The position numbers and the translations under genes were made by a program. From IMG/VR virus record IMGVR_UViG_3300024289_000023, positions 35,110 to 99,109 of that record: a DNA stretch of 64,000 nt; one strand, 5' to 3'. Numbering within the stretch: position 1 is the first letter of the stretch; every line of letters starts with the position of its first letter. This DNA is from a virus. The notes under the pieces are model-generated. The model was not told where the DNA came from, searched no databases, and saw only the letters and a list, made by a program, of their open reading frames with translations. Positions 1 to 64,000 of this stretch are shown piece after piece.

Positions 1-539
1 AAAAGCATTCCAGCAATAAGCATGGAATTCATTACATTTTTTGCGGTCCCTAATGCTTTCTCATAATTTTGTAGACCTTTATCGCCACCTAATAATTTTG
101 CTTGTTTTTTACCAAAATCAACTATCTGATAAACTTTATCGACAAATGTGACAAATGAATTTAGTAATGCACCAGAAAACTGAAGAATGAAATCACTAAA
201 CTTCATTGCACCCACCAAAACACCTTTTAGTTTTGGTGCATGGGGTAAAAGTTTAATTGCAAATGCCCCTAAAAGAACTTTGAATAGGAAATTTTTTACA
301 ACATCAAGAAATCCAAGTTTTTTGACAGGCATCTTAGTGGATACTTGTCTTTCAGAACTATCCGTTGTATCCTCTAATTTTCTTTCCTTTTCTTCAAATC
401 TCTTTCTTTCGTTCAGTAAATTTTGACGCTTGAACGCAATATCCTTAAATTTGTTTTTTTGTCCAACAAGTTTTTCGACTCGAACTACTTGCTTTTTAAG
501 TATGAAAGTTGTTGGATTCTTGAGTGTAATGTATGCCAT
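1..539 (-). CDS. Tape-measure-like tail protein, N-terminal part (runs off the window)
   Basis: The frame opens with ATG at 539 and stays open to base 1, so only about the first 180 residues are present. After a charged, coiled-coil-like start comes a hydrophobic stretch beginning GFLDVVKNFLFKVLLG, then SDFILQFSGALLN and SFVTFVDKVYQ. The same order of motifs occurs in the next gene upstream in transcription (544-3642), so the two are tandem paralogues. The start lies 4 nt past the stop of that gene. The role in the tail (tape measure or associated rod) is inferred from position behind gp26/gp51 and from the paralogues. It is certainly coding; the function is moderately sure. Confidence 0.75.
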   Translation of the reverse strand, partial: MAYITLKNPTTFILKKQVVRVEKLVGQKNKFKDIAFKRQNLLNERKRFEEKERKLEDTTDSSERQVSTKMPVKKLGFLDVVKNFLFKVLLGAFAIKLLPHAPKLKGVLVGAMKFSDFILQFSGALLNSFVTFVDKVYQIVDFGKKQAKLLGGDKGLQNYEKALGTAKNVMNSMLIAGML

Positions 540-543
540 TTAC

Positions 544-3500
544 TTATCCTCTCATACTTAGTATGTCTTGTTCCCAATTAATTTCTTCATCAATAATTGT
601 AGTAGAGGACTGAGGTTTGGTCAGAATCGAAGGAGACATTATAAAGTCCACTTCACTATTATCAACGATTATTTCTGGTCTTTGGTCTATTTTTCTACCG
701 GTATATTTACTCAAATGCTTTATCAGTTGAGATGATTTTTCATTTCTTTGTTTTTCATTCTCAATGCCATTGATCATACTGAAGAATTGGACTCCACCAA
801 ACAAATCAACAGAATCTTTATCAATCACATATTCACCTTCGTGCAATAGTCTAATACCACCAGATAAAGTAGGTCCACCACTCTGACGAGAAGAACTTAA
901 CATAGATTTAACTTCAAGATAATTCAAGAATGAAGTTTGATTTCTGTCGCCCACATAACCAACATGAACATGAGGAACTTTATTTGCTACACCAGATAAT
1001 CCAAGCGGAGTTCCTGCATTTATTTTGATTCCCGATTTATTCTTAACAGCACTCGATAGTTCATACAAGTGAGTTGCATAAAAGAAATTAACTGTTTTGC
1101 CTTTGTGTGAAAAAGGTTTATCCAATTTTATTCTTACACTATGCTGATCTTGTTGACCGGGCATATTTGGATTTGCATCTTGACCCATTTGAGCAACATG
1201 TCCACGCTCTGCATACTCTAAAATTCCACTAACAGATGCAACAACTTTTGAACCTATAGGCGTTAAAATATCAAGACCAGTATCAGCAGCATATCCTCCT
1301 TTATTTGAAGCAATATTCTGAGAAGGAACTGGGTTTACAACACCAGAAATTGAAGTAGAGACACTCTCTGCACCCATATTTAATCCACTACCATCAGGAG
1401 TTTCTGGGTCACAAATGCAAGGATCTACATTTGCGGCAGGGGAACCTGGTGCTATTTTTGCAGTTGACGGACCTGCACCTTTTTTTATTTGTGCCAATCG
1501 TGCCATAAAATTAGATCTTGACATACCAGCCCTATTTCCACCAGCGTGTCTGTCAGGATATGTTCCACCACTACTATGGGGAAGACCTCTCCAAGTCGCA
1601 GAAAGACGATTACCAAACTCTTCATCACTCATCTGACCACTTCTCCACCTTGAAAATCCATGTCCAGAATATAACATTTTTAATGCTGTTCTATCTTGCA
1701 ATTCTGGCGTAAACTTATCACTTCCTTTACCACCAGCTGCAACTACACGCTCTAAAAGATATTCTGGCATTTGTTGATATCTACCAACAGCACCATTTGC
1801 ATTTGATGCCAACCAAGAAACACTCATTTGAGTTGGTTTTCCTGCAGTTGCACCGCGAGAAACATTAAATGCATCATATTCTTTAGGTCCAGATTCGACT
1901 GAAGCAATCAAATCTAAAATTGCTTTATCAATTGCATCTCCAGCAACAGCAAACCCGCTACCAGTATCGCAAGCAGCAGCACAAGCATCCGCACTTGTTT
2001 CTTCAGCAACACCCGGTGGAGGAAGAAGACCTAATTGAATTCTAAGTTGATTTTGTATCTGAGAAAATTTGTCCTGCAAACTTTTTGAGATTTCTTGTTC
2101 GATAATATTCTTAAATTCATCAGTTCCTAAAGATGTGTATATTTGATTATACGCTTGCCTATTTTCTTCATAAACTCCGGATAATAATAAAGAGGACAAT
2201 GAACCACTTGCATTAGAATAATCTCTATTCGTAATTCTATCTCCAAGAATGGATTTTACAGTTAACCCCATTAAAGGTCCAATTGAACCACCATCATATA
2301 AACTTTCATAAGAAGAAATCATATAGTTATATTGATTCATTCTATCATTTTCTTTTGGATATGGAAAAATCTGTGTCATCATTCCAGTTCCGCCTATTGC
2401 AGATCCAGGTTGCAATGAACTCGATTGTGGATTGAATGTTCTTGGTATTTCTACTTTTTTACCTTTATTATTTTGAGTATATCCACCCCCAGCAAATTTT
2501 TTAACTACTAACCCACCACTATAATATCCCATATCTTTAACTGCTTTCTGCCCATACAAACTTCCAAATGACCCAGGAGTTTGTAGTTTATTGGCAACGC
2601 TATCCATTTTGAAGAATGAGAAAAGAGGAGCAAATACAGATAGACCCTCTCTTATATTGTCTCGCACTCTTGCATCAAACTTTCCCAAATTTTTATTTTG
2701 TTCTTCAAGTCCTCTTTTATCATTATTAATTTTCATTGCTGCAGCACGAATCAACTCAACACCGTATCTAAAAGGAGCACCAATAATATCCAGAAGAGTT
2801 CCAACACTACTTAAGAATGCTATCGGAACTTTAAACATTGCGGAGAGAACACCGAATTGGTTCAATCCTTTGGAATATTTTTTAATTTGATATATTCCTT
2901 CACCTAAAGCCGAGGATAATAGACCTGCGCCAAGAACTATTCCAGCAGCACCCAAAGGTCCAATTGCTGCTCGTGCTGCTACCTTTGATCCTTCTTCTGC
3001 CGCTTTTGCTGCTGCTTCTCCTTTTATCTTTTGTTGAATAATATCGGTGCCAGATTCTATTGCTTGACTTGCTGCAGGTATTCCACTACCAACTCCACCA
3101 AAATCACTGAATATCATTCCGGCAATCATGATAGAATTCATTAAAGAATTCGCTTGATTGTTCAATCCATCCAAAGAATCAACTGCTTTTTGTCCGCCAA
3201 TAGTCTTTACTAATTTTCTTGCATGTTCGGCTGCTTGATATCCTTTATCTACAAATGTGACTAATCCATTTAATAATTTGCCACTCATATCAAGAATAAA
3301 ATCACTGACCTTAAACATTGTGGTCAATAATCCCATCATTTGTGGAAGATATTTTAACAGACGAACTGCTACAAATCCTAATAAAACATTAACAATAAAT
3401 TGTTTTAAGGAATCTAAGAAACCAAGTTTTTTTCCTATCTTCTTTATTGGTTTTCCTATAAACTTTAATGTTTTTTCAAGTCTTGATTCATAATCAATAA

Positions 3501-3642
3501 ATCTTTCTCTTTCAGAATTTTTTCTCTTATCATCAATACTTTTTTTCTGAGTAATTAATGATGACTTAATAAGTTTTTCCTTTGCAACAAATTGTCCCTT
3601 TACGGATTTAAGAGTTGTTGTGAATGGAGAAACTATTTTCAT
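544..3642 (-). CDS. Large tail protein with two peptidoglycan-hydrolase-like domains (tape-measure-like)
   Basis: A 1032-residue protein. Residues 1-180 match the partial gene next to it (GFLDSLKQFIVNVLLG, SDFILDMSGKLLNGL). Around residues 560-700 there is a lysozyme/transglycosylase-like segment (LIASVESGPKEYDAFNVSRG, then GRYQQMPEYLL). Around 770-910 there is an M23-peptidase/lysostaphin-like segment (TGLDILTPIGSKVVASVSG and later HVHVGY). Near the C-terminus LLHEGEYVIDKDSVDLFG resembles a motif common in tape-measure proteins. This suggests a virion protein that measures the tail or lines it and locally opens host peptidoglycan. It follows the 782-residue paralogue with 2 nt between stop and start. 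The domain calls are by eye. Confidence 0.8.
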   Translation of the reverse strand: MKIVSPFTTTLKSVKGQFVAKEKLIKSSLITQKKSIDDKRKNSERERFIDYESRLEKTLKFIGKPIKKIGKKLGFLDSLKQFIVNVLLGFVAVRLLKYLPQMMGLLTTMFKVSDFILDMSGKLLNGLVTFVDKGYQAAEHARKLVKTIGGQKAVDSLDGLNNQANSLMNSIMIAGMIFSDFGGVGSGIPAASQAIESGTDIIQQKIKGEAAAKAAEEGSKVAARAAIGPLGAAGIVLGAGLLSSALGEGIYQIKKYSKGLNQFGVLSAMFKVPIAFLSSVGTLLDIIGAPFRYGVELIRAAAMKINNDKRGLEEQNKNLGKFDARVRDNIREGLSVFAPLFSFFKMDSVANKLQTPGSFGSLYGQKAVKDMGYYSGGLVVKKFAGGGYTQNNKGKKVEIPRTFNPQSSSLQPGSAIGGTGMMTQIFPYPKENDRMNQYNYMISSYESLYDGGSIGPLMGLTVKSILGDRITNRDYSNASGSLSSLLLSGVYEENRQAYNQIYTSLGTDEFKNIIEQEISKSLQDKFSQIQNQLRIQLGLLPPPGVAEETSADACAAACDTGSGFAVAGDAIDKAILDLIASVESGPKEYDAFNVSRGATAGKPTQMSVSWLASNANGAVGRYQQMPEYLLERVVAAGGKGSDKFTPELQDRTALKMLYSGHGFSRWRSGQMSDEEFGNRLSATWRGLPHSSGGTYPDRHAGGNRAGMSRSNFMARLAQIKKGAGPSTAKIAPGSPAANVDPCICDPETPDGSGLNMGAESVSTSISGVVNPVPSQNIASNKGGYAADTGLDILTPIGSKVVASVSGILEYAERGHVAQMGQDANPNMPGQQDQHSVRIKLDKPFSHKGKTVNFFYATHLYELSSAVKNKSGIKINAGTPLGLSGVANKVPHVHVGYVGDRNQTSFLNYLEVKSMLSSSRQSGGPTLSGGIRLLHEGEYVIDKDSVDLFGGVQFFSMINGIENEKQRNEKSSQLIKHLSKYTGRKIDQRPEIIVDNSEVDFIMSPSILTKPQSSTTIIDEEINWEQDILSMRG

Positions 3643-3644
3643 TT

Positions 3645-5993
3645 TTATCTAATACCTAAGATATTAGCATTTCTTCTATTTGAACTTGACGAAGCACTGA
3701 AGGATGGAACTGATGGATTTGAACCACTTCCTCTTCCTCCTCCCATTCCACCTCCAGCAACTTTTGGCTTAGATGAAACAACTTTAGGTGCTGGTTTTGG
3801 TGTTGGGGTGATTGGTCTTGAGTTTGGAGATGTTTTACCTATCTTTGCCATTCTCAAGTCTCTTGCTCTCTTCGCCTCAGCATAACTTCCATAATATTTT
3901 CCATCCGAAGATGAATAGTATTTACCCATTGCCGCAGCACCAGATTGCTTTATTCTTGCCTCAGATGCTTTGTCGGCAGCATTTGCTTTATCTATTTGGT
4001 CATATGTACCAAACATTCTGGTTAATCCACGACCAACTCCACCAAGAAGTCCACCCCTATTCATAAATTCTTGATTTGCAGTTCTTACCTTAGCATTAGT
4101 TTCTCTTTCTCTTTGCTGTGGGGTAATTGAAATTGATAACTTTTTCTTTGCATTTGAATCATTTACTGCTCTTGAATATCCATTAGGTCCAAGGCGTTCA
4201 TTCATCATTTTTTTAATATTTTCTTCTTTCATTCCACGCCTTCTCATATCTTCCAAATCACTAATAGCAGTGAGACGCATTTTTCTTGCGTTTAAAGTCT
4301 CCTCTCTGCCAGTAGAACCTTTTGGATCAAAGAAGTCTGCAATAGACTCCAACATTCCTTTGTTTCTTTCAGTTGCTCTTTGATAAGTTGGTTCTCCTCC
4401 TTTAAAAGACAAGTAAGCAACAAAAGGTCCATCAGGTCCCATCATAATTTTAGTTTTTGGTAGGTTCTTTTTATCTACATTTCCAAGACCACTACTCATC
4501 AAACCACCACCTTTACCACTATATCCTTTATTTCTGGCACCATACTTATCAACTTGTCCAGAAAGACCCTTTGCAAAATTAGAGGAGTATATAATATCCT
4601 TTCCTCTTTTTTGAGCAAAATATCTCATTCCACCGACATTAATTTCATTAATAGGAATACTATCGGCACCCGTTCCTGCACCAAGGGTTTTTACTCCACC
4701 TTTAACAAGGATTGATTGTCTACCACCATAAGTTGTTCCATAACCAGCACCAAGAGGTGTTTTTACTCCTTTTCCGGATGAAAGTGCTCTTTGAACTCCT
4801 ACTTGGTCTTCTATTCTCTTTAATCTTTGGTCTAAAGATAATCTTTTATTATCTTCAAGAACAGGATCTCTATAATTAGGATCTTCTCCAATCAATCCAC
4901 CACCTACAGCATGAACTGCATGTCTTACAATTTTGGGGCGATTAGTTCCACCACCAGCAGAGTTCATTGCTTCAAGTGTGCTCACACCAAACTTCTGAAC
5001 TGCTCCACGAGACATAACAAATTCACCGTCAGTAAGCATTGCTGGGACTTTATCAATTCCCTTTGGACCAGAAATGCTTCCACCAAGTCCTTGAGTTATA
5101 TTAGCAAGACCACCAGAAGCTAAAAATGCTGTAAATGGATTGAGTTGGGAAGATACTTCTGCTCCAGTTGACTTTAAAATACCTTTTAAGTCGGCAAGAC
5201 CACCACCAGCAGCTTCCATTGTGGGAACTGACTGAGGTTCAGGAACTGCTATTTGTGGTGCTTCTCCATCACCCATGAATTTATTGATTGCAAGACCAGT
5301 TCCAACAGCAGCTGCACCGGCAACTCCAAGTTGAAGAAGACCACCGCGCAATCCACCAATTTTTCCACCACCAGCAAATACGGAGGCAATCCCCTTTCTT
5401 TTTAGTATTTGTCCAGTGGCAATTGCTTTTGCTAATCTTGCTGCAATTACAATAAGTCTGGTTGTTAACCCAACGGCAACTCCAGCAACTTTTCTTACAA
5501 CTCTACCAAACCCAGTACCAAATAAAATATAACCAGCAACCAGAGATGGCCACCAATCACTCAAAAATCTCATTATGGAGCGAATTTTGCTCCTATTTTT
5601 TTCGTCCGCAAACCAATTTAATAATAATATAAGTGCTCTACCAAGAAATACGGTAACAAAAAATTGTATTATCTGGTCTAATATACTTTTAACTGGAGCA
5701 ACAACAGATTGTGCTACATTCTTTACGGTTGCAAAAGATCTTTCCAGACCAAGTTCTATACCCTGTCTTCTACTTCTTTCCTGACTTTTTCTTGTTTCAT
5801 CAACATCTCTCTTTGTCTGAACATTTTGTTGAGAGAGAAGTTGAATGATATTTGTTAATGATTTAGATATGTCCTGCAGGATGGCAGTGTCTGCAGGGGA
5901 TGATATTAATTGTTGTTGAGGTTGAGCAGCAAAAGCAGAAGAACGAACCGTTGTCGTTCTACCCATCATTTTTTGTGCATTTACTGTTGCCAT
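3645..5993 (-). CDS. Tape-measure-like tail structural protein
   Basis: A 782-residue protein. It has a coiled-coil-like N-terminus, then hydrophobic segments near residues 110-190 (IIQFFVTVFLGRALILLLNW) and glycine-rich linkers. The stretch KVPAMLTDGEFVMSRGAVQK near residue 320 is very like the P-A-M-L-x-D-G-E-F-V motif seen in phage tape-measure proteins. The C-terminus is low-complexity, rich in Ser, Pro and Gly. It directly follows the gp26/gp51-like pair, which is where tape-measure genes sit relative to their chaperones in many tailed phages. T4 itself uses gp29; I see no clear gp29 match, so the role is an inference. Confidence 0.75.
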   Translation of the reverse strand: MATVNAQKMMGRTTTVRSSAFAAQPQQQLISSPADTAILQDISKSLTNIIQLLSQQNVQTKRDVDETRKSQERSRRQGIELGLERSFATVKNVAQSVVAPVKSILDQIIQFFVTVFLGRALILLLNWFADEKNRSKIRSIMRFLSDWWPSLVAGYILFGTGFGRVVRKVAGVAVGLTTRLIVIAARLAKAIATGQILKRKGIASVFAGGGKIGGLRGGLLQLGVAGAAAVGTGLAINKFMGDGEAPQIAVPEPQSVPTMEAAGGGLADLKGILKSTGAEVSSQLNPFTAFLASGGLANITQGLGGSISGPKGIDKVPAMLTDGEFVMSRGAVQKFGVSTLEAMNSAGGGTNRPKIVRHAVHAVGGGLIGEDPNYRDPVLEDNKRLSLDQRLKRIEDQVGVQRALSSGKGVKTPLGAGYGTTYGGRQSILVKGGVKTLGAGTGADSIPINEINVGGMRYFAQKRGKDIIYSSNFAKGLSGQVDKYGARNKGYSGKGGGLMSSGLGNVDKKNLPKTKIMMGPDGPFVAYLSFKGGEPTYQRATERNKGMLESIADFFDPKGSTGREETLNARKMRLTAISDLEDMRRRGMKEENIKKMMNERLGPNGYSRAVNDSNAKKKLSISITPQQRERETNAKVRTANQEFMNRGGLLGGVGRGLTRMFGTYDQIDKANAADKASEARIKQSGAAAMGKYYSSSDGKYYGSYAEAKRARDLRMAKIGKTSPNSRPITPTPKPAPKVVSSKPKVAGGGMGGGRGSGSNPSVPSFSASSSSNRRNANILGIR

Positions 5994-5999
5994 GATGCC

Positions 6000-6182
6000 T
6001 TACAGTTGTGAGCTTTGCTGTTGTTGCTTCATCCTCTCTTCTTCAAGATGTTGCTCCAAAAGACCAACATAAACATCTCTTTCCCACGGGATCATATTTT
6101 CAATCTCCCATAAAGAATATTTATGGTACTGTACTAAGGCAAAATTAAGTCGGAAGTAGTTTTCGAGGTCCATATGGACCAT
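6000..6182 (-). CDS. gp51-like tail assembly protein, or frameshifted C-terminal domain of the gp26-like gene
   Basis: 60 residues with the core YSLWEIENMIPWERDVYVG followed by a charged tail. In T4, genes 26 and 51 are adjacent baseplate-hub assembly genes, and this is the same place. The frame lies -1 to the preceding gene, and a T TTT TTC heptamer 9 nt before its ATG would join the two without an intervening stop. The aromatic/acidic short domain is also like the T part of G/GT tail-assembly chaperones. Either an independent start (ATG at 6182, only 2 nt past the upstream stop) or frameshifting, or both, may be used. Confidence 0.7.
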   Translation of the reverse strand: MVHMDLENYFRLNFALVQYHKYSLWEIENMIPWERDVYVGLLEQHLEEERMKQQQQSSQL

Positions 6183-6184
6183 GG

Positions 6185-6904
6185 CTACGCGAAAAAAGAC
6201 GCTAACCCTTCAAGAACTACTTCACTTTCAACACCAGTAGTTGGGTTCTTGACAGTGATTTTATGAGAAAGTTTTGGCATTGTTTCAAAGAACTTTTCAA
6301 TTTCTTTGAACTGTGAGGAATTCATTTGATCTAAAAATTCAGTAACCTCTTTTTTAGTTACATCTGCCGTAGACCATACTTCTTCTTCAGTATAGATTTT
6401 ATCAATGCAAGATGCAATCAAATCAAAAGATTGTTCCATTGCATTTTCATTTTTAAAATCGAAGTTAGTTTTGATGAATTGGTCAAGTGATGGATATTTC
6501 ATTTCCATCATAATACTACTATCTACCTTAATTTTATTGGTATGTTCTGGATTTTTTTGTACTTTAATATCATCCAAGTTAATACTCACAGAAACATTAG
6601 TTTCATTATCATCAGGGCAGATAATATTAACCTCAACATCTTCTCCGACAGATTTGCCGCGAATATTGAGAAATAAAAACTCAATGTCAAAAGTTGGTAA
6701 ATTTTCTACTTTAATGTCTTTAGTCAAAATACAACTTTTGATGACATTCTTAATTGCATTAGTAATTTGCTTATTGTCTTCGCTTTCTAAAGCAATTACT
6801 AATAACTTTTCTTCCTTAACAAGAAATGGTCGGTAAAGAATTGTTTTTCCACTTGAAGGCAATTCAAGTTCATAAGTCGGTGTAGAAATCTTAGGTAATG
6901 GCAT
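6185..6904 (-). CDS. gp26-like baseplate hub assembly protein / tail assembly chaperone
   Basis: 239 residues resembling the T4 gp26 baseplate protein family as annotated in cyanophages. It has an N-terminal beta-rich part with the conserved-looking GKTILYRPFLVKEEKLLVIA, then DIEFLFLNIRGKSVGE. The rest is mainly helical and acidic. A CTAAATA late-type motif lies 30 nt upstream of the ATG. The gene ends at the slippery heptamer described at 6191-6197 and is followed at once by the gp51-like frame. Its function is to assist hub/tail assembly rather than to be a major virion part; the family call is by eye. Confidence 0.75.
   Translation of the reverse strand: MPLPKISTPTYELELPSSGKTILYRPFLVKEEKLLVIALESEDNKQITNAIKNVIKSCILTKDIKVENLPTFDIEFLFLNIRGKSVGEDVEVNIICPDDNETNVSVSINLDDIKVQKNPEHTNKIKVDSSIMMEMKYPSLDQFIKTNFDFKNENAMEQSFDLIASCIDKIYTEEEVWSTADVTKKEVTEFLDQMNSSQFKEIEKFFETMPKLSHKITVKNPTTGVESEVVLEGLASFFA
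6191..6197 (-). other. Candidate -1 ribosomal frameshift site (T TTT TTC)
   Basis: On the minus strand the zero frame of the gp26-like gene reads TCT TTT TTC GCG TAG. The heptamer T TTT TTC fits the X XXY YYZ slippery rule. A -1 slip gives TTT TTT CGC GTA GCC ATG, which enters the downstream 60-codon frame with no stop. The site is two codons before the zero-frame stop. This placement is the same as in the G/GT tail-chaperone genes of many tailed phages. Confidence 0.6.
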
Positions 6905-6933
6905 AATGACCTATAGAGAAAATCAGATGTGAT

Positions 6934-6940
6934 TATTTAG
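6934..6940 (-). promoter_or_regulatory. Late-type promoter motif CTAAATA ahead of the gp26-like gene
   Basis: CTAAATA on the minus strand, 30 nt before the ATG at 6904. The same motif, or TATAAATA, is found at a similar distance before other late genes in the window (7858, 19590, 22095, 23854, 32105, 61118). T4 late promoters are TATAAATA at -10, read by gp55 with gp33. The assignment is by motif and spacing only. Confidence 0.45.
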
Positions 6941-6944
6941 ATGC

Positions 6945-7856
6945 TTATGCTCTGACTGAATTTCCAGAAGAATTTGCTGCTTGTTGAGATACTCCACCAA
7001 CTGTAAAGGATGATGGAGAAGAAGTTGCCAAAGCTCCAGCACCATCAAGACCAGGAAGTGCCATATCACCAATGCTAAATTGTGCATTATTGTATATTGC
7101 TTGAGTTTCTGGGTCCACAAAATCGCCAAAAGAAGATTGGGCGTCCGAATGAAGAGGTTCTTTACTTCCAGTTGGGTAAAGAACATACCTAACATAAGAA
7201 AAAGACACGGTACATTTTAGTAGAGATGAAGTATCATAAGAAACTGGCATTGAAGATATAGAAATAGGAAATGCGTTAACAAATTGATAACTCAATGTTC
7301 CTCCAGAATAAAAATCTTTAGAACCAGTTCTTTCGAATTTTGTGATAGATAATCCCGATTTAGAAACATAATTGGTTGGATAATTTATTCTATAAAAATA
7401 ATTTGTAGCTAAAGAACCAGGTCTGCGTACACCTTCAGTTTTCTCTGGACCTTGAGCTACACTTTCTCCAACGATATATTTCATCCATACTTCAAAAAAT
7501 CTAATTGGAAGATATTCGCCAGCGTTGACATAAAATGTCATATCAATTCTATCATCATAAATTCTTCTTGAAGCGTGTCTATGAGTAGTTCCGTGATAAT
7601 CGCTGTTAATATCAATGGTCGCAATATTAGATCCAGGAAGCACTGTTTCGCAACAAAGCAAATTCAAAGTATCTTGCTTAATTCCCTCAAATTGATATAT
7701 TCCATTCGCTTCGAAATACTTTCTGCCATTAGTCCCAGAGAGTCCAGGGGGAATGGGAATTGATACCTCAAAATGAGATGTTAGTGCTGGGTTCAGTAGT
7801 TTGGACTTAATGTCCGACACTGACCTTACTGTTCTTCTAACTGGGTCGAATACCAT
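6945..7856 (-). CDS. Baseplate tail-tube initiator, gp54-like
   Basis: 303 residues with a tail-tube-like fold signature: a short lead (SDIKSKLLNPALTSHFEVSI), an ETVLPGSN segment, RRIYDDRIDMTFYVN, and near the C-terminus LSYQFVNAFPISISSMPVSY followed by CTVSFSYVRYV. Tube-initiator, tube-cap and tube proteins of T4-like phages share this pattern. I call it gp54 because the larger gene at 8793 fits gp48 better; swapping the two names cannot be fully excluded. It is divergent from the gp4-gp48-gp53 block. Confidence 0.75.
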   Translation of the reverse strand: MVFDPVRRTVRSVSDIKSKLLNPALTSHFEVSIPIPPGLSGTNGRKYFEANGIYQFEGIKQDTLNLLCCETVLPGSNIATIDINSDYHGTTHRHASRRIYDDRIDMTFYVNAGEYLPIRFFEVWMKYIVGESVAQGPEKTEGVRRPGSLATNYFYRINYPTNYVSKSGLSITKFERTGSKDFYSGGTLSYQFVNAFPISISSMPVSYDTSSLLKCTVSFSYVRYVLYPTGSKEPLHSDAQSSFGDFVDPETQAIYNNAQFSIGDMALPGLDGAGALATSSPSSFTVGGVSQQAANSSGNSVRA

Positions 7857-7857
7857 T

Positions 7858-7865
7858 TATAAATA
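7858..7865 (+). promoter_or_regulatory. T4-type late promoter TATAAATA for gp4-gp48-gp53
   Basis: An exact TATAAATA on the plus strand, 33 nt before the ATG of the gp4-like gene. The distance fits a short leader. It would drive the four-gene plus-strand morphogenesis block. Confidence 0.65.
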
Positions 7866-7898
7866 TTTTTTGACCGTATATATTATGTAGTAAGGATA

Positions 7899-8342
7899 AT
7901 GGCAGAAAGTATTAAGAGTAAATATAAACCATCATATCCAAAAAAGTACATAGGAGACCCAAATAACATTATTTGTAGAAGTAGTTGGGAAAGAAAATTC
8001 TGCCGTTGGTGTGATTTAAATGAAAATATAATTGCTTGGGGCTCAGAAGAAATTCGCATCAAGTATTATGACCCAGTGAAGCAAAAAGTAAGAAATTATT
8101 TTCCAGATTTTATTATTAAGGTAAGAGAACAGTCTGGAGAAATTAAGAAGTATATTGTAGAGATTAAACCGAAAAAACAAACAGTTCCTCCACAGCAGAA
8201 ATCCAGAGTAACAAAATCATATATCTACGAAGCCTATACTTATGCTACAAACCAAGCAAAATGGAAAGCAGCAGAAGAATTCTGTAAGGATAATATGATT
8301 GGATTCAAGATCATCACAGAAAACGAACTGGGTATAGGGTAA
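7899..8342 (+). CDS. Head completion protein, gp4-like
   Basis: 147 residues, close to the length of T4 gp4 (about 150). Visible motifs are IICRSSWERKFCRWCDLNEN at the N-terminus and RNYFPDFIIKVREQSGE followed by VEIKPKKQT. The P-D-F and E-I-K residues form a PD-(D/E)XK-like core, as expected for this neck/head completion family that finishes packaged heads before tail joining. The stop overlaps the next ATG (TAATG). It is the first gene behind the TATAAATA late promoter. Confidence 0.88.
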   Translation: MAESIKSKYKPSYPKKYIGDPNNIICRSSWERKFCRWCDLNENIIAWGSEEIRIKYYDPVKQKVRNYFPDFIIKVREQSGEIKKYIVEIKPKKQTVPPQQKSRVTKSYIYEAYTYATNQAKWKAAEEFCKDNMIGFKIITENELGIG

Positions 8343-8728
8343 TGGCAGAAGGTTTCGGGCAATATGCAAGTGTTCCCCCAAGAATGAGAGAGCTCAAAAA
8401 GAAAATTGCTGAGGCTGGAACTAATGACCCAGAAGATTTGATGTTAATTATTATGGATTCTTTAAAAGAAGAAGTATTATATCCAGAGCCAGGAAAATTT
8501 TATACTTTTATATACAACCCCAAAACACCGGAAATTGAATATGACCAACATCCATTGATTGCTTGTACTTCATTAGAGAGATGGGGATTCAAAGCAATCA
8601 ATTTTCATTGGAGAGAAGGTAGGCAATATACTTGGGAAGAAGTTGCTGGCAAACTTCATGTAATAAAGTATGATGAACTTGATGAAATGTTATCTATACC
8701 TTATGCAAAATTCCGTCTAAATAAATAA
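8342..8728 (+). CDS. Conserved cyanophage protein of unknown function
   Basis: 128 residues between gp4 and gp48 genes. It has mixed composition with Trp and Tyr near the C-terminal half (ERWGFKAINFHWREGRQYTW). I see no catalytic motif, signal peptide or membrane segment. The start overlaps the gp4 stop by one base, so the two are translationally coupled. A structural or assembly role is a guess from position only. Confidence 0.7.
   Translation: MAEGFGQYASVPPRMRELKKKIAEAGTNDPEDLMLIIMDSLKEEVLYPEPGKFYTFIYNPKTPEIEYDQHPLIACTSLERWGFKAINFHWREGRQYTWEEVAGKLHVIKYDELDEMLSIPYAKFRLNK
8717..8723 (+). promoter_or_regulatory. Possible late-type motif CTAAATA before gp48
   Basis: CTAAATA lies at the end of the preceding gene, about 70 nt before the GTG of the gp48-like gene. 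This is farther than the 20-35 nt seen elsewhere, so it is a weak candidate for a separate late promoter. Confidence 0.25.
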
Positions 8729-8792
8729 AACCCACAATTTACGAAGTAAAAATATATTTGATTAGAGAAATTCCACCCTCAAAAGTAAAGTA

Positions 8793-10139
8793 GTGGCAAA
8801 TACAAAAACAAGCAAACCAAGTTTAGTAACTGTAGGAAATCAACAAGTAGCAGTAAAAACTGTTGTCACTGACAATGGAAATAATAATTTTTCCATACAA
8901 GTTGTAAGAAATAGCGCAACTAACCCAAGTGCAACTGGAACTGTTATTGCGGCAACAGATTCCTCAGGAAAGTTAAAGCCAACAGCAAATGCATCATCTC
9001 AAGAAAAATTAGACATTAGCAATACAAATAGTCAATTAATAAAAGAAGTAAGAAATCAAAAAAGTGGACTTGAAGCACCTTTGGGAGTCACTGATCCAAC
9101 AGCAAAAGCAGCATATAATAAGGCAGGTGGTCTTGGATCTGGAAATCAAGCAATAAATCCAGAGCAGAATAAATCCCCAGAATCTCTTCCGAGTGATGAA
9201 GCAAAGGAAGCACTATTTGGAGAATCCGAAAGTTTCAGAGAGAAGACAAGATTAAATTATGGAGATGCTAGATATCCATTAGATTTATCAATAGAATTTC
9301 AGGATTGTATAAAGTTTACAATTTTAAATTATAGACCATCTTTAGCTGGGGGAAAAGGTGGACAAGGAAGCACCGGAGAAGTTAGTAGAATTGTCACGAT
9401 TGATAAAGGAAATCCAACCATAGGTAAAGAAAGACTTGGAACCATAACTCTACCAATTCCGGCAGGAATTTCTGATAGTAATTCGGTGAGTTGGCAAGAA
9501 GATCCTATTAATAACTTTCAAGAAGCTCTCGGCAATATCACTCAAAAATATATCATAGGTGGTACGGAAGCTGCAACACCGGCAGTAGGATCTGCGACAG
9601 ACACACTGAAATCTTCAGTAGATTCTGGAGATTTGCAAAGATCCCTCTCTGCCACATTAGCGGGATATGCAGCCCAAACAGATAAGCTGCAGCAGAGAGT
9701 ATATGGAACTATGTTCAATAATAACCTAGAACTGCTGTTTAATGGGCCCGGTCTTAGAACTTTTTCTTTTGGATTTAAATTATCCCCAAGAAGTCCATCA
9801 GAAGCAAAAGAAGTAATGAAAATTATTCGTTACTTTAAGCAAGCAATGTCTGTAAAAAGAAGCAAATCTTCTATTTTACTTAAAACACCAAGAACATTTG
9901 CAATATCATATATGTCATCTAATCAACAACATCCATACTTAAATAAATTTAAGGAGTGTGCATTGACATCAATGAATGTTGATTATACGCCAGATGGTCA
10001 ATACATGACATATATGAGCTCAAATATAAATGAAAGATCAATGATATCATATAATCTAACATTATCTTTCCAAGAACTTGAGCCAGTATTTGATGATGAA
10101 TATGGTAATGAGCAAGTAATTACAAACATAGGTTACTAA
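8793..10139 (+). CDS. Baseplate tail-tube cap, gp48-like
   Basis: 448 residues starting at GTG; no ATG is available near the N-terminus. The N-terminal 150 residues are low-complexity (Asn, Ser, Thr, Lys). The C-terminal half has the conserved-looking block LRTFSFGFKLSPRSPSEAKE, IIRYFKQAMSVKRSKS, LKTPRTFAISYM and LTLSFQELEPVFDDEY, which fits the gp48/gp54 tube-cap family. gp48 caps the baseplate hub and starts tube growth with gp54. The gp53 gene starts one base after its stop. Confidence 0.8.
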   Translation: MANTKTSKPSLVTVGNQQVAVKTVVTDNGNNNFSIQVVRNSATNPSATGTVIAATDSSGKLKPTANASSQEKLDISNTNSQLIKEVRNQKSGLEAPLGVTDPTAKAAYNKAGGLGSGNQAINPEQNKSPESLPSDEAKEALFGESESFREKTRLNYGDARYPLDLSIEFQDCIKFTILNYRPSLAGGKGGQGSTGEVSRIVTIDKGNPTIGKERLGTITLPIPAGISDSNSVSWQEDPINNFQEALGNITQKYIIGGTEAATPAVGSATDTLKSSVDSGDLQRSLSATLAGYAAQTDKLQQRVYGTMFNNNLELLFNGPGLRTFSFGFKLSPRSPSEAKEVMKIIRYFKQAMSVKRSKSSILLKTPRTFAISYMSSNQQHPYLNKFKECALTSMNVDYTPDGQYMTYMSSNINERSMISYNLTLSFQELEPVFDDEYGNEQVITNIGY

Positions 10140-10140
10140 A

Positions 10141-10845
10141 ATGTCTTCATATTTCAGCAAACTACCAAACTTTGAATATGTTAGCAGACTACCAAATGCT
10201 GGTATATCTGACTACTCTTTAGTTAAAAATTTATTTAAGAGAGGAGTAATACGAAGTGATATTTTAGACAATTTAACTTTTTTCGAAAAATATAAAATAA
10301 TTGGTGATGACCGCCCAGATAATGTAGCATTTAAAGTTTATGAAGACTCAAGTTTAGATTGGATAATTCTTCTTTCAAATAATATTACCAACATACAAAC
10401 AGAATGGCCATTACCTCAAGATGTTTTTGATTCCCATTTAAGACAAAAATATGGATTTGATGCTGGTTTAAGTTCGGAAGAAGATATTTACAACAACATC
10501 TATAATGGAGTACATCACTACGAAACTATAGAAATTAAAAATAGTCAAGGAGTTGTAATTATTCCCGCCGGTCTTGAAGTTCCATTTAACTATGCATTAG
10601 GTATGCAATATTATGAAGAAACTACGGATACTATAGAAACAATTTATGAGGCAGTGAGAGTGGTAACAAATTATGAGTATGAAGAAAAAATTGAAAATGA
10701 AAAAAGAAATATTTTTGTCCTAAAACCAGAATATATTAGTGTTGTAATCAATGATATGGAAGATATGATGGAATATAAAAAAGGTGCCACTCAGTATGTG
10801 AGCGACACCTTGAAGAGAGCTGATAATATCAGACTATATCAATAA
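10141..10845 (+). CDS. Baseplate wedge subunit gp53-like
   Basis: 234 residues. The N-terminal YFSKLPNFEYVSRL is characteristic of gp53, followed by KVYEDSSLDWIILLSNNITN, which fits the LysM-like wedge domain of T4 gp53. gp53 joins wedges around the hub. The stop codon abuts, with no spare base, the stop codon of gp32 on the other strand, and no terminator lies between them. Confidence 0.9.
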   Translation: MSSYFSKLPNFEYVSRLPNAGISDYSLVKNLFKRGVIRSDILDNLTFFEKYKIIGDDRPDNVAFKVYEDSSLDWIILLSNNITNIQTEWPLPQDVFDSHLRQKYGFDAGLSSEEDIYNNIYNGVHHYETIEIKNSQGVVIIPAGLEVPFNYALGMQYYEETTDTIETIYEAVRVVTNYEYEEKIENEKRNIFVLKPEYISVVINDMEDMMEYKKGATQYVSDTLKRADNIRLYQ

Positions 10846-11790
10846 TCAATCTTCAGCAAGACGCTGGAAATAAGAAAGAGCATCATCTTCATCATCATCT
10901 TGAGAGATTTGAGGAAGTGAAGGAGACTTAGAACGAGCATAAGACTGTTCTAGTTCTTCTACTACACGCTCTTGAGCAGTAGGAGTTTGAGTGAACTCTT
11001 GGAGTTCATCTTCTTGCTCAACCACTGCACGGGAACGAGCAGGAGAAGAGTTCTTGAGACCCAGTACCATATTCATACGACGCTCAAGTTCTTCATAAGA
11101 CTTGAACTGGTCTGGGGCAGTGATGGCAGTAAGAGAATACTCTTTCTTCCAGAGTGCTTCGAGAGCATCATCATCATCCAGCAGAGGTTCAACCGAACCA
11201 AACTCAGACTTATCATAGTTCCAGTAACCATCTTTCTTCACAATCTTCAGTTTGAAGTTTGCACCTTGCCAGAAGTCAAAAGGATTGATAGGAGTTTCAT
11301 CCTCAAACTCAGGTTGCATTGCTTCCATAAGTTTATCAAAGATCTTCTTACCATACTTAAAGAGAAAGACCTTACCTTCGTTTGCAGGATTTGCAGGATC
11401 TTTTACAACATAGATGTTGCTGTAGTAAGACAGTTTACGCTTTTGTTTGCGAACAGTTTCTTTGTTAGACTCAATACCACTATTCCACAGTTCGCGGTTA
11501 TATTCTCCCAGAGGATCTTTCTGACCAATAGTAGTCAGAGAGTTTTCAATATACCATCCACCATTACCTTGGAAGGCATGTGAATACATTTTTGCCCAAG
11601 GAAGTTCTTCACCTTCGGGGGCAGGAAGGAAACGGATAACTGCAAAACCGTTACCTGCTTTATCAACTTCGGGTTTCCAGAGACGCTCATCTGCACCACC
11701 TGAAGTTGTACTCATTTTCTCAACTTCTTTTACCAGTTTAGAAGTAAGAGAACCAAGTTTGGATTGCTTTTTAAGATCAGAAAAAGACAT
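10846..11790 (-). CDS. Single-stranded DNA-binding protein gp32-like
   Basis: 314 residues, near the T4 length of 301. The N-terminal basic LAST-like region (KLGSLTSKLVKEVEK), the core KLSYYSNIYVVKDPANPANE and GKKIFDKLMEAM match gp32. The acidic tail SQDDDEDDALSYFQRLAED is where partner proteins such as gp59 bind in T4. The protein has no cysteine at all, so the zinc ligand set of T4 gp32 is absent. It is the last gene of the gp33-gp59-gp32 series, as in T4. Confidence 0.93.
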   Translation of the reverse strand: MSFSDLKKQSKLGSLTSKLVKEVEKMSTTSGGADERLWKPEVDKAGNGFAVIRFLPAPEGEELPWAKMYSHAFQGNGGWYIENSLTTIGQKDPLGEYNRELWNSGIESNKETVRKQKRKLSYYSNIYVVKDPANPANEGKVFLFKYGKKIFDKLMEAMQPEFEDETPINPFDFWQGANFKLKIVKKDGYWNYDKSEFGSVEPLLDDDDALEALWKKEYSLTAITAPDQFKSYEELERRMNMVLGLKNSSPARSRAVVEQEDELQEFTQTPTAQERVVEELEQSYARSKSPSLPQISQDDDEDDALSYFQRLAED

Positions 11791-11838
11791 TAGATTTCTC
11801 CGTATTAGTAGGATTTGGCTTTTGTGTACTTCGTTATT

Positions 11839-12183
11839 CTACAGGTCAGAACCTGTTTTGTCAATCTGCTGCTTCATGATATCAAGCATTTTGGACATAT
11901 TATTGAGAATGATATTCATGTCCGTTCCCGGAGGCATTCCCATCATAATTGCAGAATTAACAATTTTTTCTTTCATTTCGACTGCTTCGGGATCATCGGA
12001 TAAACTCATTCTTGTATAAAGAACTTTTTGTTTATCTAATAGAGTTTCAAGAACTTCAACATGTTCAAGTTTTTCTTCTTTACTCATCGTAGGAAATTTA
12101 AAAATATTTCCATAGATTTGTTCTTGAAGTTCTGCAATTTCAGTCATCTCTGAGCGGACGACTTCGGAGTTAAAGAAACTCAT
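11839..12183 (-). CDS. Conserved protein between gp59 and gp32
   Basis: 114 residues, mainly helical (EMTEIAELQEQIYGN, then KEEKLEHVEVLETLLDKQ), ending in a Met-rich segment. ATGA overlap with gp59 points to translational coupling. It does not resemble T4 gp33, which I place at 12832-13089. No function can be named; the location suggests replication or late-transcription work. Confidence 0.75.
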   Translation of the reverse strand: MSFFNSEVVRSEMTEIAELQEQIYGNIFKFPTMSKEEKLEHVEVLETLLDKQKVLYTRMSLSDDPEAVEMKEKIVNSAIMMGMPPGTDMNIILNNMSKMLDIMKQQIDKTGSDL

Positions 12184-12776
12184 TGACCCTCCAAAATAAT
12201 TTCTTTTAAAATTCGCCTAAAACGAAATACATCAATATTTAGAAATGGATTATATTTTTTAATCCGACGACTGACGGTTTCCCACACTGGGTCTTGAAGT
12301 TTCTTATCAAACTTGTTCCCGAACAGGAATATTTTGTCATAGATCACCATAGTTTCTATACTAATCTTCCCGCTCAGGAACTTTTTTAGAAGAGGTGGAT
12401 GTCCCTTTGAGCACTTAAAAACATCTTCAAAGTTATTATCTTCAAACAAAGATTGACTCTCTTCTCTAAAAACATAAGAAAGAGACTGAATTTTCTTTTG
12501 CCAATTTTGATATCTTCCTTCACCCTCTTTCATCATTTCACCAATCCACAAAGTTTCTGGATCTGGACAAGAGACAAAGTTTGCAACAAAAAAGTCTATA
12601 ACTTCTTGATCAGATTTTTGCCTTGATATTTTTTCAAACCACATTCTGTCCTTCCGTTTATAAAAAGACTGAACTGTCGCTCTACTTTTACCACAGTACT
12701 TAAAATAATCATAACTGTCTTTGGTAAAATGATTTTTCAACGACAAATAGCACTTATAGGCATCAAAAGGCATCAT
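12180..12776 (-). CDS. Helicase loader gp59-like
   Basis: 198 residues (T4 gp59 is 217). It is basic, helical, and matches by pattern: an opening like MPFDAYKCYLSLKNHF, then IDFFVANFVSCPDPETLWIG, corresponding to the FISNLVANQDAWIGDI region of T4 gp59. It ends in a basic helix. gp59 loads gp41 helicase on gp32-coated forks. The order gp33-gp59-(unknown)-gp32 copies T4 synteny with one insertion. Confidence 0.85.
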   Translation of the reverse strand: MMPFDAYKCYLSLKNHFTKDSYDYFKYCGKSRATVQSFYKRKDRMWFEKISRQKSDQEVIDFFVANFVSCPDPETLWIGEMMKEGEGRYQNWQKKIQSLSYVFREESQSLFEDNNFEDVFKCSKGHPPLLKKFLSGKISIETMVIYDKIFLFGNKFDKKLQDPVWETVSRRIKKYNPFLNIDVFRFRRILKEIILEGQ

Positions 12777-12831
12777 TCAAAAAAGTAATATAGGGATTTT
12801 TTTGCCGGGATTTTTTCCGCCCAAAAATGGA

Positions 12832-13089
12832 TTAAAAAACCAATTTTGCACGGGAAGTTTTTTTAAGAAAGTTTAGTTCCATTGCTTCATACTTAATCTT
12901 TTCCTTCAAAGGTTTTGAAATGAGTTTAGGAACTGATTCTAAATCAATATTGTTTTGCTCACAGAAATGAACAATAGCATCAATATAATTCATTTCAACA
13001 TTAACTTGCACAAGATTTTCAATTTCTTGTGCAAATCGTGATGGACAAAAGAACTTGTTTTCTAATGCTTTTTCTAATTCATTCTCCAT
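12832..13089 (-). CDS. Late transcription coactivator gp33-like
   Basis: 85 residues from the ATG at 13089 (MENELEKAL). This start overlaps the upstream stop by 11 nt and is preferred over an ATG 8 codons earlier. The segment EMNYIDAIVHFCEQNNIDLE and PLKEKIKYEAMELNFL line up with the T4 gp33 core (SYLEATTAFLEENSI and IIEKIQSEAIDENLL). gp33 bridges host RNA polymerase and the sliding clamp for late promoters; the hydrophobic end (KLVF) is where the clamp-binding tail would be. It fits the late-type promoter motifs found here. Confidence 0.82.
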   Translation of the reverse strand: MENELEKALENKFFCPSRFAQEIENLVQVNVEMNYIDAIVHFCEQNNIDLESVPKLISKPLKEKIKYEAMELNFLKKTSRAKLVF

Positions 13090-13759
13090 CTGACCCAGTA
13101 TTGTGATGTACAAATTCTTTAATATAACGAACTAATAGTTTAATATAATCCCCTTTGTTTCTTTTGTCAAATACTTTGACTTCACCGCCAGGAGTAACCA
13201 TTAAAGTAATAAGTTTTTTGACAACCTTACCAGTAAGTTCGTAGTATGCTGCAGCGTAGAATGTTTCTTGAACAAAATAGTTTTCAATCCATTCTTCTGG
13301 TTTAATTTTTTCTGAAGTCTTAAAGTCAATAACTGCTAACTCTCCTTCATATTCAGCAATACAGTCAACTCGTCCAGCAAGTCCAAGGTATTCTGAATAA
13401 AGAGTTCTCTCAATTGCATGAATATTATTTATCTTATCAAGATAAGGTTTCGCATGATGAAACATATGCTTTGTCAGGAGTTGATAATCATCCCAGACAA
13501 GTGATTTATTTTCAAGGTAATCCTGACAGACTTGGTGAAAGTCAGTTCCTCTTGCTGTTGCCTTTTTAGTAATACGATTTGCCTCTTCAAGTCCTACACG
13601 CTTTCGCCAATCAATAAAGATTTGACGATTATAGAATGAAGTAACTGAAGTAATTGAAGGCACCCACTGACCATCAGGAAGATTGTACAGACGGATGCCA
13701 TTTGTTTCTTTCTTTTCTAATTCCAAATCACCTAGGTAATTACAATGAACAAAACTCAT
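13079..13759 (-). CDS. PD-(D/E)XK exonuclease, RecB-like
   Basis: 226 residues. The catalytic pattern is readable: GRVDCIAEYEGELAVIDFKT gives the D of motif II and D-x-K of motif III, followed by QETFYAAAYYEL, the Q-x-x-x-Y helix of RecB-type nucleases. An upstream E in LYSEYLG may complete the site. Start and stop overlap phoH and gp33, so it belongs to the replication/late-transcription operon. Its exact substrate is unknown; a role in host DNA breakdown or recombination is plausible. Confidence 0.8.
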   Translation of the reverse strand: MSFVHCNYLGDLELEKKETNGIRLYNLPDGQWVPSITSVTSFYNRQIFIDWRKRVGLEEANRITKKATARGTDFHQVCQDYLENKSLVWDDYQLLTKHMFHHAKPYLDKINNIHAIERTLYSEYLGLAGRVDCIAEYEGELAVIDFKTSEKIKPEEWIENYFVQETFYAAAYYELTGKVVKKLITLMVTPGGEVKVFDKRNKGDYIKLLVRYIKEFVHHNTGSDGE

Positions 13760-14508
13760 ACACCAACTTCCATTTTAGCAAGAATATATTCCTTCACAAA
13801 TCCAGAGCGAACAATATCATCAACTCCAAATTCAATAATATCAATTGAAGGCATCACACGAAGAACTTTCATGAAGTCAATGATTCCATTCTTCTCATTC
13901 GTCTTAATAAGATCAGATTGAGTAGCATCGCCACAGAACATAATCTTACTGTTTTCACCTACACGAGTAATTATACTATCAAGTTCATGAAAATTCAAGT
14001 TTTGGAATTCATCAACAATCACAATGGCATTATCTAAAGTGGTTCCGCGAATAAAAGAGGTGCTCCAAAAACTGATCGTTCCCTGAGTTTTAAGATTGCC
14101 ATAAAGCATCTCAAATGATGCGTCGTCTGGCATTTGGAACATATACTTTACCATATTCTTATATGGAATCTGATAAAGACTTGACTTGTCTTCATGGTCT
14201 CCGGGAAGAAAACCAATCTCACGAGTAGCAACAAGAGACCTTACAATATAAATTTTTTCGTAAGGACTTCTTTCATCGAGAACATCTTGAAGTGCATTGT
14301 AAAGAGTGATAAAAGTTTTACCAGTTCCTGCACATCCATAAGCAACAATATTTTGTCCCTTCTCATATGCTCCATATAAAAGTTTTTGATTATCAGTAAG
14401 AGGTTCAATATCTCTCATCAAATCAAGACCAATTGGTTTCTTGCGTTTCATTTGTTTTGCAGTCATCCCAACACCAATTGGTTGATCCTCTCTTCTTCTT
14501 CTTGCCAT
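13756..14508 (-). CDS. phoH: PhoH-like P-loop ATPase
   Basis: 250 residues. Walker A is GCAGTGKTF and Walker B is AIVIVDEFQN, with sensor-like IMFCGDATQSD, all typical of PhoH. The N-terminal basic run (MARRRRED, then KQMKRKKPIG) is usual in the phage forms. It is a common marine phage gene whose real role is unsettled (RNA metabolism or phosphate stress are proposals). It is in one operon with the nuclease (ATGA overlap). Confidence 0.92.
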   Translation of the reverse strand: MARRRREDQPIGVGMTAKQMKRKKPIGLDLMRDIEPLTDNQKLLYGAYEKGQNIVAYGCAGTGKTFITLYNALQDVLDERSPYEKIYIVRSLVATREIGFLPGDHEDKSSLYQIPYKNMVKYMFQMPDDASFEMLYGNLKTQGTISFWSTSFIRGTTLDNAIVIVDEFQNLNFHELDSIITRVGENSKIMFCGDATQSDLIKTNEKNGIIDFMKVLRVMPSIDIIEFGVDDIVRSGFVKEYILAKMEVGV

Positions 14509-14521
14509 AAGATTTTAAGAT

Positions 14522-14770
14522 TTAAACGGGTTTTACTTTAGAGCCTGGAACTTGTGATGCTTTTTTAAGAACATCATTCCATCCGGGATGAGATTTTTTA
14601 AGTCTATCATACACTTCCCCAATATCACCAGATGATGGGCAAGTACTTGGGTCAGACCAATCTCTATCCCACTCGGGATTATCTTTTTTCCATTGATCCC
14701 AATCATGAACACTGAGAACAACTTCTTTTTGTTCACCAGTTTGTTTATTAATCACTGGATATGTTGCCAA
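14522..14770 (-). CDS. Small conserved protein of unknown function
   Basis: 82 residues. It has an acidic, Trp-rich middle (WKKDNPEWDRDWSDPSTCP) and the C-terminal block GWNDVLKKASQVPGSKVKPV. The last part is reminiscent of the tail of FmdB-type small proteins, but the zinc ribbon Cys pairs are missing, so I do not assign the family. It lies between thyX and phoH in the same direction. Confidence 0.65.
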   Translation of the reverse strand: MATYPVINKQTGEQKEVVLSVHDWDQWKKDNPEWDRDWSDPSTCPSSGDIGEVYDRLKKSHPGWNDVLKKASQVPGSKVKPV

Positions 14771-14799
14771 TGTTACACCTCCATTGTATGTAAGGATAT

Positions 14800-15510
14800 T
14801 TATTCAATAGTGATGGAAGGTGCATCAACACACTCAGAACACCCTTCACGAGACCAACCAAGTGCTTCAGACACTGCAGGAAACTGGCAAGTAAAGATGC
14901 AACGAACAAGTTCTGCAATTTCCATGTGTTCCTTCTGTGTACCATGAGCAGAACGAAGATCAATATAATGAATCCATGACCTTACAGAACCGGTCATATA
15001 GAGTCTTGTAGGCGTCGCTAAGGGCAGTACAAACCTTGCACACTCCTTTGCCACACCCTTCTCTAAAAGGCGGTTATAAAGGCGTAGAGACTGCTCAAAA
15101 TGAACGCGGATATCTTCTGTCAGTGTCAGTTTCAGATAGTCGGGAATATCATCAATAGAGTTCTGACGGTTCTTTGTATCTTGGCGGCGCAGTTCAGGCA
15201 GAGGAATAGTGCTATTCAGAAGATTTGTATCAGCATATCGTTGCGAAAATTCTTGATATGTAAATGAACGATGGCGAAGAATCTGAGCTGCTAGTCCACG
15301 AGTAGTATTGATTTCAACAGTCATTGAAGCTTGTTCAAAGATACTCCAGTGTTGATGTTGGATGCAATACTTGAGAAGACCAGAAAACTTATCATTATCC
15401 TGATTAGCAGGATTACTTACCCGAGCACAATATGCCATATGCTTTTCTGCATCGGGAGTAACACTAATGAGTTTTACTTCTGGTTTCATAAACTCAAAAT
15501 CATCGTACAT
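14800..15510 (-). CDS. thyX: Flavin-dependent thymidylate synthase ThyX
   Basis: The signature RHRSFTYQEFSQRY is the ThyX motif (RHR-x7-S). The protein makes dTMP from dUMP using FAD, NADPH and methylene-THF, supporting phage DNA synthesis. I take ATG at 15510 (MYDDFEFMKPE), which overlaps the upstream small gene by 11 nt. ATGs at 15519 and 15552 are also in frame. The length (about 236) is normal for the family. Confidence 0.93.
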   Translation of the reverse strand: MYDDFEFMKPEVKLISVTPDAEKHMAYCARVSNPANQDNDKFSGLLKYCIQHQHWSIFEQASMTVEINTTRGLAAQILRHRSFTYQEFSQRYADTNLLNSTIPLPELRRQDTKNRQNSIDDIPDYLKLTLTEDIRVHFEQSLRLYNRLLEKGVAKECARFVLPLATPTRLYMTGSVRSWIHYIDLRSAHGTQKEHMEIAELVRCIFTCQFPAVSEALGWSREGCSECVDAPSITIE

Positions 15511-15679
15511 CGTATTCATCTTCCTCGTCATAAAATACTTCGTCGTAGTCACTTAAAAAATTTTTAATTTCTTCATAGACAGGATCTTTAACCTCAGTCT
15601 CAGGTTCAATCTCTGCTTTTAAACAATCTACCAGAGACTCAAGGTTTCTGACAATAAGTTTAAGTTTTTCTCTATCCAT
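15500..15679 (-). CDS. Small acidic protein
   Basis: 59 residues starting MDREKLKLIVRNLESL and ending in an acidic, Tyr-rich tail (EEDEYDVR). It is the first gene after a strong sigma70-type promoter (15703-15731) and overlaps thyX. No known domain is seen. Coding is supported by overlap-type coupling with thyX and by the promoter 24 nt upstream. Confidence 0.6.
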   Translation of the reverse strand: MDREKLKLIVRNLESLVDCLKAEIEPETEVKDPVYEEIKNFLSDYDEVFYDEEDEYDVR

Positions 15680-15702
15680 TTTTTATAAACCTCGACAAAG
15701 GT

Positions 15703-15731
15703 ATTATAGACAAAAAAAGAGGTGGAGTCAA
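15703..15731 (-). promoter_or_regulatory. Sigma70-type promoter built into a terminator hairpin
   Basis: Minus strand: TTGACT at 15731-15726, spacer of exactly 17 nt, TATAAT at 15708-15703. The -35 hexamer covers the loop and closing base of the terminator hairpin 15718-15741, and the terminator U-run is the spacer. It should drive the 59-residue gene and thyX. Confidence 0.75.
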
Positions 15732-15741
15732 GTCCACCTCT
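15711..15741 (-). terminator. Intrinsic terminator after the small-gene operon
   Basis: Stem AGAGGTGGA / TCCACCTCT (9 bp) with a 6-nt loop, followed on the minus strand by seven T residues. It lies 5 nt beyond the stop of the 32-residue gene at 15746 and overlaps the promoter of the next unit. Confidence 0.85.
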
Positions 15742-15745
15742 TAAG

Positions 15746-15844
15746 TCATTTTGCTGCTACCAGAGTAGCAAGAGATGCTTTTTGACGCCTCTCTTCTTTT
15801 TGTTTTTGTTCTTTAATGAGTTGAAGAAAGTTTAGTTTTTTCAT
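15746..15844 (-). CDS. Small basic peptide
   Basis: 32 residues, MKKLNFLQLIKEQKQKEERR then a hydrophobic end. Its ATG overlaps the stop of the DUF4278-like gene (TGATG), with a strong AAGGAGGGG ribosome site inside the end of that gene. It is followed directly by a terminator, so the two genes form a small bicistronic unit behind the riboswitch candidate. Confidence 0.55.
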   Translation of the reverse strand: MKKLNFLQLIKEQKQKEERRQKASLATLVAAK

Positions 15845-15981
15845 CACTTATGCCCCTCCTTTACAAACTTAACACCACGATAGTTTTCGTTATACTGTTG
15901 GGGTTGTTGCATCATTTGCTGTTGATACTCAAGACGCTTTTGCTTGTCGTATTCAACACCGCGATAAACTACTTTTGACAT
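15844..15981 (-). CDS. DUF4278-like small protein, PirA-type candidate, behind a glutamine riboswitch candidate
   Basis: 45 residues. The opening MSKVVYRGVEYDKQKRL and the end NYRGVKFVKEGHK each carry a Y-R-G-V motif, the mark of DUF4278, a domain found in small cyanobacterial regulators such as PirA. The middle is Gln/Met-rich. The leader contains conserved blocks of the Downstream-peptide/glnA glutamine riboswitch class (16013-16070). A good SD (AAGGAG) lies 10 nt before the ATG. Known: in cyanobacteria such RNAs control small proteins of nitrogen metabolism. Inferred: the phage tunes host nitrogen flow with this peptide. Confidence 0.7.
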   Translation of the reverse strand: MSKVVYRGVEYDKQKRLEYQQQMMQQPQQYNENYRGVKFVKEGHK

Positions 15982-16012
15982 TAGGTTTTCTCCTTAGTTT
16001 TTAGGTTAAAGA

Positions 16013-16070
16013 GCGTTCCTTCAGTCGGCGTTTCCGTTCGCTATTTGCGAATAGCGAATGAACGAATTGC
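16013..16070 (-). ncRNA. Candidate glutamine riboswitch (Downstream-peptide / glnA class)
   Basis: Read on the minus strand: CGTTCA (16064-16059), a perfect 9-bp hairpin TTCGCTATT / AATAGCGAA with 4-nt loop, then CGGAA, GCCGAC and GAAGGAACGC (16022-16013). CGTTC pairs with GAACG to close a three-way junction. These blocks match, from memory, the conserved CGUUCA, CGGAA and GAAGGAACGC of the glnA/Downstream-peptide RNAs found in cyanobacteria and their phages. The small DUF4278-like gene starts 32 nt further on. Confidence 0.65.
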
Positions 16071-16102
16071 GTTCCGCGTCGGCTTACTTCCGTCCTATTA
16101 GG
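16069..16102 (-). ncRNA. Partial upstream copy of the riboswitch motif
   Basis: Just 5' of the main element the minus strand reads CCTAATAGG, ACGGAAGTAAG, CCGACGC and GGAACGC. ACGGAAGTA and GGAACGC are again core blocks of the glnA-type RNA, but no CGTTCA partner is found on the 5' side. It may be a degenerate tandem copy or an alternative strand for switching. Confidence 0.35.
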
Positions 16103-16104
16103 TT

Positions 16105-16308
16105 TTAGCACTTTACTATGAAATCCTTTCGGAGTTCTAATAACAATCGGTCCTCTATCTTTTGAATTACTACATCGTCGTTTTTAACGATGTCCATTAG
16201 TTCCATCGCGGTGTCGCAAGAAACTGCAACCTGTTGGATGCTAGATGCTTGTGGCGCTGAAACGAAGAGGAAAGGAACCCATGCTAAAAGCAAGAGTGCT
16301 TTAGTCAT
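16105..16308 (-). CDS. Small exported protein
   Basis: 67 residues with a clear signal peptide (TKALLLLAWVPFLFVSAPQA) and two Cys in the mature part. The mature part is short and acidic/basic mixed (MELMDIVKNDDVVIQK). It lies between speD and the riboswitch-controlled unit. No function is known to me. Confidence 0.6.
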   Translation of the reverse strand: MTKALLLLAWVPFLFVSAPQASSIQQVAVSCDTAMELMDIVKNDDVVIQKIEDRLLLELRKDFIVKC

Positions 16309-16386
16309 AGGATGAACGGTAGAGGATTATTATACCTCTATTCAACTTATATAGGAAGTTTTGTGTGTATTTCCTGATACAGTTTT

Positions 16387-16713
16387 CTATCTCTCAATAT
16401 AACTTAATGTATGATTGGTAGCATAAAGTTGTTGGATAATAATATCACATCCAATCTTTGGATTACAATCACCACAAGTATAAACATCAACTGCTGCCTT
16501 ACCTTCTTCTGGCCATGTATGAATGCTGATGTGACTTTCGGACAACAAGCATATTACAGTAACTCCTTGTGGTTCAAACTTTTTTGAAATTGTTTGAACC
16601 ACAGTAGCGCCGCTCGCTGCTGCCGCGTTTTCCAATAAGTCTATAAGACAACGCTCGTCGTCCAAAAGGACAAACGAGCATCCATACAAATTAAGTAGGT
16701 AATGCTTCCCCAT
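16387..16713 (-). CDS. speD: S-adenosylmethionine decarboxylase proenzyme
   Basis: 108 residues, the length of prokaryotic class 1B AdoMetDC. The self-cleavage and active-site segment LSESHISIHTWPE is intact (cleavage before the Ser that becomes pyruvoyl), as is DVYTCGDCNP. It makes decarboxylated SAM for spermidine synthesis; speD is frequent in cyanophages. Its ATG overlaps the upstream stop by one base. Confidence 0.93.
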   Translation of the reverse strand: MGKHYLLNLYGCSFVLLDDERCLIDLLENAAAASGATVVQTISKKFEPQGVTVICLLSESHISIHTWPEEGKAAVDVYTCGDCNPKIGCDIIIQQLYATNHTLSYIER

Positions 16714-16925
16714 TACAACGGATTCTCCTCTGCTTCTTTAATTAATGAACTCACAATATCTTCTGTGCCATCCATTGTTTTGATAGCATACAGAGATGAT
16801 TTCTTATATTTTTTAATTTTCTTATATTGTTTTAAAACTATGTCTATATTATCTAAGTCAATAGTAATTTTGGCATCTTTACCAATTCTATTTTCTTTTC
16901 CTTGACCACCAAATCCTGCGCTCAT
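16713..16925 (-). CDS. Conserved small protein, unknown
   Basis: 70 residues. Gly-rich start (SAGFGGQGKENRIGKDA), then a Lys/Tyr stretch (YKKIKKYKKSSLYAIKTMDG) and an acidic end. Both ends overlap neighbours by ATGA or TAATG, so it is part of the speD operon. No recognised domain. Confidence 0.65.
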   Translation of the reverse strand: MSAGFGGQGKENRIGKDAKITIDLDNIDIVLKQYKKIKKYKKSSLYAIKTMDGTEDIVSSLIKEAEENPL

Positions 16926-17260
16926 TTTTTCTTCTTTTTCTCAGGTTGTTTGTATCCCCAAAGTTTTGGATTGGTTCTACCATATCCAAAATCAATCTTT
17001 TTAACAGCACCTGGACCATACTTGTCATAGTACATATCAAAAAGATTTACTCGTTTAGGGCAACGAGTCAAATCAATATATTCTTCACCATCAACAAGAT
17101 ACCAAATTAAATATGCATCATTGGGTAGAGAAGAATCTTTTGCTTTTTCTACAGTAGTTTTTTCTAAAATAATTTCGCATCCATATTCATATGGCAGAAC
17201 TTTATTAATCTTAGTCTTATTTTCTGCCATTTTACTTTTTTCTCCTACCGCTGTACTCAT
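16922..17260 (-). CDS. Conserved cyanophage protein, unknown
   Basis: 112 residues from ATG at 17260 (MSTAVGEKSK), chosen because it overlaps the upstream stop as ATGA. It contains DAYLIWYLVDGEEYIDLTRC and FGYGRTNPKLWGY and ends in a Lys run (KKKKK). No catalytic motif seen. Same operon as speD. Confidence 0.7.
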   Translation of the reverse strand: MSTAVGEKSKMAENKTKINKVLPYEYGCEIILEKTTVEKAKDSSLPNDAYLIWYLVDGEEYIDLTRCPKRVNLFDMYYDKYGPGAVKKIDFGYGRTNPKLWGYKQPEKKKKK

Positions 17261-17832
17261 GAACGACCCCCCCATTGAATATCGGAGTAGGCTTCGGAAA
17301 CAATTTCTTTAGTTATTTTATATTTAGTTTCAAGTCTTTTATCTTTTGTTAGAACTAAAACTTCCGCTTCTTTAGGATGAAGTCCCTCCAAAATATTAAT
17401 GAACATGGTTTCTCTACGAAGAGAACTTAGTGTATCATTGCCACCTTTTACAAAGTTATAGAACATATGATACTCTCTTCGGATAGAAGACTTCCCTTGG
17501 TCCATAGATCCAAGAGAATTGGAGTCTAACTCATCCATTTTAGAAACTGCATCATTAATTTTTCCACTTAGAGTTCCACTGTAAGAGGTTTGTTCTCCAG
17601 TGCTTGCATATGGAACATCACCTTCAGGAAGCAGTGAAATCACAGTATCATCAAAATTCCAAATAAAAATTGCTTTTAGGGAATCATGTTCATAAGTTTT
17701 AAGAACTTCCACTTTCTTTGCATTACTTCTTTGCTTTGATGTAAGCTCTAAAATCTCAAATATAAAAGGATTTGTGGGAAGAGTTTCAATCGGTTTTTCA
17801 GTCGTCGCTTTCTTCGTCTTCGTCGTAGTCAT
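17257..17832 (-). CDS. Conserved T4-like cyanophage protein (DUF6433-like)
   Basis: About 191 residues from ATG at 17832. The C-terminal block (SLRRETMFINILEGLHPKEA, VLVLTKDKRLETKYKITKE, ending DIQWGGRS) is a very conserved-looking segment that I associate with the DUF6433 group of cyanophage proteins. No enzyme motif is visible. It overlaps both neighbours, so it is translationally coupled. Confidence 0.75.
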   Translation of the reverse strand: MTTTKTKKATTEKPIETLPTNPFIFEILELTSKQRSNAKKVEVLKTYEHDSLKAIFIWNFDDTVISLLPEGDVPYASTGEQTSYSGTLSGKINDAVSKMDELDSNSLGSMDQGKSSIRREYHMFYNFVKGGNDTLSSLRRETMFINILEGLHPKEAEVLVLTKDKRLETKYKITKEIVSEAYSDIQWGGRS

Positions 17833-18031
17833 AATCGTAATCGTTTTCAAATCGTACAGATACTATTTCGTCAGGAATCACCTGCCCATTTTCATCAAAG
17901 AACTCTGGATGTAAATATGGAGGTTTTGACTCCAACAAATGCCTATAAGTTAACCAACCTATTATACCTCCTACCATAAAAAAGAGCAATGTGAACATTG
18001 TAACGAATGTTATTACATATGCTGTTTCCAT
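17798..18031 (-). CDS. Small membrane protein with acidic tail
   Basis: 77 residues. One N-terminal membrane segment (VITFVTMFTLLFFMVGGIIG) is followed by a soluble part ending DYDYDEDEESDD. A single-pass protein; role unknown. Confidence 0.65.
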   Translation of the reverse strand: METAYVITFVTMFTLLFFMVGGIIGWLTYRHLLESKPPYLHPEFFDENGQVIPDEIVSVRFENDYDYDYDEDEESDD

Positions 18032-18049
18032 TTTTCTTCTCCAGAGAGT

Positions 18050-18256
18050 TTATTTTTTCCTAATATCAAAATGAAATTCTATAAAGAAATGAAACTCTCT
18101 ACGGAAGAGAGAAATCATTTTACCAAACTTCACTTGAAAAGTCTTTGGCGTTGATGATTTTCTCCTCCTATTGCGTAGTAATAATTCAACACCCCTATTA
18201 ATTTGAGGTTCTGACTTATTTAGTTTGCTTCTTTCTCCTTCCTGGTCTTTTGTCAT
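18050..18256 (-). CDS. Small basic protein, unknown
   Basis: 68 residues from ATG at 18256 (MTKDQEGERSKLNKSEPQ), overlapping the end of the upstream gene. It is rich in Arg/Lys (LLLRNRRRKSSTPKTFQVK) and ends with aromatic residues. Coding is supported by tight packing; function unknown. Confidence 0.5.
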   Translation of the reverse strand: MTKDQEGERSKLNKSEPQINRGVELLLRNRRRKSSTPKTFQVKFGKMISLFRREFHFFIEFHFDIRKK

Positions 18257-18575
18257 GATTATATCTCCAGGCATCTTCAAGAATACCGTAAAGGTAATTT
18301 CTTATTTTTCTTGCTTGTGGTTTTGGAATATGTCCATATCCTTCACGAAGTTGTTTATGAATCTCATCTGATCCACCCTCAAGATAATCATCCAAATCCA
18401 TTACAAGATTACTCAGCTCGTGTGCTGTATTACTTTCAATAAATTGTTCAACCTCTACTTTTTTAGTTCCACGAACTTTTAGATAATCATAAAAACTCAA
18501 AACAAATTGACCATTGAAAGCATAATCAATTGCTTTTTCTACATCGTTACAAACTTCGTGAATGGTGTTTTCCAT
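18216..18575 (-). CDS. Conserved cyanophage protein, unknown
   Basis: 119 residues. ATG at 18575 overlaps the glutaredoxin stop as TAATG and is preferred to a start 45 nt upstream. Helical, acidic middle (VEQFIESNTAHELSNLVMDL) and a basic C-terminal end (YGILEDAWRYNHDKRPGRRK). No recognised domain. Confidence 0.7.
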   Translation of the reverse strand: MENTIHEVCNDVEKAIDYAFNGQFVLSFYDYLKVRGTKKVEVEQFIESNTAHELSNLVMDLDDYLEGGSDEIHKQLREGYGHIPKPQARKIRNYLYGILEDAWRYNHDKRPGRRKKQTK

Positions 18576-18811
18576 TAAACTAGATTTTGCTCCTTTAGAT
18601 ATTGAACAGTATCGGTGCATCCACCAATGTGTTGGTCATTTACAATCACTTGAGGAAAGGTAGATCCCTCTCCGAATTCTGAATAAAATTCTTCTCTACT
18701 AAAATCACTATTCAATTTGTAGACTACATGTTGCAGTTGTGCCAACTCTAGCACCTGTTGAACTTTTGTGCAATATGGGCAACCATCTTTTGAATAAACT
18801 GTGAACTTCAT
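18575..18811 (-). CDS. grx: Glutaredoxin
   Basis: 78 residues from ATG at 18811. The redox site CPYC is in SKDGCPYCTKVQQVL, and STFPQVIVNDQHIGGCTD gives the cis-Pro and glutathione-binding GG. It reduces disulfides, in phages usually for ribonucleotide reductase. ATGA overlap with the small gene upstream. Confidence 0.93.
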   Translation of the reverse strand: MKFTVYSKDGCPYCTKVQQVLELAQLQHVVYKLNSDFSREEFYSEFGEGSTFPQVIVNDQHIGGCTDTVQYLKEQNLV

Positions 18812-18939
18812 TTTTTTCTGCAATTTTGTGGAATATTTATAGAAGATTTATTATAAGTCTTTACTGGTGGTCTGTAAAGTCCAGGCCATGTATCACGAAT
18901 AATTTCTGCGAGTTTGTATGGTGTTGTAGAAGTTATCAT
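18808..18939 (-). CDS. Small conserved peptide upstream of glutaredoxin
   Basis: 43 residues, MITSTTPYKLAEIIRDTWPG then LYRPPVKTYN. Both ends overlap neighbours in ATGA fashion, which supports translation. No known domain. Confidence 0.5.
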   Translation of the reverse strand: MITSTTPYKLAEIIRDTWPGLYRPPVKTYNKSSINIPQNCRKK

Positions 18940-19010
18940 AAGTCCTGCATAACAGATAATATAAACATTAGGATTCCAAAAAGTTGGAAGAGAACTAAGA
19001 TGAGAAGCAT
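18936..19010 (-). CDS. Very small hydrophobic peptide
   Basis: 24 residues, almost all one membrane segment (LLILVLFQLFGILMFILSVM). Its stop overlaps the next ATG. Small one-pass peptides like this are usual in cyanophage operons. Weak call. Confidence 0.4.
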   Translation of the reverse strand: MLLILVLFQLFGILMFILSVMQDL

Positions 19011-19564
19011 TTGAGGTTTTCTACTAGGAGTTCTAATTCTTGTAGGGATGCGTCCCATTTTAGGGCATTCGCTCTTGAAGATATAACCCAAATATTATCG
19101 GGGGTATATCCTTTACCAGGAACCTTTTGATCTAAACTAGGATTTCTTGGATCTCTTTTATCATTAGTAGATACAAGAGGTATTCCAAGTAAAGGACAAG
19201 TTTCTGGAATAATAATATCATCTATAGTTATACTAAATGGAATACCCTTTCTTTTTGCCCTATGTTGAGCATTATGAAACATACTATATCTTCTATCGTC
19301 TTTTTTTAATTCACCTTCTGGTTTCTTTTTAGTTTTATTAAAAGCAATAGTAGTTTCTCTCCTAACACACCCACAACTAGTAGTTGAACCATTCATAAGA
19401 CCATATCTCTCGCAAGTTTTTTCTCCACCACATTCACATTTACAAGTTGAATAAACTCTATTCTTCCCACTCTTAAAGACTACTTCTTCTTTCAGGACAG
19501 TAAGTTTTCCAAATTTTTTACCAATCAAAGCACCACAAGGTTTTGATTTATTATTTAAGGGCAT
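18995..19564 (-). CDS. HNH-type (putative homing) endonuclease next to psbD
   Basis: 189 residues. N-terminal zinc-binding-like part: FGKLTVLKEE, CKCECGG and TTSCGCV. C-terminal nuclease-like part: RAKRKGIPFSITIDDI, CPLLGIPL, SLDQKVPGKGYTPDNIWVIS and SRANALKWDA, the form seen in phage HNH endonucleases. It sits directly behind the psbD terminator and has its own TATAAATA late promoter 26 nt before the ATG. A free-standing homing enzyme acting on the psbD region is likely but inferred. Confidence 0.75.
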   Translation of the reverse strand: MPLNNKSKPCGALIGKKFGKLTVLKEEVVFKSGKNRVYSTCKCECGGEKTCERYGLMNGSTTSCGCVRRETTIAFNKTKKKPEGELKKDDRRYSMFHNAQHRAKRKGIPFSITIDDIIIPETCPLLGIPLVSTNDKRDPRNPSLDQKVPGKGYTPDNIWVISSRANALKWDASLQELELLVENLKCFSS

Positions 19565-19589
19565 TATCCTAACTTTGAATATCTATTAT

Positions 19590-19597
19590 TATTTATA
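19590..19597 (-). promoter_or_regulatory. T4-type late promoter of the HNH gene
   Basis: Exact TATAAATA, 26 nt before the ATG at 19564. The following bases (ATAATAG, then TATTC) resemble those after the late promoter of the second HNH gene at 61118. Confidence 0.65.
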
Positions 19598-19626
19598 TTT
19601 TATCATACTTTGGGTCTTATGTAAAT

Positions 19627-19653
19627 AAAAAAGACCCCAACAATGAGGTCTTT
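19627..19653 (-). terminator. psbD terminator
   Basis: Minus-strand stem AAAGACC / GGTCTTT followed by a T-run, 5 nt after the psbD stop. Confidence 0.8.
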
Positions 19654-19657
19654 AAAA

Positions 19658-20719
19658 TCAAAGTGCGTTGCCCCGAGGCAAAACTTCCTCTGGAAAAACA
19701 AAATTTTCATGTGGTTGGTCTACGGGAGCCATCCAAGCACGAAGCCCTTCGTTAAGAAGTATATTCTTCGTGTAGAAAGTTTCGTATTCCGGATTGACGG
19801 CTGCTTCAATCTCCTGACTAACAAAGTCGTAAGCACGAAGATTGAGAGCAAGACCGATAATCCCGATAGAAGATGTCCAGAGACCCATGACGGGAACAAA
19901 GAGCATAAAGAAATGTAACCAACGCTTGTTACTAAAAGCAATTCCAAAGATTTGCGACCAGAAACGGTTAGCAGTAACCATTGAATAGGTTTCTTCCTCT
20001 TGTGTTGGTTCGAATGCCTTGAATGTATTTGCTTGATCACTATCTTCAAATAGTGTGTTTTCTACAGTTGCTCCGTGAATAGCACAGAGCAGTGCTCCAC
20101 CCAGTATACCAGCAACACCCATCATATGAAATGGGTTAAGAGTCCAGTTGTGAAAACCCTGAAGGAACAGAAGGAACCTGAAGATAGCAGCAACACCAAA
20201 GGAAGGTGCAAAGAACCAACTGGATTGACCCAGAGGGTACATCAGGAAGACGCTCACAAACACTGCGATGGGACCAGAGAATGCAATTGCGTTGTAAGGA
20301 CGGATGCCTACCAGTCGTGAGATCTCAAACTGGCGAAGCATAAATCCGATCAGACTAAAGGCCCCGTGGAGCGCCACAAAAGTCCATAGTCCCCCAAGTT
20401 GGAACCACCTGACGATATCCCCTTGAGCCTCAGGACCCCAGAGCAGAAGAAGAGAATGACCCATAGAATCTGCTGGAGTACTAACTGCTGCAGTAAGAAA
20501 GTTTGCACCCTCAAGATAGGAACTCGCAAGCCCGTGAGTATACCAACTCGTGACGAAAGTTGTCCCAGTAATCCAACCACCAAGAGCAAGATAAGCAGTG
20601 GGAAAAAGAAGAAGTCCAGACCAGCCAACAAAAACGAAACGGTCTCTTTTAAGCCAGTCATCGAGTACATCAAACCATCCTCGTTGTTGAATAGGTTGTG
20701 AAAGTGTAGAAGAAGTCAT
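19658..20719 (-). CDS. psbD: Photosystem II reaction centre D2 protein
   Basis: 353 residues, full length. Typical D2 blocks are [40 protein letters not shown] (with the His for iron/quinone) and [20 protein letters not shown] near the end. It replaces host D2 during infection to keep photosystem II working. It has its own promoter (20746-20774) and terminator, so it is a monocistronic unit. Confidence 0.98.
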
Positions 20720-20740
20720 AACCTCCTTAGTTATTTCTCA

Positions 20741-20774
20741 TATTTATCTTAACATTCCTTAACAAAGTAGTCAA
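20741..20774 (-). promoter_or_regulatory. psbD promoter with overlapping late motif
   Basis: TTGACT (20774-20769), 17-nt spacer, TAAGAT (20751-20746). The last bases of the -10 run into GATAAATA (20748-20741), a T4-late-like motif. The ATG is 22 nt further on, with a good AAGGAGG site. The unit could thus be read by host sigma70 early and by phage late factors later. Confidence 0.65.
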
Positions 20775-20787
20775 TGAGTGTTTGTGC

Positions 20788-20910
20788 TTATCCCCAATAC
20801 ATCTGACCGAGAGTGAATAAGACAAATACAAGAACTGTAAATACCATCATACCTACACCTGCCCAGATGATCCAGGGTTCCATAGGATGATGTTGATTAT
20901 TATGAGACAT
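20788..20910 (-). CDS. Small single-pass membrane protein upstream of psbD
   Basis: 40 residues: a His/Asn-rich start (MSHNNQHHPMEPW), then one membrane segment (IIWAGVGMMVFTVLVFVLF) and a short end. It starts right after the T-run of the terminator that follows the psbA remnant. Small membrane peptides beside photosynthesis genes are common in cyanophages; role unknown. Confidence 0.55.
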   Translation of the reverse strand: MSHNNQHHPMEPWIIWAGVGMMVFTVLVFVLFTLGQMYWG

Positions 20911-20936
20911 AAAAAAAGAGGGTTGTTACACCCTCT
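20911..20936 (-). terminator. Terminator of the psbA 3' remnant
   Basis: Stem AGAGGGT / ACCCTCT with 6-nt loop followed by seven T on the minus strand. It lies 26 nt after the stop of the psbA-like tail, the same arrangement as at the intact psbA. Confidence 0.8.
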
Positions 20937-20961
20937 AATTATATCAGTTATTCAGTTGTTA

Positions 20962-21006
20962 TCAACCAATTGAAGGTGCAGTGAGAGCAACAGGAGTTGC
21001 TTCAGA
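20962..21006 (-). pseudogene. psbA: psbA 3'-end remnant (D1 C-terminal tail)
   Basis: The minus strand encodes [14 protein letters not shown] followed by [15 protein letters not shown] is the D1 C-terminal tail; the intact psbA of this window ends [11 protein letters not shown]. Over the last 36 nt, 31 are identical to that gene. The downstream ACTGAATAA and the terminator are also shared. Upstream the frame meets a stop after about 20 codons, so only the tail is left. Confidence 0.8.
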
Positions 21007-21033
21007 AAACTGAGGATAGGTTTTTATTATTAC

Positions 21034-21061
21034 TTGACTTTTTGATAATTTATGATATAGT
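21034..21061 (+). promoter_or_regulatory. Sigma70-type promoter for the plus-strand gene
   Basis: TTGACT, 16-nt spacer, TATAGT, 42 nt before the ATG at 21104. Confidence 0.6.
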
Positions 21062-21103
21062 TTCTTAGTGGAAACACACATCACACACATTAGGAGAATA
21101 TCT

Positions 21104-21307
21104 ATGACACCTTATGAACTTCGATTTGAAATCTTTAAGCAAGCATATAATATGCTTAATGACCAGTTTAGCATGGAATATGATACTGCTGTTCGTTGGA
21201 ATGAAGATGAGAACAAAAAAGTAGCAATGGATTATCCAGAGTTTCCAACACTTAATCAAGTTCTAGAACAAGCAGAAATCATTAATGATTTTGTAAGTTC
21301 CAAATAA
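21104..21307 (+). CDS. Small acidic protein on the opposite strand, unknown
   Basis: 67 residues (MTPYELRFEIFKQAYNMLND then an acidic part ending in DFVSSK). It has its own promoter, an AGGAG site 8 nt before the ATG and a strong terminator. It is inserted between the psbA remnant and the disordered protein gene. It looks like a single-gene early cassette. No known domain. Confidence 0.75.
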   Translation: MTPYELRFEIFKQAYNMLNDQFSMEYDTAVRWNEDENKKVAMDYPEFPTLNQVLEQAEIINDFVSSK

Positions 21308-21312
21308 AGTTA

Positions 21313-21338
21313 AAGGAGGGTTTTATCCCTCCTTTTTT
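21313..21338. terminator. Bidirectional terminator between converging genes
   Basis: Stem AAGGAGGG / CCCTCCTT with TTTTAT loop and T-run on the plus side. On the minus side an A/T run also follows. It separates the plus gene at 21104 and the minus gene at 21340. Confidence 0.85.
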
Positions 21339-21339
21339 A

Positions 21340-22074
21340 TTATCTTTTGTTTCTATTATAAGTTGCTCTTACAGCATCAAAAGATACTCTATCCTTTTCC
21401 TTTTCATCATCGGGAAGATTTGAATATGATGTATTAGCAAGTTTTGCTCTTCTTTGTTTCTTTTCTGGTGTTTGGTCTGTACTTGTTTTAGCAGTTCTTG
21501 CCCAACCCTGATGAACTGCATCAGCACCTGCTTCTCTTGAAGTTCCACTACCACTTCTTTCACCTCTTCTAATAGCACGAAGGGCAGCGGCAGCAGATGA
21601 ACGATTTGCTGCTCTACCGAAAGAACGCTTATCACCAGATGCTCTACCATATCCATATCTTTTATCTAATGCAGCATCAGATGCTTTCTCATAAGGACTA
21701 TCCTCTCTTTCTATAATATTGTCTCTCCACTCTTCACTCATATTCACCATAATTGCTTCTGCTGCTTGTTGAGTATCAGCATATCCTTCATCAAGTAAGT
21801 GTGAAAGAATTAGATCGTAAACATCTACTTCTTCTTTTGCTAAATCAGAATCGACACGAACATTTGAACCTGTTCTTACATTTCTTCTTGCTGCTGCCTG
21901 ATGAGCGCGGCGTCTTGCCATCCAAGCACCACTTATACCACCACTATCTACATCTTGTGCATCTCTCTTTCTTAACATTCCTTTGACTTTTCTATCAGAG
22001 ATTTCATCCAGTTGCTGATTTTCAACAACTTCCATATATGCTTCTTGAAGATTGCGAAGTTCTTGTGCGTCCAT
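21340..22074 (-). CDS. Disordered cyanophage protein, probably structural
   Basis: 244 residues. N-terminal helix MDAQELRNLQEAYMEVVENQ, then a middle block DVYDLILSHLLDEGYADTQQ with AIMVNMSEEWRDNIIE that recurs in several cyanophage proteins. The rest is low-complexity, rich in Arg, Ala, Ser and Lys. A CTAAATA motif 21 nt before the ATG suggests late expression, fitting a virion or head-core protein. The function is not known. Confidence 0.7.
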   Translation of the reverse strand: MDAQELRNLQEAYMEVVENQQLDEISDRKVKGMLRKRDAQDVDSGGISGAWMARRRAHQAAARRNVRTGSNVRVDSDLAKEEVDVYDLILSHLLDEGYADTQQAAEAIMVNMSEEWRDNIIEREDSPYEKASDAALDKRYGYGRASGDKRSFGRAANRSSAAAALRAIRRGERSGSGTSREAGADAVHQGWARTAKTSTDQTPEKKQRRAKLANTSYSNLPDDEKEKDRVSFDAVRATYNRNKR

Positions 22075-22089
22075 TTTTATGAATACTTT

Positions 22090-22452
22090 TTAGTTATTTA
22101 GGTATTCTATCATCTTTTGAAGAGTGCTGATGTTGTCTCCTACAAGACCTAATGCAGTGTTGCAGTTGTTACAGAGAACACCACGAACCTTATTTGTAGA
22201 GTGGCAGTGGTCTATACACTTCTTGGTTAGTTCCACATCACATATTTGGCAGTTCTCATTCTTCATTAGGTCATTATATTGGTCTTCTGTAAGTTTAAAT
22301 CTGCGTCTAGCATATTCGTGAGTCTTATAATATTGCCTACGAACTTCCCGTTCACAATCCTTACACTTTGATTGAACCCCAGAAGGTCTACTACTTCTTT
22401 TAGAGAAACTATCAAGTTCTTTTGTTTCTCCACATCTACTACAAGTTTTCAT
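22090..22452 (-). CDS. Endonuclease VII-type (putative homing) endonuclease next to psbA
   Basis: 120 residues from ATG at 22452. Zinc ligands CSRCGE and CKDCE, then CQIC, IDHCHSTNKVRGVLCNNCN and ALGLVGD, the catalytic block of the recombination endonuclease VII family. It sits directly behind the psbA terminator; free-standing homing enzymes beside psbA are known in cyanophages. A CATAAATA late motif lies 26 nt upstream. Confidence 0.82.
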   Translation of the reverse strand: MKTCSRCGETKELDSFSKRSSRPSGVQSKCKDCEREVRRQYYKTHEYARRRFKLTEDQYNDLMKNENCQICDVELTKKCIDHCHSTNKVRGVLCNNCNTALGLVGDNISTLQKMIEYLNN

Positions 22453-22478
22453 TATGGTATGGAAGTTTGGTATGGAAC

Positions 22479-22486
22479 TATTTATG
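22479..22486 (-). promoter_or_regulatory. Late-type promoter of the endonuclease VII-like gene
   Basis: CATAAATA on the minus strand, 26 nt before the ATG at 22452 and just after a sigma70-like -10 (TATTAT). Confidence 0.5.
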
Positions 22487-22487
22487 A

Positions 22488-22524
22488 ATAATACCATAAA
22501 AAAAGAGACCTGTAAAGGTCTCTT
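22488..22524 (-). terminator. psbA terminator with a promoter inside it
   Basis: Stem AAGAGACC / GGTCTCTT, T-run of seven. The 6-nt loop is TTTACA; with a 17-nt spacer it is followed by TATTAT (22493-22488). So the loop itself can serve as a -35 for the homing endonuclease gene. Confidence 0.8.
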
Positions 22525-22549
22525 CATTCTTATTCAGTTTTTATAAAAC

Positions 22550-23629
22550 TCAACCGATTGCGGGTGCAGTAAGGGCAACAGGAGTGTTGCTAGCAGCAGC
22601 AAGATCCAGAGGGAAATTGTGTGCATTCCTTTCGTGCATCACCTCGAGCCCGAGTCCAGCACGGTTCAGAACATCTGCCCAAGTGTTGAGGACACGACCC
22701 TGTGAATCAATGATGGACTGGTTAAAGTTGAAACCGTTGAGGTTGAATGCCATGGTGCTAACACCAAGAGCAGTGAACCAGATACCAACTACAGGCCATG
22801 CAGCAAGGAAGAAGTGCAGCGAACGTGAGTTATTAAAGGAAGCATATTGGAAAATAAGGCGTCCGAAATAACCGTGAGCAGCAACGATGTTATAGGTCTC
22901 TTCTTCTTGACCAAACTTGTAACCATAGTTCTGTGACTCGTTCTCAGTGGTTTCACGAACCAGTGAGGAAGTAACCAGAGAACCGTGCATAGCACTGAAC
23001 AGAGAACCTCCAAAGACACCAGCCACACCAAGCATGTGGAAGGGGTGCATCAGGATGTTGTGCTCTGCCTGGAACACAAGCATATAGTTGAACGTACCAG
23101 AGATACCCAGAGGCATCGCATCAGAGAAAGAACCTTGACCGAAAGGATACACCAGGAACACAGCAGAAGCAGCAGCCACAGGTGCAGAGTAAGCAACACA
23201 GATCCAAGGACGCATACCAAGACGGTATGAAAGTTCCCATTCACGACCCATGTAAGCGTAGATACCGATAAGGAAGTGGAACACTACAAGTTGGAAAGGA
23301 CCACCGTTGTAAAGCCACTCATCAAGCGAAGCAGCTTCCCAGATGGGATAAAAGTGCAGTCCAATCGCGTTGGACGAAGGAATAACAGCACCAGAGATGA
23401 TGTTGTTTCCGTACATGAGTGAACCAGCAACGGGTTCACGGATACCATCAATGTCCACTGGGGGAGCACCGATGAATGCGATGATGAAACAAGTCGTAGC
23501 AGCAAGCAGGCAAGGAATCATGAGGACTCCGAACCAACCGACATAAAGACGATTATCGGTTGATGTGACCCAGTTGCAGAATTGTTCCCAAGTATTCGAT
23601 TGTCGTTGACGTGAAATTGTAGCAGTCAT
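22550..23629 (-). CDS. psbA: Photosystem II reaction centre D1 protein
   Basis: 359 residues, intact and without intron. [18 protein letters not shown] carries Glu at position 130, the residue of the high-light D1:2 form. The C-terminal [14 protein letters not shown] holds the manganese ligands, and the processed tail ends [11 protein letters not shown]. It replaces the fast-turning host D1. A consensus promoter lies upstream with a leader of about 160 nt and a terminator after the stop, so it is monocistronic. Confidence 0.99.
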
Positions 23630-23680
23630 TGTTTTAAGCAGTTAGTAAGACCATCAGGGAAATGGTGGAGATACTATGCT

Positions 23681-23785
23681 CCCCGCACCCTTAGCGGGGA
23701 TATGAGAGACGTAATTTATACACCCATAGGTCTCGGTTATCGGGTGTCTAACAATGTTAAGGGAACGTTGCGTTCCGTAACATTT
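23681..23785 (-). other. Structured psbA leader
   Basis: Two inverted repeats lie in the 5' untranslated region: CCCCGC / GCGGGG (23681-23699), and the imperfect GTTA..GGAACG / CGTTCC..TTAAC (about 23755-23785) right after the transcription start. They could affect mRNA stability or translation. No protein is encoded here. Confidence 0.5.
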
Positions 23786-23797
23786 GTTTACCTATTT

Positions 23798-23826
23798 ATC
23801 ATACTACGGTTTGCCGCCTGTGTCAA
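23798..23826 (-). promoter_or_regulatory. psbA promoter
   Basis: TTGACA (23826-23821), 17-nt spacer, TATGAT (23803-23798): near-perfect sigma70. The -10 runs into GATAAATA (23800-23793), a late-like motif. Transcription would start near 23790. Confidence 0.85.
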
Positions 23827-23853
23827 CCCCCCTCCCCAAATGGGGACACTCTC

Positions 23854-23860
23854 CTAAATA
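23854..23860 (+). promoter_or_regulatory. Late-type motif CTAAATA for the exported-protein operon
   Basis: CTAAATA on the plus strand, 29 nt before the ATG at 23890. It is back to back with the psbA promoter. Confidence 0.5.
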
Positions 23861-23889
23861 CTCATAGTGTTTATCACAACAATAAGAAA

Positions 23890-24351
23890 ATGAAAAGACT
23901 TCTATTAGCCTTTTCGTTATTCTTCGCAATCCCAGTTAATGCTGCTGAAATTACATCAAAAATCACTGATTCCGTTCAATTGAAAGTTGATGGTGCCGCA
24001 GTTCAATCAACTCGAATTGGTGCTTCCTATTCGGCGTCAGGAACCAATATCCAAGCAACATCCTTTGGAGGTGTTGGTGGTGCTGGAACCTATGACATTA
24101 ATACTCCAGGTCAAGCATTTACTTTCTCTGAAAGTTTCAATGCTGCTGATACTCCAGTTAATACTCAAACAGTTACTAACGGTGTTATTGGAACACCAAA
24201 TCTCTACGGAGATAGTGTAACTCAAGTTGGTGGTGAGAAAGGAACTCTTGCAGGTACTCTTTCACCAACTGGTGTTCCTACTGTTACTGCTGGTGGTGCT
24301 GGAACAAGTGCTACTGCTCAAAGGTCCATTGAACTGAGTGTATTCAAATGA
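23890..24351 (+). CDS. Exported protein, first of a paralogous pair
   Basis: 153 residues. Signal peptide KRLLLAFSLFFAIPVNAA, then a beta-rich, Gly/Thr-rich mature part. SYSASGTNIQATSFGG and YDINTPGQAFTFSESF have matches in the next gene, so the two are paralogues. The ATGA overlap with that gene shows coupling. Late-type promoter upstream. Function unknown; an exported or virion-surface protein is possible. Confidence 0.75.
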   Translation: MKRLLLAFSLFFAIPVNAAEITSKITDSVQLKVDGAAVQSTRIGASYSASGTNIQATSFGGVGGAGTYDINTPGQAFTFSESFNAADTPVNTQTVTNGVIGTPNLYGDSVTQVGGEKGTLAGTLSPTGVPTVTAGGAGTSATAQRSIELSVFK

Positions 24352-24713
24352 GACATTTAACTCCCGTTTTGCTTTTAGCAACGGGAGTCATTTGTACTCC
24401 CGTTTATGCTGAGAGCGTTGTGCCTAATTTTACTAGAGGCACAATCAATGCAACAACAGAATCTACAACAAGAATTGTAGAAGCAATCCGCCAAGTTGAA
24501 TATACAACTGGTGAATCTTATACTGTAACTGGTACGAACATCAACATTCCTGGAAATCCTACTAAGGATACAAATTATAGTATTACAACTCCTGGTGCTC
24601 CATTCCAGTTCAGTGAAACCTATCTCGGACCTGGAGTGGCAAAAGAAACATGGATAGATCGCACCACAGAAACTCAATCAACTACTACATCAATCTCTGT
24701 CTTTACGCAATAA
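24348..24713 (+). CDS. Exported protein, second of a paralogous pair
   Basis: 121 residues with signal peptide (LTPVLLLATGVICTPVYAES). SYTVTGTNINIPGNPTKD and YSITTPGAPFQFSETY repeat the pattern of the gene before. The mature part is Thr-rich and beta-like. Unknown function. Confidence 0.75.
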   Translation: MRHLTPVLLLATGVICTPVYAESVVPNFTRGTINATTESTTRIVEAIRQVEYTTGESYTVTGTNINIPGNPTKDTNYSITTPGAPFQFSETYLGPGVAKETWIDRTTETQSTTTSISVFTQ

Positions 24714-25228
24714 TTTCAACAGGGACTGCATTTGCTCAGCAAGCTCCATCAAATACAAACATCGCAGGACCTTCAGCATCTGCTACTGGTAATGTAACAA
24801 ACCAGGCAGTTCAAGTGCTTCAGGGCCCTTATGCTATGAATACATTTGGTGCTGGTGTTTCTTGTCAAGGACCAACATTTTCCCTGGCACCATTTATTAT
24901 TGGTAATGGTAATGCTAGTCAAGATCCAGAACAGTTTTCATCTTATTCTGGAAATGCTGGATTATCTATGGGATTTAATATTCCCTTAGATGGTTCTTTA
25001 CAAGAACTCTGCAAATCAAGAGCAAGAGTTGAAATCTCAAGACAACAAGCCGAAGCTGATAAAGCAAGATTAGATTTTGAACTTGTAAGATTATTAAAAT
25101 GTGGTGAAGCATACAAAGCAGGAATTATGTTCCATCCTGATAGTCCTTACTACAAAGTTTGTGAAGATATTGTTGTGAAGTACCCAAGAGTTGAGGATGT
25201 GGTCAATGGAACCAATACAACCTATTGA
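24650..25228 (+). CDS. Exported protein with helical C-terminus
   Basis: 192 residues from ATG at 24650, the only in-frame ATG near the hydrophobic leader LCLYAIISTGTAFAQQ; this start overlaps the previous gene by 64 nt. The mature part is Gly/Ser/Asn-rich, then SRARVEISRQQAEADKARLD, a helical segment, and two Cys near the end. It is in one operon with the two paralogues before it. Unknown function. Confidence 0.7.
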   Translation: MDRSHHRNSINYYINLCLYAIISTGTAFAQQAPSNTNIAGPSASATGNVTNQAVQVLQGPYAMNTFGAGVSCQGPTFSLAPFIIGNGNASQDPEQFSSYSGNAGLSMGFNIPLDGSLQELCKSRARVEISRQQAEADKARLDFELVRLLKCGEAYKAGIMFHPDSPYYKVCEDIVVKYPRVEDVVNGTNTTY

Positions 25229-26090
25229 TAATCCAAACTTAAGGCAAATAATCGGAAATAATCCGATTAACATACCGAGTGCAAGTATCAACAGAATATC
25301 TGGTCCATCTATAATCTCAACTATAGATAGACCAAATGTTCGTTCTGTAGAAGCACCTGTTGTTCGTGGTCTTGAAGTTCCTGTTATTGATGCCCCAAAT
25401 ACTACGATTAAATATCCAGTTATTAATGTTCCAACTCAAGCAGAGTTTGATGCTGCTGTAAAAGCAGAGCGTGAAAAACAAGCAACAGAACAACAAGAAA
25501 AAACAAGGGGGTTGCCTGATACTACCCCCCCACCTCAACTGCCTCAGGTTGCTCAAACCCCCCCTACTCAAACTCCTGTTGTTACTCCAGTTGCAGAAGT
25601 TCCAGCAGATAAACCACAACCAACATTTTCTGTTTATGGTGTCGATATTAATTTACCTGACCCTTCTCTTGTTGCTACGGCTGGTGCTGTCGCAGTAGTC
25701 ACAACTGCTGCTACAATGGCATCCACAGCAGTTTTAAATGTATTGAAGAATGCTGCTGAACCATTTATCAAAGAAGCAACAAAGAATAAGTTTAAAATTA
25801 AAATCAAACAAGTTAAACCTGTTCTCCATTATGTGATGGCAGAAGCAGGTCATATTGATATTTTTGAATATTCATCAGAGGGAACAAGACTTGTTGCACA
25901 AACAGATAATGTAGAACAATATATCCGTGATGAGATTGAAAAGAATACCCTATATGAAATTGAGAATAAAGTGATTATTGATGAACCAGTAAAAGATAAA
26001 TTCACAAAAGAGGGGCAAGAAAGATTTAAGTCTCTCTATGCCCCTCCTAAAAAGATTGCTAAGAAATTATCTGCTCGCTTGTCTTTTTGA
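25206..26090 (+). CDS. Proline-rich membrane protein of unknown function
   Basis: About 294 residues from ATG at 25206 (MEPIQPIDNP), which has GAGG 7 nt upstream; an ATG at 25191 is the alternative. Asn/Ile-rich repeats, then a Pro/Thr-rich linker (TQTPVVTPVAEVP), then a hydrophobic Ala-rich segment (VATAGAVAVVTTAATMASTA), then a charged C-terminal domain. It looks like a one-pass membrane or virion protein. It converges with the SNase gene and overlaps its 3' end by 24 nt. Confidence 0.7.
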   Translation: MEPIQPIDNPNLRQIIGNNPINIPSASINRISGPSIISTIDRPNVRSVEAPVVRGLEVPVIDAPNTTIKYPVINVPTQAEFDAAVKAEREKQATEQQEKTRGLPDTTPPPQLPQVAQTPPTQTPVVTPVAEVPADKPQPTFSVYGVDINLPDPSLVATAGAVAVVTTAATMASTAVLNVLKNAAEPFIKEATKNKFKIKIKQVKPVLHYVMAEAGHIDIFEYSSEGTRLVAQTDNVEQYIRDEIEKNTLYEIENKVIIDEPVKDKFTKEGQERFKSLYAPPKKIAKKLSARLSF

Positions 26091-26507
26091 TTCTAATAGA
26101 GCAAAATCTTTCTTTTTAGTGCCACCAGAATATTCCCAAGCAAATCCTTCATCAATCATCATTTGATTGACTGATTTCTTTTTATTGACTGCGGATACTT
26201 CAGCATCCCCAATAAACAAATGTCCAAGAATTCTTCCGTACTTTTCGGTAGAATCTGGGAGTTCTGTTTTGACAATAATGTCAGTTTGACCTTCTAACTT
26301 TTTCTTGAGCCATTCTTTAACTTCAAGACCAAGTGCCTTTTCTTTAGCATCAGTTGTTCTGCTCTCTGGGGTATCGACACCAGCAAGACGAATTCGTTTA
26401 GTAAGGGAGATATCAAACCCAAGGTCAATAGCAGCATCAATAGTGTCGCCATCTACTACCTTATATACTGATTTGATTCTATAGATATACGGGTCTTTGT
26501 CTGCCAT
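26067..26507 (-). CDS. Staphylococcal nuclease-like (thermonuclease) protein
   Basis: 146 residues. SVYKVVDGDTIDAAIDLGF, RIRLAGVDTPESR and EKYGRILGHLFIG are the three SNase motifs with the calcium-binding Asp residues and both catalytic Arg. The end FAWEYSGGTKKKDF is also usual in phage members. No signal peptide is seen, so it probably acts in the cell, perhaps in degrading host DNA or RNA. Confidence 0.9.
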   Translation of the reverse strand: MADKDPYIYRIKSVYKVVDGDTIDAAIDLGFDISLTKRIRLAGVDTPESRTTDAKEKALGLEVKEWLKKKLEGQTDIIVKTELPDSTEKYGRILGHLFIGDAEVSAVNKKKSVNQMMIDEGFAWEYSGGTKKKDFALLESKRQASR

Positions 26508-26719
26508 TAGAAAGGAAACTTAATACTCCCAGTATTTAGTTTGGGAATTGGTAGTTTCTCAAATGCTTTATTCACTTGATTCTCCACAACCTTACCAACG
26601 AACTGTTCTGGGTTGTTTAAAATTGCTTCCGCTTTTTTATAAGTCACATAAGCACCATAGCAAAGTGCTCCACTAATGAGAAGACTTGTTGTTGACAGAA
26701 TGATTGCTAGGTTCTTCAT
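26507..26719 (-). CDS. Small membrane protein
   Basis: 70 residues with one N-terminal membrane segment (LAIILSTTSLLISGALCYGA) and a soluble, slightly basic end. Its stop overlaps the SNase start (TAATG), and its start lies inside the preceding 50-residue gene. Unknown. Confidence 0.65.
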   Translation of the reverse strand: MKNLAIILSTTSLLISGALCYGAYVTYKKAEAILNNPEQFVGKVVENQVNKAFEKLPIPKLNTGSIKFPF

Positions 26720-26825
26720 TTTTCATTTCCTCGTGTGCTAATCGTAATATGTAGTAGATTACATATAAAGTAAAGATAAGACCAGACCCCAATATTATAA
26801 TTACTCCCCAAGGAAAGTCGCTCAT
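26673..26825 (-). CDS. Small membrane protein, overlapping the next gene
   Basis: 50 residues, one membrane segment (WGVIIILGSGLIFTLYVIYY), then a polar end. The ATG overlaps the upstream stop (TAATG). Its last 47 nt overlap the next membrane-protein gene in another frame. Two overlapping one-pass proteins recall holin/antiholin or spanin pairs, but nothing in the sequence proves that. Confidence 0.55.
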   Translation of the reverse strand: MSDFPWGVIIILGSGLIFTLYVIYYILRLAHEEMKNEEPSNHSVNNKSSH

Positions 26826-27571
26826 TAAAACTTACCTTCTACACAATATTCTGCTTTCTTGTTTGGATAATATGGATACTTACCCTCTTGTGGTTTCATC
26901 CATCCACAACCAATCAGCCAATCCATTGTCATTGGAGTTGGTCTCATCTGTTCCCACAGTGGACCCTTAGCACACATTTCTAACTTTTCTGCAGTGACAT
27001 TTGATTGTTCTTCTGCCCAGTTAGCATCTGCTTCCCAAGGAACTGCACGACCTTGACCCATCGTTTCATAAGTCAATCTTGTAGATTTCATAACCCAGGC
27101 AGGGATCTCACTATCTTGATGAACCTGTGCCATAAAAGATGTTTTTAATCCACCACCCATACAGTCTTGAACTGTATGCCATCCTTCGTGTCTCATTGTT
27201 CCTAGAAACTCTCTAGGATCTTTAAGAAGAGTTTCATTTACAAAGAAACGATTATATTCTGGTTTATATAATCCTACTGTCCTTGGTGTGAAATATCTTT
27301 CTGGTGCAACATAAACAGGAACTCCAAGTTTATCAAGTCCTGCAATGATTGCTTTTAGTTCTTCTCTAAATGGATCAAAGTCTGGATCTTTTAGTAATTC
27401 AGAATCTACTGTAAGTCTTTCTACTCCTTCAGTACATTCCAAAAGTATCATACAACCCATTGCTGATAAACTATAAGGTTTTACAGTTGGTTGTGTTTTA
27501 ATTATTGATTCTGCTGCTACTGGAGAAATCAATGCTAATGATAAACTAATTGCTGTGAGAATTTTTTTCAT
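26825..27571 (-). CDS. Exported zinc-metalloprotease-like protein
   Basis: 248 residues with a signal peptide (KKILTAISLSLALISPVAAE). TMRHEGWHTVQDC contains HEGWH, an HExxH zinc site, and PWEADANWAEEQ could give the third ligand. Several Cys are present, as in secreted proteins. The substrate is unknown. It may be a periplasmic peptidase or a protein derived from one. The following small gene overlaps it. Confidence 0.65.
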   Translation of the reverse strand: MKKILTAISLSLALISPVAAESIIKTQPTVKPYSLSAMGCMILLECTEGVERLTVDSELLKDPDFDPFREELKAIIAGLDKLGVPVYVAPERYFTPRTVGLYKPEYNRFFVNETLLKDPREFLGTMRHEGWHTVQDCMGGGLKTSFMAQVHQDSEIPAWVMKSTRLTYETMGQGRAVPWEADANWAEEQSNVTAEKLEMCAKGPLWEQMRPTPMTMDWLIGCGWMKPQEGKYPYYPNKKAEYCVEGKF

Positions 27572-27768
27572 TCATCCCACCATCCTTCTTGTTTATGAAT
27601 CCAGATTTTCAAATCTTTGACATATTTTCTCAAGATCTGGGCCTGTTCTTCATGCCAAAAATCACCCGTCTCCATATGAAGACGGGTGTGATTATCTATA
27701 GCTTTGAGTATTTGGTGGATGGGAGCATTCCAACACTCTCGTTTTGGAGTGTTCCATTCTCTTGGCAT
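27568..27768 (-). CDS. Small conserved protein, unknown
   Basis: 66 residues, rich in Trp and His (MPREWNTPKRECWNAPIHQ, then IWIHKQEGWWDE). ATGA overlap with the metalloprotease-like gene. No known domain. Confidence 0.6.
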   Translation of the reverse strand: MPREWNTPKRECWNAPIHQILKAIDNHTRLHMETGDFWHEEQAQILRKYVKDLKIWIHKQEGWWDE

Positions 27769-27875
27769 TGGTATATAAATGTGTAAATTTGATTATCACT
27801 TAAAAAATCAGTTTGACATAAGTTAGGTCCAACTAACACATGACCAACAACCACCAAAGTAACAAATTCAATCAT
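27696..27875 (-). CDS. Small cyanophage protein with hydrophobic start
   Basis: 59 residues: MIEFVTLVVVGHVLVGPNLC looks like a short membrane or signal segment, then QTDFLSDNQIYTFIYQCQEN with two further Cys. The ATG overlaps the stop of the Lys-rich gene before it; its end overlaps the next gene by 73 nt. Unknown. Confidence 0.5.
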   Translation of the reverse strand: MIEFVTLVVVGHVLVGPNLCQTDFLSDNQIYTFIYQCQENGTLQNESVGMLPSTKYSKL

Positions 27876-27988
27876 TTTTTCTTTCCACCATTCTTTGCCT
27901 TTTTGGCGTTCGCATTGCCAGAATTCTGCTTTTTGTTATTAGCAGAACCTGCCGAACCTTTCTTACCTTTGTTTGCTGACTTTGCCAT
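27872..27988 (-). CDS. Very basic low-complexity peptide
   Basis: 38 residues of Lys, Asn, Gly, Ala and Ser only repeats (MAKSANKGKKGSAGSANNKK). Its ATG overlaps the upstream stop (TAATG). Such peptides may bind nucleic acid; function unknown. Confidence 0.5.
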   Translation of the reverse strand: MAKSANKGKKGSAGSANNKKQNSGNANAKKAKNGGKKK

Positions 27989-28302
27989 TATGCGCCACCT
28001 GTGCGAGGTTGTACTTGACCTTCTTCAAGTGCTTCAACTCTTTCTTCAAGAGTTGGTTCAGCAGCAACTTCTGGTGCTGGTGGTTCTGGAGTAGGTTCTA
28101 CTACAACTTCTCTGCGTGGTTCTTCTTTCTTCTCATCTTCATCGCCACCCTTCTTCATTGTATTAATACCGAAAGTTGCAGCAGATGCTGTGAATACAGT
28201 AGCAATAAAAGTAGGATCCATCTTAGATAGAGCCCCAGCATAACTGGCAGTAAGAAGAGCAGCGGACCAACCCAAAATCGCTATACGAATAACAGTACTC
28301 AT
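27988..28302 (-). CDS. Membrane protein with charged tail, holin-like topology
   Basis: 104 residues from ATG at 28302 (MSTVIRIAILGWSAALLTAS). Two hydrophobic stretches (residues 5-25 and 30-48) are followed by Lys/Glu and Pro/Glu-rich tail (EVVVEPTPEPPAPEVAAEP). Short two-helix proteins with a charged tail near lysis genes are often holins; the endolysin genes are 2.5 kb upstream on the same strand. Holin is therefore a hypothesis only. Confidence 0.6.
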   Translation of the reverse strand: MSTVIRIAILGWSAALLTASYAGALSKMDPTFIATVFTASAATFGINTMKKGGDEDEKKEEPRREVVVEPTPEPPAPEVAAEPTLEERVEALEEGQVQPRTGGA

Positions 28303-28357
28303 ACACTTTTCTCTTTTATTTGGATTATCCATCAGTCTTTTGATGAAGTGTCTTTGT

Positions 28358-28364
28358 TATTTAG
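28358..28364 (-). promoter_or_regulatory. Late-type motif CTAAATA
   Basis: Minus-strand CTAAATA, 56 nt before the ATG at 28302 (26 nt before an alternative ATG at 28332). Confidence 0.35.
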
Positions 28365-28368
28365 GATT

Positions 28369-30495
28369 TCAGAACTTAAATTTAAGTTTTGCAGATACTG
28401 CTGTGTTAGAAACTCCATCATTAATTTGATGTATTCCTTCAATAATAACCATTTCCTTATAATCAACAGAAGCAGATGCTTCAATCATTCCACTGGTTTC
28501 ATAAGAACCACCAATAGTTACTCCAAATAAATCCTTTTTCTTTCCACCAAAACGGTGTGAAATATTTAGACCTACCTCACCAGAATGTGAAGTTTTGTTT
28601 ATAGCATCAACAGTTCTTCTGGATTGAATAGAACCTTTCTCAGTAAATCCATCTCTCTGATAGTTACCAACAGTGTATCCAACAAATGGAGTTACATTCT
28701 TATTGAGATGCCAGAATAGTCTGTTATTTACAAACCACTCTTTTCCTTCTGTTGAACTTTCATTATTGAAGACACTCTGAACATTTCTGGATACATTATA
28801 TTTGTTCTGGGAGTATCCAGCATTTGTTAAGAGTGAGAATGTATTTCCACGGAACATATTGAATATTCCATAATGATTTTTGAGGAGTTTAGAAGTACTA
28901 TCAACACCACCCAAATCAATGTTCATATTATTATATTGACCACCTATAGTCCAGGTTGGTTTAATATCAATCTCTAATCCACCACCAATGATTAAAGTCT
29001 TACCATTGTATCCATAATCACCAGAAGACCAGGCATAATAGTTGTTATTGAATACTCTTACTCTGTCTGTGGTTGGTTCAGTTGGTTCGTAAATAAACAG
29101 ATTTTGTAATCCACCACCAATCTTATCTAAAACTTCATGCTGGTCAGTGCGTCCAGAAAGAACATCATGATTATTTTCAATATCAACAGAAAGAAGTAAT
29201 GATGCTACAACGGTTCCATCACTATAAGTATCCTGTCTTAATAAAGGAGTTTGAGTTGTGGTTGCAAAGTCTCTTCTAATCTTTTGAACTCCATCCTTCT
29301 CAGATGCCTTATGAGTTACTTCTGTGGTAACAACAACTGGAAGTCCTGGTGCAGGAACAGTCACAGAGTTTAATAATGTTGGTGGTTGTGGTTCAGGAGT
29401 TGGCTCTGGTGTAGGTTCAGGAGCAGGAGCAGGAGTGGGTTCAGGAGTTGGCTCTGGTGTTGGTTCTGGTTCTGGTGTAGGTTCAGGAGTTGGTTCGGGA
29501 GTTGGCTCTGGTGTAGGTTCAGGAGTTGGTTCGGGAGTTGGCTCTGGTGTAGGTTCAGGAGTTGGCTCTGGTGTAGGAGTTGGAGTTGGTGCTACCTCAT
29601 CAACAGATGGAGCATCTGGATTATTTGGAGCAACAGGAGTGAATTCTTCACCATTTGCTGTTGTAGTTCCAGGTTGACTATCAACTAAAAGAACTGGTGA
29701 TAGTGCGGTATCTCCAAGGTTGAATACTGCAAATCCCAAGAGATAATCACCATTAGCACCTACTTGATAAGTTGAATACTGCCATCCAGTAGAACCAAAA
29801 GAACCTGTTGAATAATCACCAGTTCCTGGATTAGTAAATCCAAGTAATGCATAGTTTTGAAGTTGGTTATTAACTGTTACTGATGGAGAAGTTCCAGTTC
29901 CTTGATAAACAAGTGAAGTAATAGAACCATCATTGAAAGGAACATAGTCCGTTCCAATGTAGTTCCAAGACATTGTATAAACTTTTCCAGTCTCCAAAGT
30001 GACTGATTTTGTAATCCAAGCAGCATCAGTAGGATTTGGATTTCCAAGTCCAGATGCTTGTTGCTGTTGAATAAGAAGGTCTCTTATTGCTTGATTTTGT
30101 TCTGCGGTTAAACCAAGTGCTTCTGTTGCCTGGTCGAATGTTTGCTGTCCATTTGGTTGTAGTGCTGCACCTGCGGTTCCGTAAGGAGCAAACTCCCAAG
30201 TGGTTGGTGTTACTGCGGGTGCGTAATATGGATTAGGAGAACCATCTTGTAATGTTGGACTTCCTTGTGCTGGGAAAGAACCGGCATTAAAGATAACTGG
30301 ATTATCTACGACACTAACACCAGTTCCTCCTCCGTCGATTGTGGCATCTAATGTTCCTGTTTGAGTTCCAGTATTCCATCCTGAAGTATCTCCAGTCTCG
30401 AAATCTGTTCCAGATATTGTTTCTGCTAATGCTGCTGTTGATGCCCCCATTAAAAGAGCAGACGCTACAGCAAGCGCCCTTGTAGCGTAAGACAT
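28369..30495 (-). CDS. Large exported protein: passenger, Pro-Glu-Pro-Thr linker, beta-barrel-like C-terminus
   Basis: 708 residues. Signal peptide TRALAVASALLMGASTAALA; N-terminal beta-rich region about 25-310; PEPT repeat linker about 310-370; C-terminal 320 residues with many alternating aromatic/polar strands (LIIGGGLEIDIKPTWTIGGQ, VTPFVGYTVGNYQRDG) and a final AKLKFKF ending in Phe, as in outer-membrane barrels. The layout is that of an autotransporter. It is rare in phages. Its target would be the host outer membrane, which I infer. Confidence 0.7.
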   Translation of the reverse strand: MSYATRALAVASALLMGASTAALAETISGTDFETGDTSGWNTGTQTGTLDATIDGGGTGVSVVDNPVIFNAGSFPAQGSPTLQDGSPNPYYAPAVTPTTWEFAPYGTAGAALQPNGQQTFDQATEALGLTAEQNQAIRDLLIQQQQASGLGNPNPTDAAWITKSVTLETGKVYTMSWNYIGTDYVPFNDGSITSLVYQGTGTSPSVTVNNQLQNYALLGFTNPGTGDYSTGSFGSTGWQYSTYQVGANGDYLLGFAVFNLGDTALSPVLLVDSQPGTTTANGEEFTPVAPNNPDAPSVDEVAPTPTPTPEPTPEPTPEPTPEPTPEPTPEPTPEPTPEPTPEPEPTPEPTPEPTPAPAPEPTPEPTPEPQPPTLLNSVTVPAPGLPVVVTTEVTHKASEKDGVQKIRRDFATTTQTPLLRQDTYSDGTVVASLLLSVDIENNHDVLSGRTDQHEVLDKIGGGLQNLFIYEPTEPTTDRVRVFNNNYYAWSSGDYGYNGKTLIIGGGLEIDIKPTWTIGGQYNNMNIDLGGVDSTSKLLKNHYGIFNMFRGNTFSLLTNAGYSQNKYNVSRNVQSVFNNESSTEGKEWFVNNRLFWHLNKNVTPFVGYTVGNYQRDGFTEKGSIQSRRTVDAINKTSHSGEVGLNISHRFGGKKKDLFGVTIGGSYETSGMIEASASVDYKEMVIIEGIHQINDGVSNTAVSAKLKFKF
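29395..29590 (-). repeat. PEPT-coding repeat tract
   Basis: A run of 12-bp units on the minus strand coding Pro-Glu-Pro-Thr, with small variants (PEPE, PAPA). It forms the linker of the 708-residue exported protein. Such tracts change length easily by slippage. The long open frame on the plus strand here is only its shadow. Confidence 0.85.
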
Positions 30496-30640
30496 AGAAA
30501 GTCCTCTGTGAGTTCAGTGTGTACTAAACAAAACAAACCGAAGTTATGTTTAAAAGTAAAGTAATCACCGAATCACAGAGGATTCGGACTATGTAGATTC
30601 AGACCATTTAAGATCAAGAATCAGTTATGATTGTAACTAT

Positions 30641-31309
30641 TTATCCCTTCTTCCAGGATTCACCCTCTGCTTTTCTTCTACGTGCAAGTCCTGCTTCTAC
30701 ATTAGAACCAGGATTGCGATAGAGATAAAGAGCATCAGGAACTAAATCCCACTCCTTATTTTTCAAGCGTTTAGTAATAGTATTAAAGTTATCGCCACCG
30801 TAAAAACCGGCACCAAGATTATAAGCAAAGCTGAGCAGAGCGCCTCTTTTTCCATCTGACATTTCATTCCAATGAGGGATTTTACGCAGAGCAGGAAGGA
30901 ACTCTTTCTTACATTGTTCGATAAGAAGTTCATCTGCTTCTGCCTGTGTTAGGGTATCACCCATTTTGAAGGGTGATCCATCCTTCTTGCGAGTAGATCC
31001 CCAACCAATAGTGATTGGAAGTCCACCAGTCAAGGGGTCTGGGTATGCCTTCAGATGACATCCCTCAAACTCTTTGATTAACTTGATGCCCATTTGAGGA
31101 ACATCATCACCACCTGTTACAGGAGCTGCAGCAGCAGTGGTTGCTGGTGCAGCACTAGTCTTTTTTCCTCTATAAATCTCCGCCCAATCAATATTATCTT
31201 CTAGATATTTGACTGGGAGGTTATCTTCCAACCACTGCACTGCTTTAACGTGGTTGGGGTTCTTCTCGTCATAAAACTTGAAGAAGTTATGTAAATCGAT
31301 TCTTGCCAT
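30641..31309 (-). CDS. Endolysin: shared N-terminal module plus GH24 lysozyme
   Basis: 222 residues. Residues 1-50 (IDLHNFFKFYDEKNPNHVKA, VQWLEDNLP) match the start of the next endolysin-like gene. After an Ala/Pro linker comes a T4-lysozyme family domain: LIKEFEGCHLKAYPDPLTG (catalytic Glu), LPITIGWGSTR, and LLSFAYNLGAG with RRRKAEGESW at the end. It cleaves peptidoglycan at lysis. No signal peptide, so a holin is needed. Confidence 0.9.
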   Translation of the reverse strand: MARIDLHNFFKFYDEKNPNHVKAVQWLEDNLPVKYLEDNIDWAEIYRGKKTSAAPATTAAAAPVTGGDDVPQMGIKLIKEFEGCHLKAYPDPLTGGLPITIGWGSTRKKDGSPFKMGDTLTQAEADELLIEQCKKEFLPALRKIPHWNEMSDGKRGALLSFAYNLGAGFYGGDNFNTITKRLKNKEWDLVPDALYLYRNPGSNVEAGLARRRKAEGESWKKG

Positions 31310-31394
31310 TGTTTTCTCCGAAATACCGTTGATAAAGTTCGTTTGCTTCTACGTGCTTTCCATGATTTGTAAGTTCTTTGATCACTTTAAGCAT
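31287..31394 (-). CDS. Small peptide between the two cell-wall hydrolase genes
   Basis: 35 residues (MLKVIKELTNHGKHVEANEL) from ATG at 31394, with AAGG upstream. Its end overlaps the GH24 gene start. It is helical and charged. Weak evidence. Confidence 0.4.
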   Translation of the reverse strand: MLKVIKELTNHGKHVEANELYQRYFGENNGKNRFT

Positions 31395-31407
31395 TTTTGC
31401 CTTAAAT

Positions 31408-32079
31408 CTAATCGAAGATTCTGCCCCACCCATCATTGCCTCCTGGACACCAACGGTGCTTAAGAACTGCTTTGGTATAGATTGTTTTCTTACCGTTAGT
31501 TACAGGACCAGTATAGTTATCATTCAATGATCCATATGGGTCATTAACGTAATATCCTTTTCCGTCTGGAGTCTTACCAATTACAACGCACATGTGCCCA
31601 CCAGTAGGTGCAGAAAGAGAACCCCTATGGAGTATGCCAATAACAACGGGCTTCCCAGCGTCCAAACTTTTATCAATATCAGCAAAAGATAGATTGTAAC
31701 TAAAGTGTGACTTAACGCCATAACCTGCCAGAACCTTCGTCTGTACGGCATGGTCCGTTGTATCACCAATCGCAAATACTTTCTTGACGTATTCATCGTC
31801 ACCTTTAATGCTTCCTGGCTTGAGGAACGCAAGACACATAGCGCACGATGAAGAGTTGCAAGTTCTATGTGCATCTCTGTAGTTATCTACTTGATTGAAA
31901 TATGGAACGTTTAGAACCGCTGGTGTAGGGGGTTTGGTTCTAAAAATTCCAATCCAATCTGTCTCCGCATCGTCTAAAAATTGGGGAGGAAGATTATCTT
32001 CTAACCACTGAACCGCTGCAACATGATTTGAATTGCTATCATCATAAAACTTAAAAAAGTTATGAAGATCTAGGGTCAT
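31408..32079 (-). CDS. Endolysin-like cysteine peptidase (C39-like) with the shared N-terminal module
   Basis: 223 residues. LDLHNFFKFYDDSNSNHVAA and VQWLEDNLP repeat the N-terminus of the GH24 gene. Then VLNVPYFNQVDNYRDAHRTC (Cys site), SSCAMC, GGHMCVVIGKTPDG (His) and YVNDPYGS (Asn/Asp), the order of a papain-like C39-type domain. Likely a peptidoglycan peptidase working with the lysozyme. It follows a terminator and a TATAAATA late promoter. Confidence 0.8.
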   Translation of the reverse strand: MTLDLHNFFKFYDDSNSNHVAAVQWLEDNLPPQFLDDAETDWIGIFRTKPPTPAVLNVPYFNQVDNYRDAHRTCNSSSCAMCLAFLKPGSIKGDDEYVKKVFAIGDTTDHAVQTKVLAGYGVKSHFSYNLSFADIDKSLDAGKPVVIGILHRGSLSAPTGGHMCVVIGKTPDGKGYYVNDPYGSLNDNYTGPVTNGKKTIYTKAVLKHRWCPGGNDGWGRIFD

Positions 32080-32104
32080 GGATTATCTCTATAAACACTG
32101 AAGA

Positions 32105-32112
32105 TATTTATA
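32105..32112 (-). promoter_or_regulatory. T4-type late promoter of the lysis genes
   Basis: Exact TATAAATA on the minus strand, 25 nt before the ATG at 32079. It begins directly in the T-run of the preceding terminator. Confidence 0.7.
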
Positions 32113-32136
32113 AAAAAAGCGCCTTTTTGGGCGCTT
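32111..32136 (-). terminator. Terminator after the peroxiredoxin gene
   Basis: Stem AAGCGCC / GGCGCTT, loop of 6, then seven T. It lies 9 nt past the peroxiredoxin stop. Confidence 0.88.
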
Positions 32137-32144
32137 GATTATCT

Positions 32145-32672
32145 TCAGGCAGTAACAGTTTCTCGAACCGTAGATTTTACATATTCAAAAACATTTTCTG
32201 GAGTAGTCTCAACATAAGGATCTTCAGGGGCATTATCGCGCTGTCCTGGTTCAACAAACAGTTTCTCGATGATTCCGTTATCCACGACTGCAGCATAACG
32301 CCAAGAGCGATCACCGAAACCAAGGTTGGACTTACTAACAAGCATTCCCATAGAGCGTGTGAAATATGCATTTCCATCTGGAATGAGTTTTACTTTCTCA
32401 ATGTTCTGGTCTTGTGCCCAGGCATTCATCACAAACCCATCATTAACAGAGATGCAGTAAATAGCGTCGATGCCACTACCAATAAAGTCGTCGTATTTCT
32501 CTTCGAATCCAGGTAGCTGATAGGCACTGCAAGTAGGAGTGAAAGCACCAGGCAGGCTAAAAATGACCACACGCTTTCCATTGAATAGTTCTGCGGATGT
32601 ACGATTTACAAACTCACTATTCTCACGGAATACAAATTGTACTTGTGGAACTTGATATTGCTCTTTACGCAT
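32145..32672 (-). CDS. Peroxiredoxin (Prx5-like)
   Basis: 175 residues from ATG at 32672 (MRKEQYQVPQVQF). PGAFTPTCSAYQLPGF holds the peroxidatic Cys with the P-x-x-x-T/S-x-x-C pattern. SVNDGFVMNAWAQDQ and a conserved Arg (GDRSWRYAAVV) are also of Prx5 type. It detoxifies peroxides, useful in a photosynthesising infected cell. It follows an hli gene with an 11-nt gap. Confidence 0.9.
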   Translation of the reverse strand: MRKEQYQVPQVQFVFRENSEFVNRTSAELFNGKRVVIFSLPGAFTPTCSAYQLPGFEEKYDDFIGSGIDAIYCISVNDGFVMNAWAQDQNIEKVKLIPDGNAYFTRSMGMLVSKSNLGFGDRSWRYAAVVDNGIIEKLFVEPGQRDNAPEDPYVETTPENVFEYVKSTVRETVTA

Positions 32673-32683
32673 TTTGACCTCTA

Positions 32684-32803
32684 TCAAAACACACCGGGGA
32701 TAATTTGACCGGTAGTAAGATAAGAACCAGCGGCTGCAACAAAACCAATCATTGCAAACCAACCATTAATACGCTCAGCTTTTTCAGTAAAAAGATTTTT
32801 CAT
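32684..32803 (-). CDS. hli: High-light-inducible protein
   Basis: 39 residues: EKAERINGWFAMIGFVAAAG is the HLI chlorophyll-binding helix (E-x-x-N-G-x-x-A-M), though the usual Arg after NG is Trp here. It protects photosystems under stress. The start overlaps the gene before it (ATGA). Confidence 0.88.
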   Translation of the reverse strand: MKNLFTEKAERINGWFAMIGFVAAAGSYLTTGQIIPGVF

Positions 32804-33078
32804 TTGTTTTCTCCTTGATAAAGGTGGTGTTGTTTAAGTTCAGGATTTGGTTGTGAAGGAACAACTGGGTTCCTCGATTTGTTTTTAATTACGATGAAAG
32901 CATCGTTTTGGTAGGATACAGTTCCAAATGGTTTTGCCCATTTTGGATTTGCATTTGGACTGGTAGCAGTTCCTGTTACTGCTACTCCTCCAATCTCCAC
33001 CGAGATTTCATCATCAGCATTCCACCCAAGTTCTTGAAGGGCAATTGCGAACTGCCCTAGCATACCAGCAGTGCTCAC
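32800..33078 (-). CDS. Conserved protein between hli and ferredoxin, unknown
   Basis: 92 residues ([20 protein letters not shown], a beta-like [17 protein letters not shown], and a polar end). Both starts and stops overlap neighbours. No domain known to me. Confidence 0.65.
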
Positions 33079-33368
33079 AGATTCTCTTCCTGTTCAGTAA
33101 GAATTACACAATCACTTGTGGGATAAGCAACGCAAGTGAGAACCCAACCTTCTGCTTGTTGATCATCATCAAGGAACGATTGTTCTTCGTTGTCAACGGT
33201 GCCAGAAATGAGTTTGCCAGCACAGGCAGAGCAAGCGCCTGCCTTACACGATGAAGGGAGGTCAACACCTGCCTCTTCTGCTGCTTCAAGGATGTACTGG
33301 TCATCAGGACATTTGATAGTAGTTTCGGTGCCATCAGGGGATTGGAGAGTGACATTAAAAACGGTCAT
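33075..33368 (-). CDS. petF: Plant-type [2Fe-2S] ferredoxin
   Basis: 97 residues from ATG at 33368. [15 protein letters not shown] gives C-x4-C-x2-C and [12 protein letters not shown] the fourth Cys. It carries electrons from photosystem I; phage copies may feed phage or host reductases. In one operon with hli genes (TAATG overlap with the small gene upstream). Confidence 0.95.
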
Positions 33369-33454
33369 TAGTAAGTCTCGCAAATTTTTTCAACGGATGC
33401 TGCCAGTAAAACAAAAAAGGCAACTGATGTTATTGTAAAGATAGTTGAAGTCAT
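33368..33454 (-). CDS. Very small membrane peptide
   Basis: 28 residues, mostly one hydrophobic helix ([20 protein letters not shown]). Its stop overlaps the ferredoxin ATG. Likely translated with petF; role unknown. Confidence 0.5.
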
Positions 33455-33463
33455 TGTCAAGTC

Positions 33464-33673
33464 TCAAACTACTCCAAAGAAGAGGTGCCCAGTGAGAGCA
33501 TAAGAAATAGCGCCAGCAACAATGCCGACCATAGCCCAGCGTCCATTCATTTTCTCCGCTTTTTCTGCATAGGGTTCGATGCCATAACGCTCAAGGTCTT
33601 CCTTGGTCATATACATCGCGGGTTCTTTGGCAAACATATTCATTTGCCCAAACTCGTTTTTTGTTACAGTCAT
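33464..33673 (-). CDS. hli: High-light-inducible protein
   Basis: 69 residues with the HLI motif EKAEKMNGRWAMVGIVAG and the end SYALTGHLFFGVV. It is the first gene of the hli-petF-hli-prx unit, behind a perfect sigma70 promoter (33702-33730). Confidence 0.95.
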   Translation of the reverse strand: MTVTKNEFGQMNMFAKEPAMYMTKEDLERYGIEPYAEKAEKMNGRWAMVGIVAGAISYALTGHLFFGVV

Positions 33674-33701
33674 TTTTCGTTTTATTACGAATTGTTACAC
33701 A

Positions 33702-33730
33702 ATTATATAGCAAAAATAAAGGGGTGTCAA
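33702..33730 (-). promoter_or_regulatory. Consensus sigma70 promoter built into the pstS terminator
   Basis: TTGACA (33730-33725), 17-nt spacer, TATAAT (33707-33702): a perfect consensus. The -35 covers the loop and part of the 3' arm of the pstS terminator. Confidence 0.85.
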
Positions 33731-33738
33731 GCACCCCT
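33711..33738 (-). terminator. pstS terminator
   Basis: Stem AGGGGTG / CACCCCT, loop of 5, followed by TTATTTTT. It lies 31 nt past the pstS stop and overlaps the hli promoter. Confidence 0.8.
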
Positions 33739-33769
33739 CGTAGTCATTTATACCTAGTTTTGTTAGGAA

Positions 33770-34732
33770 TTACTGACCAATACGCCCAACAGCAATGCGT
33801 GATTTGTTGAGAACCGAACCTGCAAGAGGAACATAACCCAAATCATCAGCAATCATCTGTGCTTTTGTGCTCAAAGCATAGTTCAGAGCAGCACGGATAT
33901 CATCAGTCTTAGCACCATTACCTTTCTTATATGCAAGGATCCAAGTCAGAGTAGAAATTGGATATGCATTTGTTCCAGAGGGATTGGGATTTTCGCCAGC
34001 AAGGTTTGCATCCAGAGTAATGCTATTCAGAGCAGCAGCACCAGTCACAGCGGAAGGACCGACAAACTTACCTGCCTTGTTTTGAATAACTGCTGCTTTA
34101 AGTTTGTTGGCACGAACAAATCCAGTATTCACATAACCAATAGCACCAGGAGTGTTTTTGATAGTACCAGAAACACCTTCGTTACCTTTTGAACCAACAC
34201 CAGTAGGCCAATTAATAGACTTACCTACACCATAAGTCCAACCACCAAATGCTTCCAAAGAGTTGGTGAATGCAAAAGTAGTTCCAGAACCATCAGAACG
34301 ATGAACAACTTTCATCGGACCAGCAGCACATCCGACTTGCTTCCAGTCTTTAATACGACCAGCAAAAATATCAACAGTTTGCTTTTGAGTGAGTTTCAGA
34401 GTGCAACTAGGATTGTTGTAAGCAACAGCAATCGTTCCACCAATCATAGGGATCTGGACAACACCACGCTTCACTTTTGCCGCTTCTGCGGGTTTGATGG
34501 GTTCGTCACTTGCTGCGAAATCAACCGTTCCCGCAAGGAATTGACGAACACCAGCACCAGAACCAACGGACTGATAATTAACCCTACTCCCAGAAGTTCG
34601 TGCATAATCTTGGAACCATCGTTGATAAAGAGGTGCTGGGAAGGTGGCACCTGCACCGTTCAAAGTAGTCCCAGCAAATGCAGCAGCAGGAGCAAGAGCA
34701 AGACTAATAGAAATAAAGTTTTTGAGTTTCAT
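33770..34732 (-). CDS. pstS: Periplasmic phosphate-binding protein PstS
   Basis: 320 residues. Signal peptide KNFISISLALAPAAAFAG, then LNGAGATFPAPLYQRWFQDY, SVGSGAGVRQFLAGTVDFAA and HRSDGSGTTFAFT, the phosphate-binding loops of PstS. It serves the host PstCAB transporter under phosphate shortage. A Pho box lies 39-68 nt upstream of the ATG, so host PhoB should control it, as shown for other cyanophages. Confidence 0.97.
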   Translation of the reverse strand: MKLKNFISISLALAPAAAFAGTTLNGAGATFPAPLYQRWFQDYARTSGSRVNYQSVGSGAGVRQFLAGTVDFAASDEPIKPAEAAKVKRGVVQIPMIGGTIAVAYNNPSCTLKLTQKQTVDIFAGRIKDWKQVGCAAGPMKVVHRSDGSGTTFAFTNSLEAFGGWTYGVGKSINWPTGVGSKGNEGVSGTIKNTPGAIGYVNTGFVRANKLKAAVIQNKAGKFVGPSAVTGAAALNSITLDANLAGENPNPSGTNAYPISTLTWILAYKKGNGAKTDDIRAALNYALSTKAQMIADDLGYVPLAGSVLNKSRIAVGRIGQ

Positions 34733-34770
34733 AAAAAGTGAATAACTACAAAGAAATTCTAAAGGAAATG

Positions 34771-34800
34771 AAAATTAAAGTCCACTAAGAGAAGGTTAAG
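34771..34800 (-). promoter_or_regulatory. Pho box of pstS
   Basis: Three 8-bp half sites at 11-bp steps on the minus strand: CTTAACCT, CTTAGTGG and TTAATTTT. A -10 (TAGAAT, 34761-34756) follows 9 nt later. This is the form of cyanobacterial PhoB sites, which replace the -35. It lies only 2 nt beyond the stop of ahcY. Confidence 0.7.
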
Positions 34801-34802
34801 GT

Positions 34803-36095
<1,293 letters not shown>

Positions 36096-36114
36096 TTATC
36101 ACACTTTCAGTTTA

Positions 36115-37611
36115 TCAGAAAGTAAATTTGGTTTGGATTACACCACCAAAGTTGGAAGAAGCATCAGTGAATGCTTGGTTGTTAGAAGCATAGAACACTG
36201 CAGGAGTAATAGTAATGTTATCGCTTACACGATACTTGTAGAATACTTCCCACATCGTTGCATCCTCATCCAGTCCTTCTGCATTACCAGGTTGACCCAC
36301 AGCAAAACCTGCAGAATTACCCTTGGCAAGTACATCACTCCACTGAAGACCAGCATACCAAGTTTGAGAATCGGTAGCACCAGCAGGAGTTGCTGCACCT
36401 TCAGCATTCAGACTTACAGTGTTCCAACCATAACCAGCAGATACCGAGGGAACAATGCCAGACTTAGAGGGTTGCCAGTAAGCACTCAGAGCATAACCGT
36501 TGGAGGTTTGACCTGGAGCAAGAGCACCAGAAGCACCAGCAACACCATTAAAGGTGCGAACACGAGTGCCTTCAGTACCATAACGATAACCGAATGCAAT
36601 ACCGTAGTTAGGAGCACGATAACCAATCTGTGCCAGAGTGTTCAGGGCACCCTTTTCGTTGAACTCACCTTTGGTGGAATCGCCACCATTTTGAGCAACA
36701 TAGTTCAGACCAGCAACAAAACCTTTCTTACCTTGTGACCACTGGGCACCAAAACCAGCACCAGTTGCCTTGTTATAGACGCCAGGAGCACCAGCAAGTT
36801 GGAAGAAGTCAAGAACTTCCGACTTATATGCAGTAGGAATCCAGGTCATTTCAGTGTTACGAACCAGAGCACCAGCAGTCAGAGTTACACCCTTAGCAAG
36901 TGCAGGGAACTGATAGTAGAGACGGTCGAGAGTAACTGCATTTGCGGTACTCTCTGCCTTATCCAGTTTGAACAGAGAAGAAGAAGAACCGAAGGGTTGA
37001 CTGGAGAAGTTGCCAGAACGCAGACGAGTGCGGAGCAGATCTTTACCAGTGAACGATGTGTCAAAGTTCAGGCGAAGATCATAGTTGAATGCAGTATTAC
37101 CAACATTCGTACTTGCAGTTGAACCGGGAGTCCAAGCATTATCTACACCACCAAGAACAAAGTTTGCTTCACCGCGAAGTTTTGTGGTGGTAGAGAACTG
37201 AGTTGCTTCAAGAGCACCTACTTTGGTTTCCAAACTTGCAACCTTACCTTGAATAACAGTGAGTTCATCACGGAACTCATTAGCAAGACGCTTGAGTTCA
37301 TCAGTATTTTCTGTTACGCGATCCAAGCAAGCATTCAGAAGTGCTGCTGCCTCATAGCGAGTCATTGCTTTGCCACCACTGAAGGTGCCATTTGGATAAC
37401 CAGCAACGCAACCATAACGCTCTACAAGGTTGCTGAGTGCCTGATATGCCCAATCCGTAGGTTGAACATCAGACAGTTGTGAGACGCTTGTGACCTGCTC
37501 AGAGGTTGCATATTGGTTGACTGCTGCCATGTTAAGGTCTGCCGCATTCGCAGCAACAGGAGCAACCATTCCCAGAGCAACAGGTGCAAGCATCAGTTGT
37601 TTGAGTTTCAT
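36115..37611 (-). CDS. SLH-OprB type porin
   Basis: 498 residues. Signal peptide (LMLAPVALGMVAPVAANAA), an SLH-like domain at 40-100 (DVQPTDWAYQALSNLVERYG, YPNGTFSGGKAMTRYEAAAL), a coiled coil (ELTVIQGKVASLETKVGALE), and an OprB-type barrel ending GGVIQTKFTF with C-terminal Phe. This is the layout of marine cyanobacterial porins; Prochlorococcus keeps the phoE porin beside pstS. In the phage it lies in the same neighbourhood as pstS. It would change outer-membrane permeability of the infected host (inference). Confidence 0.9.
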   Translation of the reverse strand: MKLKQLMLAPVALGMVAPVAANAADLNMAAVNQYATSEQVTSVSQLSDVQPTDWAYQALSNLVERYGCVAGYPNGTFSGGKAMTRYEAAALLNACLDRVTENTDELKRLANEFRDELTVIQGKVASLETKVGALEATQFSTTTKLRGEANFVLGGVDNAWTPGSTASTNVGNTAFNYDLRLNFDTSFTGKDLLRTRLRSGNFSSQPFGSSSSLFKLDKAESTANAVTLDRLYYQFPALAKGVTLTAGALVRNTEMTWIPTAYKSEVLDFFQLAGAPGVYNKATGAGFGAQWSQGKKGFVAGLNYVAQNGGDSTKGEFNEKGALNTLAQIGYRAPNYGIAFGYRYGTEGTRVRTFNGVAGASGALAPGQTSNGYALSAYWQPSKSGIVPSVSAGYGWNTVSLNAEGAATPAGATDSQTWYAGLQWSDVLAKGNSAGFAVGQPGNAEGLDEDATMWEVFYKYRVSDNITITPAVFYASNNQAFTDASSNFGGVIQTKFTF

Positions 37612-37643
37612 AAAATTATTTTTTATGTACTATAGGACAAATG

Positions 37644-37668
37644 TTAAGAATTACAACTGAATTCTTAA
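37644..37668. promoter_or_regulatory. Perfect inverted repeat in the porin leader
   Basis: TTAAGAATT-N7-AATTCTTAA, 9-bp arms, just after the predicted start of transcription. It could be an operator or an mRNA hairpin. Confidence 0.5.
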
Positions 37669-37673
37669 GTACT

Positions 37674-37707
37674 TATTTAGTATAGAGAGATTCTTAAATT
37701 TTGTCAA
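37674..37707 (-). promoter_or_regulatory. Porin promoter with overlapping late motif
   Basis: TTGACA (37707-37702), 17-nt spacer, TATACT (37684-37679), running into CTAAATA (37680-37674). The -35 overlaps the stop codon of the glycosyltransferase gene before it. Confidence 0.8.
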
Positions 37708-38519
37708 GTGTTTTGCTGAGAAGTAGAATTTTCGGTTATTCTCCCCAGATATGGATCATAATCCATGTATTCTTCTATTTTAATTTTAGAACCATTTTGC
37801 TCCCAAAATTCGGAGAGTGCAGTGTGATTTCCTTTATGAAAAATATCAACATGTTCCGGATGAATAGATGATCCAAGTTCAATTCTATAAAAGAGAAGAG
37901 GAATTGAATATGTATTTCCAGAATTATAAATCAAATCATCCGCAACTGGACGAGGTTTGACTCCATTATCCAGTTTATATTTTTCTCCACGGACATGGAA
38001 CTTCAATAACTTTTCTGCATGATGTCTATTAATAAGATAGCAAGCTGTTGAAAAGTCATTAACAAATCTCTTATGCAATCTAACATGCAAATCACCAGTA
38101 CAAATGATTGCGATTTGAACTACATCCCAATCATATGGAATATGTGCATAAAAATCTGACCAATTAAAATCCCAGTATTTCACCAAATCAAGATTACAAT
38201 CATCTTCCATGATGATTGCATATGGACTATCTGAGGTTTCATACCAATGCTTTATTGCCTTAAGGTGAGATGTAATACATCCAATCTCACCCGATGTCAT
38301 ATTTTCAGGATAGCGACCTATTATAATATCACTTAAGTCATCTTCACGACCATCGTATGCAGAGATGCGTGTATAATTTTCAACTTCCCAATATTTAAAT
38401 TGGGACTCCATATATTCTCTCCTTTCTTGCTGTCCATCAAGATTAAGATAATAAATGGGTCCAATATTTTTTAGTTTGTATGCTGATTTATTCTTATCCA
38501 ATTTATTAAAATCCATCAC
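37704..38519 (-). CDS. Glycosyltransferase family 25 (LPS-type)
   Basis: 271 residues. IYYLNLDGQQERR at the start, SGEIGCITSHLKAIKHWYE, and YAIIMEDDCNLD (the E-D-D metal/donor site) are GT25 marks. It probably adds a hexose to an LPS-like or O-antigen-like glycan. It is the last gene of the 21-gene glycan operon; its start overlaps the dehydrogenase stop. Confidence 0.88.
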   Translation of the reverse strand: MMDFNKLDKNKSAYKLKNIGPIYYLNLDGQQERREYMESQFKYWEVENYTRISAYDGREDDLSDIIIGRYPENMTSGEIGCITSHLKAIKHWYETSDSPYAIIMEDDCNLDLVKYWDFNWSDFYAHIPYDWDVVQIAIICTGDLHVRLHKRFVNDFSTACYLINRHHAEKLLKFHVRGEKYKLDNGVKPRPVADDLIYNSGNTYSIPLLFYRIELGSSIHPEHVDIFHKGNHTALSEFWEQNGSKIKIEEYMDYDPYLGRITENSTSQQNT

Positions 38520-39670
38520 AAATCAATCCAGTATACCTCTTCATTGGGAATTCCATCAACCACAACTCTATCTCCATATTTTGATTCTAGGAAATCTTTT
38601 ACTTGACCAAGAATTGCTTGATTGTCAAGTACATATACTTTATAACCCTCATCGAGAAGGTCTAAGCAAAGACGATACTGCTGACTCTCGGTAAGGATAT
38701 CAGTTCCTTCTTTATATGAAATGTAATGAAAAGCAAATGGAATTTTATTCTCGTTCTTTTTGATAAAGTAGGTTTTCAAAAACTTTGCGTGTTCATTATT
38801 AAAGTCATCAGTTGTTTTTCCAAGGTTATATTCTAAACCAAGTTTTTTTGCATAAGCAGCAAAAGAACGATTGTCTCTTGGTAAGCACGGACCACCAAAT
38901 CCATATCCATATTTCAGATATTTACTACCAACTCTTGTATCAGAACCGATTGCTTTAAGAACATGATCAATTTCTTCTTCAAGACCAGCAAGAGACATGA
39001 CTTCGCCAACCATATTTGCATAACTAATCTTGGTAGTTAAGAAACAATTGACTGCAAGTTTAACTAACTCTGCAGCAGTCGTTGACATAAAATAAATTCT
39101 TGGTTCTGTTACTTGAATTCTATTATAAATTTCTTCAATGAATGGGCGATACTGACCTTCGGGTCCACCAACAAGGACCATATCTGCATTCTGCAGGTCC
39201 TTAATAATATTTCCCTGAGCAATAAACTCAGGATTATAGTAAACATCTACGCCATAAGCATTGAGTTGGGATTGAAAATTATCACAATCACCCGGATTAG
39301 TTGTACATCCAACTACAAAACATTTACCTTTAACTTCAATCCCAAGGTCTGGAGCATTTTGAATATCATTGATAACACCCCAAACAGCACTAACATCATA
39401 ACTTCCGTCAGGAAGAGATGGCGTCGCTACCAGAGTATAAAGAACATCACACTCTCGGATAACATCATAGTTTCCAGTTTTAAATGTAATATTCTTTGCT
39501 TCAGAAAGAAGTTGCTGAACTTCTGGTTCGTGAGTATCAATGGTTCTTTGTAGAAGACCATTTACATAGTCTTCTCTAACATCAGAGGCTACAACCTCAT
39601 AACCTGCTTTTTCTAAAAGAAGGGCAAAGCAAATACCAAGTCTACCTGCCCCAATAACTCCTACTTTCAT
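38516..39670 (-). CDS. UDP-glucose/GDP-mannose-type 6-dehydrogenase
   Basis: 384 residues from ATG at 39670. Rossmann motif VGVIGAGRLGICFALLLEKA, linker CTTNPGDCDNFQSQL, YNPEFIAQGN, and active site YGFGGPCLPRDNRSF with the catalytic Cys. It oxidises a sugar nucleotide twice at C6 to a uronic acid form. The donor cannot be told by eye. ATGA overlap with the methyltransferase before it. Confidence 0.92.
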   Translation of the reverse strand: MKVGVIGAGRLGICFALLLEKAGYEVVASDVREDYVNGLLQRTIDTHEPEVQQLLSEAKNITFKTGNYDVIRECDVLYTLVATPSLPDGSYDVSAVWGVINDIQNAPDLGIEVKGKCFVVGCTTNPGDCDNFQSQLNAYGVDVYYNPEFIAQGNIIKDLQNADMVLVGGPEGQYRPFIEEIYNRIQVTEPRIYFMSTTAAELVKLAVNCFLTTKISYANMVGEVMSLAGLEEEIDHVLKAIGSDTRVGSKYLKYGYGFGGPCLPRDNRSFAAYAKKLGLEYNLGKTTDDFNNEHAKFLKTYFIKKNENKIPFAFHYISYKEGTDILTESQQYRLCLDLLDEGYKVYVLDNQAILGQVKDFLESKYGDRVVVDGIPNEEVYWIDL

Positions 39671-40440
39671 TTTAGTTTTGCTGTAATAAGTAAATGCCAA
39701 CCAAGATTTTTTTCAAGAACTCTAAACATTTCCGGAGGCATGGATTCAAACCAAGGTTGTCTCACATACTCACCATTCTTATAAGGTTCTATTTGATAGG
39801 GGAAGATATGATCCTGTTCAATTGATAGAACTTCATATCCATCCAACAAGTCTACCACATCTTGCTTAGTATATGTATTAGCGATTGGACAACCATACTG
39901 TGCTTCTGGTTGATCAAGACCAGACTCAATCATATAATTTTTCCAAGAGTCTTTTGCATAAAGCATAATCTTGAGAACACTATTCTCGTTCATATACTTT
40001 TTAATCTCAGAAATAATCTTTTCTGGGTGAGGACTATGATGAATTACCCCAAAAGAATAAACCAAATCATAAGTCTCTGCAGGGACAAAGGTTGAAAGTT
40101 CTTCAGCGTTTCCAGAATAAAACTTTCCAGTCTGCTCAAATACTTCAAATCTTTGTTTAGCAAGTTCAAGACTTGATTCAGAAAGTTCTACTCCAGTATA
40201 ATCTGCCCCATTAAGAGCAAAGTTCAAACCAACTGTAGCAAGACCACAACCAATCTCTAAAACTTTTTTACCTTCCCATTTGGAAAATTCAGTGAAGTCA
40301 AGGATGTGAGGTTCAACAAAAAATTTCTTTCTTTCTACCTCATTAAAATATTCTTTAGTACCAACCTCTTTTGAAGAATGTCTGACATTGCAGGGACGAT
40401 CATCCCAAAACTTTTTTACTTCGGTAATTGTTGCAGTCAT
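39667..40440 (-). CDS. Class I SAM-dependent methyltransferase
   Basis: 257 residues. KVLEIGCGLATVGLNFALNG is motif I, YTGVELSESSLELAKQRF motif post-I, and YDLVYSFGVIHHSPHPEKII motif II/III. It looks like a small-molecule or sugar O-methyltransferase. Overlaps both neighbours. Confidence 0.88.
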   Translation of the reverse strand: MTATITEVKKFWDDRPCNVRHSSKEVGTKEYFNEVERKKFFVEPHILDFTEFSKWEGKKVLEIGCGLATVGLNFALNGADYTGVELSESSLELAKQRFEVFEQTGKFYSGNAEELSTFVPAETYDLVYSFGVIHHSPHPEKIISEIKKYMNENSVLKIMLYAKDSWKNYMIESGLDQPEAQYGCPIANTYTKQDVVDLLDGYEVLSIEQDHIFPYQIEPYKNGEYVRQPWFESMPPEMFRVLEKNLGWHLLITAKLK

Positions 40441-41321
40441 AATGGAATATTGAAATTATAGTCTACTTTAATTGTTGACGGATAAGTGAAACACCAAAAA
40501 TTATCTCTCACATAGGTCAAATCAGTTCTCATAAATGAAGCAATATATGAAAAAGCACTGTTTGCCATAATAAAGCAATCTGAGTATATCATATGATATA
40601 AGTCACTGATTGGATGTTCATCTATATGAAGTTTAACTTCAAACATTTCTGTTGTTAGATTTACAAATTCTTCAAATGAATTAGTAAATCCCTGAGAGTA
40701 AATATGAAGAACTGTCTTCTTATTATAATATTTTTGTTTCAACCTGTCAATCAGATTCAAATATCTAGAGAAATCTCTCTCATAATTATAAAGTTCCCTT
40801 TCGGTTGAAGAGGCATCAACATCTTTTGGATTTTCCGTCCTTATATGTAGGGCAATATTTACCTCATCATTATTGAAATATTTTTCTCCACTAAATCGCA
40901 AATTATTCTTTGCCTCTTTTACTAACTCTTCAGTAAAAATTATATCAGAATTCTGCTCACAGAAACACATCATGGGCCAAGTTGCACCATGCTGAGGAAG
41001 TTCAATTAAAATTTCTTTGTTAGTATTTCTATTTTCTGCAATAAAATTTACAAGATTTTGATCAAAAGAAAAACCTCTAATTATTTCATCTGGATTTTTT
41101 AACTTAGGAAAATTAAAAAACTCTTCAAATGATTTGGACCAAGATTCACTGTCACCAGTATAATCAGTATACTCAAAGTGAGACAGGTCTTTAACTCCTG
41201 AAAAAGAAAACTCAACTCCAAAAAATTTGGAAACAAAACTGAGCATAATGGGGTACATCATCATAGCACCCGCACCCTCAGTTTTATTTCCGTTCATGTC
41301 CAACGATAAGTGTAAAGACAT
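40437..41321 (-). CDS. Putative glycosyltransferase, distant GT11-like
   Basis: 294 residues. VNIALHIRTENPKD sits where GT11 enzymes have H-x-R-R-x-D, and SDCFIMANSAFSYIASFMRT resembles their I-x-x-S-x-F-S-W-W-x-A block. The N-terminal donor loop is changed (GNKTEGAGAMMMYP). It is a divergent member or a different GT-B enzyme. Moderately supported. Confidence 0.6.
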   Translation of the reverse strand: MSLHLSLDMNGNKTEGAGAMMMYPIMLSFVSKFFGVEFSFSGVKDLSHFEYTDYTGDSESWSKSFEEFFNFPKLKNPDEIIRGFSFDQNLVNFIAENRNTNKEILIELPQHGATWPMMCFCEQNSDIIFTEELVKEAKNNLRFSGEKYFNNDEVNIALHIRTENPKDVDASSTERELYNYERDFSRYLNLIDRLKQKYYNKKTVLHIYSQGFTNSFEEFVNLTTEMFEVKLHIDEHPISDLYHMIYSDCFIMANSAFSYIASFMRTDLTYVRDNFWCFTYPSTIKVDYNFNIPL

Positions 41322-41328
41322 ATAATAA

Positions 41329-42087
41329 TTACAGAGTAAAAGTTGGAATAGGAATCATTTTATGTTTGTTTTGAGTATTAAATCTTTGCAGAATCTTTAC
41401 TGCACTGCCCGTCCCAAATTCCATTGCCTCTTCAAGTTCTGCGTAAGAAGCACCAATTTGAGATTCATCACTTCTACCATCTTCCCAAAGTCCATCAGTA
41501 GGAGGTGCAGAAATAATCCGTTCATCAACACCAAGATGTTCCCCCAACATCCAAACCTCAGTTTTATACAGGTCGGCAATAGGAGCAATATCTACTCCAC
41601 CATCACCATACTTAGTATAGAATCCTACACCATAATCTTCAACCTTGTTCCCAGTACCAACTACAATACCACCAACACATCCAGCAACTTGATACAAAGT
41701 AACCATACGAATGCGTGACTTTGTATTTGCATTTGCAAGATTATTCTTGGTAAACTCTCCTTCCCCTGTCCAGAAATCAAATGACTTCATAAGTTGATCG
41801 TATGTACCAGTCAAATCAATTCTAACTTTAGTTACATTATCATACTTATCTTCCAATACATTGGAATAAGAATCAGATAGTTCATCATTTTTAAAAGATG
41901 AATGAAGAGGCATAGACAAAACATATGTTGGAAGTCCTGTCTCGGCACAGAGAGTAGAGACAACGGCAGAATCAATTCCACCAGAGACTCCAACTACAAG
42001 AGATTTAATATTATTCTCAGAAGCATAATTTTGAATCCAAGAAACTATTTTATTTTTTAATTCTGAGTAATCATTAATACGGTTCAT
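41329..42087 (-). CDS. nadE: NAD synthetase (ammonia-dependent type)
   Basis: 252 residues, without an N-terminal amidase domain. VVGVSGGIDSAVVSTLCAET is the PP-loop, then TKSRIRMVTLYQVA, VGTGNKVEDYGVGFYTKYGD and DIAPIADLYKTEVW, all strong NadE marks. It makes NAD from deamido-NAD. It is placed inside the glycan operon, which holds several NAD(H)-using sugar-nucleotide enzymes. ATGA overlap with the GT11 gene. Confidence 0.92.
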   Translation of the reverse strand: MNRINDYSELKNKIVSWIQNYASENNIKSLVVGVSGGIDSAVVSTLCAETGLPTYVLSMPLHSSFKNDELSDSYSNVLEDKYDNVTKVRIDLTGTYDQLMKSFDFWTGEGEFTKNNLANANTKSRIRMVTLYQVAGCVGGIVVGTGNKVEDYGVGFYTKYGDGGVDIAPIADLYKTEVWMLGEHLGVDERIISAPPTDGLWEDGRSDESQIGASYAELEEAMEFGTGSAVKILQRFNTQNKHKMIPIPTFTL

Positions 42088-42941
42088 AACACAATCCAGT
42101 TTTCTACATAAAGGTCTTTAGTATCTTTATCGGCATAAGAAGGTCCAAACCAATTTTTAGGTGCAATGACCTTTTTATTTGGATTAGAAATTAACCAAGC
42201 ACCCCACCAACTCATACTACTATTAGCAATAATAGCATGAGAACACAGAGACATCAAGCACAAATCGGAGTATGGAGTATAGGAACCATCTGCATATTTT
42301 TCCTGTGGTTCAGAATGAAGAAAGCGATCACCAGAGAAAAACTCCTGTTCCTTTACCCATTCGGGAGAGTCGGAAAAAATAACAACTGGTTGCTCATCAT
42401 CAAACTCTGCTAATGCTTTTTCATAGTATTCAATTGTTTGTGGAGGATGTTGCGAAGAACACTGAGTATAACTCCACTTAAATCCACGAGGGTCTGTAAG
42501 ATTAGGATCACCTCTACGAACATGAAGCATAATCGGTTCTTGTCCTTCAAGGGAACTCATCATTTCTTTACATGGTCCAAGATGCTCATCGTGAAATGTA
42601 AAGTCTTTTCTAATTTCATCTGAAATATGTTTGAAATATTTTTCAGATTGAAAGAACCCGTGAATACTTACATCATTTGGGCAATTTTCAAAGAGTTCAT
42701 CATCAAAGTGAAAGAACCTTTCCTGAACATATCCAAAATCATCTCTGACTGCTAAGTTTTCCTCCTTAACAGATTCTAACTTAAAACACTGATGAAGACT
42801 GTAATTTTCAATACCGTTTCTGTTGAATGGGGGGATACACCAATTATATCCATGCTTGGCAGCAATACCTCTCACTGCTGCATATTCGAACATTTGATTT
42901 CCAAGTCTACCAAGATTTCCAATCTGATTAAATGCTAACAT
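42084..42941 (-). CDS. Alpha-1,2-fucosyltransferase-like (GT11)
   Basis: 285 residues. NLGRLGNQMFEYAAVRGIAA, IMLHVRRGDPN and IANSSMSWWGAWLI are the three GT11 motifs. Donor is GDP-L-fucose or a look-alike such as GDP-L-galactose (the epimerase at 54170 could supply the latter). Paralogue of 44488-45288. Confidence 0.92.
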   Translation of the reverse strand: MLAFNQIGNLGRLGNQMFEYAAVRGIAAKHGYNWCIPPFNRNGIENYSLHQCFKLESVKEENLAVRDDFGYVQERFFHFDDELFENCPNDVSIHGFFQSEKYFKHISDEIRKDFTFHDEHLGPCKEMMSSLEGQEPIMLHVRRGDPNLTDPRGFKWSYTQCSSQHPPQTIEYYEKALAEFDDEQPVVIFSDSPEWVKEQEFFSGDRFLHSEPQEKYADGSYTPYSDLCLMSLCSHAIIANSSMSWWGAWLISNPNKKVIAPKNWFGPSYADKDTKDLYVENWIVL

Positions 42942-43743
42942 ATTTTTTAAGATAATTTTGCTTAGAATAATATTCTTTTAATTGCTCTTTATTCATAGTT
43001 TGAATTTTTTCCCACTCTTGCATATTTGATTGCATATGTGGATTACTAAACCAAGAATTTTCCCCTCGACTATGTTCTAAGTGATAAACATAATCAGTAA
43101 TCCTACCTACATTATAATCTAAAGTAGTAAACCTGTAAAATCTTTCTTTATCTTCTGGTGCATATGCTTTGAAATTTTCATTTTCCATCCCACCATCAAT
43201 GTAGACTTTACGATTAAAGAACTGAACCCAACCAAAGTCAGAAGTATGAAGATTAGAATTCTTATCGAGCACTTGATAATCTTTTGTTTCTAAAAATTCA
43301 GAGACAATCTCATCAGTTGCTCTAACCTGATACTGATGCATTCCTTGTCCATAAGGATAGATTACATCGTGAGTATGATGAAGAATAGATTGATATGCTT
43401 CATGATATGAATCTAAAGGAAGCAAAACATCACAGTCATAATTTACAACGATTTCTGTTTTGGATTCGGCAATCATTTCATTCAGAACTCTTTGACGATG
43501 AAATAGAGGATCATCACTCTTCTCAAAGATATGGTTCACATTTATTTCAACATCCAAAATATCCTTGAGAATGGGAAGAGCATCCTTTTGAAAAACTGAT
43601 TCTGAATCTACTTCTTTGATGGTGATATTAGTATCAAAATTTTCCAGAAGAAACGCCGTTGTTGTAATAACATTACGCAACCTATCTTGAGATTCAATCC
43701 GAATAGGAATAATAAATGTTGCTTCCTTTAAATCAATTTTCAT
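42928..43743 (-). CDS. Glycosyltransferase, GT2/galactosyltransferase-like
   Basis: 271 residues. ATFIIPIRIESQDRLRNVIT opens a GT-A fold, VVNYDCDVLLPLDSYHEAYQ supplies a D-x-D, and FGWVQFFNRKVYIDGGMENE with YAPEDKERFYRF resembles the acceptor part of galactosyltransferases. Family exactness uncertain. Overlaps both neighbours. Confidence 0.8.
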   Translation of the reverse strand: MKIDLKEATFIIPIRIESQDRLRNVITTTAFLLENFDTNITIKEVDSESVFQKDALPILKDILDVEINVNHIFEKSDDPLFHRQRVLNEMIAESKTEIVVNYDCDVLLPLDSYHEAYQSILHHTHDVIYPYGQGMHQYQVRATDEIVSEFLETKDYQVLDKNSNLHTSDFGWVQFFNRKVYIDGGMENENFKAYAPEDKERFYRFTTLDYNVGRITDYVYHLEHSRGENSWFSNPHMQSNMQEWEKIQTMNKEQLKEYYSKQNYLKKYVSI

Positions 43744-44488
43744 CTGGATACTTCCTGTTCATGCAAAAATCTCTATGCTTATCCTGTATATAATGATATT
43801 CTTTGGTATTGATTAACCACCCACCTTCCGGATGTTCAATTGCAGCATCATATTGAGAGGTTTGTTGACTACTAATTCTATCATCATGATCTCTATTTGC
43901 AACTAATGTATCTTCAATAATATGAGGCATACCATTTTCCCACCTCATGCGATGATAAAATTCTGTGTCTAAAAATAGTTTCAAATTTTCATCAAAGTGT
44001 TGTTTAGAAGTATTCAAAAAAGAGACAACTGTTGGACTACTTAAAAGATTTCTTCCCTCCAACATATAGTCAGACCACTTTGGAGTTTTGTAATCATAAA
44101 ATTGTTTGCCATCTTTAGTTCCACAGAATCCACTAAATGCCCACTTACAATTAGTTTGTTTATATTCTTGGTCTATTATTTCAAGAGCAGAATCGTTCAC
44201 AAAAATATCATCAGAGAACATAATCTTAATTATCTCTCCCTCACACTCATCTAAAGCAATATTAATATTTTCGCAGGGAACTTTTCCTTCATACCTCACA
44301 TACTTAAACTCAAAGTCATCAGAGTATTCTTGACAGACATTCAAGATATTATCATTTTTACTCTGGTCAGAAACAACAATTTCCAAATCAAGAAGAGTTT
44401 GCCTCTTAATGGAATCAAGCAGTTCTCTCATCCATATTGAACCATTTTCTCCACGGTCATGGGCAGGAATAGCAATAGAAAATCTCAT
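43733..44488 (-). CDS. Glycosyltransferase family 2
   Basis: 251 residues from ATG at 44488 (MRFSIAIPAHDRGENGSIWM). LLDSIKRQTLLDLEIVVSDQ and IKIMFSDDIFVNDSALEI (D-D metal site) are GT2 motifs. Overlaps the GT11 gene stop by one base. Works on the same glycan. Confidence 0.9.
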   Translation of the reverse strand: MRFSIAIPAHDRGENGSIWMRELLDSIKRQTLLDLEIVVSDQSKNDNILNVCQEYSDDFEFKYVRYEGKVPCENINIALDECEGEIIKIMFSDDIFVNDSALEIIDQEYKQTNCKWAFSGFCGTKDGKQFYDYKTPKWSDYMLEGRNLLSSPTVVSFLNTSKQHFDENLKLFLDTEFYHRMRWENGMPHIIEDTLVANRDHDDRISSQQTSQYDAAIEHPEGGWLINTKEYHYIQDKHRDFCMNRKYPDEN

Positions 44489-45288
44489 CAGATTCTCTCC
44501 CAACCATCAGGAACTAAATCTTTATCATCAACATCCGAACTTGGTCCAAACCAATTCTTGGGACAAATAACTTTTTCACTTTTAGCAAGCCAAGCACCCC
44601 ACCAACTAAAAGTACTTGCAGCAATGATATGATATTGGCACATGGACATGAGGCACATATCATGAATATTATCACTTGATTCCGAAATTAAAAATCTATC
44701 ATCCTCAAACAAATTACTATTCTGACACCACTTTGGTTCATCGGAAAATACAATTACAGGAATATCTTGCGGAAGTTTAGAAAGTGCTTCAGCAAAATAT
44801 TCATCTGTCTGAAGATAATGATAATCTTTTTTCTCCACTTGATCGGTTCTTCTTACATGCAAAGAAATTGCTTTACCTTCGGGAACTACTTGATCGAATA
44901 TTTCTTTGCAGGTATTCCAAACATCATCTCTCCAAGTAAAGTCTTGGCGAATTTCATTTTCAATGTGCCAGAAATATCTTTCGGATTGAAAATATCCATA
45001 GAGATTAATATCATCAGGACATCTTTTCACAAGTTCTTTATCATATCCGAAAGAACTTTCTTGTTTGTATGGTGCTTTCAATAATCCAACATTTTTAAGT
45101 CCCGACATTTTAAATGCCATGAAAAGTTTATGTTGGTTTTCTTCATCATAAAACTCTTCATCGGTTCTTGGTCCATCAGGAATAATAAAATCATATCCAC
45201 GAGCAGCAGCGATACCCCTCGTTGATGCATATTGGAACATTTGATTCCCAAATCTCCCATTTTTACCTAAGTGATTATGTCCTATCAT
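44488..45288 (-). CDS. Alpha-1,2-fucosyltransferase-like (GT11), second copy
   Basis: 266 residues. GKNGRFGNQMFQYASTRGIA, ISLHVRRTDQVEK and IIAASTFSWWGAWLA. Similar along its whole length to 42084-42941 (shared YGYFQSERYFWHIENEIRQD and CPKNWFGPS), so a duplication. HVRRTD rather than HVRRGD is a small change in the GDP-binding motif. Confidence 0.92.
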   Translation of the reverse strand: MIGHNHLGKNGRFGNQMFQYASTRGIAAARGYDFIIPDGPRTDEEFYDEENQHKLFMAFKMSGLKNVGLLKAPYKQESSFGYDKELVKRCPDDINLYGYFQSERYFWHIENEIRQDFTWRDDVWNTCKEIFDQVVPEGKAISLHVRRTDQVEKKDYHYLQTDEYFAEALSKLPQDIPVIVFSDEPKWCQNSNLFEDDRFLISESSDNIHDMCLMSMCQYHIIAASTFSWWGAWLAKSEKVICPKNWFGPSSDVDDKDLVPDGWERI

Positions 45289-45989
45289 TCTAATACAACT
45301 CCTGGAGGCAATCTATAATGAAATCCGAAGGGAGTGATCCCTTCACACTCAGGAACTCTTGCTTCCTGAGAAAATTTAACAGCAACTTCAACCGGAGCAA
45401 ACTTACATCCTTGCTCAACAAATATGTGTCTGTTGTGTACACATATGTTTCCGTCCTCATGATAGTTAACAACTCCAGGGGGCATCCAATAGAAATCACT
45501 ATTGTTTACCTCCCAAGGAACTTCAACTTTATTTGGAACATTTAGAAGTTTTTTACTTCTCAAAGAAAATCCACCATTACCAACTCGATGATGATTTCCA
45601 AAAGGATCAATATAAGAATCCTCAACATATTCCCAAGGAGCGCCTATGTAATCATATTCCAACCAACTATCATCCCACTTTTCGGGGAACAAAACAAATC
45701 CATCTGGTTGAACTAACAAACAGTGAGATGTTTCTATATGTTCACAAATTTTATAAATTACATAATAATTATAATCGTTGTAATTATTAACTTCTATTGT
45801 AGGTTCTTCTAAGATAATTCCATCATTTTCAAGTTGATCTTTATGTTTTTCTATTTGCTCTTTTGTTGTTACTAATTTAACAGCACCATAATTAATACCA
45901 CTCATACTTGTATATAAAGCACGAAGGGTTTTATCAATTTCTCCAGTAGTGTCTATAGTAAACAGAGTTACATCAGGAAGATTAATCAT
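45285..45989 (-). CDS. DUF5672-type glycosyltransferase-like protein
   Basis: 234 residues. LLVQPDGFVLFPEKWDDSWL, YDYIGAPW and HRVGNGGFSLRSKKLL are the marks of the DUF5672 group, which neighbours sugar transferases. Likely transfers a sugar in the same pathway. Overlap with the GT11 start. Confidence 0.85.
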   Translation of the reverse strand: MINLPDVTLFTIDTTGEIDKTLRALYTSMSGINYGAVKLVTTKEQIEKHKDQLENDGIILEEPTIEVNNYNDYNYYVIYKICEHIETSHCLLVQPDGFVLFPEKWDDSWLEYDYIGAPWEYVEDSYIDPFGNHHRVGNGGFSLRSKKLLNVPNKVEVPWEVNNSDFYWMPPGVVNYHEDGNICVHNRHIFVEQGCKFAPVEVAVKFSQEARVPECEGITPFGFHYRLPPGVVLE

Positions 45990-46007
45990 ATATTATTTTT
46001 ATTATTC

Positions 46008-46547
46008 TCAACCAATCCAGAAACCAATCAGAGCATCAAAATTATGAGCAGGTCCATGGGTTTTATCCAACTTAAATCCAAGTTCTTCATAATCAGATTC
46101 GTACCAAGAACTCAGATGAGATTCATGAATATTACCATACATCTCACCTTGCTCATAAACACCATTTGGAGTTTGGATTATAATAAGAGAAAAATATTCT
46201 TTTGCTTCTTCCAAAAGTTTTTTAGAAGCATCCATCTCCAGATGCTCTGGACCATCAGACCAATATAAAATATTTTTATCTTTCTCTTCTTTGTTTACAT
46301 ACTGAGCGAAATTTTCAACAGAATCACATACTACAGTAGCATTATATTCTTCCTTCGGAAATGCATTAGCATTAGGTTCAAAAATTTCAATAAGAGTTAT
46401 ATTACAATTCCTCTCTTTAAAGAAATCATACTGCCACATATGAGAATCTGGTCTCCATCCAACAGTATAAACATTAGTATTTTGCTTCACACTATTAGTC
46501 AACTCTCTGGAATACTCTTCACGCATTCCATCCAAATAAAAATCCAT
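46008..46547 (-). CDS. Methyltransferase-like protein
   Basis: 179 residues. VYTVGWRPDSHMWQYDFFKE, ITLIEIFEPNANAF, ILYWSDGPEHLEMDASKKLL and LIIIQTPNGVYEQGEMYGN fit a small class I methyltransferase, though motif I is not classical. The end EELGFKLDKTHGPAHNFDAL is conserved-looking. Probable sugar methyltransferase. Confidence 0.7.
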   Translation of the reverse strand: MDFYLDGMREEYSRELTNSVKQNTNVYTVGWRPDSHMWQYDFFKERNCNITLIEIFEPNANAFPKEEYNATVVCDSVENFAQYVNKEEKDKNILYWSDGPEHLEMDASKKLLEEAKEYFSLIIIQTPNGVYEQGEMYGNIHESHLSSWYESDYEELGFKLDKTHGPAHNFDALIGFWIG

Positions 46548-46548
46548 T

Positions 46549-47622
46549 CTATTTCTCCAATAATCTTTGCAGTTTATTTATTTTTACTAAAGCACCTTCG
46601 GACATATTAGTTCCGCGATTAGGAACTATAAAGTAATCCAATTCTATAGAGCTAGCAATATTATACAATGTATACATGCAATCTGTAAACACATACTCTA
46701 TAAATTTTGTACCTTTAGGGCAGAATATTATATTATAATTTGCTCCGCCATGGCACCCAACTACAGTATGTGCATTTTTAAAAATATCAAATGTTTCTTC
46801 AATCGTATAATTTGTGTCAATATAATCTATAAAATTCAAATCGTTTTTCTCTGCATATTGTTTCAAGTAATCAACAGTTTCTTCTTCATTAATAAAAATT
46901 CTTGAGGTTGCTGTTTTGTTTCTGTTCAGATAAATTAAATTTTTATTTTCAAATTTCTCATCTCTCAATATAAACTCATTAGCCTCTTGATAGAAAAAGT
47001 TATTCCACCAATAACAAGGCATATGATTATTACAATCAAGTAGATATAACTTGTTTGCTCTTGCTAAAATTTCAGCATACCTAAATGGAGTATAATTTGG
47101 AACATAATATACTGGGTTTTTTAAATTTAATTTATTGAGAAAAAAGTCAGATATAGATTTCTTATTAACACCTTCATATAATAAAATTGTTACATCAGGA
47201 TTCTGTTCAAGAAATTCTCTTGCAAATGCGATAATGGGTAGAGCATCTTGAACAAAGTGTTGCCATATATAACCACCATAATTTAGAGCAGAGAATACTC
47301 GGTCAAACTCTAAGTCAACATATGATGGTTCTATATTTAAAGCTTCTACCCTACTTCCCTCACAATAATAAGTAAAGTTTTCAATACCTATCATTCTAAA
47401 GTAGGAATTATCATATTCTTTCAATAAAAATTCATTAAATGGTAGTTTAAACTCTTCACCATCCCACAACTTGGGATAGTTTATTTCCCTCTCGCCCAAG
47501 AAAATCATTCCCGTACTCTTAGCATCACTAAGAGAAACTACATCTTCATCACTATCAACCTTGATTGGATATGAATAGTGCTTCTCTTTCTCGCTTAATA
47601 CTTTTTCTTTAATGATTTTCAT
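46549..47622 (-). CDS. Glycosyltransferase family 61 (DUF563)
   Basis: 357 residues. ALNYGGYIWQHFVQDALPII is the N-terminal GT61 signature, LIYLNRNKTATSRIFINEEE a middle one, and HTVVGCHGGANYNIIFCPKG the C-terminal one. GT61 enzymes add xylose or GlcNAc in eukaryotes and unknown sugars in bacteria. One base separates it from the methyltransferase. Confidence 0.88.
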   Translation of the reverse strand: MKIIKEKVLSEKEKHYSYPIKVDSDEDVVSLSDAKSTGMIFLGEREINYPKLWDGEEFKLPFNEFLLKEYDNSYFRMIGIENFTYYCEGSRVEALNIEPSYVDLEFDRVFSALNYGGYIWQHFVQDALPIIAFAREFLEQNPDVTILLYEGVNKKSISDFFLNKLNLKNPVYYVPNYTPFRYAEILARANKLYLLDCNNHMPCYWWNNFFYQEANEFILRDEKFENKNLIYLNRNKTATSRIFINEEETVDYLKQYAEKNDLNFIDYIDTNYTIEETFDIFKNAHTVVGCHGGANYNIIFCPKGTKFIEYVFTDCMYTLYNIASSIELDYFIVPNRGTNMSEGALVKINKLQRLLEK

Positions 47623-47625
47623 AGA

Positions 47626-48570
47626 TTATTTCACGTAATAATTATCCCGCTCTTCCTTACACACACTACCCGGATATAAATCTCCATCAGTATCCAACCA
47701 TAACCATCTTTCATCATTTACGATTCCATCTTCAGGTCTCCACCAACCATTAGAGCGAGACCAATCAAACCAATACTTAGGTGCAATTACATTAATAAGT
47801 TCATTATTAGTCCAAACTGGCCAAAATGCAAAAGTAGATGCTGAAATAATAGCATACTTAGCAGTATTCAAAATACTATAATCAATAGATACTGGACCAC
47901 CAGGATAAATATACCAACTGATATTCTTTTGGTAAGGATCCTTTTCTTCAGAAATTGCAGATCCAACAATCTTAACACCAGGAACTAATTGACCAGCAAA
48001 CTCTGGGTCATCAGTAATGATTACAAACTCAATATCTGGATTATTTTCTTTCATATGCTTCATAGCAAATCGATAATACTCAGCAGGTAGTACCGAATGC
48101 CCAGTTTTGTAGTCACCACCCCTAATTTGAATTACACAGATATTTTCCGAAGAATAGTCCCGGACTTTATATTTGTCGTCATAAGATAACCAGTCACATA
48201 TTTTATCTCGATAATCTTCAATATAAGACATCCTCTGGAAGTTACCATTAATATAAGTATTATCCTTTACTGTAAAGAAATTTTTATCTGCTGCTCCAAT
48301 TTCTCCAGGAGCAGTTTTATGATGGATGCTTTCTTCTTCATAATAATGTAAGATACCATCGGGAAGTTCTCTACAGTCATAAAAATCAGATGCTTGTTCT
48401 ACATTAAGAGAGATATCTTTTCCAAAATCAAAATTTAAAAATGGACCTCTCCAACCGGGTGAACTAATCGCATAATCATAACCCAAACGATCAGCAAAGA
48501 CACGACAACAAACCGCTCTCCAGATTTGGTTTCCCAAACCCGCGTGTTCATGAATACTTACTGCTAACAT
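47626..48570 (-). CDS. GT11-like fucosyltransferase, divergent third copy
   Basis: 314 residues. HEHAGLGNQIWRAVCCRVFA corresponds to the G-x-G-N-Q start, VIQIRGGDYKTGHSVLPAEY to H-x-R-x-G-D, and AIISASTFAFWPVWT to the S-x-F-S-W-W block. It has a Trp-rich C-terminal extension. More distant than the other two. Confidence 0.78.
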   Translation of the reverse strand: MLAVSIHEHAGLGNQIWRAVCCRVFADRLGYDYAISSPGWRGPFLNFDFGKDISLNVEQASDFYDCRELPDGILHYYEEESIHHKTAPGEIGAADKNFFTVKDNTYINGNFQRMSYIEDYRDKICDWLSYDDKYKVRDYSSENICVIQIRGGDYKTGHSVLPAEYYRFAMKHMKENNPDIEFVIITDDPEFAGQLVPGVKIVGSAISEEKDPYQKNISWYIYPGGPVSIDYSILNTAKYAIISASTFAFWPVWTNNELINVIAPKYWFDWSRSNGWWRPEDGIVNDERWLWLDTDGDLYPGSVCKEERDNYYVK

Positions 48571-48572
48571 AA

Positions 48573-49169
48573 TTATCTCCGATGATATTTGTTACTGTAT
48601 TTTTTTCTCAAAATAGTAAGACCATTATTCCAAGGAAGTGTTGACCATTCCCAGAATTGTGGGTCAAGTTCTGCTACTGCTCTATATGGACCACCACCAG
48701 CCCATTGACCATCTTTAAGTGTAAGATCAGAATGGTAGAATGGGTCAGTGCTTCCATACATCAAATCGTGCAAAAGAATAACACTTGTTGGACCAACTAA
48801 TTCATCAAGAAGTTCTAACTGCTTTTTAACATGAGGATATGAATGCCAGTCATCGACATAAACAACATCTATTTTTTTATCCTTAGGCCAATCTTCAAGG
48901 AACTTGATACTATCTCCTTGATGAAATGTATAGTTGCCATTATTTGGTTTAAATTCTGACGGTGGATTAAGATCAACAGACCACAGATGTCCGTTATTTA
49001 ACTTTGCTGCTTCATATAAAGGTTCTGTGGTATGTCCTTCCCTAACACCAAGTTCAACATATGTAGAACCTTTAGATGCCAAAGCGATTGAAAAAATTGT
49101 AATAATATGCCTATCAGAATCTAGGTTTCCGTTTAAAGCTTTATTACAAAAATCAGTTAGATACTTCAT
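48573..49169 (-). CDS. Methyltransferase (Methyltransf_24 / CmcI-like)
   Basis: 198 residues. TYVELGVREGHTTEPLYEAA is motif I, IDVVYVDDWHSYPHVKKQLE gives V-D-D with the metal-binding pattern, and SVILLHDLMYG follows. Usual partner of glycosyltransferases in polysaccharide clusters. Confidence 0.88.
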   Translation of the reverse strand: MKYLTDFCNKALNGNLDSDRHIITIFSIALASKGSTYVELGVREGHTTEPLYEAAKLNNGHLWSVDLNPPSEFKPNNGNYTFHQGDSIKFLEDWPKDKKIDVVYVDDWHSYPHVKKQLELLDELVGPTSVILLHDLMYGSTDPFYHSDLTLKDGQWAGGGPYRAVAELDPQFWEWSTLPWNNGLTILRKKYSNKYHRR

Positions 49170-50102
49170 TTAATTCGTGTACTTATTTACGATATTATCA
49201 AAAAATTTTGGAAGTGTCAATCCAGACAAATCCATTTTTTGAGCTTTTTGGAATAAATGATCGTTTTCTATTAATAGATTTTCATTTACTTCGGAGTATT
49301 TATCCACAAAAAGAACAGGGTAATCTGCAAATAAAGTTTCCAAATAAAGATGCCTCTTCATAATTGGAACTCTTCTCATATAAAGAACTTCCCAATTACG
49401 ATGACAATCAATAGCATTTCCTCTTGGGCATATCATAAATTTTGATTGACTAAGATTATAAAGAAACACAGAAAAAGAAACTCTATTTTCATGTACCACT
49501 GCCCAAGATTTATTCCTGAACATTTCTTTTATTCCCTTCCTTTCTTCATTGGAAGATTCGTTGTGACTCACATATAAAAGTCCGGGAGGATTATTTGGAA
49601 GATTTTTTGAAGCGCCTTTAATTTCAGATACTCTCATATCATTAGGATTCATTGCTCTCTGCAGTCCATAAGGAGCTGGGATAACTTTTCCACCATTAGC
49701 AATAGCATTTACTGCAGAAATGCACAAAACATTATTGGGTATCAAGTCAAAGATATAATCATCAATGGGAGTATCCTCAAGATTTGTGAAAATAATAAAA
49801 TTCATTTCAGGAAAATTTGAGCAAAGATTTAATAAATCACTCCTTTCCATTAATGAATTGACATATGGTCTATCAGAATCACTAACCTCAACAATATGTC
49901 TTTTATATAAACGAATATTATCAATAAACAGAGTCATATAATCTCTGCTTTTTTTAATCTCAAATAATCTATTAACGAATTCAAGATTCAATAAATTAGC
50001 ATCTTTCATAAATGATGTAAAAATATTCCCCCATTGACCAGACTGGTCTCCGAAAGAATAATCACATAGTTTTGAAAGTGCTACACCTTCAATCAATTCC
50101 AT
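49170..50102 (-). CDS. Exostosin-like glycosyltransferase
   Basis: 310 residues. SKFMICPRGNAIDCHRNWEV and YMRRVPIMKRHLYLETLFAD with DYPVLFVDKYSEVNE match the C-terminal GT47/exostosin-like pattern (C-P-R-G, then R-x-P-I/V). The N-terminal half has no clear motif. It overlaps the GT17 gene by 10 nt. Confidence 0.75.
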   Translation of the reverse strand: MELIEGVALSKLCDYSFGDQSGQWGNIFTSFMKDANLLNLEFVNRLFEIKKSRDYMTLFIDNIRLYKRHIVEVSDSDRPYVNSLMERSDLLNLCSNFPEMNFIIFTNLEDTPIDDYIFDLIPNNVLCISAVNAIANGGKVIPAPYGLQRAMNPNDMRVSEIKGASKNLPNNPPGLLYVSHNESSNEERKGIKEMFRNKSWAVVHENRVSFSVFLYNLSQSKFMICPRGNAIDCHRNWEVLYMRRVPIMKRHLYLETLFADYPVLFVDKYSEVNENLLIENDHLFQKAQKMDLSGLTLPKFFDNIVNKYTN

Positions 50103-50947
50103 GGCGTAATAAATTCTGAATATTTTTCTTGATTATCTACAATGTACTGTGGAAATGATTCATCTATAGGAACAGGAAAATAATTTACACCTCTACCCAA
50201 AGGGTCTTTCTTTTCACTGACTATATCTTCGGCATTCACTATTATTGAAGGTTGAGCATCGGCACCTGCGACCATTTTTTGTTTATATCTTTCCACACCA
50301 CCAAAATAACTCCAATGCCATCCACCATCTTGAATTCGATAAGATTCATTCCACATACTATCTCTCAGTTTGTCTATAGAAAGATTTTTTATTTTTTTCC
50401 AAGTACAAATTCTTGAACCTCTCCAATTATCATGATAATGAGTATTAAGATTATAATAAAATGCTCTCTGCATTGCAACATATAAATTATTAGGATTAAA
50501 CCAATTTAGATTTTCTAAAATTAATGGATTTACAATTTCATCAGCATCACTTGTTATAACAATATCATCATCAGTCACTCCTGCTTTTTCAATCGAGACT
50601 GCAGTATAATTTCTTGCATACATATCCCTTTGATAGGGGAGAGGAATATCAATATATCTTTGTCCACAATTTGGATCAATGTCTTCATATGCAGTATGAA
50701 ATTTTTGTTTTTCTAAAAATGCAGTAAAATCCACAGGGATTTCATCCATTACATCATGAATAACCTTATCGTTAAATTTGGAAAAACGTTCTTTGTTCTC
50801 CAAATAATAAAGAGGTTTTTCATCACCCATAGTAGTATATGGACATTCTGTTATAACAAAATAATCCACATAGTCATAAAGGAGATTGAAACGTATTTCA
50901 AGTATCTCTAACTCATTAAAAAATCTAAAGGAATCAAATATTTTCAT
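50093..50947 (-). CDS. Glycosyltransferase family 17
   Basis: 284 residues. KIFDSFRFFNELEILEIRFN with DYVDYFVITECPYT is the GT17 signature, then YQRDMYARNYTAVSIEKAGV, ITSDADEIVNPLIL (D-x-D) and DGGWHWSYFGGVERYKQKM. GT17 contains the bisecting GlcNAc transferases; the bacterial and phage members act on surface glycans. Confidence 0.93.
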   Translation of the reverse strand: MKIFDSFRFFNELEILEIRFNLLYDYVDYFVITECPYTTMGDEKPLYYLENKERFSKFNDKVIHDVMDEIPVDFTAFLEKQKFHTAYEDIDPNCGQRYIDIPLPYQRDMYARNYTAVSIEKAGVTDDDIVITSDADEIVNPLILENLNWFNPNNLYVAMQRAFYYNLNTHYHDNWRGSRICTWKKIKNLSIDKLRDSMWNESYRIQDGGWHWSYFGGVERYKQKMVAGADAQPSIIVNAEDIVSEKKDPLGRGVNYFPVPIDESFPQYIVDNQEKYSEFITPWN

Positions 50948-51605
50948 AAATTTTTTCTCTGGACAAATAGGTTATCATTCTTTCATTTGGACTATAATCT
51001 TTAATAGAATAAGAATAATCATTTTCATTATCGGAAAAAACCATATTACAAAAATCTCTTAAGGCAGCGGTTACTTGTCCCATATCACAATCATCGATTA
51101 AGATATTTTCTATTCCCAATTTTCCACAATTTACCAAATCGGAAATAGCACATTCGTAACTATGTCCACCATCTACCCATGCCATATCAAATGGAATGTC
51201 ATCTGGGTTGTCAAAAGAAGTTAAAGTTTCTAAAGAATCTCCGGGAAAAAAAGTAATAAAATTTTCACCATAAAGTTCATTAATTGCATCAACACAAAGT
51301 TGACTTTCCTCATTAATACCAAAAGTATAAACTTTTACTTCAGGTATTTCTTTTTTAACAACGTAAGAATAAAATCCCTTAAAAGTTCCAATTTCCAAGA
51401 TATACTTTGGTTGAATCTTTTGCAAATATTTTTTATGAAATTTTAATTGGTGAACCATATTTTCAGCTGTTCTCCAATTAAATAATCCACCTTCACTATG
51501 ATCAAACATTCCTTCCAATTTGGAAAGAAATTCATAATCATATTCCAGCAGTTCCGATTTAGATTCAAAATCTTGTTTTGTAATTTCGATAGTTCTAGTT
51601 GTCAT
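50934..51605 (-). CDS. Methyltransferase (Methyltransf_24-like)
   Basis: 223 residues. KYILEIGTFKGFYSYVVKKE is motif I, FDMAWVDGGHSYECAISDLV the V-D-G-x-H metal/substrate block, IENILIDDCDMGQV follows. Second of the two similar methyltransferases in the operon. Starts one base after the epimerase stop. Confidence 0.88.
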   Translation of the reverse strand: MTTRTIEITKQDFESKSELLEYDYEFLSKLEGMFDHSEGGLFNWRTAENMVHQLKFHKKYLQKIQPKYILEIGTFKGFYSYVVKKEIPEVKVYTFGINEESQLCVDAINELYGENFITFFPGDSLETLTSFDNPDDIPFDMAWVDGGHSYECAISDLVNCGKLGIENILIDDCDMGQVTAALRDFCNMVFSDNENDYSYSIKDYSPNERMITYLSREKIYENI

Positions 51606-52598
51606 TTAATTTCTCCAATAATCGTAAATGTCTTTAGTAACTTCATATTCCATACTCTTCACTTTTCTATTCGGTTGCTTCATAGCCCAGATAAACATAC
51701 TTTCAATTAGTTCTTCAAGTTTTGTTTCATCCCTGAATTCTAACATACTTTTTGCTTTTGTATGATCACAATATGCGTGCTTAACTTCATGTCTTGGTTC
51801 ACCATGTTCAATAGGAACTTCATATCCATATTTCTTACCAATCTTCTGTACGGTTTCAGCAACCTCATTCAAAGTAAAATGTTTATCGGCACCAATATTA
51901 AAAATTTCTCCATCATATTCTGTAAGAAGTTTATCAAATGGTTCCATATAATATTTGATATCGGAGAAAGCACGAGTCTGTTCCCCATCACCATAAACAA
52001 GAATTGGTTGACCATTCAAAGTTTTGCGAATGAAAATACCAATCACATTTCGATAACGGTCCCAAATGTTTTGGTAAATTCCAAGAACATTATGAGGACG
52101 AACAATATTGTATCGAAGTCCAAACTGTTCGTGAGCTAATTTTAAATCACACTCGACAGCATACTTAGCAATACCATATGGGTCAATTGGTTGAGGACGC
52201 TTATCTTCAGTGAATGGTGGTTCTTGCTCACCATAGACTGCCATACTAGAGGTGAAAATCATTTTAGTATCGTGCTTGATACATTCATTAATTAAATTGG
52301 CAGAACAAATAAGATTGTTTCTATAGTTATAGTTTCGAATAAAAGGTGATAGTCCTTCAGCAGCATATGCAGCAAAATGCAAAAGGACATCTGGTTTATG
52401 TTCTTCGAACAATTCAACTACTTTTTTTCTCCTTTCAAGATCAAATTTTGCAAATGTAAAATTTTCTGCCTTTGGAAGAAACGCTTTATATCCACCAGAA
52501 AGATCATCAATACCTATTACCTTATGACCGTTCGCTAAAAGATGTCGAGTATAATTGGACCCAAGGAGTCCCGCGCATCCAGTAACAAATATCTTCAT
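51606..52598 (-). CDS. NAD-dependent sugar epimerase/dehydratase (SDR)
   Basis: 330 residues. KIFVTGCAGLLGSNYTRHLL (G-x-x-G-x-x-G), VIGIDDLSGG, LLHFAAYAAEG, SSMAVYGEQ, YGIAK (catalytic Tyr and Lys) and VRPHNVLGIYQN: an extended SDR like UDP-glucose 4-epimerase. The exact substrate is open. Confidence 0.9.
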   Translation of the reverse strand: MKIFVTGCAGLLGSNYTRHLLANGHKVIGIDDLSGGYKAFLPKAENFTFAKFDLERRKKVVELFEEHKPDVLLHFAAYAAEGLSPFIRNYNYRNNLICSANLINECIKHDTKMIFTSSMAVYGEQEPPFTEDKRPQPIDPYGIAKYAVECDLKLAHEQFGLRYNIVRPHNVLGIYQNIWDRYRNVIGIFIRKTLNGQPILVYGDGEQTRAFSDIKYYMEPFDKLLTEYDGEIFNIGADKHFTLNEVAETVQKIGKKYGYEVPIEHGEPRHEVKHAYCDHTKAKSMLEFRDETKLEELIESMFIWAMKQPNRKVKSMEYEVTKDIYDYWRN

Positions 52599-53446
52599 AG
52601 ATAATCTCCTTTCATTGCTTCAAATACTTTAGCAATACCTTGATCAATTGTGGTTTTAGGGGTCCACCATTTCATCAAATAGGTATCTGGTCTATTTCTT
52701 TTATCCATCTGTACACTATCTTTTTGATCAGATGGTTGAACTTTTACATCATACTTTCCGATCAAATTAAATTGTCCACAAATAATACTTGCAATGTCAA
52801 TGATTTTTGTTGACTTAAAGCTTGTAATATGAAGATTATCTTCTGAGGTAAATTCATTATAGTTTTCCATAATTGCCTCAAGTGCTTCGCAGCAGTCTTC
52901 AGCATATAGAAACTCCCGTTCTTCCTGACCATCAGTAAGCATATCAATTGCACCAGTCTCAAATCCTTTACGGATGAAGTCTGTGATAACATGTGCTTTG
53001 TCATGGTCCTTTTCGATACCATATACATTCCAGAACTTAACAATAAGTCCATTAAGAGATTTGGTATAAAGTTCTCCAACATTTTTGAGTACCCCATATG
53101 GAGAGTAACTCATGTTGCTCATTTGAGATGATGCAAATACAAATCTCTTATTATACTTTTTAAGAAGTCCAAATGCATTTGCCATCAAGCGAGCGTTATT
53201 ATCAATGAACTGGAAAGTATGTTGATACTTCTTCAGGTAACGAGACCCACCAACATCAAATGCAAGAAAGAATACAAAGTCTGCAGTCTCAATTGCATTC
53301 TCAAGATATTGATTCGGTATCACAGTCATATCATGATTGGGTGTTTCCACCTTATCAAAGTCAATAACAGTATGACCTTTTTCTCGAAGATACTCCGAAA
53401 GGTAGGCACCAATTTGCCCACTGGAACCAAGAATAGTAATTTTCAT
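52595..53446 (-). CDS. NAD-dependent epimerase/dehydratase (SDR), second
   Basis: 283 residues. KITILGSSGQIGAYLSEYLR is the nucleotide motif, FVFASSQMSN and YGVLKNVGELYTKS hold the catalytic Ser, Tyr and Lys, and FWNVYG follows. It works in sugar-nucleotide conversion; ATGA overlap on both sides. Confidence 0.88.
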   Translation of the reverse strand: MKITILGSSGQIGAYLSEYLREKGHTVIDFDKVETPNHDMTVIPNQYLENAIETADFVFFLAFDVGGSRYLKKYQHTFQFIDNNARLMANAFGLLKKYNKRFVFASSQMSNMSYSPYGVLKNVGELYTKSLNGLIVKFWNVYGIEKDHDKAHVITDFIRKGFETGAIDMLTDGQEEREFLYAEDCCEALEAIMENYNEFTSEDNLHITSFKSTKIIDIASIICGQFNLIGKYDVKVQPSDQKDSVQMDKRNRPDTYLMKWWTPKTTIDQGIAKVFEAMKGDYL

Positions 53447-54186
53447 TCTACATCAACCATAACTTCATGAGATTCAAATGTATAATCATCCGAATACTTA
53501 TCTATGTCTTCTATTAGAGTGTTCATATATCGCGTATCTTCAACCATCATATCTCTTGTCGGTTGAAGAATCATCTGATATTTTTTAAAATTATTTTCTA
53601 CCAAATATTCATCTAACTCACCACCAGTATTTGCATTTTCATAGTCATCAGATTCATCATATTCAGAATCAATGAAGACGACATTTTTAATGTGGTCACC
53701 AAGACTCTTAATAACATTAAGATCGTTACCCTGCGTGTCAGTTTTTAAGACTTCTACTACATCATAATCAATATTATCCAATATAGACTTTAAAGAAATG
53801 ACATCCACATTATACACATTTTCTGTAGAATTCTCAAACCTACCCTTTGGTTTGAGTAGTGAAGAACATCCTGGATTATTTGGCCAAACATCCCAACCAA
53901 ATCCATAAAATTCTTTTGTAGTTGGTTCTTCAACATTATCAATTGCAGCTTCGATAAGATAGAATCTATCTCCACCTCTTGTTCTAACTAAAAGTTCCTT
54001 TAGGGAAGAACAATTTTCTGGGTGGGGTTCAATACCAATAACAAAAACATCATCAATAAAATTAATCCATCGTTTAGATCTTCCCATATCACAGGAAAGA
54101 CCCACATCAATTCTAAGTTTTAGTCCAGATTTAAGTTTTTGATTAATATAATCAAAGTCGATATCCAAATCATTCTTTACTGTCAC
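53443..54186 (-). CDS. FkbM-family methyltransferase
   Basis: 247 residues. LRIDVGLSCDMGRSKRWI, VIGIEPHPENCSSLKELL, VDVISLKSILD and VLKTDTQGNDLNVIKSL are FkbM marks. O-methylates sugars in many O-antigen clusters. Overlaps the GDP-mannose epimerase gene by 17 nt. Confidence 0.9.
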   Translation of the reverse strand: MTVKNDLDIDFDYINQKLKSGLKLRIDVGLSCDMGRSKRWINFIDDVFVIGIEPHPENCSSLKELLVRTRGGDRFYLIEAAIDNVEEPTTKEFYGFGWDVWPNNPGCSSLLKPKGRFENSTENVYNVDVISLKSILDNIDYDVVEVLKTDTQGNDLNVIKSLGDHIKNVVFIDSEYDESDDYENANTGGELDEYLVENNFKKYQMILQPTRDMMVEDTRYMNTLIEDIDKYSDDYTFESHEVMVDVE

Positions 54187-55282
54187 CTTTCACCTCTTCC
54201 ACCTTTTTCATTTGCGTATTAATCCACTCATAAGTCTTGCGGATACCTTCTTCCAGAGTCTGTGAATAATCCCAACCAAGTTTTTCGCGAATCAAATCAT
54301 TATTTGAATTGCGTCCACGAACTCCAAGAGGACCATCAATATGATTCTTCTCTACGACTTTACCTGCAACTTTAGCAGCAGTATCTACGAGTTGATTAAT
54401 GGTTACCATTTCTTCGGAACCAATATTAACAGGTCCGATGAAATCACTATTCATCATTCTGCGGGTTGCTTCGATGCATTCATCAATATACAGGAAGGAA
54501 CGAGTTTGTAGCCCGTCTCCCCACACCTCGATGGTTCCACCTTCCTCTGAAAGGTAGGCAACTTTACGACAGATTGCTGCGGGTGCTTTTTCTCTACCAC
54601 CAGTCCAGGTTCCTTCAGGTCCAAAGATATTATGATACCTAGCAACCCGCACAGGAATACCATAGTTGCGGTGATAAGCGAAGAAGAGTCTCTCTGAGAA
54701 GAGTTTTTCCCAACCATACTCGGAATCTGGGTTAGCAGGATAAGCGGACTCTTCACGACAATCGGGATTGTCTGGATCTAATTGATTATGTTCTGGATAC
54801 ATACAAGCAGATCCAGAATAGAAAATTTTAGTTTTATAATCTAATACTGGGCGAACACAAGCGGTGCCATTATCAACACCATCAAAAGTTTCATTCAATT
54901 GACGCTGTGCTTCAAGAACATTTAAGTTGATGGTTGCAGAGTTGTGCATAATATCAGCATCATTTTCTCCAGTGAAAACAAATCCTGCACCGCCCATATC
55001 AGCAGCGAACTGATAGATTTCATGGAAGGGTAGAATATATCGATAAGGAACTGAGTTATAAAAGTTTCCTTGCTCTCCTTTAAATTCAAGAACACGGCGA
55101 ACAAAGTTCATATCCCTCAGGTCTCCCTGAATGAATTCATCTGCTTCAGAAATTGAAAATTCTGGATACTTGAGGTCTACACCACGCACCCAATAACCTT
55201 CAGACTTTAATCTTCTTACCATATGACTTCCAATAAAGCCACCAGCACCTAACACAAGTGCCGTTTTCTTGTACTCACTCAT
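54170..55282 (-). CDS. GDP-mannose 3,5-epimerase-like
   Basis: 370 residues from ATG at 55282 (MSEYKKTALVLGAGG); 46 codons in front are read-through of the leader. Highly similar in pattern to plant GME: SGSACMYPEHNQ, SEYGWEKLFSERLFFAYHRN, RYHNIFGPEGTWTGGREKAP, WGDGLQTRSFLYIDECIEAT and GPLGVRGRNSNNDLIREKLG. GME makes GDP-L-galactose/GDP-L-gulose. It is the first gene of the glycan operon, behind a promoter/terminator unit. Confidence 0.92.
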   Translation of the reverse strand: MSEYKKTALVLGAGGFIGSHMVRRLKSEGYWVRGVDLKYPEFSISEADEFIQGDLRDMNFVRRVLEFKGEQGNFYNSVPYRYILPFHEIYQFAADMGGAGFVFTGENDADIMHNSATINLNVLEAQRQLNETFDGVDNGTACVRPVLDYKTKIFYSGSACMYPEHNQLDPDNPDCREESAYPANPDSEYGWEKLFSERLFFAYHRNYGIPVRVARYHNIFGPEGTWTGGREKAPAAICRKVAYLSEEGGTIEVWGDGLQTRSFLYIDECIEATRRMMNSDFIGPVNIGSEEMVTINQLVDTAAKVAGKVVEKNHIDGPLGVRGRNSNNDLIREKLGWDYSQTLEEGIRKTYEWINTQMKKVEEVKGDSKE

Positions 55283-55308
55283 AGACCAATAAATTTCTCT
55301 TAGTATAT

Positions 55309-55345
55309 AGTATACAAAAAAAGAGGAGTTTATGCAACTCCTCTT
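55309..55345 (-). terminator. Terminator with a promoter inside it, ahead of the glycan operon
   Basis: Stem AAGAGGAGTT / AACTCCTCTT, loop of 5, T-run of seven. TTGCAT (55337-55332) spans the loop, and 17 nt later TATACT (55314-55309) follows. The 21-gene glycan operon begins behind it. Confidence 0.75.
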
Positions 55346-55481
55346 ATGTAACTCAGGCTCGCCACTTGCCCTTTGACTGGAGGCAAGAAACCAGGCGGGA
55401 GAGAGTCCCATCCGCACCAATTGCCCTTGAGAGAGGCAATAAACTCATAATAGGGTCATTTTGACTCCACCAGTATAAGTT
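55346..55481 (-). other. GC-rich structured stretch without a convincing gene
   Basis: This lies between the membrane protein gene and the terminator. It holds paired TTGCC...GGCAA segments twice, a GCGG...CCGC pair and a GGGACTCTCTCCC-like pair. It is clearly richer in G+C than its surroundings. A 31-codon frame (MSLLPLSRAIGADGTLSRLV) exists but has no support. It may be a small RNA or a long structured 3' end that finishes at the terminator. Confidence 0.4.
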
Positions 55482-55718
55482 TTAAGTCGTTCCAGGACTA
55501 AAGAAAAGTTGGGTTAACTTTGATATCTCGGTAATACCAAAGAATGCACATAAGAATAGTACATCCCAAAGTTTAAGTTTAATAGCAAAGGGTACTGTGA
55601 GTAATCCTCCAACAACCTTTATCATTAAACCATATTTAAATTCTCCCCATAGCATAGTTTGATAACCAATTATGAGGAGAATGTTTCCAATCCAACGAAG
55701 TAGATCAGATTTTGCCAT
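55482..55718 (-). CDS. Small membrane protein
   Basis: 78 residues with three hydrophobic segments (LRWIGNILLIIGYQTML, KVVGGLLTVPFAIKL, LWDVLFLCAFFGI). The end LFFSPGTT and the following bases resemble the end of the upstream gene (SPGMT). Unknown function. Confidence 0.65.
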   Translation of the reverse strand: MAKSDLLRWIGNILLIIGYQTMLWGEFKYGLMIKVVGGLLTVPFAIKLKLWDVLFLCAFFGITEISKLTQLFFSPGTT

Positions 55719-55746
55719 AAGGGGTTGCTCCCGACCAGTGCGCTTT

Positions 55747-56403
55747 TTAAGTCATCCCGGGACTTTCACCCATCATTGGACCATGCATATACTTGAGATT
55801 AAAAGTCATAACATATCTATCAAAATCAGAATTGCTTTCTTCTGTTTTGTGATTTACCCATCCAGGAAAGATTACAAGTTCATTTGTTTTAACAGGAACT
55901 TCAATCCAAGGATACTGATATTTTACTTGTTTAGAGAAAGCAGATTCTACGACATCATTTGCCCTATGATATTCTAATGGATCTCTTATCAAGAGATTTC
56001 CACTATTTGGTGGACAATGAAGGTAAGAACTAACAACAATATCAACAAATTGATGCTTGTGTTCTACAGTTCTTCCCCCTTTAGAATGACGATTAATCCA
56101 AGAATTTGCTACTTCAATTGGTTGATTGGAGAGACCAAATTCTTTGAGAATGTAAGGCATATTTGCATTCAAAAATTGAATGTATTTCCTATTCTCTGTC
56201 CAAGTATGAGGTTGCCCATTGATATTATGTATAACAGTAGATGTTGCTTCTCCTTTTTCTAAGGGTACTTGTTCTTTTTGATTTTTAGAATAGTCTACTG
56301 TCTCATCCGCTTTTGCTTTTAGACTATATTCGAAATTAAAATCGTAATAAAGTTTAATAGCTACTTCGGAACAAATTTTTATTCGTTCAATATGATTTAA
56401 CAT
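55747..56403 (-). CDS. 2OG-Fe(II) oxygenase family protein
   Basis: 218 residues. SWINRHSKGGRTVEHKHQFV and SSYLHCPPNSGNLLIRDP give the N-terminal iron ligands, and VIFPGWVNHKTEESNSDFDR the distal His and the Arg for 2-oxoglutarate. Such proteins are numerous in cyanophages; substrates are unknown. Ends SPGMT just before a repeat shared with the next gene. Confidence 0.88.
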   Translation of the reverse strand: MLNHIERIKICSEVAIKLYYDFNFEYSLKAKADETVDYSKNQKEQVPLEKGEATSTVIHNINGQPHTWTENRKYIQFLNANMPYILKEFGLSNQPIEVANSWINRHSKGGRTVEHKHQFVDIVVSSYLHCPPNSGNLLIRDPLEYHRANDVVESAFSKQVKYQYPWIEVPVKTNELVIFPGWVNHKTEESNSDFDRYVMTFNLKYMHGPMMGESPGMT

Positions 56404-56408
56404 TTTAA

Positions 56409-56657
56409 TTAATCTTCATCGTCTTTCACATAACAAGGAACACGGTCTGGGTCCAACCATTTAGCATATTCAATATCCTCCATTGCAGTAGAGCATTGTA
56501 GAACATTATCAAAAAGATAAATGTCATTCCAGCGTTTGGTGTACTCATTTTGTTTTTGGAGACGGTAATCGGGTTTACCGTTAATCTCAAGAATACCAAC
56601 TTCTACGAAGCGATATCCTTCTCGTTCCAAAAGAACCTTAGGAAGTCGTGTTGTCAT
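56409..56657 (-). CDS. Conserved small protein, unknown
   Basis: 82 residues: LPKVLLEREGYRFVEVGILE, YTKRWNDIYLFDNVLQCSTA and an acidic end (YVKDDED). ATGA overlap with the gene before it. No domain recognised. Confidence 0.65.
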   Translation of the reverse strand: MTTRLPKVLLEREGYRFVEVGILEINGKPDYRLQKQNEYTKRWNDIYLFDNVLQCSTAMEDIEYAKWLDPDRVPCYVKDDED

Positions 56658-56869
56658 GCAACTTCAACGGATTCAAGATCAGCAAGAACATATTCCATAA
56701 GCATCTCATAATCATCCAGTGGATCACCAGAGAATACTACACCCTCATTCTCATAAAAACGACGAACCTTTTTATAGAGTTTAGGATTCTTTACATCAAG
56801 GTAGAAGTCACCGTTTGCTGCACCACGAAGGGTTTGAACGTCTTTCTTGAATTTTGCTGTGAGAGTCAT
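56654..56869 (-). CDS. Conserved small protein, unknown
   Basis: 71 residues: MTLTAKFKKDVQTLRGAANG, YENEGVVFSGDPLDDYEMLM, acidic end. First gene behind a TTGACA-18-TATAAT promoter. No domain recognised. Confidence 0.68.
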   Translation of the reverse strand: MTLTAKFKKDVQTLRGAANGDFYLDVKNPKLYKKVRRFYENEGVVFSGDPLDDYEMLMEYVLADLESVEVA

Positions 56870-56891
56870 TGTTTTGAATGTTGACCTTAGT

Positions 56892-56921
56892 ATTATAAGG
56901 GTTTGACAGGTAATCTGTCAA
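56892..56921 (-). promoter_or_regulatory. Sigma70-type promoter behind tRNA(CAT)
   Basis: TTGACA (56921-56916), 18-nt spacer, TATAAT (56897-56892). It starts 1 nt after the tRNA end and drives 56869-56654 and on. Confidence 0.8.
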
Positions 56922-56922
56922 G

Positions 56923-56995
56923 TGCTCCTTGCGTGGATCGAACACGCCTCAGGCGAATTATGAGTTCGCTGCATTCACCAGATTGCTAAAGGAGC
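56923..56995 (-). tRNA. tRNA with CAT anticodon (Met or Ile2)
   Basis: 73 nt. Acceptor GCTCCTT/AAGGAGC, discriminator A; anticodon arm GCGAA-CTCATAA-TTCGC; T arm with TTCGATC. CAT can be elongator Met or, if lysidine-modified, Ile for AUA. No encoded CCA. Confidence 0.9.
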
Positions 56996-56999
56996 AAGG

Positions 57000-57087
57000 T
57001 ACGAGTGGGTGGATTCGAACCACCTCAAAGCCGCTAATCTGGCGGAAAGAGTTTATAAGACTCCTCTGACTACCAAGTCTCACTCGC
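57000..57087 (-). tRNA. Type II tRNA with anticodon reading TAT (Leu-like body)
   Basis: 88 nt. Acceptor GCGAGTG/CACTCGT, discriminator A, anticodon arm GGAGT-CTTATAA-ACTCT, a long variable arm with CCGC/GCGG, T arm GGTGG-TTCGAAT-CCACC. The body is of the Leu kind (long arm, A73), but the loop gives TAT where a Leu tRNA would have TAA. See findings. Confidence 0.8.
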
Positions 57088-57092
57088 TTAAA

Positions 57093-57118
57093 TTCAGGTC
57101 TATTATAGAGGACCTGAA
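57093..57118. promoter_or_regulatory. Inverted repeat around a -10 box
   Basis: TTCAGGTC-N10-GACCTGAA, 8-bp arms. The 10-nt centre holds the TATAAT of the tRNA promoter, and the repeat lies 9 nt after the Phd-like antitoxin stop. Confidence 0.55.
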
Positions 57119-57130
57119 ACTCTGTGTCAA
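57102..57130 (-). promoter_or_regulatory. Sigma70 promoter of the tRNA pair
   Basis: TTGACA (57130-57125), 17-nt spacer, TATAAT (57107-57102): perfect consensus, 15 nt before the 5' end of the type II tRNA. The -35 overlaps the antitoxin stop. Confidence 0.85.
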
Positions 57131-57357
57131 CAACCTTCTTCGTGGTCGGTATGTATTCGTATCACATCGTCGTCCACTTTAGATTCTACTGCAAACTTTA
57201 TGGTTTCGTTGTATGGAACTATCACTGCGTTTCTTTCTCCGTCAGTAATGACAAATGATTCACCATTTTCTACTCTTTCTATTAGGTTGTCAAAATCTTC
57301 TTGAAACTCTTGAACTGTAAACTTTTGGAGATCTGAAAGTTCTGGATACATTTTCAT
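57127..57357 (-). CDS. Phd/YefM-like antitoxin, without a visible toxin
   Basis: 76 residues. KFTVQEFQEDFDNLIERVEN followed by GESFVITDGERNAVIVPYNE is the DNA-binding/dimer part of Phd-type antitoxins. The C-terminal toxin-binding tail is short and acidic. No toxin gene lies next to it; tRNAs are on both sides. It could counter a host toxin or act as a repressor. Confidence 0.75.
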   Translation of the reverse strand: MKMYPELSDLQKFTVQEFQEDFDNLIERVENGESFVITDGERNAVIVPYNETIKFAVESKVDDDVIRIHTDHEEGC

Positions 57358-57375
57358 AAAGTGAAGTTTTATGAG

Positions 57376-57451
57376 TCCGGATATTCAGATTTGAACTGAA
57401 ATTATTCCTGCTCCCAAAGCAGGTGCCATGACCAAGTTAGGCGATATCCGG
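57376..57451 (-). tRNA. tRNA-Pro (TGG)
   Basis: 76 nt. Acceptor CCGGATA/TATCCGG, discriminator A, anticodon arm CCTGC-TTTGGGA-GCAGG, T arm TTCAG-TTCAAAT-CTGAA. Confidence 0.93.
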
Positions 57452-57568
57452 TTATTTGTTTTTATGTATAAACATAATACCAGCGAATGGTACGATTGTC
57501 AACCCACATCCACAAAGAAAAAGAAAGAAAGGACTTGCTGCTAGGGTTTCAACCAAGTGGAAAATCAT
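57452..57568 (-). CDS. Small hydrophobic peptide overlapping a promoter
   Basis: 38 residues (MIFHLVETLAASPFFLFLCG, then hydrophobic). ATGA overlap with the upstream gene supports it, but its sequence also holds the TTGACA/TATTAT promoter for tRNA-Pro. Weak. Confidence 0.35.
   Translation of the reverse strand: MIFHLVETLAASPFFLFLCGCGLTIVPFAGIMFIHKNK
57474..57502 (-). promoter_or_regulatory. Sigma70-type promoter of tRNA-Pro
   Basis: TTGACA (57502-57497), 17-nt spacer, TATTAT (57479-57474), 23 nt before the tRNA-Pro 5' end. Confidence 0.75.
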
Positions 57569-57792
57569 CTTCCTCTCCAGTTCTTGTATTCATAATACAT
57601 GTATTGGTCTGCTTCGTCAAGCCCCTGTAAAGGAGCTTGACAATCCCAATATGACCATTCAATACAGAACTGTTTAATATGTATATCATTAGAAGCAGTT
57701 TTTACTCCATACATTCTTGAAAAGGCAGACATTGCAAACCAATATCTCTGCCTAATGTGCGGTTCCATTTCCCTTATAGTCTTTGGAGTCAT
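57565..57792 (-). CDS. Small conserved protein, unknown
   Basis: 75 residues from ATG at 57792 (MTPKTIREMEPHIRQRYWFA), inside the end of the upstream gene. Aromatic-rich (EWSYWDCQ, QYMYYEYKNWRGR). No domain recognised. Confidence 0.65.
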   Translation of the reverse strand: MTPKTIREMEPHIRQRYWFAMSAFSRMYGVKTASNDIHIKQFCIEWSYWDCQAPLQGLDEADQYMYYEYKNWRGR

Positions 57793-57871
57793 AGTATCCG
57801 CCTCTTGTTCCGAAATAGAGTGTAGATAATACAAATGGAATAGCAACAAAAATAAGTGCTTTACCTAACAT
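57752..57871 (-). CDS. Small single-pass membrane protein
   Basis: 39 residues: MLGKALIFVAIPFVLSTLYF, then a polar tail (GTRGGYYDSKDYKGNGTAH). It overlaps the end of gnd by 11 nt and the next gene by 41 nt. The pattern is familiar from cyanophages; role unknown. Confidence 0.6.
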   Translation of the reverse strand: MLGKALIFVAIPFVLSTLYFGTRGGYYDSKDYKGNGTAH

Positions 57872-58895
57872 GATGACCACCAAACATATAACGCATTCCG
57901 TTCAGGATTTTTGCTCCAAATGATCCGAGATTGCGTGAGTTAAATCTTTCAAATAGTGCCGTAGTAATAACAGGAGCGGGAACCCCCAAGTCCACAGCGG
58001 CAGAAACAGTCCAACGACCCTCACCGCTATCGGATACTCCTCCAGAGAAGCGTTTAAGGCTACCATCCCTGCGTAGCACATCAGCAGTAAGATCGAGTAA
58101 CCAACTACCAACCACGCTACCGCGACGCCATAACTCAGCCACCTCAGCAACATCAATGTCGTAACAATAACTTTCTGGGTCTGCCATAGGAGCAACTTCA
58201 GCATCTCCTTCTTTGACATACTGTGCTCCGTTATTTGCGTTCTTTAAGATATTAAATCCTTCAGCATATGCCTGCATCATTCCATATTCAATTCCATTGT
58301 GAACCATCTTCACAAAATGTCCAGCACCAGGACCACCACAATGTAACCAACCAAACTCAGCAGAAGTTACATCCGAGTCATACTGAGTCCTGGGGGCAGC
58401 GTTGATTCCTGGGGCAAGGGCATCAAAAATCCTCGCACAAGTGGCGACCGCAGTATTTCCGCCACCAACCATAAGACAGTATCCACGATCCAAACCATAA
58501 ACACCGCCGCTAGTACCACAATCAATATATTGGATACCAAGTTTTGCCAGACGCTCTGCTCTTTTCCGACTGTCTTTAAAATTGCTATTGCCATGATCAA
58601 TAATAATATCTCCTTCACCACAATATCGTAGTAACTCATTGATCGTTTCCTCTACTGTTTCGGATGGAACAACCATTTGAAAAATACCTGGTTGTTGTCT
58701 ACCGTTTTTATTTTGTTTAACTACTTTAACAAGGCTTTCAATATCAGTCGTAATTCCATTAACAAATCCCTTTTCAAAAGCTTCGTTTGCTTTCTCATAA
58801 TTTCTTCTATATCCCCAAACCTCTATACCCGATTTCATCATGCGGCGAGACATACCTTCGCCCATTCTTCCTAAACCGATTAATCCTACTTTCAT
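57861..58895 (-). CDS. gnd: 6-phosphogluconate dehydrogenase (short form)
   Basis: 344 residues from ATG at 58895. VGLIGLGRMGEGMSRRMMKS binds NAD(P); IIDHGNSNFKDSRKRAERL, YIDCGTSGGVYGLDRGYCLM, HCGGPGAGHFVKMVHNGIEY hold the catalytic Lys and substrate residues. It feeds the pentose phosphate pathway, giving reductant and ribose for phage DNA. ATGA overlap with the small gene before it. Confidence 0.95.
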   Translation of the reverse strand: MKVGLIGLGRMGEGMSRRMMKSGIEVWGYRRNYEKANEAFEKGFVNGITTDIESLVKVVKQNKNGRQQPGIFQMVVPSETVEETINELLRYCGEGDIIIDHGNSNFKDSRKRAERLAKLGIQYIDCGTSGGVYGLDRGYCLMVGGGNTAVATCARIFDALAPGINAAPRTQYDSDVTSAEFGWLHCGGPGAGHFVKMVHNGIEYGMMQAYAEGFNILKNANNGAQYVKEGDAEVAPMADPESYCYDIDVAEVAELWRRGSVVGSWLLDLTADVLRRDGSLKRFSGGVSDSGEGRWTVSAAVDLGVPAPVITTALFERFNSRNLGSFGAKILNGMRYMFGGHHVR

Positions 58896-58987
58896 AAAAC
58901 CTCTGGATATGCGTGCGTAAGTCCCCAATATATAAAAAGTCCAATTGAACCAAACAAAGTCATTGAAGTGAATATTAACCTAATCAT
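58892..58987 (-). CDS. Very small membrane peptide before gnd
   Basis: 31 residues (MIRLIFTSMTLFGSIGLFIY, then polar). ATGA overlap with gnd. Translation is probable by packing. Confidence 0.5.
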   Translation of the reverse strand: MIRLIFTSMTLFGSIGLFIYWGLTHAYPEVL

Positions 58988-59270
58988 CTTCTTCGTCCTC
59001 ATAGGTAGATGGTTCTTCAAAGAGTTCATCCATTTTTTGTTGTATAATTCTTTGTTGCAGTTCTTGCAAGTCTTCTTCGGTGAATTTAACCACTAGTAAA
59101 GGATCTCCTGCTTTAACGTCGTTTAATTCTGGATGTTTTACTTTTGGACTTTTAGAATACCCATGATGAGCATTCATAATCATCCAACCCTGCACGAACA
59201 TTGTAAGTGCAATCACCACAAGAACAAACCAAGGAACCAAGAAAATCAGTTCAGAGTGATTTTGAGCCAT
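58980..59270 (-). CDS. Single-pass membrane protein with acidic tail
   Basis: 96 residues. Membrane segment LIFLVPWFVLVVIALTMFVQ, then a soluble part ending FEEPSTYEDEEDD. Overlaps its neighbours. Unknown. Confidence 0.68.
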   Translation of the reverse strand: MAQNHSELIFLVPWFVLVVIALTMFVQGWMIMNAHHGYSKSPKVKHPELNDVKAGDPLLVVKFTEEDLQELQQRIIQQKMDELFEEPSTYEDEEDD

Positions 59271-59449
59271 GGAAGCAACGGAGGAATTACCCCTACAAGT
59301 CTCAAAAGTCCTTCAGCAAATAAAGCAAGAACCACCCAACCGACGCACATACTAATGATAGAAGCATTACGGTTGTGTCGTCGTATTGCTGCATCGATCA
59401 TCTCCTGAACTTCAGAACGTGTAATAAATTCGTCTTGTTCGTGCATCAT
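59246..59449 (-). CDS. Small membrane protein
   Basis: 67 residues: polar start (EQDEFITRSEVQEMIDAAIR), then a hydrophobic half (ISMCVGWVVLALFAEGLLRL). Start overlaps the gene before (ATGATG). Unknown. Confidence 0.65.
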   Translation of the reverse strand: MMHEQDEFITRSEVQEMIDAAIRRHNRNASIISMCVGWVVLALFAEGLLRLVGVIPPLLPWLKITLN

Positions 59450-59595
59450 TTCTCGTCTCCAAGAAACTTTGCGAGAGGATCTTTTCGGGTTTTTAAAATC
59501 TCACATGCTCGATAATAAAACATATTATTAGTGTTGCCAGAGGCTTCAAAAGTTGCCTTGATCTTCACCCAATTATCATAGGTGTGCTGATCCAT
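59446..59595 (-). CDS. Small protein, unknown
   Basis: 49 residues: MDQHTYDNWVKIKATFEASG, then RACEILKTRKDPLAKFLGDE. The stop overlaps the next ATG. It begins a series of overlapping genes ending with gnd. A TATAAT lies about 30 nt upstream without a good -35. Confidence 0.55.
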   Translation of the reverse strand: MDQHTYDNWVKIKATFEASGNTNNMFYYRACEILKTRKDPLAKFLGDEK

Positions 59596-59710
59596 AGGTT
59601 TGTCCCTGTGATACTATTATATACTAATCACAGACATTTCAAAGTCAATTTTTTGTGTTCATATCGTAACACTGTTGAAGAAAATATTAAATTTGTAACT
59701 TAACTTAAAA

Positions 59711-59795
59711 CGGAAAGGGTGGGATTCGAACCCACGGATGCTTTCACATCGCTAGTTTTCAAGACTAGAGCCTTCAACCACTCGACCACCTTTCC
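59711..59795 (-). tRNA. tRNA-Ser (TGA)
   Basis: 85 nt. Acceptor GGAAAGG/CCTTTCC, discriminator G, anticodon arm CTAGT-CTTGAAA-ACTAG, long variable arm, T arm GTGGG-TTCGAAT-CCCAC. Confidence 0.94.
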
Positions 59796-59805
59796 AGTGG
59801 GAGGT

Positions 59806-60057
59806 TCAACGAACCTCAAAATCCAAACGCTTTACTTTGCGTTGGCGTCTTGCCTCTTGCCAGGCAATATCTTGTGAAGTCAGAACATTTGATTTTTGTT
59901 CTTTCTGAATAGAGTTTAACATAACAATACGAGATAAGTCAAGTGCTGAAATCTTATCTCCACGAATTGTTGCCATATTAGGACAACCACAGGTCACTGT
60001 TTTTGAATGATGTCCTGTTATTTCTCTATTACAATCTTTGCATCTTATTGAAATCAT
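59806..60057 (-). CDS. Small zinc-finger-like protein
   Basis: 83 residues. IRCKDCNREITGHHSKTVTC and GCP give two Cys pairs, probably a zinc ribbon. Basic C-terminal part (ARRQRKVKRLDFEVR). Role unknown, perhaps nucleic-acid binding. Confidence 0.68.
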   Translation of the reverse strand: MISIRCKDCNREITGHHSKTVTCGCPNMATIRGDKISALDLSRIVMLNSIQKEQKSNVLTSQDIAWQEARRQRKVKRLDFEVR

Positions 60058-60072
60058 TATTCTTCATCCTAA

Positions 60073-60507
60073 TCATTGCAGGTGTGCTCTCAACTGCCAA
60101 ACAAACTTACCATGAGATTCCATCAAATCTTGAACTAAATTTGCTGTAGCATATGACTTTTGATTTTCAGACTCTTCCGAAATTTCTCCCATCAATTCAC
60201 AAAACTTGGTATTGTTATCAAGAAGTTCTTGAAGCATTTCTTTTGCTCCGGTTGAACTTGCTGCCTCTTTGATTTGAGTTACCTCAAGCATTCTTGAGAG
60301 AGAACTGAGAGGTTTTACATTCAGATAACGCATATGTTCTGAGAGACGATCAATCTCTTCAAACATAGTCTCATACTGACCACCAAAGAGTTGATGTAGT
60401 TGAGTGAAATCTTCACCTACAACATTCCAGTGAAATGCCCAAGTTTTATGGAATAAAACAAAAAGCGATGACTGTGCATCACTCAAGAGTTTATAAAGTT
60501 TTTCCAT
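60073..60507 (-). CDS. Dps-like ferritin protein
   Basis: 144 residues from ATG at 60507. FHKTWAFHWNVVGEDFTQLH and QYETMFEEIDRLSEHMR carry the H..H..D....E ferroxidase ligands of Dps. Dps shells bind iron and remove peroxide, protecting DNA. The phage may use it against photo-oxidative stress. Confidence 0.88.
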   Translation of the reverse strand: MEKLYKLLSDAQSSLFVLFHKTWAFHWNVVGEDFTQLHQLFGGQYETMFEEIDRLSEHMRYLNVKPLSSLSRMLEVTQIKEAASSTGAKEMLQELLDNNTKFCELMGEISEESENQKSYATANLVQDLMESHGKFVWQLRAHLQ

Positions 60508-60558
60508 TATACTCTTTTTGAAATATTTATGCAAATGGGAGCAGAGGGATTCATTTTT

Positions 60559-61095
60559 TTACTTATTCATACAAAACTTAGGATGTTGCTTGTCCTTACT
60601 GTAACGTCCACCGTTACTCTTTTGGGGTGGTAAAGTTTTTTGTGCGTGGCAGTTGGGACAGACCACTTGTAGATTTTCAGGGGCGTGGTTGAAAGGGTCG
60701 TCGTCTATGTGGTCCACCTCAAGGCAGGTTCGTCCGGTATGAATGTTTGTTCCAGACCAACCACAAAGGGAACACTTACCCCCACTCGCTTCTAATAAGT
60801 AAGCACGAACACCGCTGGGAACATAACCCTGCCCTGTATGGTTCAGTTCTCCTACTTTCCACTTATCTATTGTCCATTGTCTCTTGGCTGCAGCACTACA
60901 CTTGTTAGAACAGAACTTGCCAGTAGAACTCTTTTTCTTATAGTCAAACTCTACACTGCAGTAATTACAGATGGCGGTGTCCCAACCAGTTCTTTTCCTC
61001 TTAGGAGACTTCTTATTATTATAGGTTACAGAACACGAACGGGAGCAGAACTTAGGTTTATCGTTCTCACACCCGCAGTTTAAACAAGTAGTCAT
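60559..61095 (-). CDS. HNH endonuclease (putative homing)
   Basis: 178 residues. Three Cys-pair zinc-like motifs (CLNCG, FCSRSC, CNYC with FCSNKC) precede the HNH block KCSLCGW, CLEVDHIDDDPFNHAPENLQ and VVCPNCHAQK. It has a TATAAATA late promoter 22 nt upstream and sits between Dps and the tRNA array, a normal place for homing genes. Confidence 0.88.
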   Translation of the reverse strand: MTTCLNCGCENDKPKFCSRSCSVTYNNKKSPKRKRTGWDTAICNYCSVEFDYKKKSSTGKFCSNKCSAAAKRQWTIDKWKVGELNHTGQGYVPSGVRAYLLEASGGKCSLCGWSGTNIHTGRTCLEVDHIDDDPFNHAPENLQVVCPNCHAQKTLPPQKSNGGRYSKDKQHPKFCMNK

Positions 61096-61117
61096 AATAG
61101 AACCGAATACCTTTTAT

Positions 61118-61125
61118 TATTTATA
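61118..61125 (-). promoter_or_regulatory. T4-type late promoter of the HNH gene
   Basis: Exact TATAAATA, 22 nt before ATG 61095, followed by ATAAAAGG-TATTC, like the promoter at 19590. Confidence 0.65.
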
Positions 61126-61149
61126 ACACAAGTATTCGTTTTAGTAAAG

Positions 61150-61221
61150 TGCCCGAAGAGGGACTTGAACCCCCAACATTTTCGGTGTAAACGAAACGCT
61201 CTGCCTTTGAGCTATTCGGGC
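61150..61221 (-). tRNA. tRNA-Val (TAC)
   Basis: 72 nt. Acceptor GCCCGAA/TTCGGGC, discriminator A, anticodon arm TTTCG-TTTACAC-CGAAA, T loop TTCAAGT. Confidence 0.94.
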
Positions 61222-61224
61222 AAG

Positions 61225-61297
61225 CTCCCATCGTAGGTACTGCCCCTACCAATCTCTGATTAACAGTCAGGCCCGTTCGCTTGCTCGGTCGATGGGA
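61225..61297 (-). tRNA. tRNA-Asn (GTT)
   Basis: 73 nt. Acceptor TCCCATC/GATGGGA, discriminator G, anticodon loop CTGTTAA. The T loop is GCAGTAC-like instead of TTCRANY (GGTAGGGGCAGTACCTAC), so the T arm is unusual. Confidence 0.8.
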
Positions 61298-61302
61298 ATA
61301 AA

Positions 61303-61371
61303 GGAAGTTACTGGACTTACACCAGTTCAAAGGGCATTGTCTGCTTGTCTCGATTCTTTGACTTAACTTCC
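61303..61371 (-). tRNA. Degenerate tRNA-like gene
   Basis: 69 nt. The acceptor pairs perfectly (GGAAGTT/AACTTCC) and a T arm ACTGG-TGTAAGT-CCAGT exists, as does a short D stem GTC/GAC. The central 20 nt do not form a normal anticodon arm. It lies between real tRNAs at the regular spacing. Probably a decayed tRNA or an odd fold. Confidence 0.45.
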
Positions 61372-61411
61372 TTTGGCGTCTTTCTATGCTATCTGCATAA
61401 CGACTACCAAG

Positions 61412-61483
61412 AGCGAAAGACGAGATTCGAACTCGCAACAACCTGCTTGGAAGGCAGGGACTCTACCGTTGAGTTACTTTCGC
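61412..61483 (-). tRNA. tRNA-Gly (TCC)
   Basis: 72 nt. Acceptor GCGAAAG/CTTTCGC, discriminator T, anticodon arm CCTGC-CTTCCAA-GCAGG, T arm GCGAG-TTCGAAT-CTCGT. Confidence 0.94.
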
Positions 61484-61492
61484 AATGAGACA

Positions 61493-61521
61493 ATCATAAA
61501 CTATTTAAGTTTGATTGTCAA
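61493..61521 (-). promoter_or_regulatory. Sigma70-type promoter in the tRNA array
   Basis: TTGACA (61521-61516), 17-nt spacer, TATGAT (61498-61493), 10 nt before the tRNA-Gly 5' end and 2 nt after tRNA-Leu. Confidence 0.8.
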
Positions 61522-61522
61522 G

Positions 61523-61605
61523 TGCTCCAGAGAAGATTTGAACTTCCACGCTTTTTAAGGCGGCGGATTCTAAGTCCGCTGTGTCTACCGTTCCACCACT
61601 GAAGC
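61523..61605 (-). tRNA. tRNA-Leu (TAG)
   Basis: 83 nt. Acceptor GCTTCAG/CTGGAGC, discriminator A, anticodon arm GCGGA-CTTAGAA-TCCGC, long variable arm, T arm GGAAG-TTCAAAT-CTTCT. Confidence 0.93.
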
Positions 61606-61688
61606 AGATGGAGTAAGCGTAATATACCTCATAAGGATATAACAGAGGCTTACCCTCTATCACTTTTATGTATGGAGATAAACTCCAA
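61606..61688 (-). other. Structured spacer in the tRNA array
   Basis: This stretch has TAAGC/GCTTA ends and an imperfect ATACC/GGTAT hairpin, and GGAGT near one end with ACTCC near the other. I could not fold it into a tRNA. It may be a decayed tRNA. Confidence 0.3.
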
Positions 61689-61761
61689 CAGGCACAGAGG
61701 GACTCGAACCCCCAATCGTCATCTTAGAAGGATGTTGCATTATCCATTATGCTATGTGCCC
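61689..61761 (-). tRNA. tRNA-Arg (TCT)
   Basis: 73 nt. Acceptor GGGCACA/TGTGCCT (one G-T), discriminator G, anticodon arm CATC-CTTCTAA-GATG, T arm GGGGG-TTCGAGT-CCCTC. Confidence 0.93.
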
Positions 61762-61836
61762 ATAAAGTAGGTTCCTATCGCCGCCATTCCTGAACCTACC
61801 GAAGGGGAATGCCGCAGTTGATTTCTCAACTCTTAT

Positions 61837-61865
61837 ATTGTACCAGTTGTTTGGAAACTGGTCAA
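61837..61865 (-). promoter_or_regulatory. Sigma70-type promoter in the tRNA array
   Basis: TTGACC (61865-61860), 17-nt spacer, TACAAT (61842-61837). It starts 1 nt after tRNA-Ile. Between it and tRNA-Arg is a leader with a perfect GTAGGTTC/GAACCTAC hairpin at about 61767-61800. Confidence 0.7.
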
Positions 61866-61866
61866 G

Positions 61867-61938
61867 TGGGAAATGGTGGATTTGAACCACCGACCTCTGC
61901 GTTATCAGCACATTGCTCTACCACTGAGCTAATCTCCC
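61867..61938 (-). tRNA. tRNA-Ile (GAT)
   Basis: 72 nt. Acceptor GGGAGAT/ATTTCCC, discriminator A, anticodon loop TGATAAC, T arm GGTGG-TTCAAAT-CCACC. Confidence 0.93.
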
Positions 61939-62030
61939 TGGCGGAAGTGGTTGGATTCGAACCAACGGATGCACTTAGGTACATCGGCGGATTAGCAATC
62001 CACTGCATTAGACCTCTCTGCCACACTTCC
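61939..62030 (-). tRNA. tRNA-Ser (GCT), with encoded CCA
   Basis: 89 nt plus CCA. Acceptor GGAAGTG/CACTTCC, discriminator G, anticodon arm GTGGA-TTGCTAA-TCCGC, long variable arm, T arm TTGG-TTCGAAT-CCAA. CCA is present at 61941-61939; it abuts the next tRNA. Confidence 0.93.
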
Positions 62031-62032
62031 AA

Positions 62033-62104
62033 TAGTCCCTACGGGAATCGAACCCGTGTCTACACCGTGAAAGGGTGGTGTCCTAACCGCTAGACGAAGG
62101 GACC
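62033..62104 (-). tRNA. tRNA-Glu (TTC)
   Basis: 72 nt. Acceptor GGTCCCT/AGGGACT (G-T at the first pair), anticodon arm CACC-CTTTCAC-GGTG, T arm ACGGG-TTCGATT-CCCGT. Confidence 0.92.
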
Positions 62105-62107
62105 AGG

Positions 62108-62189
62108 TGGGCAGGGAGGGATTTGAACCCCCGTAGGCAGAGCCAGCGGATTTACAGTCCGCCTCCATTAACCACTCGGACACCTACCC
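62108..62189 (-). tRNA. tRNA-Tyr (GTA)
   Basis: 82 nt. Acceptor GGGTAGG/CCTGCCC, discriminator A, anticodon arm GCGGA-CTGTAAA-TCCGC, variable arm, T arm GGGGG-TTCAAAT-CCCTC. Confidence 0.93.
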
Positions 62190-62198
62190 GACTTTTCT

Positions 62199-62228
62199 AT
62201 TATATAGGTTCTTTGGGGCAACTGTCAA
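62199..62228 (-). promoter_or_regulatory. Sigma70-type promoter heading the tRNA array
   Basis: TTGACA (62228-62223), 18-nt spacer, TATAAT (62204-62199), 10 nt before the tRNA-Tyr 5' end. It overlaps the last codons of the gene before it. Confidence 0.85.
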
Positions 62229-62604
62229 CCCATGGAGCGCATAGTCTCATCTCCCCACCAAGTAATCGTTGAGCCTCAGAGTTATCTGGAGCTTTCTCAA
62301 TCAACCTGGGCAAAGGTACTCTAGGTGGATCTGAGTCTCTTGTCAAGTCCTCATAATCACGAATTGCTTTATCCACATCACGCTCAACTCTCCTACCAAC
62401 CACAGCAGGGTCCTGAAGCAGCACATCGTTGATTACGGTGCCTGGGAACAGAGATCTCTGAACCTCGTCTAGAAGGTCCCAGAGGCGCTCCTGAGGCGCT
62501 CCTGTGCATTGGGAGAGGGTTGCTACGATACCACTGAGTATGACGCTTATAAGGATTATCTGCTTCTTATCAGGTTTCTTCTTTCCGAAGTTAAAATTGA
62601 ACAT
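62200..62604 (-). CDS. Membrane-anchored or lipoprotein-like protein, unknown
   Basis: 134 residues. Basic start, then hydrophobic QIILISVILSGIVATLSQC, which could be a lipobox-like end (TLSQC). The soluble part has VVGRRVERDVDKAIRDYEDL and LLGGEMRLCAPWVDSCPKEP. Directly behind a terminator; function unknown. Confidence 0.68.
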   Translation of the reverse strand: MFNFNFGKKKPDKKQIILISVILSGIVATLSQCTGAPQERLWDLLDEVQRSLFPGTVINDVLLQDPAVVGRRVERDVDKAIRDYEDLTRDSDPPRVPLPRLIEKAPDNSEAQRLLGGEMRLCAPWVDSCPKEPI

Positions 62605-62635
62605 AAAAAAAGAGGAGTAGCAACCGCTCTCCTCT
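62605..62635 (-). terminator. Terminator after the 400-residue gene
   Basis: Stem AGAGGAG / CTCCTCT with an 11-nt loop, followed by T-run; it lies 5 nt past the stop at 62641. Confidence 0.8.
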
Positions 62636-62640
62636 ATTTA

Positions 62641-63843
62641 TTATTTTTGTCTAGCTCTTTGAAGGGCTCTCATAAGAGCACCAGATCTAGTCGTTGATTT
62701 TTCAGTATTACTAGAATTTTTTTCACGATTTTCTCTACTTGGAATTACTCTCCTATTATCAGAAGAATCACCCGGATGAATTGCTTGAAATCTTGATTTT
62801 GTTGTTTCACTTCTTCTATTTGGTTGTGCTTGAATATGATCTACATCATGCTTTTGCCCTGTTTCCTGAGACTTACTTTTTGCCTCATCTCTTTGAGACT
62901 TTTTCCTTCCCCTTTCAATTCTTAATGCTCTATTCGCATTTTTTTTACAATCACCCGGATGCAAATTTCTTTTACAATGATCTTCCAACTCTTTATGACT
63001 AATCGCTTTTAGATTTTCTTTTCTCCTTTCATCTTGGTCTTTTCTTTTTTCTTTGGATTCTAGTCCCCAATATGGAGTTTCTGCAGTTTGTCTATTTTTT
63101 AATCTATAAGCATTTGGATTTTCTTGTGATTGTCGAATTTTCTCAGCATCTTCTCTAGAACGGATTCTAGTATATTTTCTTGCTTCTAAAATAATATAAC
63201 ACTCATATATAAACTCACTAAAAGTTTTTCCATTAAAGGAATCACTCAACTTCGCCATCTGAACACCAGTCTTGGGATTTCTTTCTCCCATTCCTAGTTT
63301 CTTATAAATTCTACCTCTTTGTTCTGCACCTTCCTCACCACTTCTACTCTTTTTACCCTTAGACTTAGCAGAATCAATAGCAGTAGGAGTATTTGTAGCA
63401 ACTCCTTTCTTTGACTTCATAGTATCTTTTACGCCTTTGAGAGCACCAACAAATTGTCTTGCTCTTTGTCCGGGATCTTTTACTTTAGATTTTGGAGAAC
63501 CAACAGTGATATCATGAACTGGAGAATCTTTCTTAGCACCAGTTTTACCAAACTGTTTTTTTAATTCTTTACTCTGTGGCTTATCACCCTCTCTATGTTG
63601 CTTTCTTGCAGTATGAGCAGCATAATCTCCAGGAGACTTATGAGTTCTTACCCAAACAGGAACATCTTTTCCACTCTTTTCTACTTTTGGATCTTGAATG
63701 GGACCTTTTTTCCTAAACCCCGCACGAGAAACATCTTTTCTCGCGGCACCTTCTGATCCACGCATATTCATAGTTCCGGAAGGTCTAACTTTTTTCCCTA
63801 CCATCAAAGTCCTTTCATCAAGGATTTCTTCTTGAAACTGCAT
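62641..63843 (-). CDS. Large basic protein with HNH-like C-terminal segment
   Basis: 400 residues, very rich in Lys, Arg, Ser and Gly. N-terminal two-thirds are disordered-looking. SDSFNGKTFSEFIYECYIIL is a short helical block. Near the end, HDVDHIQAQPN and SSDNRRVIPSRENREKNSSN look like a D-H ... N-R-x-x-x-x-x-x-N HNH/ββα-metal finger. It may be a virion or DNA-associated protein carrying a nuclease-like end. The catalytic call is uncertain. Confidence 0.65.
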   Translation of the reverse strand: MQFQEEILDERTLMVGKKVRPSGTMNMRGSEGAARKDVSRAGFRKKGPIQDPKVEKSGKDVPVWVRTHKSPGDYAAHTARKQHREGDKPQSKELKKQFGKTGAKKDSPVHDITVGSPKSKVKDPGQRARQFVGALKGVKDTMKSKKGVATNTPTAIDSAKSKGKKSRSGEEGAEQRGRIYKKLGMGERNPKTGVQMAKLSDSFNGKTFSEFIYECYIILEARKYTRIRSREDAEKIRQSQENPNAYRLKNRQTAETPYWGLESKEKRKDQDERRKENLKAISHKELEDHCKRNLHPGDCKKNANRALRIERGRKKSQRDEAKSKSQETGQKHDVDHIQAQPNRRSETTKSRFQAIHPGDSSDNRRVIPSRENREKNSSNTEKSTTRSGALMRALQRARQK

Positions 63844-63858
63844 CTTTATAAGTACTTT

Positions 63859-64000
63859 TTAGGTATTTATGAAAACTCTACCATACCAAAAACCACTTGG
63901 AACTTCATCAATAGAGTTTATGTATTTGTTTTCATTTCCATTTGTAATCCACTTTTTACCATAACAAGGATTTTTCTCACCAAGTTTTGCCTCAATATGT
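63859..64000 (-). CDS. C-terminal end of a homing endonuclease (partial, runs off the window)
   Basis: 46 codons end with TAA at 63861. LGEKNPCYGKKWITNGNENK followed by EVPSGFWYGRVF is the NUMOD-type repeat found at the ends of GIY-YIG and HNH homing endonucleases (N-P-x-Y-G-K, W-x-T-N-G, P-x-G-W/F-x-x-G-R). The rest lies outside. Confidence 0.65.
   Translation of the reverse strand, partial: HIEAKLGEKNPCYGKKWITNGNENKYINSIDEVPSGFWYGRVFINT

What the first reader, a model, noticed from the sequence alone, without database searches (positions are those of the whole stretch)
15844..16102. Glutamine riboswitch candidate controlling a DUF4278 (PirA-type) peptide in a phage
Seen: the leader of a 45-residue Y-R-G-V protein has CGTTCA, a perfect 9-bp hairpin, CGGAA, GCCGAC and GAAGGAACGC in order, with CGTTC/GAACG closing a junction. 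A second, partial set (ACGGAAGTA, GGAACGC) lies just upstream. Known: the glnA and Downstream-peptide RNAs of cyanobacteria and marine phages bind glutamine and control small nitrogen-metabolism proteins; PirA-type proteins carry DUF4278. Inference: the phage senses glutamine and sets the dose of a peptide that bends host carbon/nitrogen flow. The possible tandem arrangement is the less expected part.
Basis: partly seen in the sequence, partly recalled or inferred. Interest (0 to 1): 0.82.

Follow-up and report, generated by a model that had tools for sequence, protein, structure and literature searches.

The report
Riboswitch wrapped around a phage gene
A cyanobacterial phage carries two glutamine-sensing RNA switches in a row, and one of them is split in two by a whole small protein gene that sits inside its loop, an arrangement that recurs in related phages and suggests that glutamine decides directly whether that gene is read.

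Summary
The glutamine riboswitch is real: Rfam RF01739 matches window 16066-16010(-) at 34.7 bits (cut-off 35; E 8.8e-6), just before a 45-aa DUF4278-like peptide. It is the 3' half of a first aptamer whose 5' half (CGTTCATCCTAT, 16318-16307) lies beyond a complete 67-aa gene (16308-16105). P1 and P2 close across the gene; P2 (UCCUAU/AUAGGA) includes the A and U of its AUG. The design recurs: 133 distinct split copies (viral contigs, named phages, the window), and 17 of 20 named cyanophages examined. P2 arms covary across the gene: 78 of 90 distinct rows pair at 5 of 5 positions, none when slid by 1-3 bases. The enclosed ORFs show purifying selection (median dN/dS about 0.2), all start with ATG, all carry two cysteines and mostly lack a Shine-Dalgarno. 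Tandem glnA RNAs and the DUF4278 link were known; I found no report of a glutamine aptamer split by a gene. Inferred: glutamine binding occludes the enclosed gene's start and favours the downstream peptide. Ligand binding and regulation are untested. 'PirA-type' is not supported.

The parts
16321..16339 (-). hairpin AGAGG-TATAATAAT-CCTCT directly before the first aptamer half; in related loci the arms differ but still pair
   Evidence: sequence; commonest hairpins of 187 distinct leaders
16313..16318 (-). CGTTCA: 5' strand of P1 (CGTTC) of aptamer 1 and the next base
   Evidence: sequence; parser
16307..16312 (-). 5' arm of P2 of aptamer 1 (UCCUAU), containing the A and U of the start codon of the enclosed gene
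   Evidence: sequence; stem of 6 pairs
16105..16308 (-). enclosed gene: 67-aa protein with hydrophobic N-terminus (by eye) and two cysteines, sitting in the P2 loop of aptamer 1
   Evidence: ORF list; relatives in the same place, median dN/dS about 0.2, two Cys in 133 of 133
16093..16098 (-). 3' arm of P2 of aptamer 1 (AUAGGA)
   Evidence: sequence; covariation in other phages
16070..16092 (-).
   Evidence: sequence; compact first-slot copies of other phages match RF01739 (7 of 9) and RF01704 (6 of 9) at E <= 0.5
16010..16066 (-). aptamer 2, compact, with 9-bp P2 hairpin
   Evidence: RF01739 34.7 bits, E 8.8e-6
15990..16013 (-). possible expression platform: hairpin CUCUUUA...UAAGGAG that would hide the Shine-Dalgarno (15995-15990) of the peptide gene
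   Evidence: folds of leaders; seen in leaders beginning GGAACGC, not as a common feature of the others shown (75 of 133 leaders printed)
15844..15981 (-). 45-aa Y-R-G peptide, DUF4278-related, phrog_5049
15746..15847 (-). 33-aa ORF overlapping the stop of the peptide gene
15717..15742 (-). terminator-like hairpin with T run that could end the transcript
   Evidence: 3 terminator-like sites found in the region, 0.9 expected

Best explanation
Two glutamine aptamers stand in tandem near the 5' end of a phage operon. In the window the second is an ordinary compact aptamer before the DUF4278-like peptide gene. The first has a complete small protein gene in place of the P2 loop: P1 and P2 pair across the gene. 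Shown by sequence and comparison: both halves, the order, pairing across the gene kept by compensatory changes among phages, and protein-level selection on the enclosed genes. Inferred: when glutamine is high the split aptamer folds, its P1 and P2 5' strands (which make up the start region of the enclosed gene, which has no Shine-Dalgarno) are taken up in helices, and the gene is not read. When glutamine is low ribosomes enter, and a ribosome reading to the stop codon, which lies in or next to the aptamer's 3' half, in turn keeps the aptamer open. The downstream peptide is probably regulated the opposite way, because glutamine riboswitches of both types are reported to switch expression on in cyanobacteria. 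One metabolite would thus set two small phage proteins reciprocally.
For: RF01739 match. Two complete compact aptamers before the same peptide family in S-CREM1, S-PM2 and P-TIM68. 336 distinct copies parsed, 203 compact and 133 split; all 133 enclosed ORFs start with ATG, 132 of them 3-7 nt after CGTTCA, and 108 of 133 run into the 3' half. P2 arms: 45 distinct arm pairs, 39 paired at the first four positions against a shuffled mean of 15.0 and maximum of 27 in 5000; 96.7% of cells paired over 90 distinct rows, against 34-55% when slid; ORFs 95% identical differ by a compensated pair, UCCAA/UUGGA and UCCGA/UCGGA. RNAalifold, given 20 marine second-slot copies and no hint, closes P1 and four pairs of P2 across the gene. 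The residue encoded next to the P2 3' arm goes with the 5' arm. Median dN/dS 0.20 and 0.19. Shine-Dalgarno-like motif in 124 of 131 peptide genes but 0 of 43 first-slot and 10 of 90 second-slot enclosed genes. Both riboswitch types reported as activating (PMC6316151, passages).
Against: No ligand-binding, expression or ribosome data. P2 across the gene is short (most often 5-7 pairs), and the start region is free before the 3' half is transcribed, so the gene could be read first. Six of 45 arm pairs (10 copies) do not pair at the first four positions (one of them, UCUAUG with CGCAAA, looks like a wrong register of the parser). The window's own close relatives carry the same arms as the window (UCCUAU/AUAGGA, 13 copies), so the covariation comes from other phages. 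In 26 of 27 copies of one freshwater group, where the 5' arm does not vary, RNAalifold kept P1 but not the expected P2 register (L002 left out). The strong folding of the enclosed ORF interiors is not special: the peptide genes, which enclose nothing, rank the same against synonymous permutation (0.901 and 0.900), window genes 0.77 and 0.68. A tree-based test of paired changes had too few supported branches (at best 3.2 pairs the same way and 0.0 the other way on average, median p 0.25). P1 never varies, because search pattern and parser demanded it. A hairpin hiding the peptide's Shine-Dalgarno is evident in one group of leaders only.
Confidence: 0.62

Rival explanations
1. The enclosed gene is tolerated cargo. 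P2 tolerates long insertions, as peripheral loops of group I introns tolerate endonuclease genes (recalled). The switch still folds and controls only the downstream peptide; the enclosed gene is read whenever the RNA is free and glutamine does not matter to it.
For: Compact and split copies stand in the same slots of related phages, so the switch does without the gene; pairing across the gene is kept, as this reading also requires.
Against: The P2 5' arm lies on or right before the start codon in 132 of 133 copies, a Shine-Dalgarno is seldom present, and stops lie in the 3' half in 108 of 133: closer coupling than cargo needs.
Confidence: 0.28
2. The aptamer halves are mainly repeated cassette borders through which phages swap small genes by homologous recombination (like promoter-stem-loop cassettes of T4-type phages, recalled), with little present regulatory role for the split copies.
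For: Highly conserved borders around varied small genes, and compact, split and double-split mosaics in related phages.
Against: Borders used only for recombination need not keep P2 complementary; the compensatory changes ask for a folded RNA. First-slot and second-slot copies mostly hold different 3' halves, and the ORFs scanned from them fall in different PHROGs (8 proteins), so swapping is not free.
Confidence: 0.07
3. The first set is a decayed aptamer whose 5' half was lost when a gene was inserted, as the reader's 'partial set' suggests.
For: RF01739 gives only a chance-level match to the 3' half (10.5 bits, E 1.78).
Against: The 5' half is present directly before the gene's ATG; the same layout, with covarying arms, recurs in 133 distinct copies.
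Confidence: 0.03

Closest known systems
Type 1 glutamine riboswitch (glnA RNA, Rfam RF01739), e.g. gifB leader of Synechocystis
   Same: Core sequence, P1, P2 and order; stands before a DUF4278-type gene; tandem copies were already noted for glnA RNAs (PMC2864571, passages).
   Different: In the Rfam model P2 is a short hairpin. Here one copy has a 67-aa gene in the P2 loop, the start codon in P2 and the stop next to the 3' half.
Type 2 glutamine riboswitch (Downstream-peptide RNA, RF01704 Glutamine-II) of marine picocyanobacteria, e.g. PMM1846
   Same: Precedes small DUF4278 proteins and activates on glutamine (PMC6316151, passages). Of nine compact first-slot copies of named phages scanned, six match RF01704 at E <= 0.5, five of these RF01739 too.
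   Different: All RF01704 scores in that call (22.0-29.4) are below the gathering score of 33; S-CREM1's first copy matched neither family. The window's first copy is split by a gene and no RF01704 match was listed there up to E 10.
glnA annotation in cyanophage S-CREM1 (PMC9964418)
   Same: Same place before the same peptide family; Table 4 lists RF01739 at 164330-164232 (passages).
   Different: Listed there as one 99-nt element; I read two tandem compact aptamers in it. No split copy there.
uORF inside the metE B12 riboswitch aptamer of Mycobacterium tuberculosis (PMC11260477)
   Same: A translated ORF lies within an aptamer and affects the switch (passages).
   Different: There a short uORF (+123 to +170). 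Here conserved genes of 49-69 codons, under protein-level selection, fill a loop whose closing stem covaries across them.

Membership tests
Glutamine riboswitch aptamer RF01739 (aptamer 2, 16066-16010) | covariance-model score at or above the gathering score of 35 bits | tested here: not met
   34.7 bits, 0.3 short, E 8.8e-6; among 11 named-phage loci scanned the second-slot copy of P-TIM68 (35.4) and the first-slot copy of P-SSM2 (35.1) pass
Glutamine riboswitch aptamer RF01739 (aptamer 2) | CGUUCA, P2 stem, CGGAA, GAAGGAACG with P1 closed | tested here: met
   alignment over model positions 1-53 with no pair marked broken
Glutamine riboswitch aptamer (aptamer 1, split) | P1 and P2 formed between the two halves | tested here: met
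   complementarity in the window, P2 of 6 pairs; covariation of P2 in other phages; a prediction, not a structure probe
Glutamine riboswitch aptamer (aptamer 1, split) | found by the Rfam model | tested here: not met
   only the 3' half, 10.5 bits, E 1.78; the gap between the halves is 220 nt
Glutamine riboswitch | selective binding of L-glutamine and ligand-dependent gene control | not testable with these tools
   needs in-line probing and reporters
DUF4278 (PF14105) | score above the Pfam gathering score of 25.3 | tested here: not met
   window peptide 18.6 bits, E 0.0024; 11 of 12 members of A1 match at E <= 0.05, best 3.1e-7; RefSeq names two relatives DUF4278 proteins (S-SSM5, P-TIM40)
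PirA (PII-interacting regulator) | relation of the peptide to PirA | not tested
   no PirA sequence compared; DUF4278 occurs 0 times in the main text of PMC8092223

The most novel reading that the evidence does not exclude
A metabolite aptamer whose ligand-binding core is built from the two flanks of a protein-coding gene, so that ligand binding and translation of the enclosed gene exclude each other, while the tandem partner controls the next gene in the opposite sense: a reciprocal two-gene glutamine switch spread through T4-like cyanophages and overlooked because covariance models do not span a gene.
Probability: 0.5. Interest if true: 0.92.

Novelty: new variant of a known kind. Interest (0 to 1): 0.85.

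Why it matters
Riboswitch searches assume a compact aptamer upstream of the gene it controls. Here the aptamer straddles a gene, which shows that such searches can miss whole arrangements and that a codon's identity can go with pairing to the 5' leader. It gives a testable way for phages to read host nitrogen status and set two small proteins, one of them DUF4278-related like the proteins that cyanobacteria place under their own glutamine riboswitches. It bears on the open question of how cyanophages adjust nitrogen metabolism during infection, and it puts a function hypothesis on phrog_504, phrog_6471 and their freshwater counterparts.

Tried and rejected
Decayed upstream aptamer: rejected, both halves are present. 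RF01704 for the window: not listed up to E 10. Selection on the ORF interior to bring the halves together: P2 probability is higher in real ORFs than with synonymous codons permuted (mean 0.63 against 0.39, 80 of 88 representatives above the median; only copies with P2 of 5 or more pairs were entered; a first try on 60 of 120 such copies, pointed the same way), but the control shows equally strong folding in peptide genes, so I do not use it as evidence for the design. Tree-based test of paired changes: underpowered. Family searches of the enclosed proteins: Pfam gives nothing convincing; PHROGs gives phrog_504 and phrog_6471, both of unknown function, and nothing for the window's 67-aa protein. 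Structure models: window protein pLDDT 63, pTM 0.34; second-slot family pLDDT 77, pTM 0.52, helices in a hairpin-like order; too weak to name a function, and no fold search was made. Solved structures: none at E <= 1 for the peptide family, two weak matches (E 0.15 and 0.23) for the second-slot family. Promoter scan: no promoter-like site listed directly before the first aptamer half. Host genomes: the one genome-contig scan returned two contigs, both with the phage array, so whether cyanobacteria themselves carry split copies was not tested.

Full report
WHERE. The window is part of a 99-kb virus record. I take it for a T4-like cyanophage because of speD, PhoH-like and thymidylate-synthase-like ORFs (my reading), tRNAs, wcaG and PhotoRC-II RNAs and blastn relatives. 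The feature lies on the minus strand between speD (16713-16387) and a terminator-like hairpin (15742-15717).

OBSERVATION. RF01739 (Glutamine) covers 16066-16010 from model position 1 to 53 at 34.7 bits, E 8.8e-6 for 601 bases, 0.3 bit under the gathering score, which is why one search does not list it. The 45-aa peptide matches DUF4278 weakly (E 0.0024, 18.6 bits, cut-off 25.3) and phrog_5049 at 6.6e-9. Of the 12 members of alignment A1, window included, 11 match DUF4278 at E <= 0.05, best 3.1e-7.

WHAT THE 'PARTIAL SET' IS. Blastn to phage records (10 records) led to S-PM2, P-TIM68 and S-CREM1, which hold two complete compact aptamers in tandem before the same peptide family. Reading these showed that in many the stretch between the two halves of an aptamer is a complete small ORF. 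The window is such a case: CGTTCATCCT-ATG begins the 67-aa ORF at 16308, and AATAGGACGGAAGTAAGCCGACGCGGAACG follows its stop. P2 is then UCCUAU (16312-16307) with AUAGGA (16098-16093), and P1 is CGTTC (16318-16314) with GAACG (16074-16070). A parser for the arrangement finds it once in the window and 0.00 times per 64-kb random sequence in 100 draws.

HOW COMMON. Pattern set: of 120 loci, 104 distinct aptamer chains before a Y-R-G gene, 72 with at least one split copy; 17 loci gave no chain (contig ends and chance matches among them). Set found by the peptide itself (80 loci kept of 304 relatives, the nearest to the window's peptide): 68 distinct chains, 22 with a split copy; 5 loci gave none. 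Some contigs are in both sets. Named phages, 20 examined, chosen as blastn or tblastn hits and so not a random sample: all 20 have two aptamers in tandem and 17 have at least one split copy; P-SSM4, P-RSM4 and P-HM1 have two; S-CREM1, S-PM2 and P-TIM68 none. In two of the 20 (S-CAM8, S-ShM2) my pattern did not recognise a Y-R-G gene downstream. That pattern can favour split copies, because it fixes letters that also encode the usual C-terminus D-A-K-A-D. These counts are of what capped searches returned, not of nature.

PAIRING ACROSS THE GENE. Over the loci held (L001-L224) there are 336 distinct copies, 203 compact and 133 split. Among split copies there are 45 distinct pairs of six-base P2 arms; 39 pair at the first four positions (5000 re-dealings: mean 15.0, maximum 27) and 36 at five (mean 8.3, maximum 19). 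The fourth pair occurs as A-U (13), C-G (13), U-A (9), U-G (3) and G-C (1), and is a mismatch in 6. Over 90 distinct rows 96.7% of cells are paired and 78 rows pair 5 of 5; slid by one to three bases, 34-55% and no row. Two ORFs 95% identical outside the last eight residues (L081, L033) have UCCAA/UUGGA and UCCGA/UCGGA. RNAalifold on 20 of 55 copies of the marine second-slot group closes P1 and four pairs of P2 across the gene unprompted; on 26 of 27 copies of a freshwater group, whose 5' arm is invariant, it keeps P1 but not the P2 register. The group names are mine: the freshwater group includes the lake and reservoir phages DSL-LC02, DSL-LC03 and S-SRM01. P1 does not vary and says nothing, since pattern and parser fixed it. 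The window's own close relatives share its arms (13 copies with UCCUAU/AUAGGA). On a quick tree of 89 second-slot proteins (short cores) the 5' arm changes at least 21 times and the 3' arm 18; the strict paired test gave at best 3.2 pairs the same way and 0.0 the other way on average, too few to reach significance.

THE ENCLOSED GENES. All 133 start with ATG; in 132 it lies 3-7 nt after CGTTCA. The ORF runs into the 3' half in 108 and stops 2-14 nt before it in 25 (the window is of the latter kind). Median dN/dS of the part outside the aptamer is 0.20 in 76 pairs of first-slot type and 0.19 in 205 pairs of second-slot type (pairs of equal length, 55% identity or more, unsaturated). Every one has exactly two cysteines; many have a hydrophobic N-terminus by eye, and weak models suggest two helices: perhaps exported, disulfide-closed microproteins (inference). 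In second-slot ORFs the residue encoded at the P2 3' arm goes with the 5' arm: UCUAU with Ile 26, Val 3, Leu 2, Gln 2; UCCCA, UCUCA and UCCUA with Trp 36 of 36; UCCUU with Lys 6, Glu 3, Arg 2; UCCUC with Glu 3; UCCCU with Arg 2, Trp 1, Gly 1. First-slot split copies have a 3' half ending CNCGGAACG in 40 of 43; second-slot ones end in GAAGGAACG or AAAGGAACG in 89 of 90. Of nine compact first-slot copies of named phages, seven match RF01739, six RF01704 and five both at E <= 0.5; S-CREM1's matches neither. The tandem may thus be of mixed type.

MECHANISM. Shine-Dalgarno-like motifs stand before 124 of 131 Y-R-G genes but before 0 of 43 first-slot and 10 of 90 second-slot enclosed genes. The start region of an enclosed gene is therefore mostly the aptamer's own 5' half. 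If the aptamer folds, that region is paired, and P2 takes in or abuts the start codon. A ribosome reading to the stop covers part or all of the 3' half. Folding and reading should exclude each other, with glutamine tipping the balance. Both glutamine riboswitch types are reported to activate in cyanobacteria (PMC6316151, passages; the primary papers, Klahn 2018 and Ames and Breaker 2011, are not held, and were not read). So high glutamine should mean peptide on, enclosed protein off. The direction is inferred. In leaders like the window's a hairpin directly after P1 hides the peptide's Shine-Dalgarno; in the other leaders printed (75 of 133 in all) no common hairpin is evident.

WHAT SPEAKS AGAINST. 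The field 'evidence against' lists it; the main points are the lack of any ligand data, a short P2, invariant arms in the window's own group, and the fact that folding energy of the ORF interior is no better than in peptide genes.

KNOWN OR NEW. Known: tandem glnA RNAs (PMC2864571, passages), DUF4278 association (PMC6316151, passages), glnA elements in cyanophages (PMC9964418, passages; PMC9602691, one passage), glutamine riboswitch in a marine methylophage (PMC9004378, passages), and a uORF within a B12 aptamer (PMC11260477, passages). Searches, of which I saw the listings, turned up no report of a glutamine aptamer split by a gene; the library lacks most subscription papers and I read no supplements. 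I therefore file the switch as a known kind in a new form.

Noticed in passing
window 55448-55351 (-) and 23759-23666 (-): wcaG RNA (102.9 bits) and PhotoRC-II RNA (84.1 bits), both well above their gathering scores.
   Followed up: no
window 16339-16321 (-) and leaders of related loci: In the commonest leaders a hairpin ends 1-3 nt before the first CGTTCA; its arms differ between phages but still pair (AGAGG/CCTCT, AGGTC/GACCT, TGTGTTA/TAACACA), some with TATAAT-like letters in the loop; mean best stem 6.3 against 5.2 shuffled over 187 leaders.
   Followed up: partly
L033, L054, L057, L215, between the second aptamer and the peptide gene: An extra element (CGGATCAC, hairpin, GTTAAAGG) follows P1 in these four; they gave no Rfam match at gathering scores.
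   Followed up: partly
window 16058-16037 (-); L005, L006, L001: The P2 palindrome TTCGCTATT...AATAGCGAA recurs nearly unchanged in the second slot of S-PM2 and S-CREM1 and in the first slot of DSL-LC03, as if it moved as a unit.
   Followed up: no
L223, L224: Contigs filed under Rhodospirillaceae and Dehalococcoidia MAGs carry the cyanophage array, so they are probably phage sequence binned wrongly.
   Followed up: partly
L210:130-315 (P-SSM4): A manA RNA (184.1 bits) lies upstream of the double-split glutamine array.
   Followed up: no
L209 (P-SSM2, NC_006883.2 245213-245362): The enclosed second-slot gene is not annotated in this RefSeq record, though a predicted protein is in GU071092.1.
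   Followed up: no
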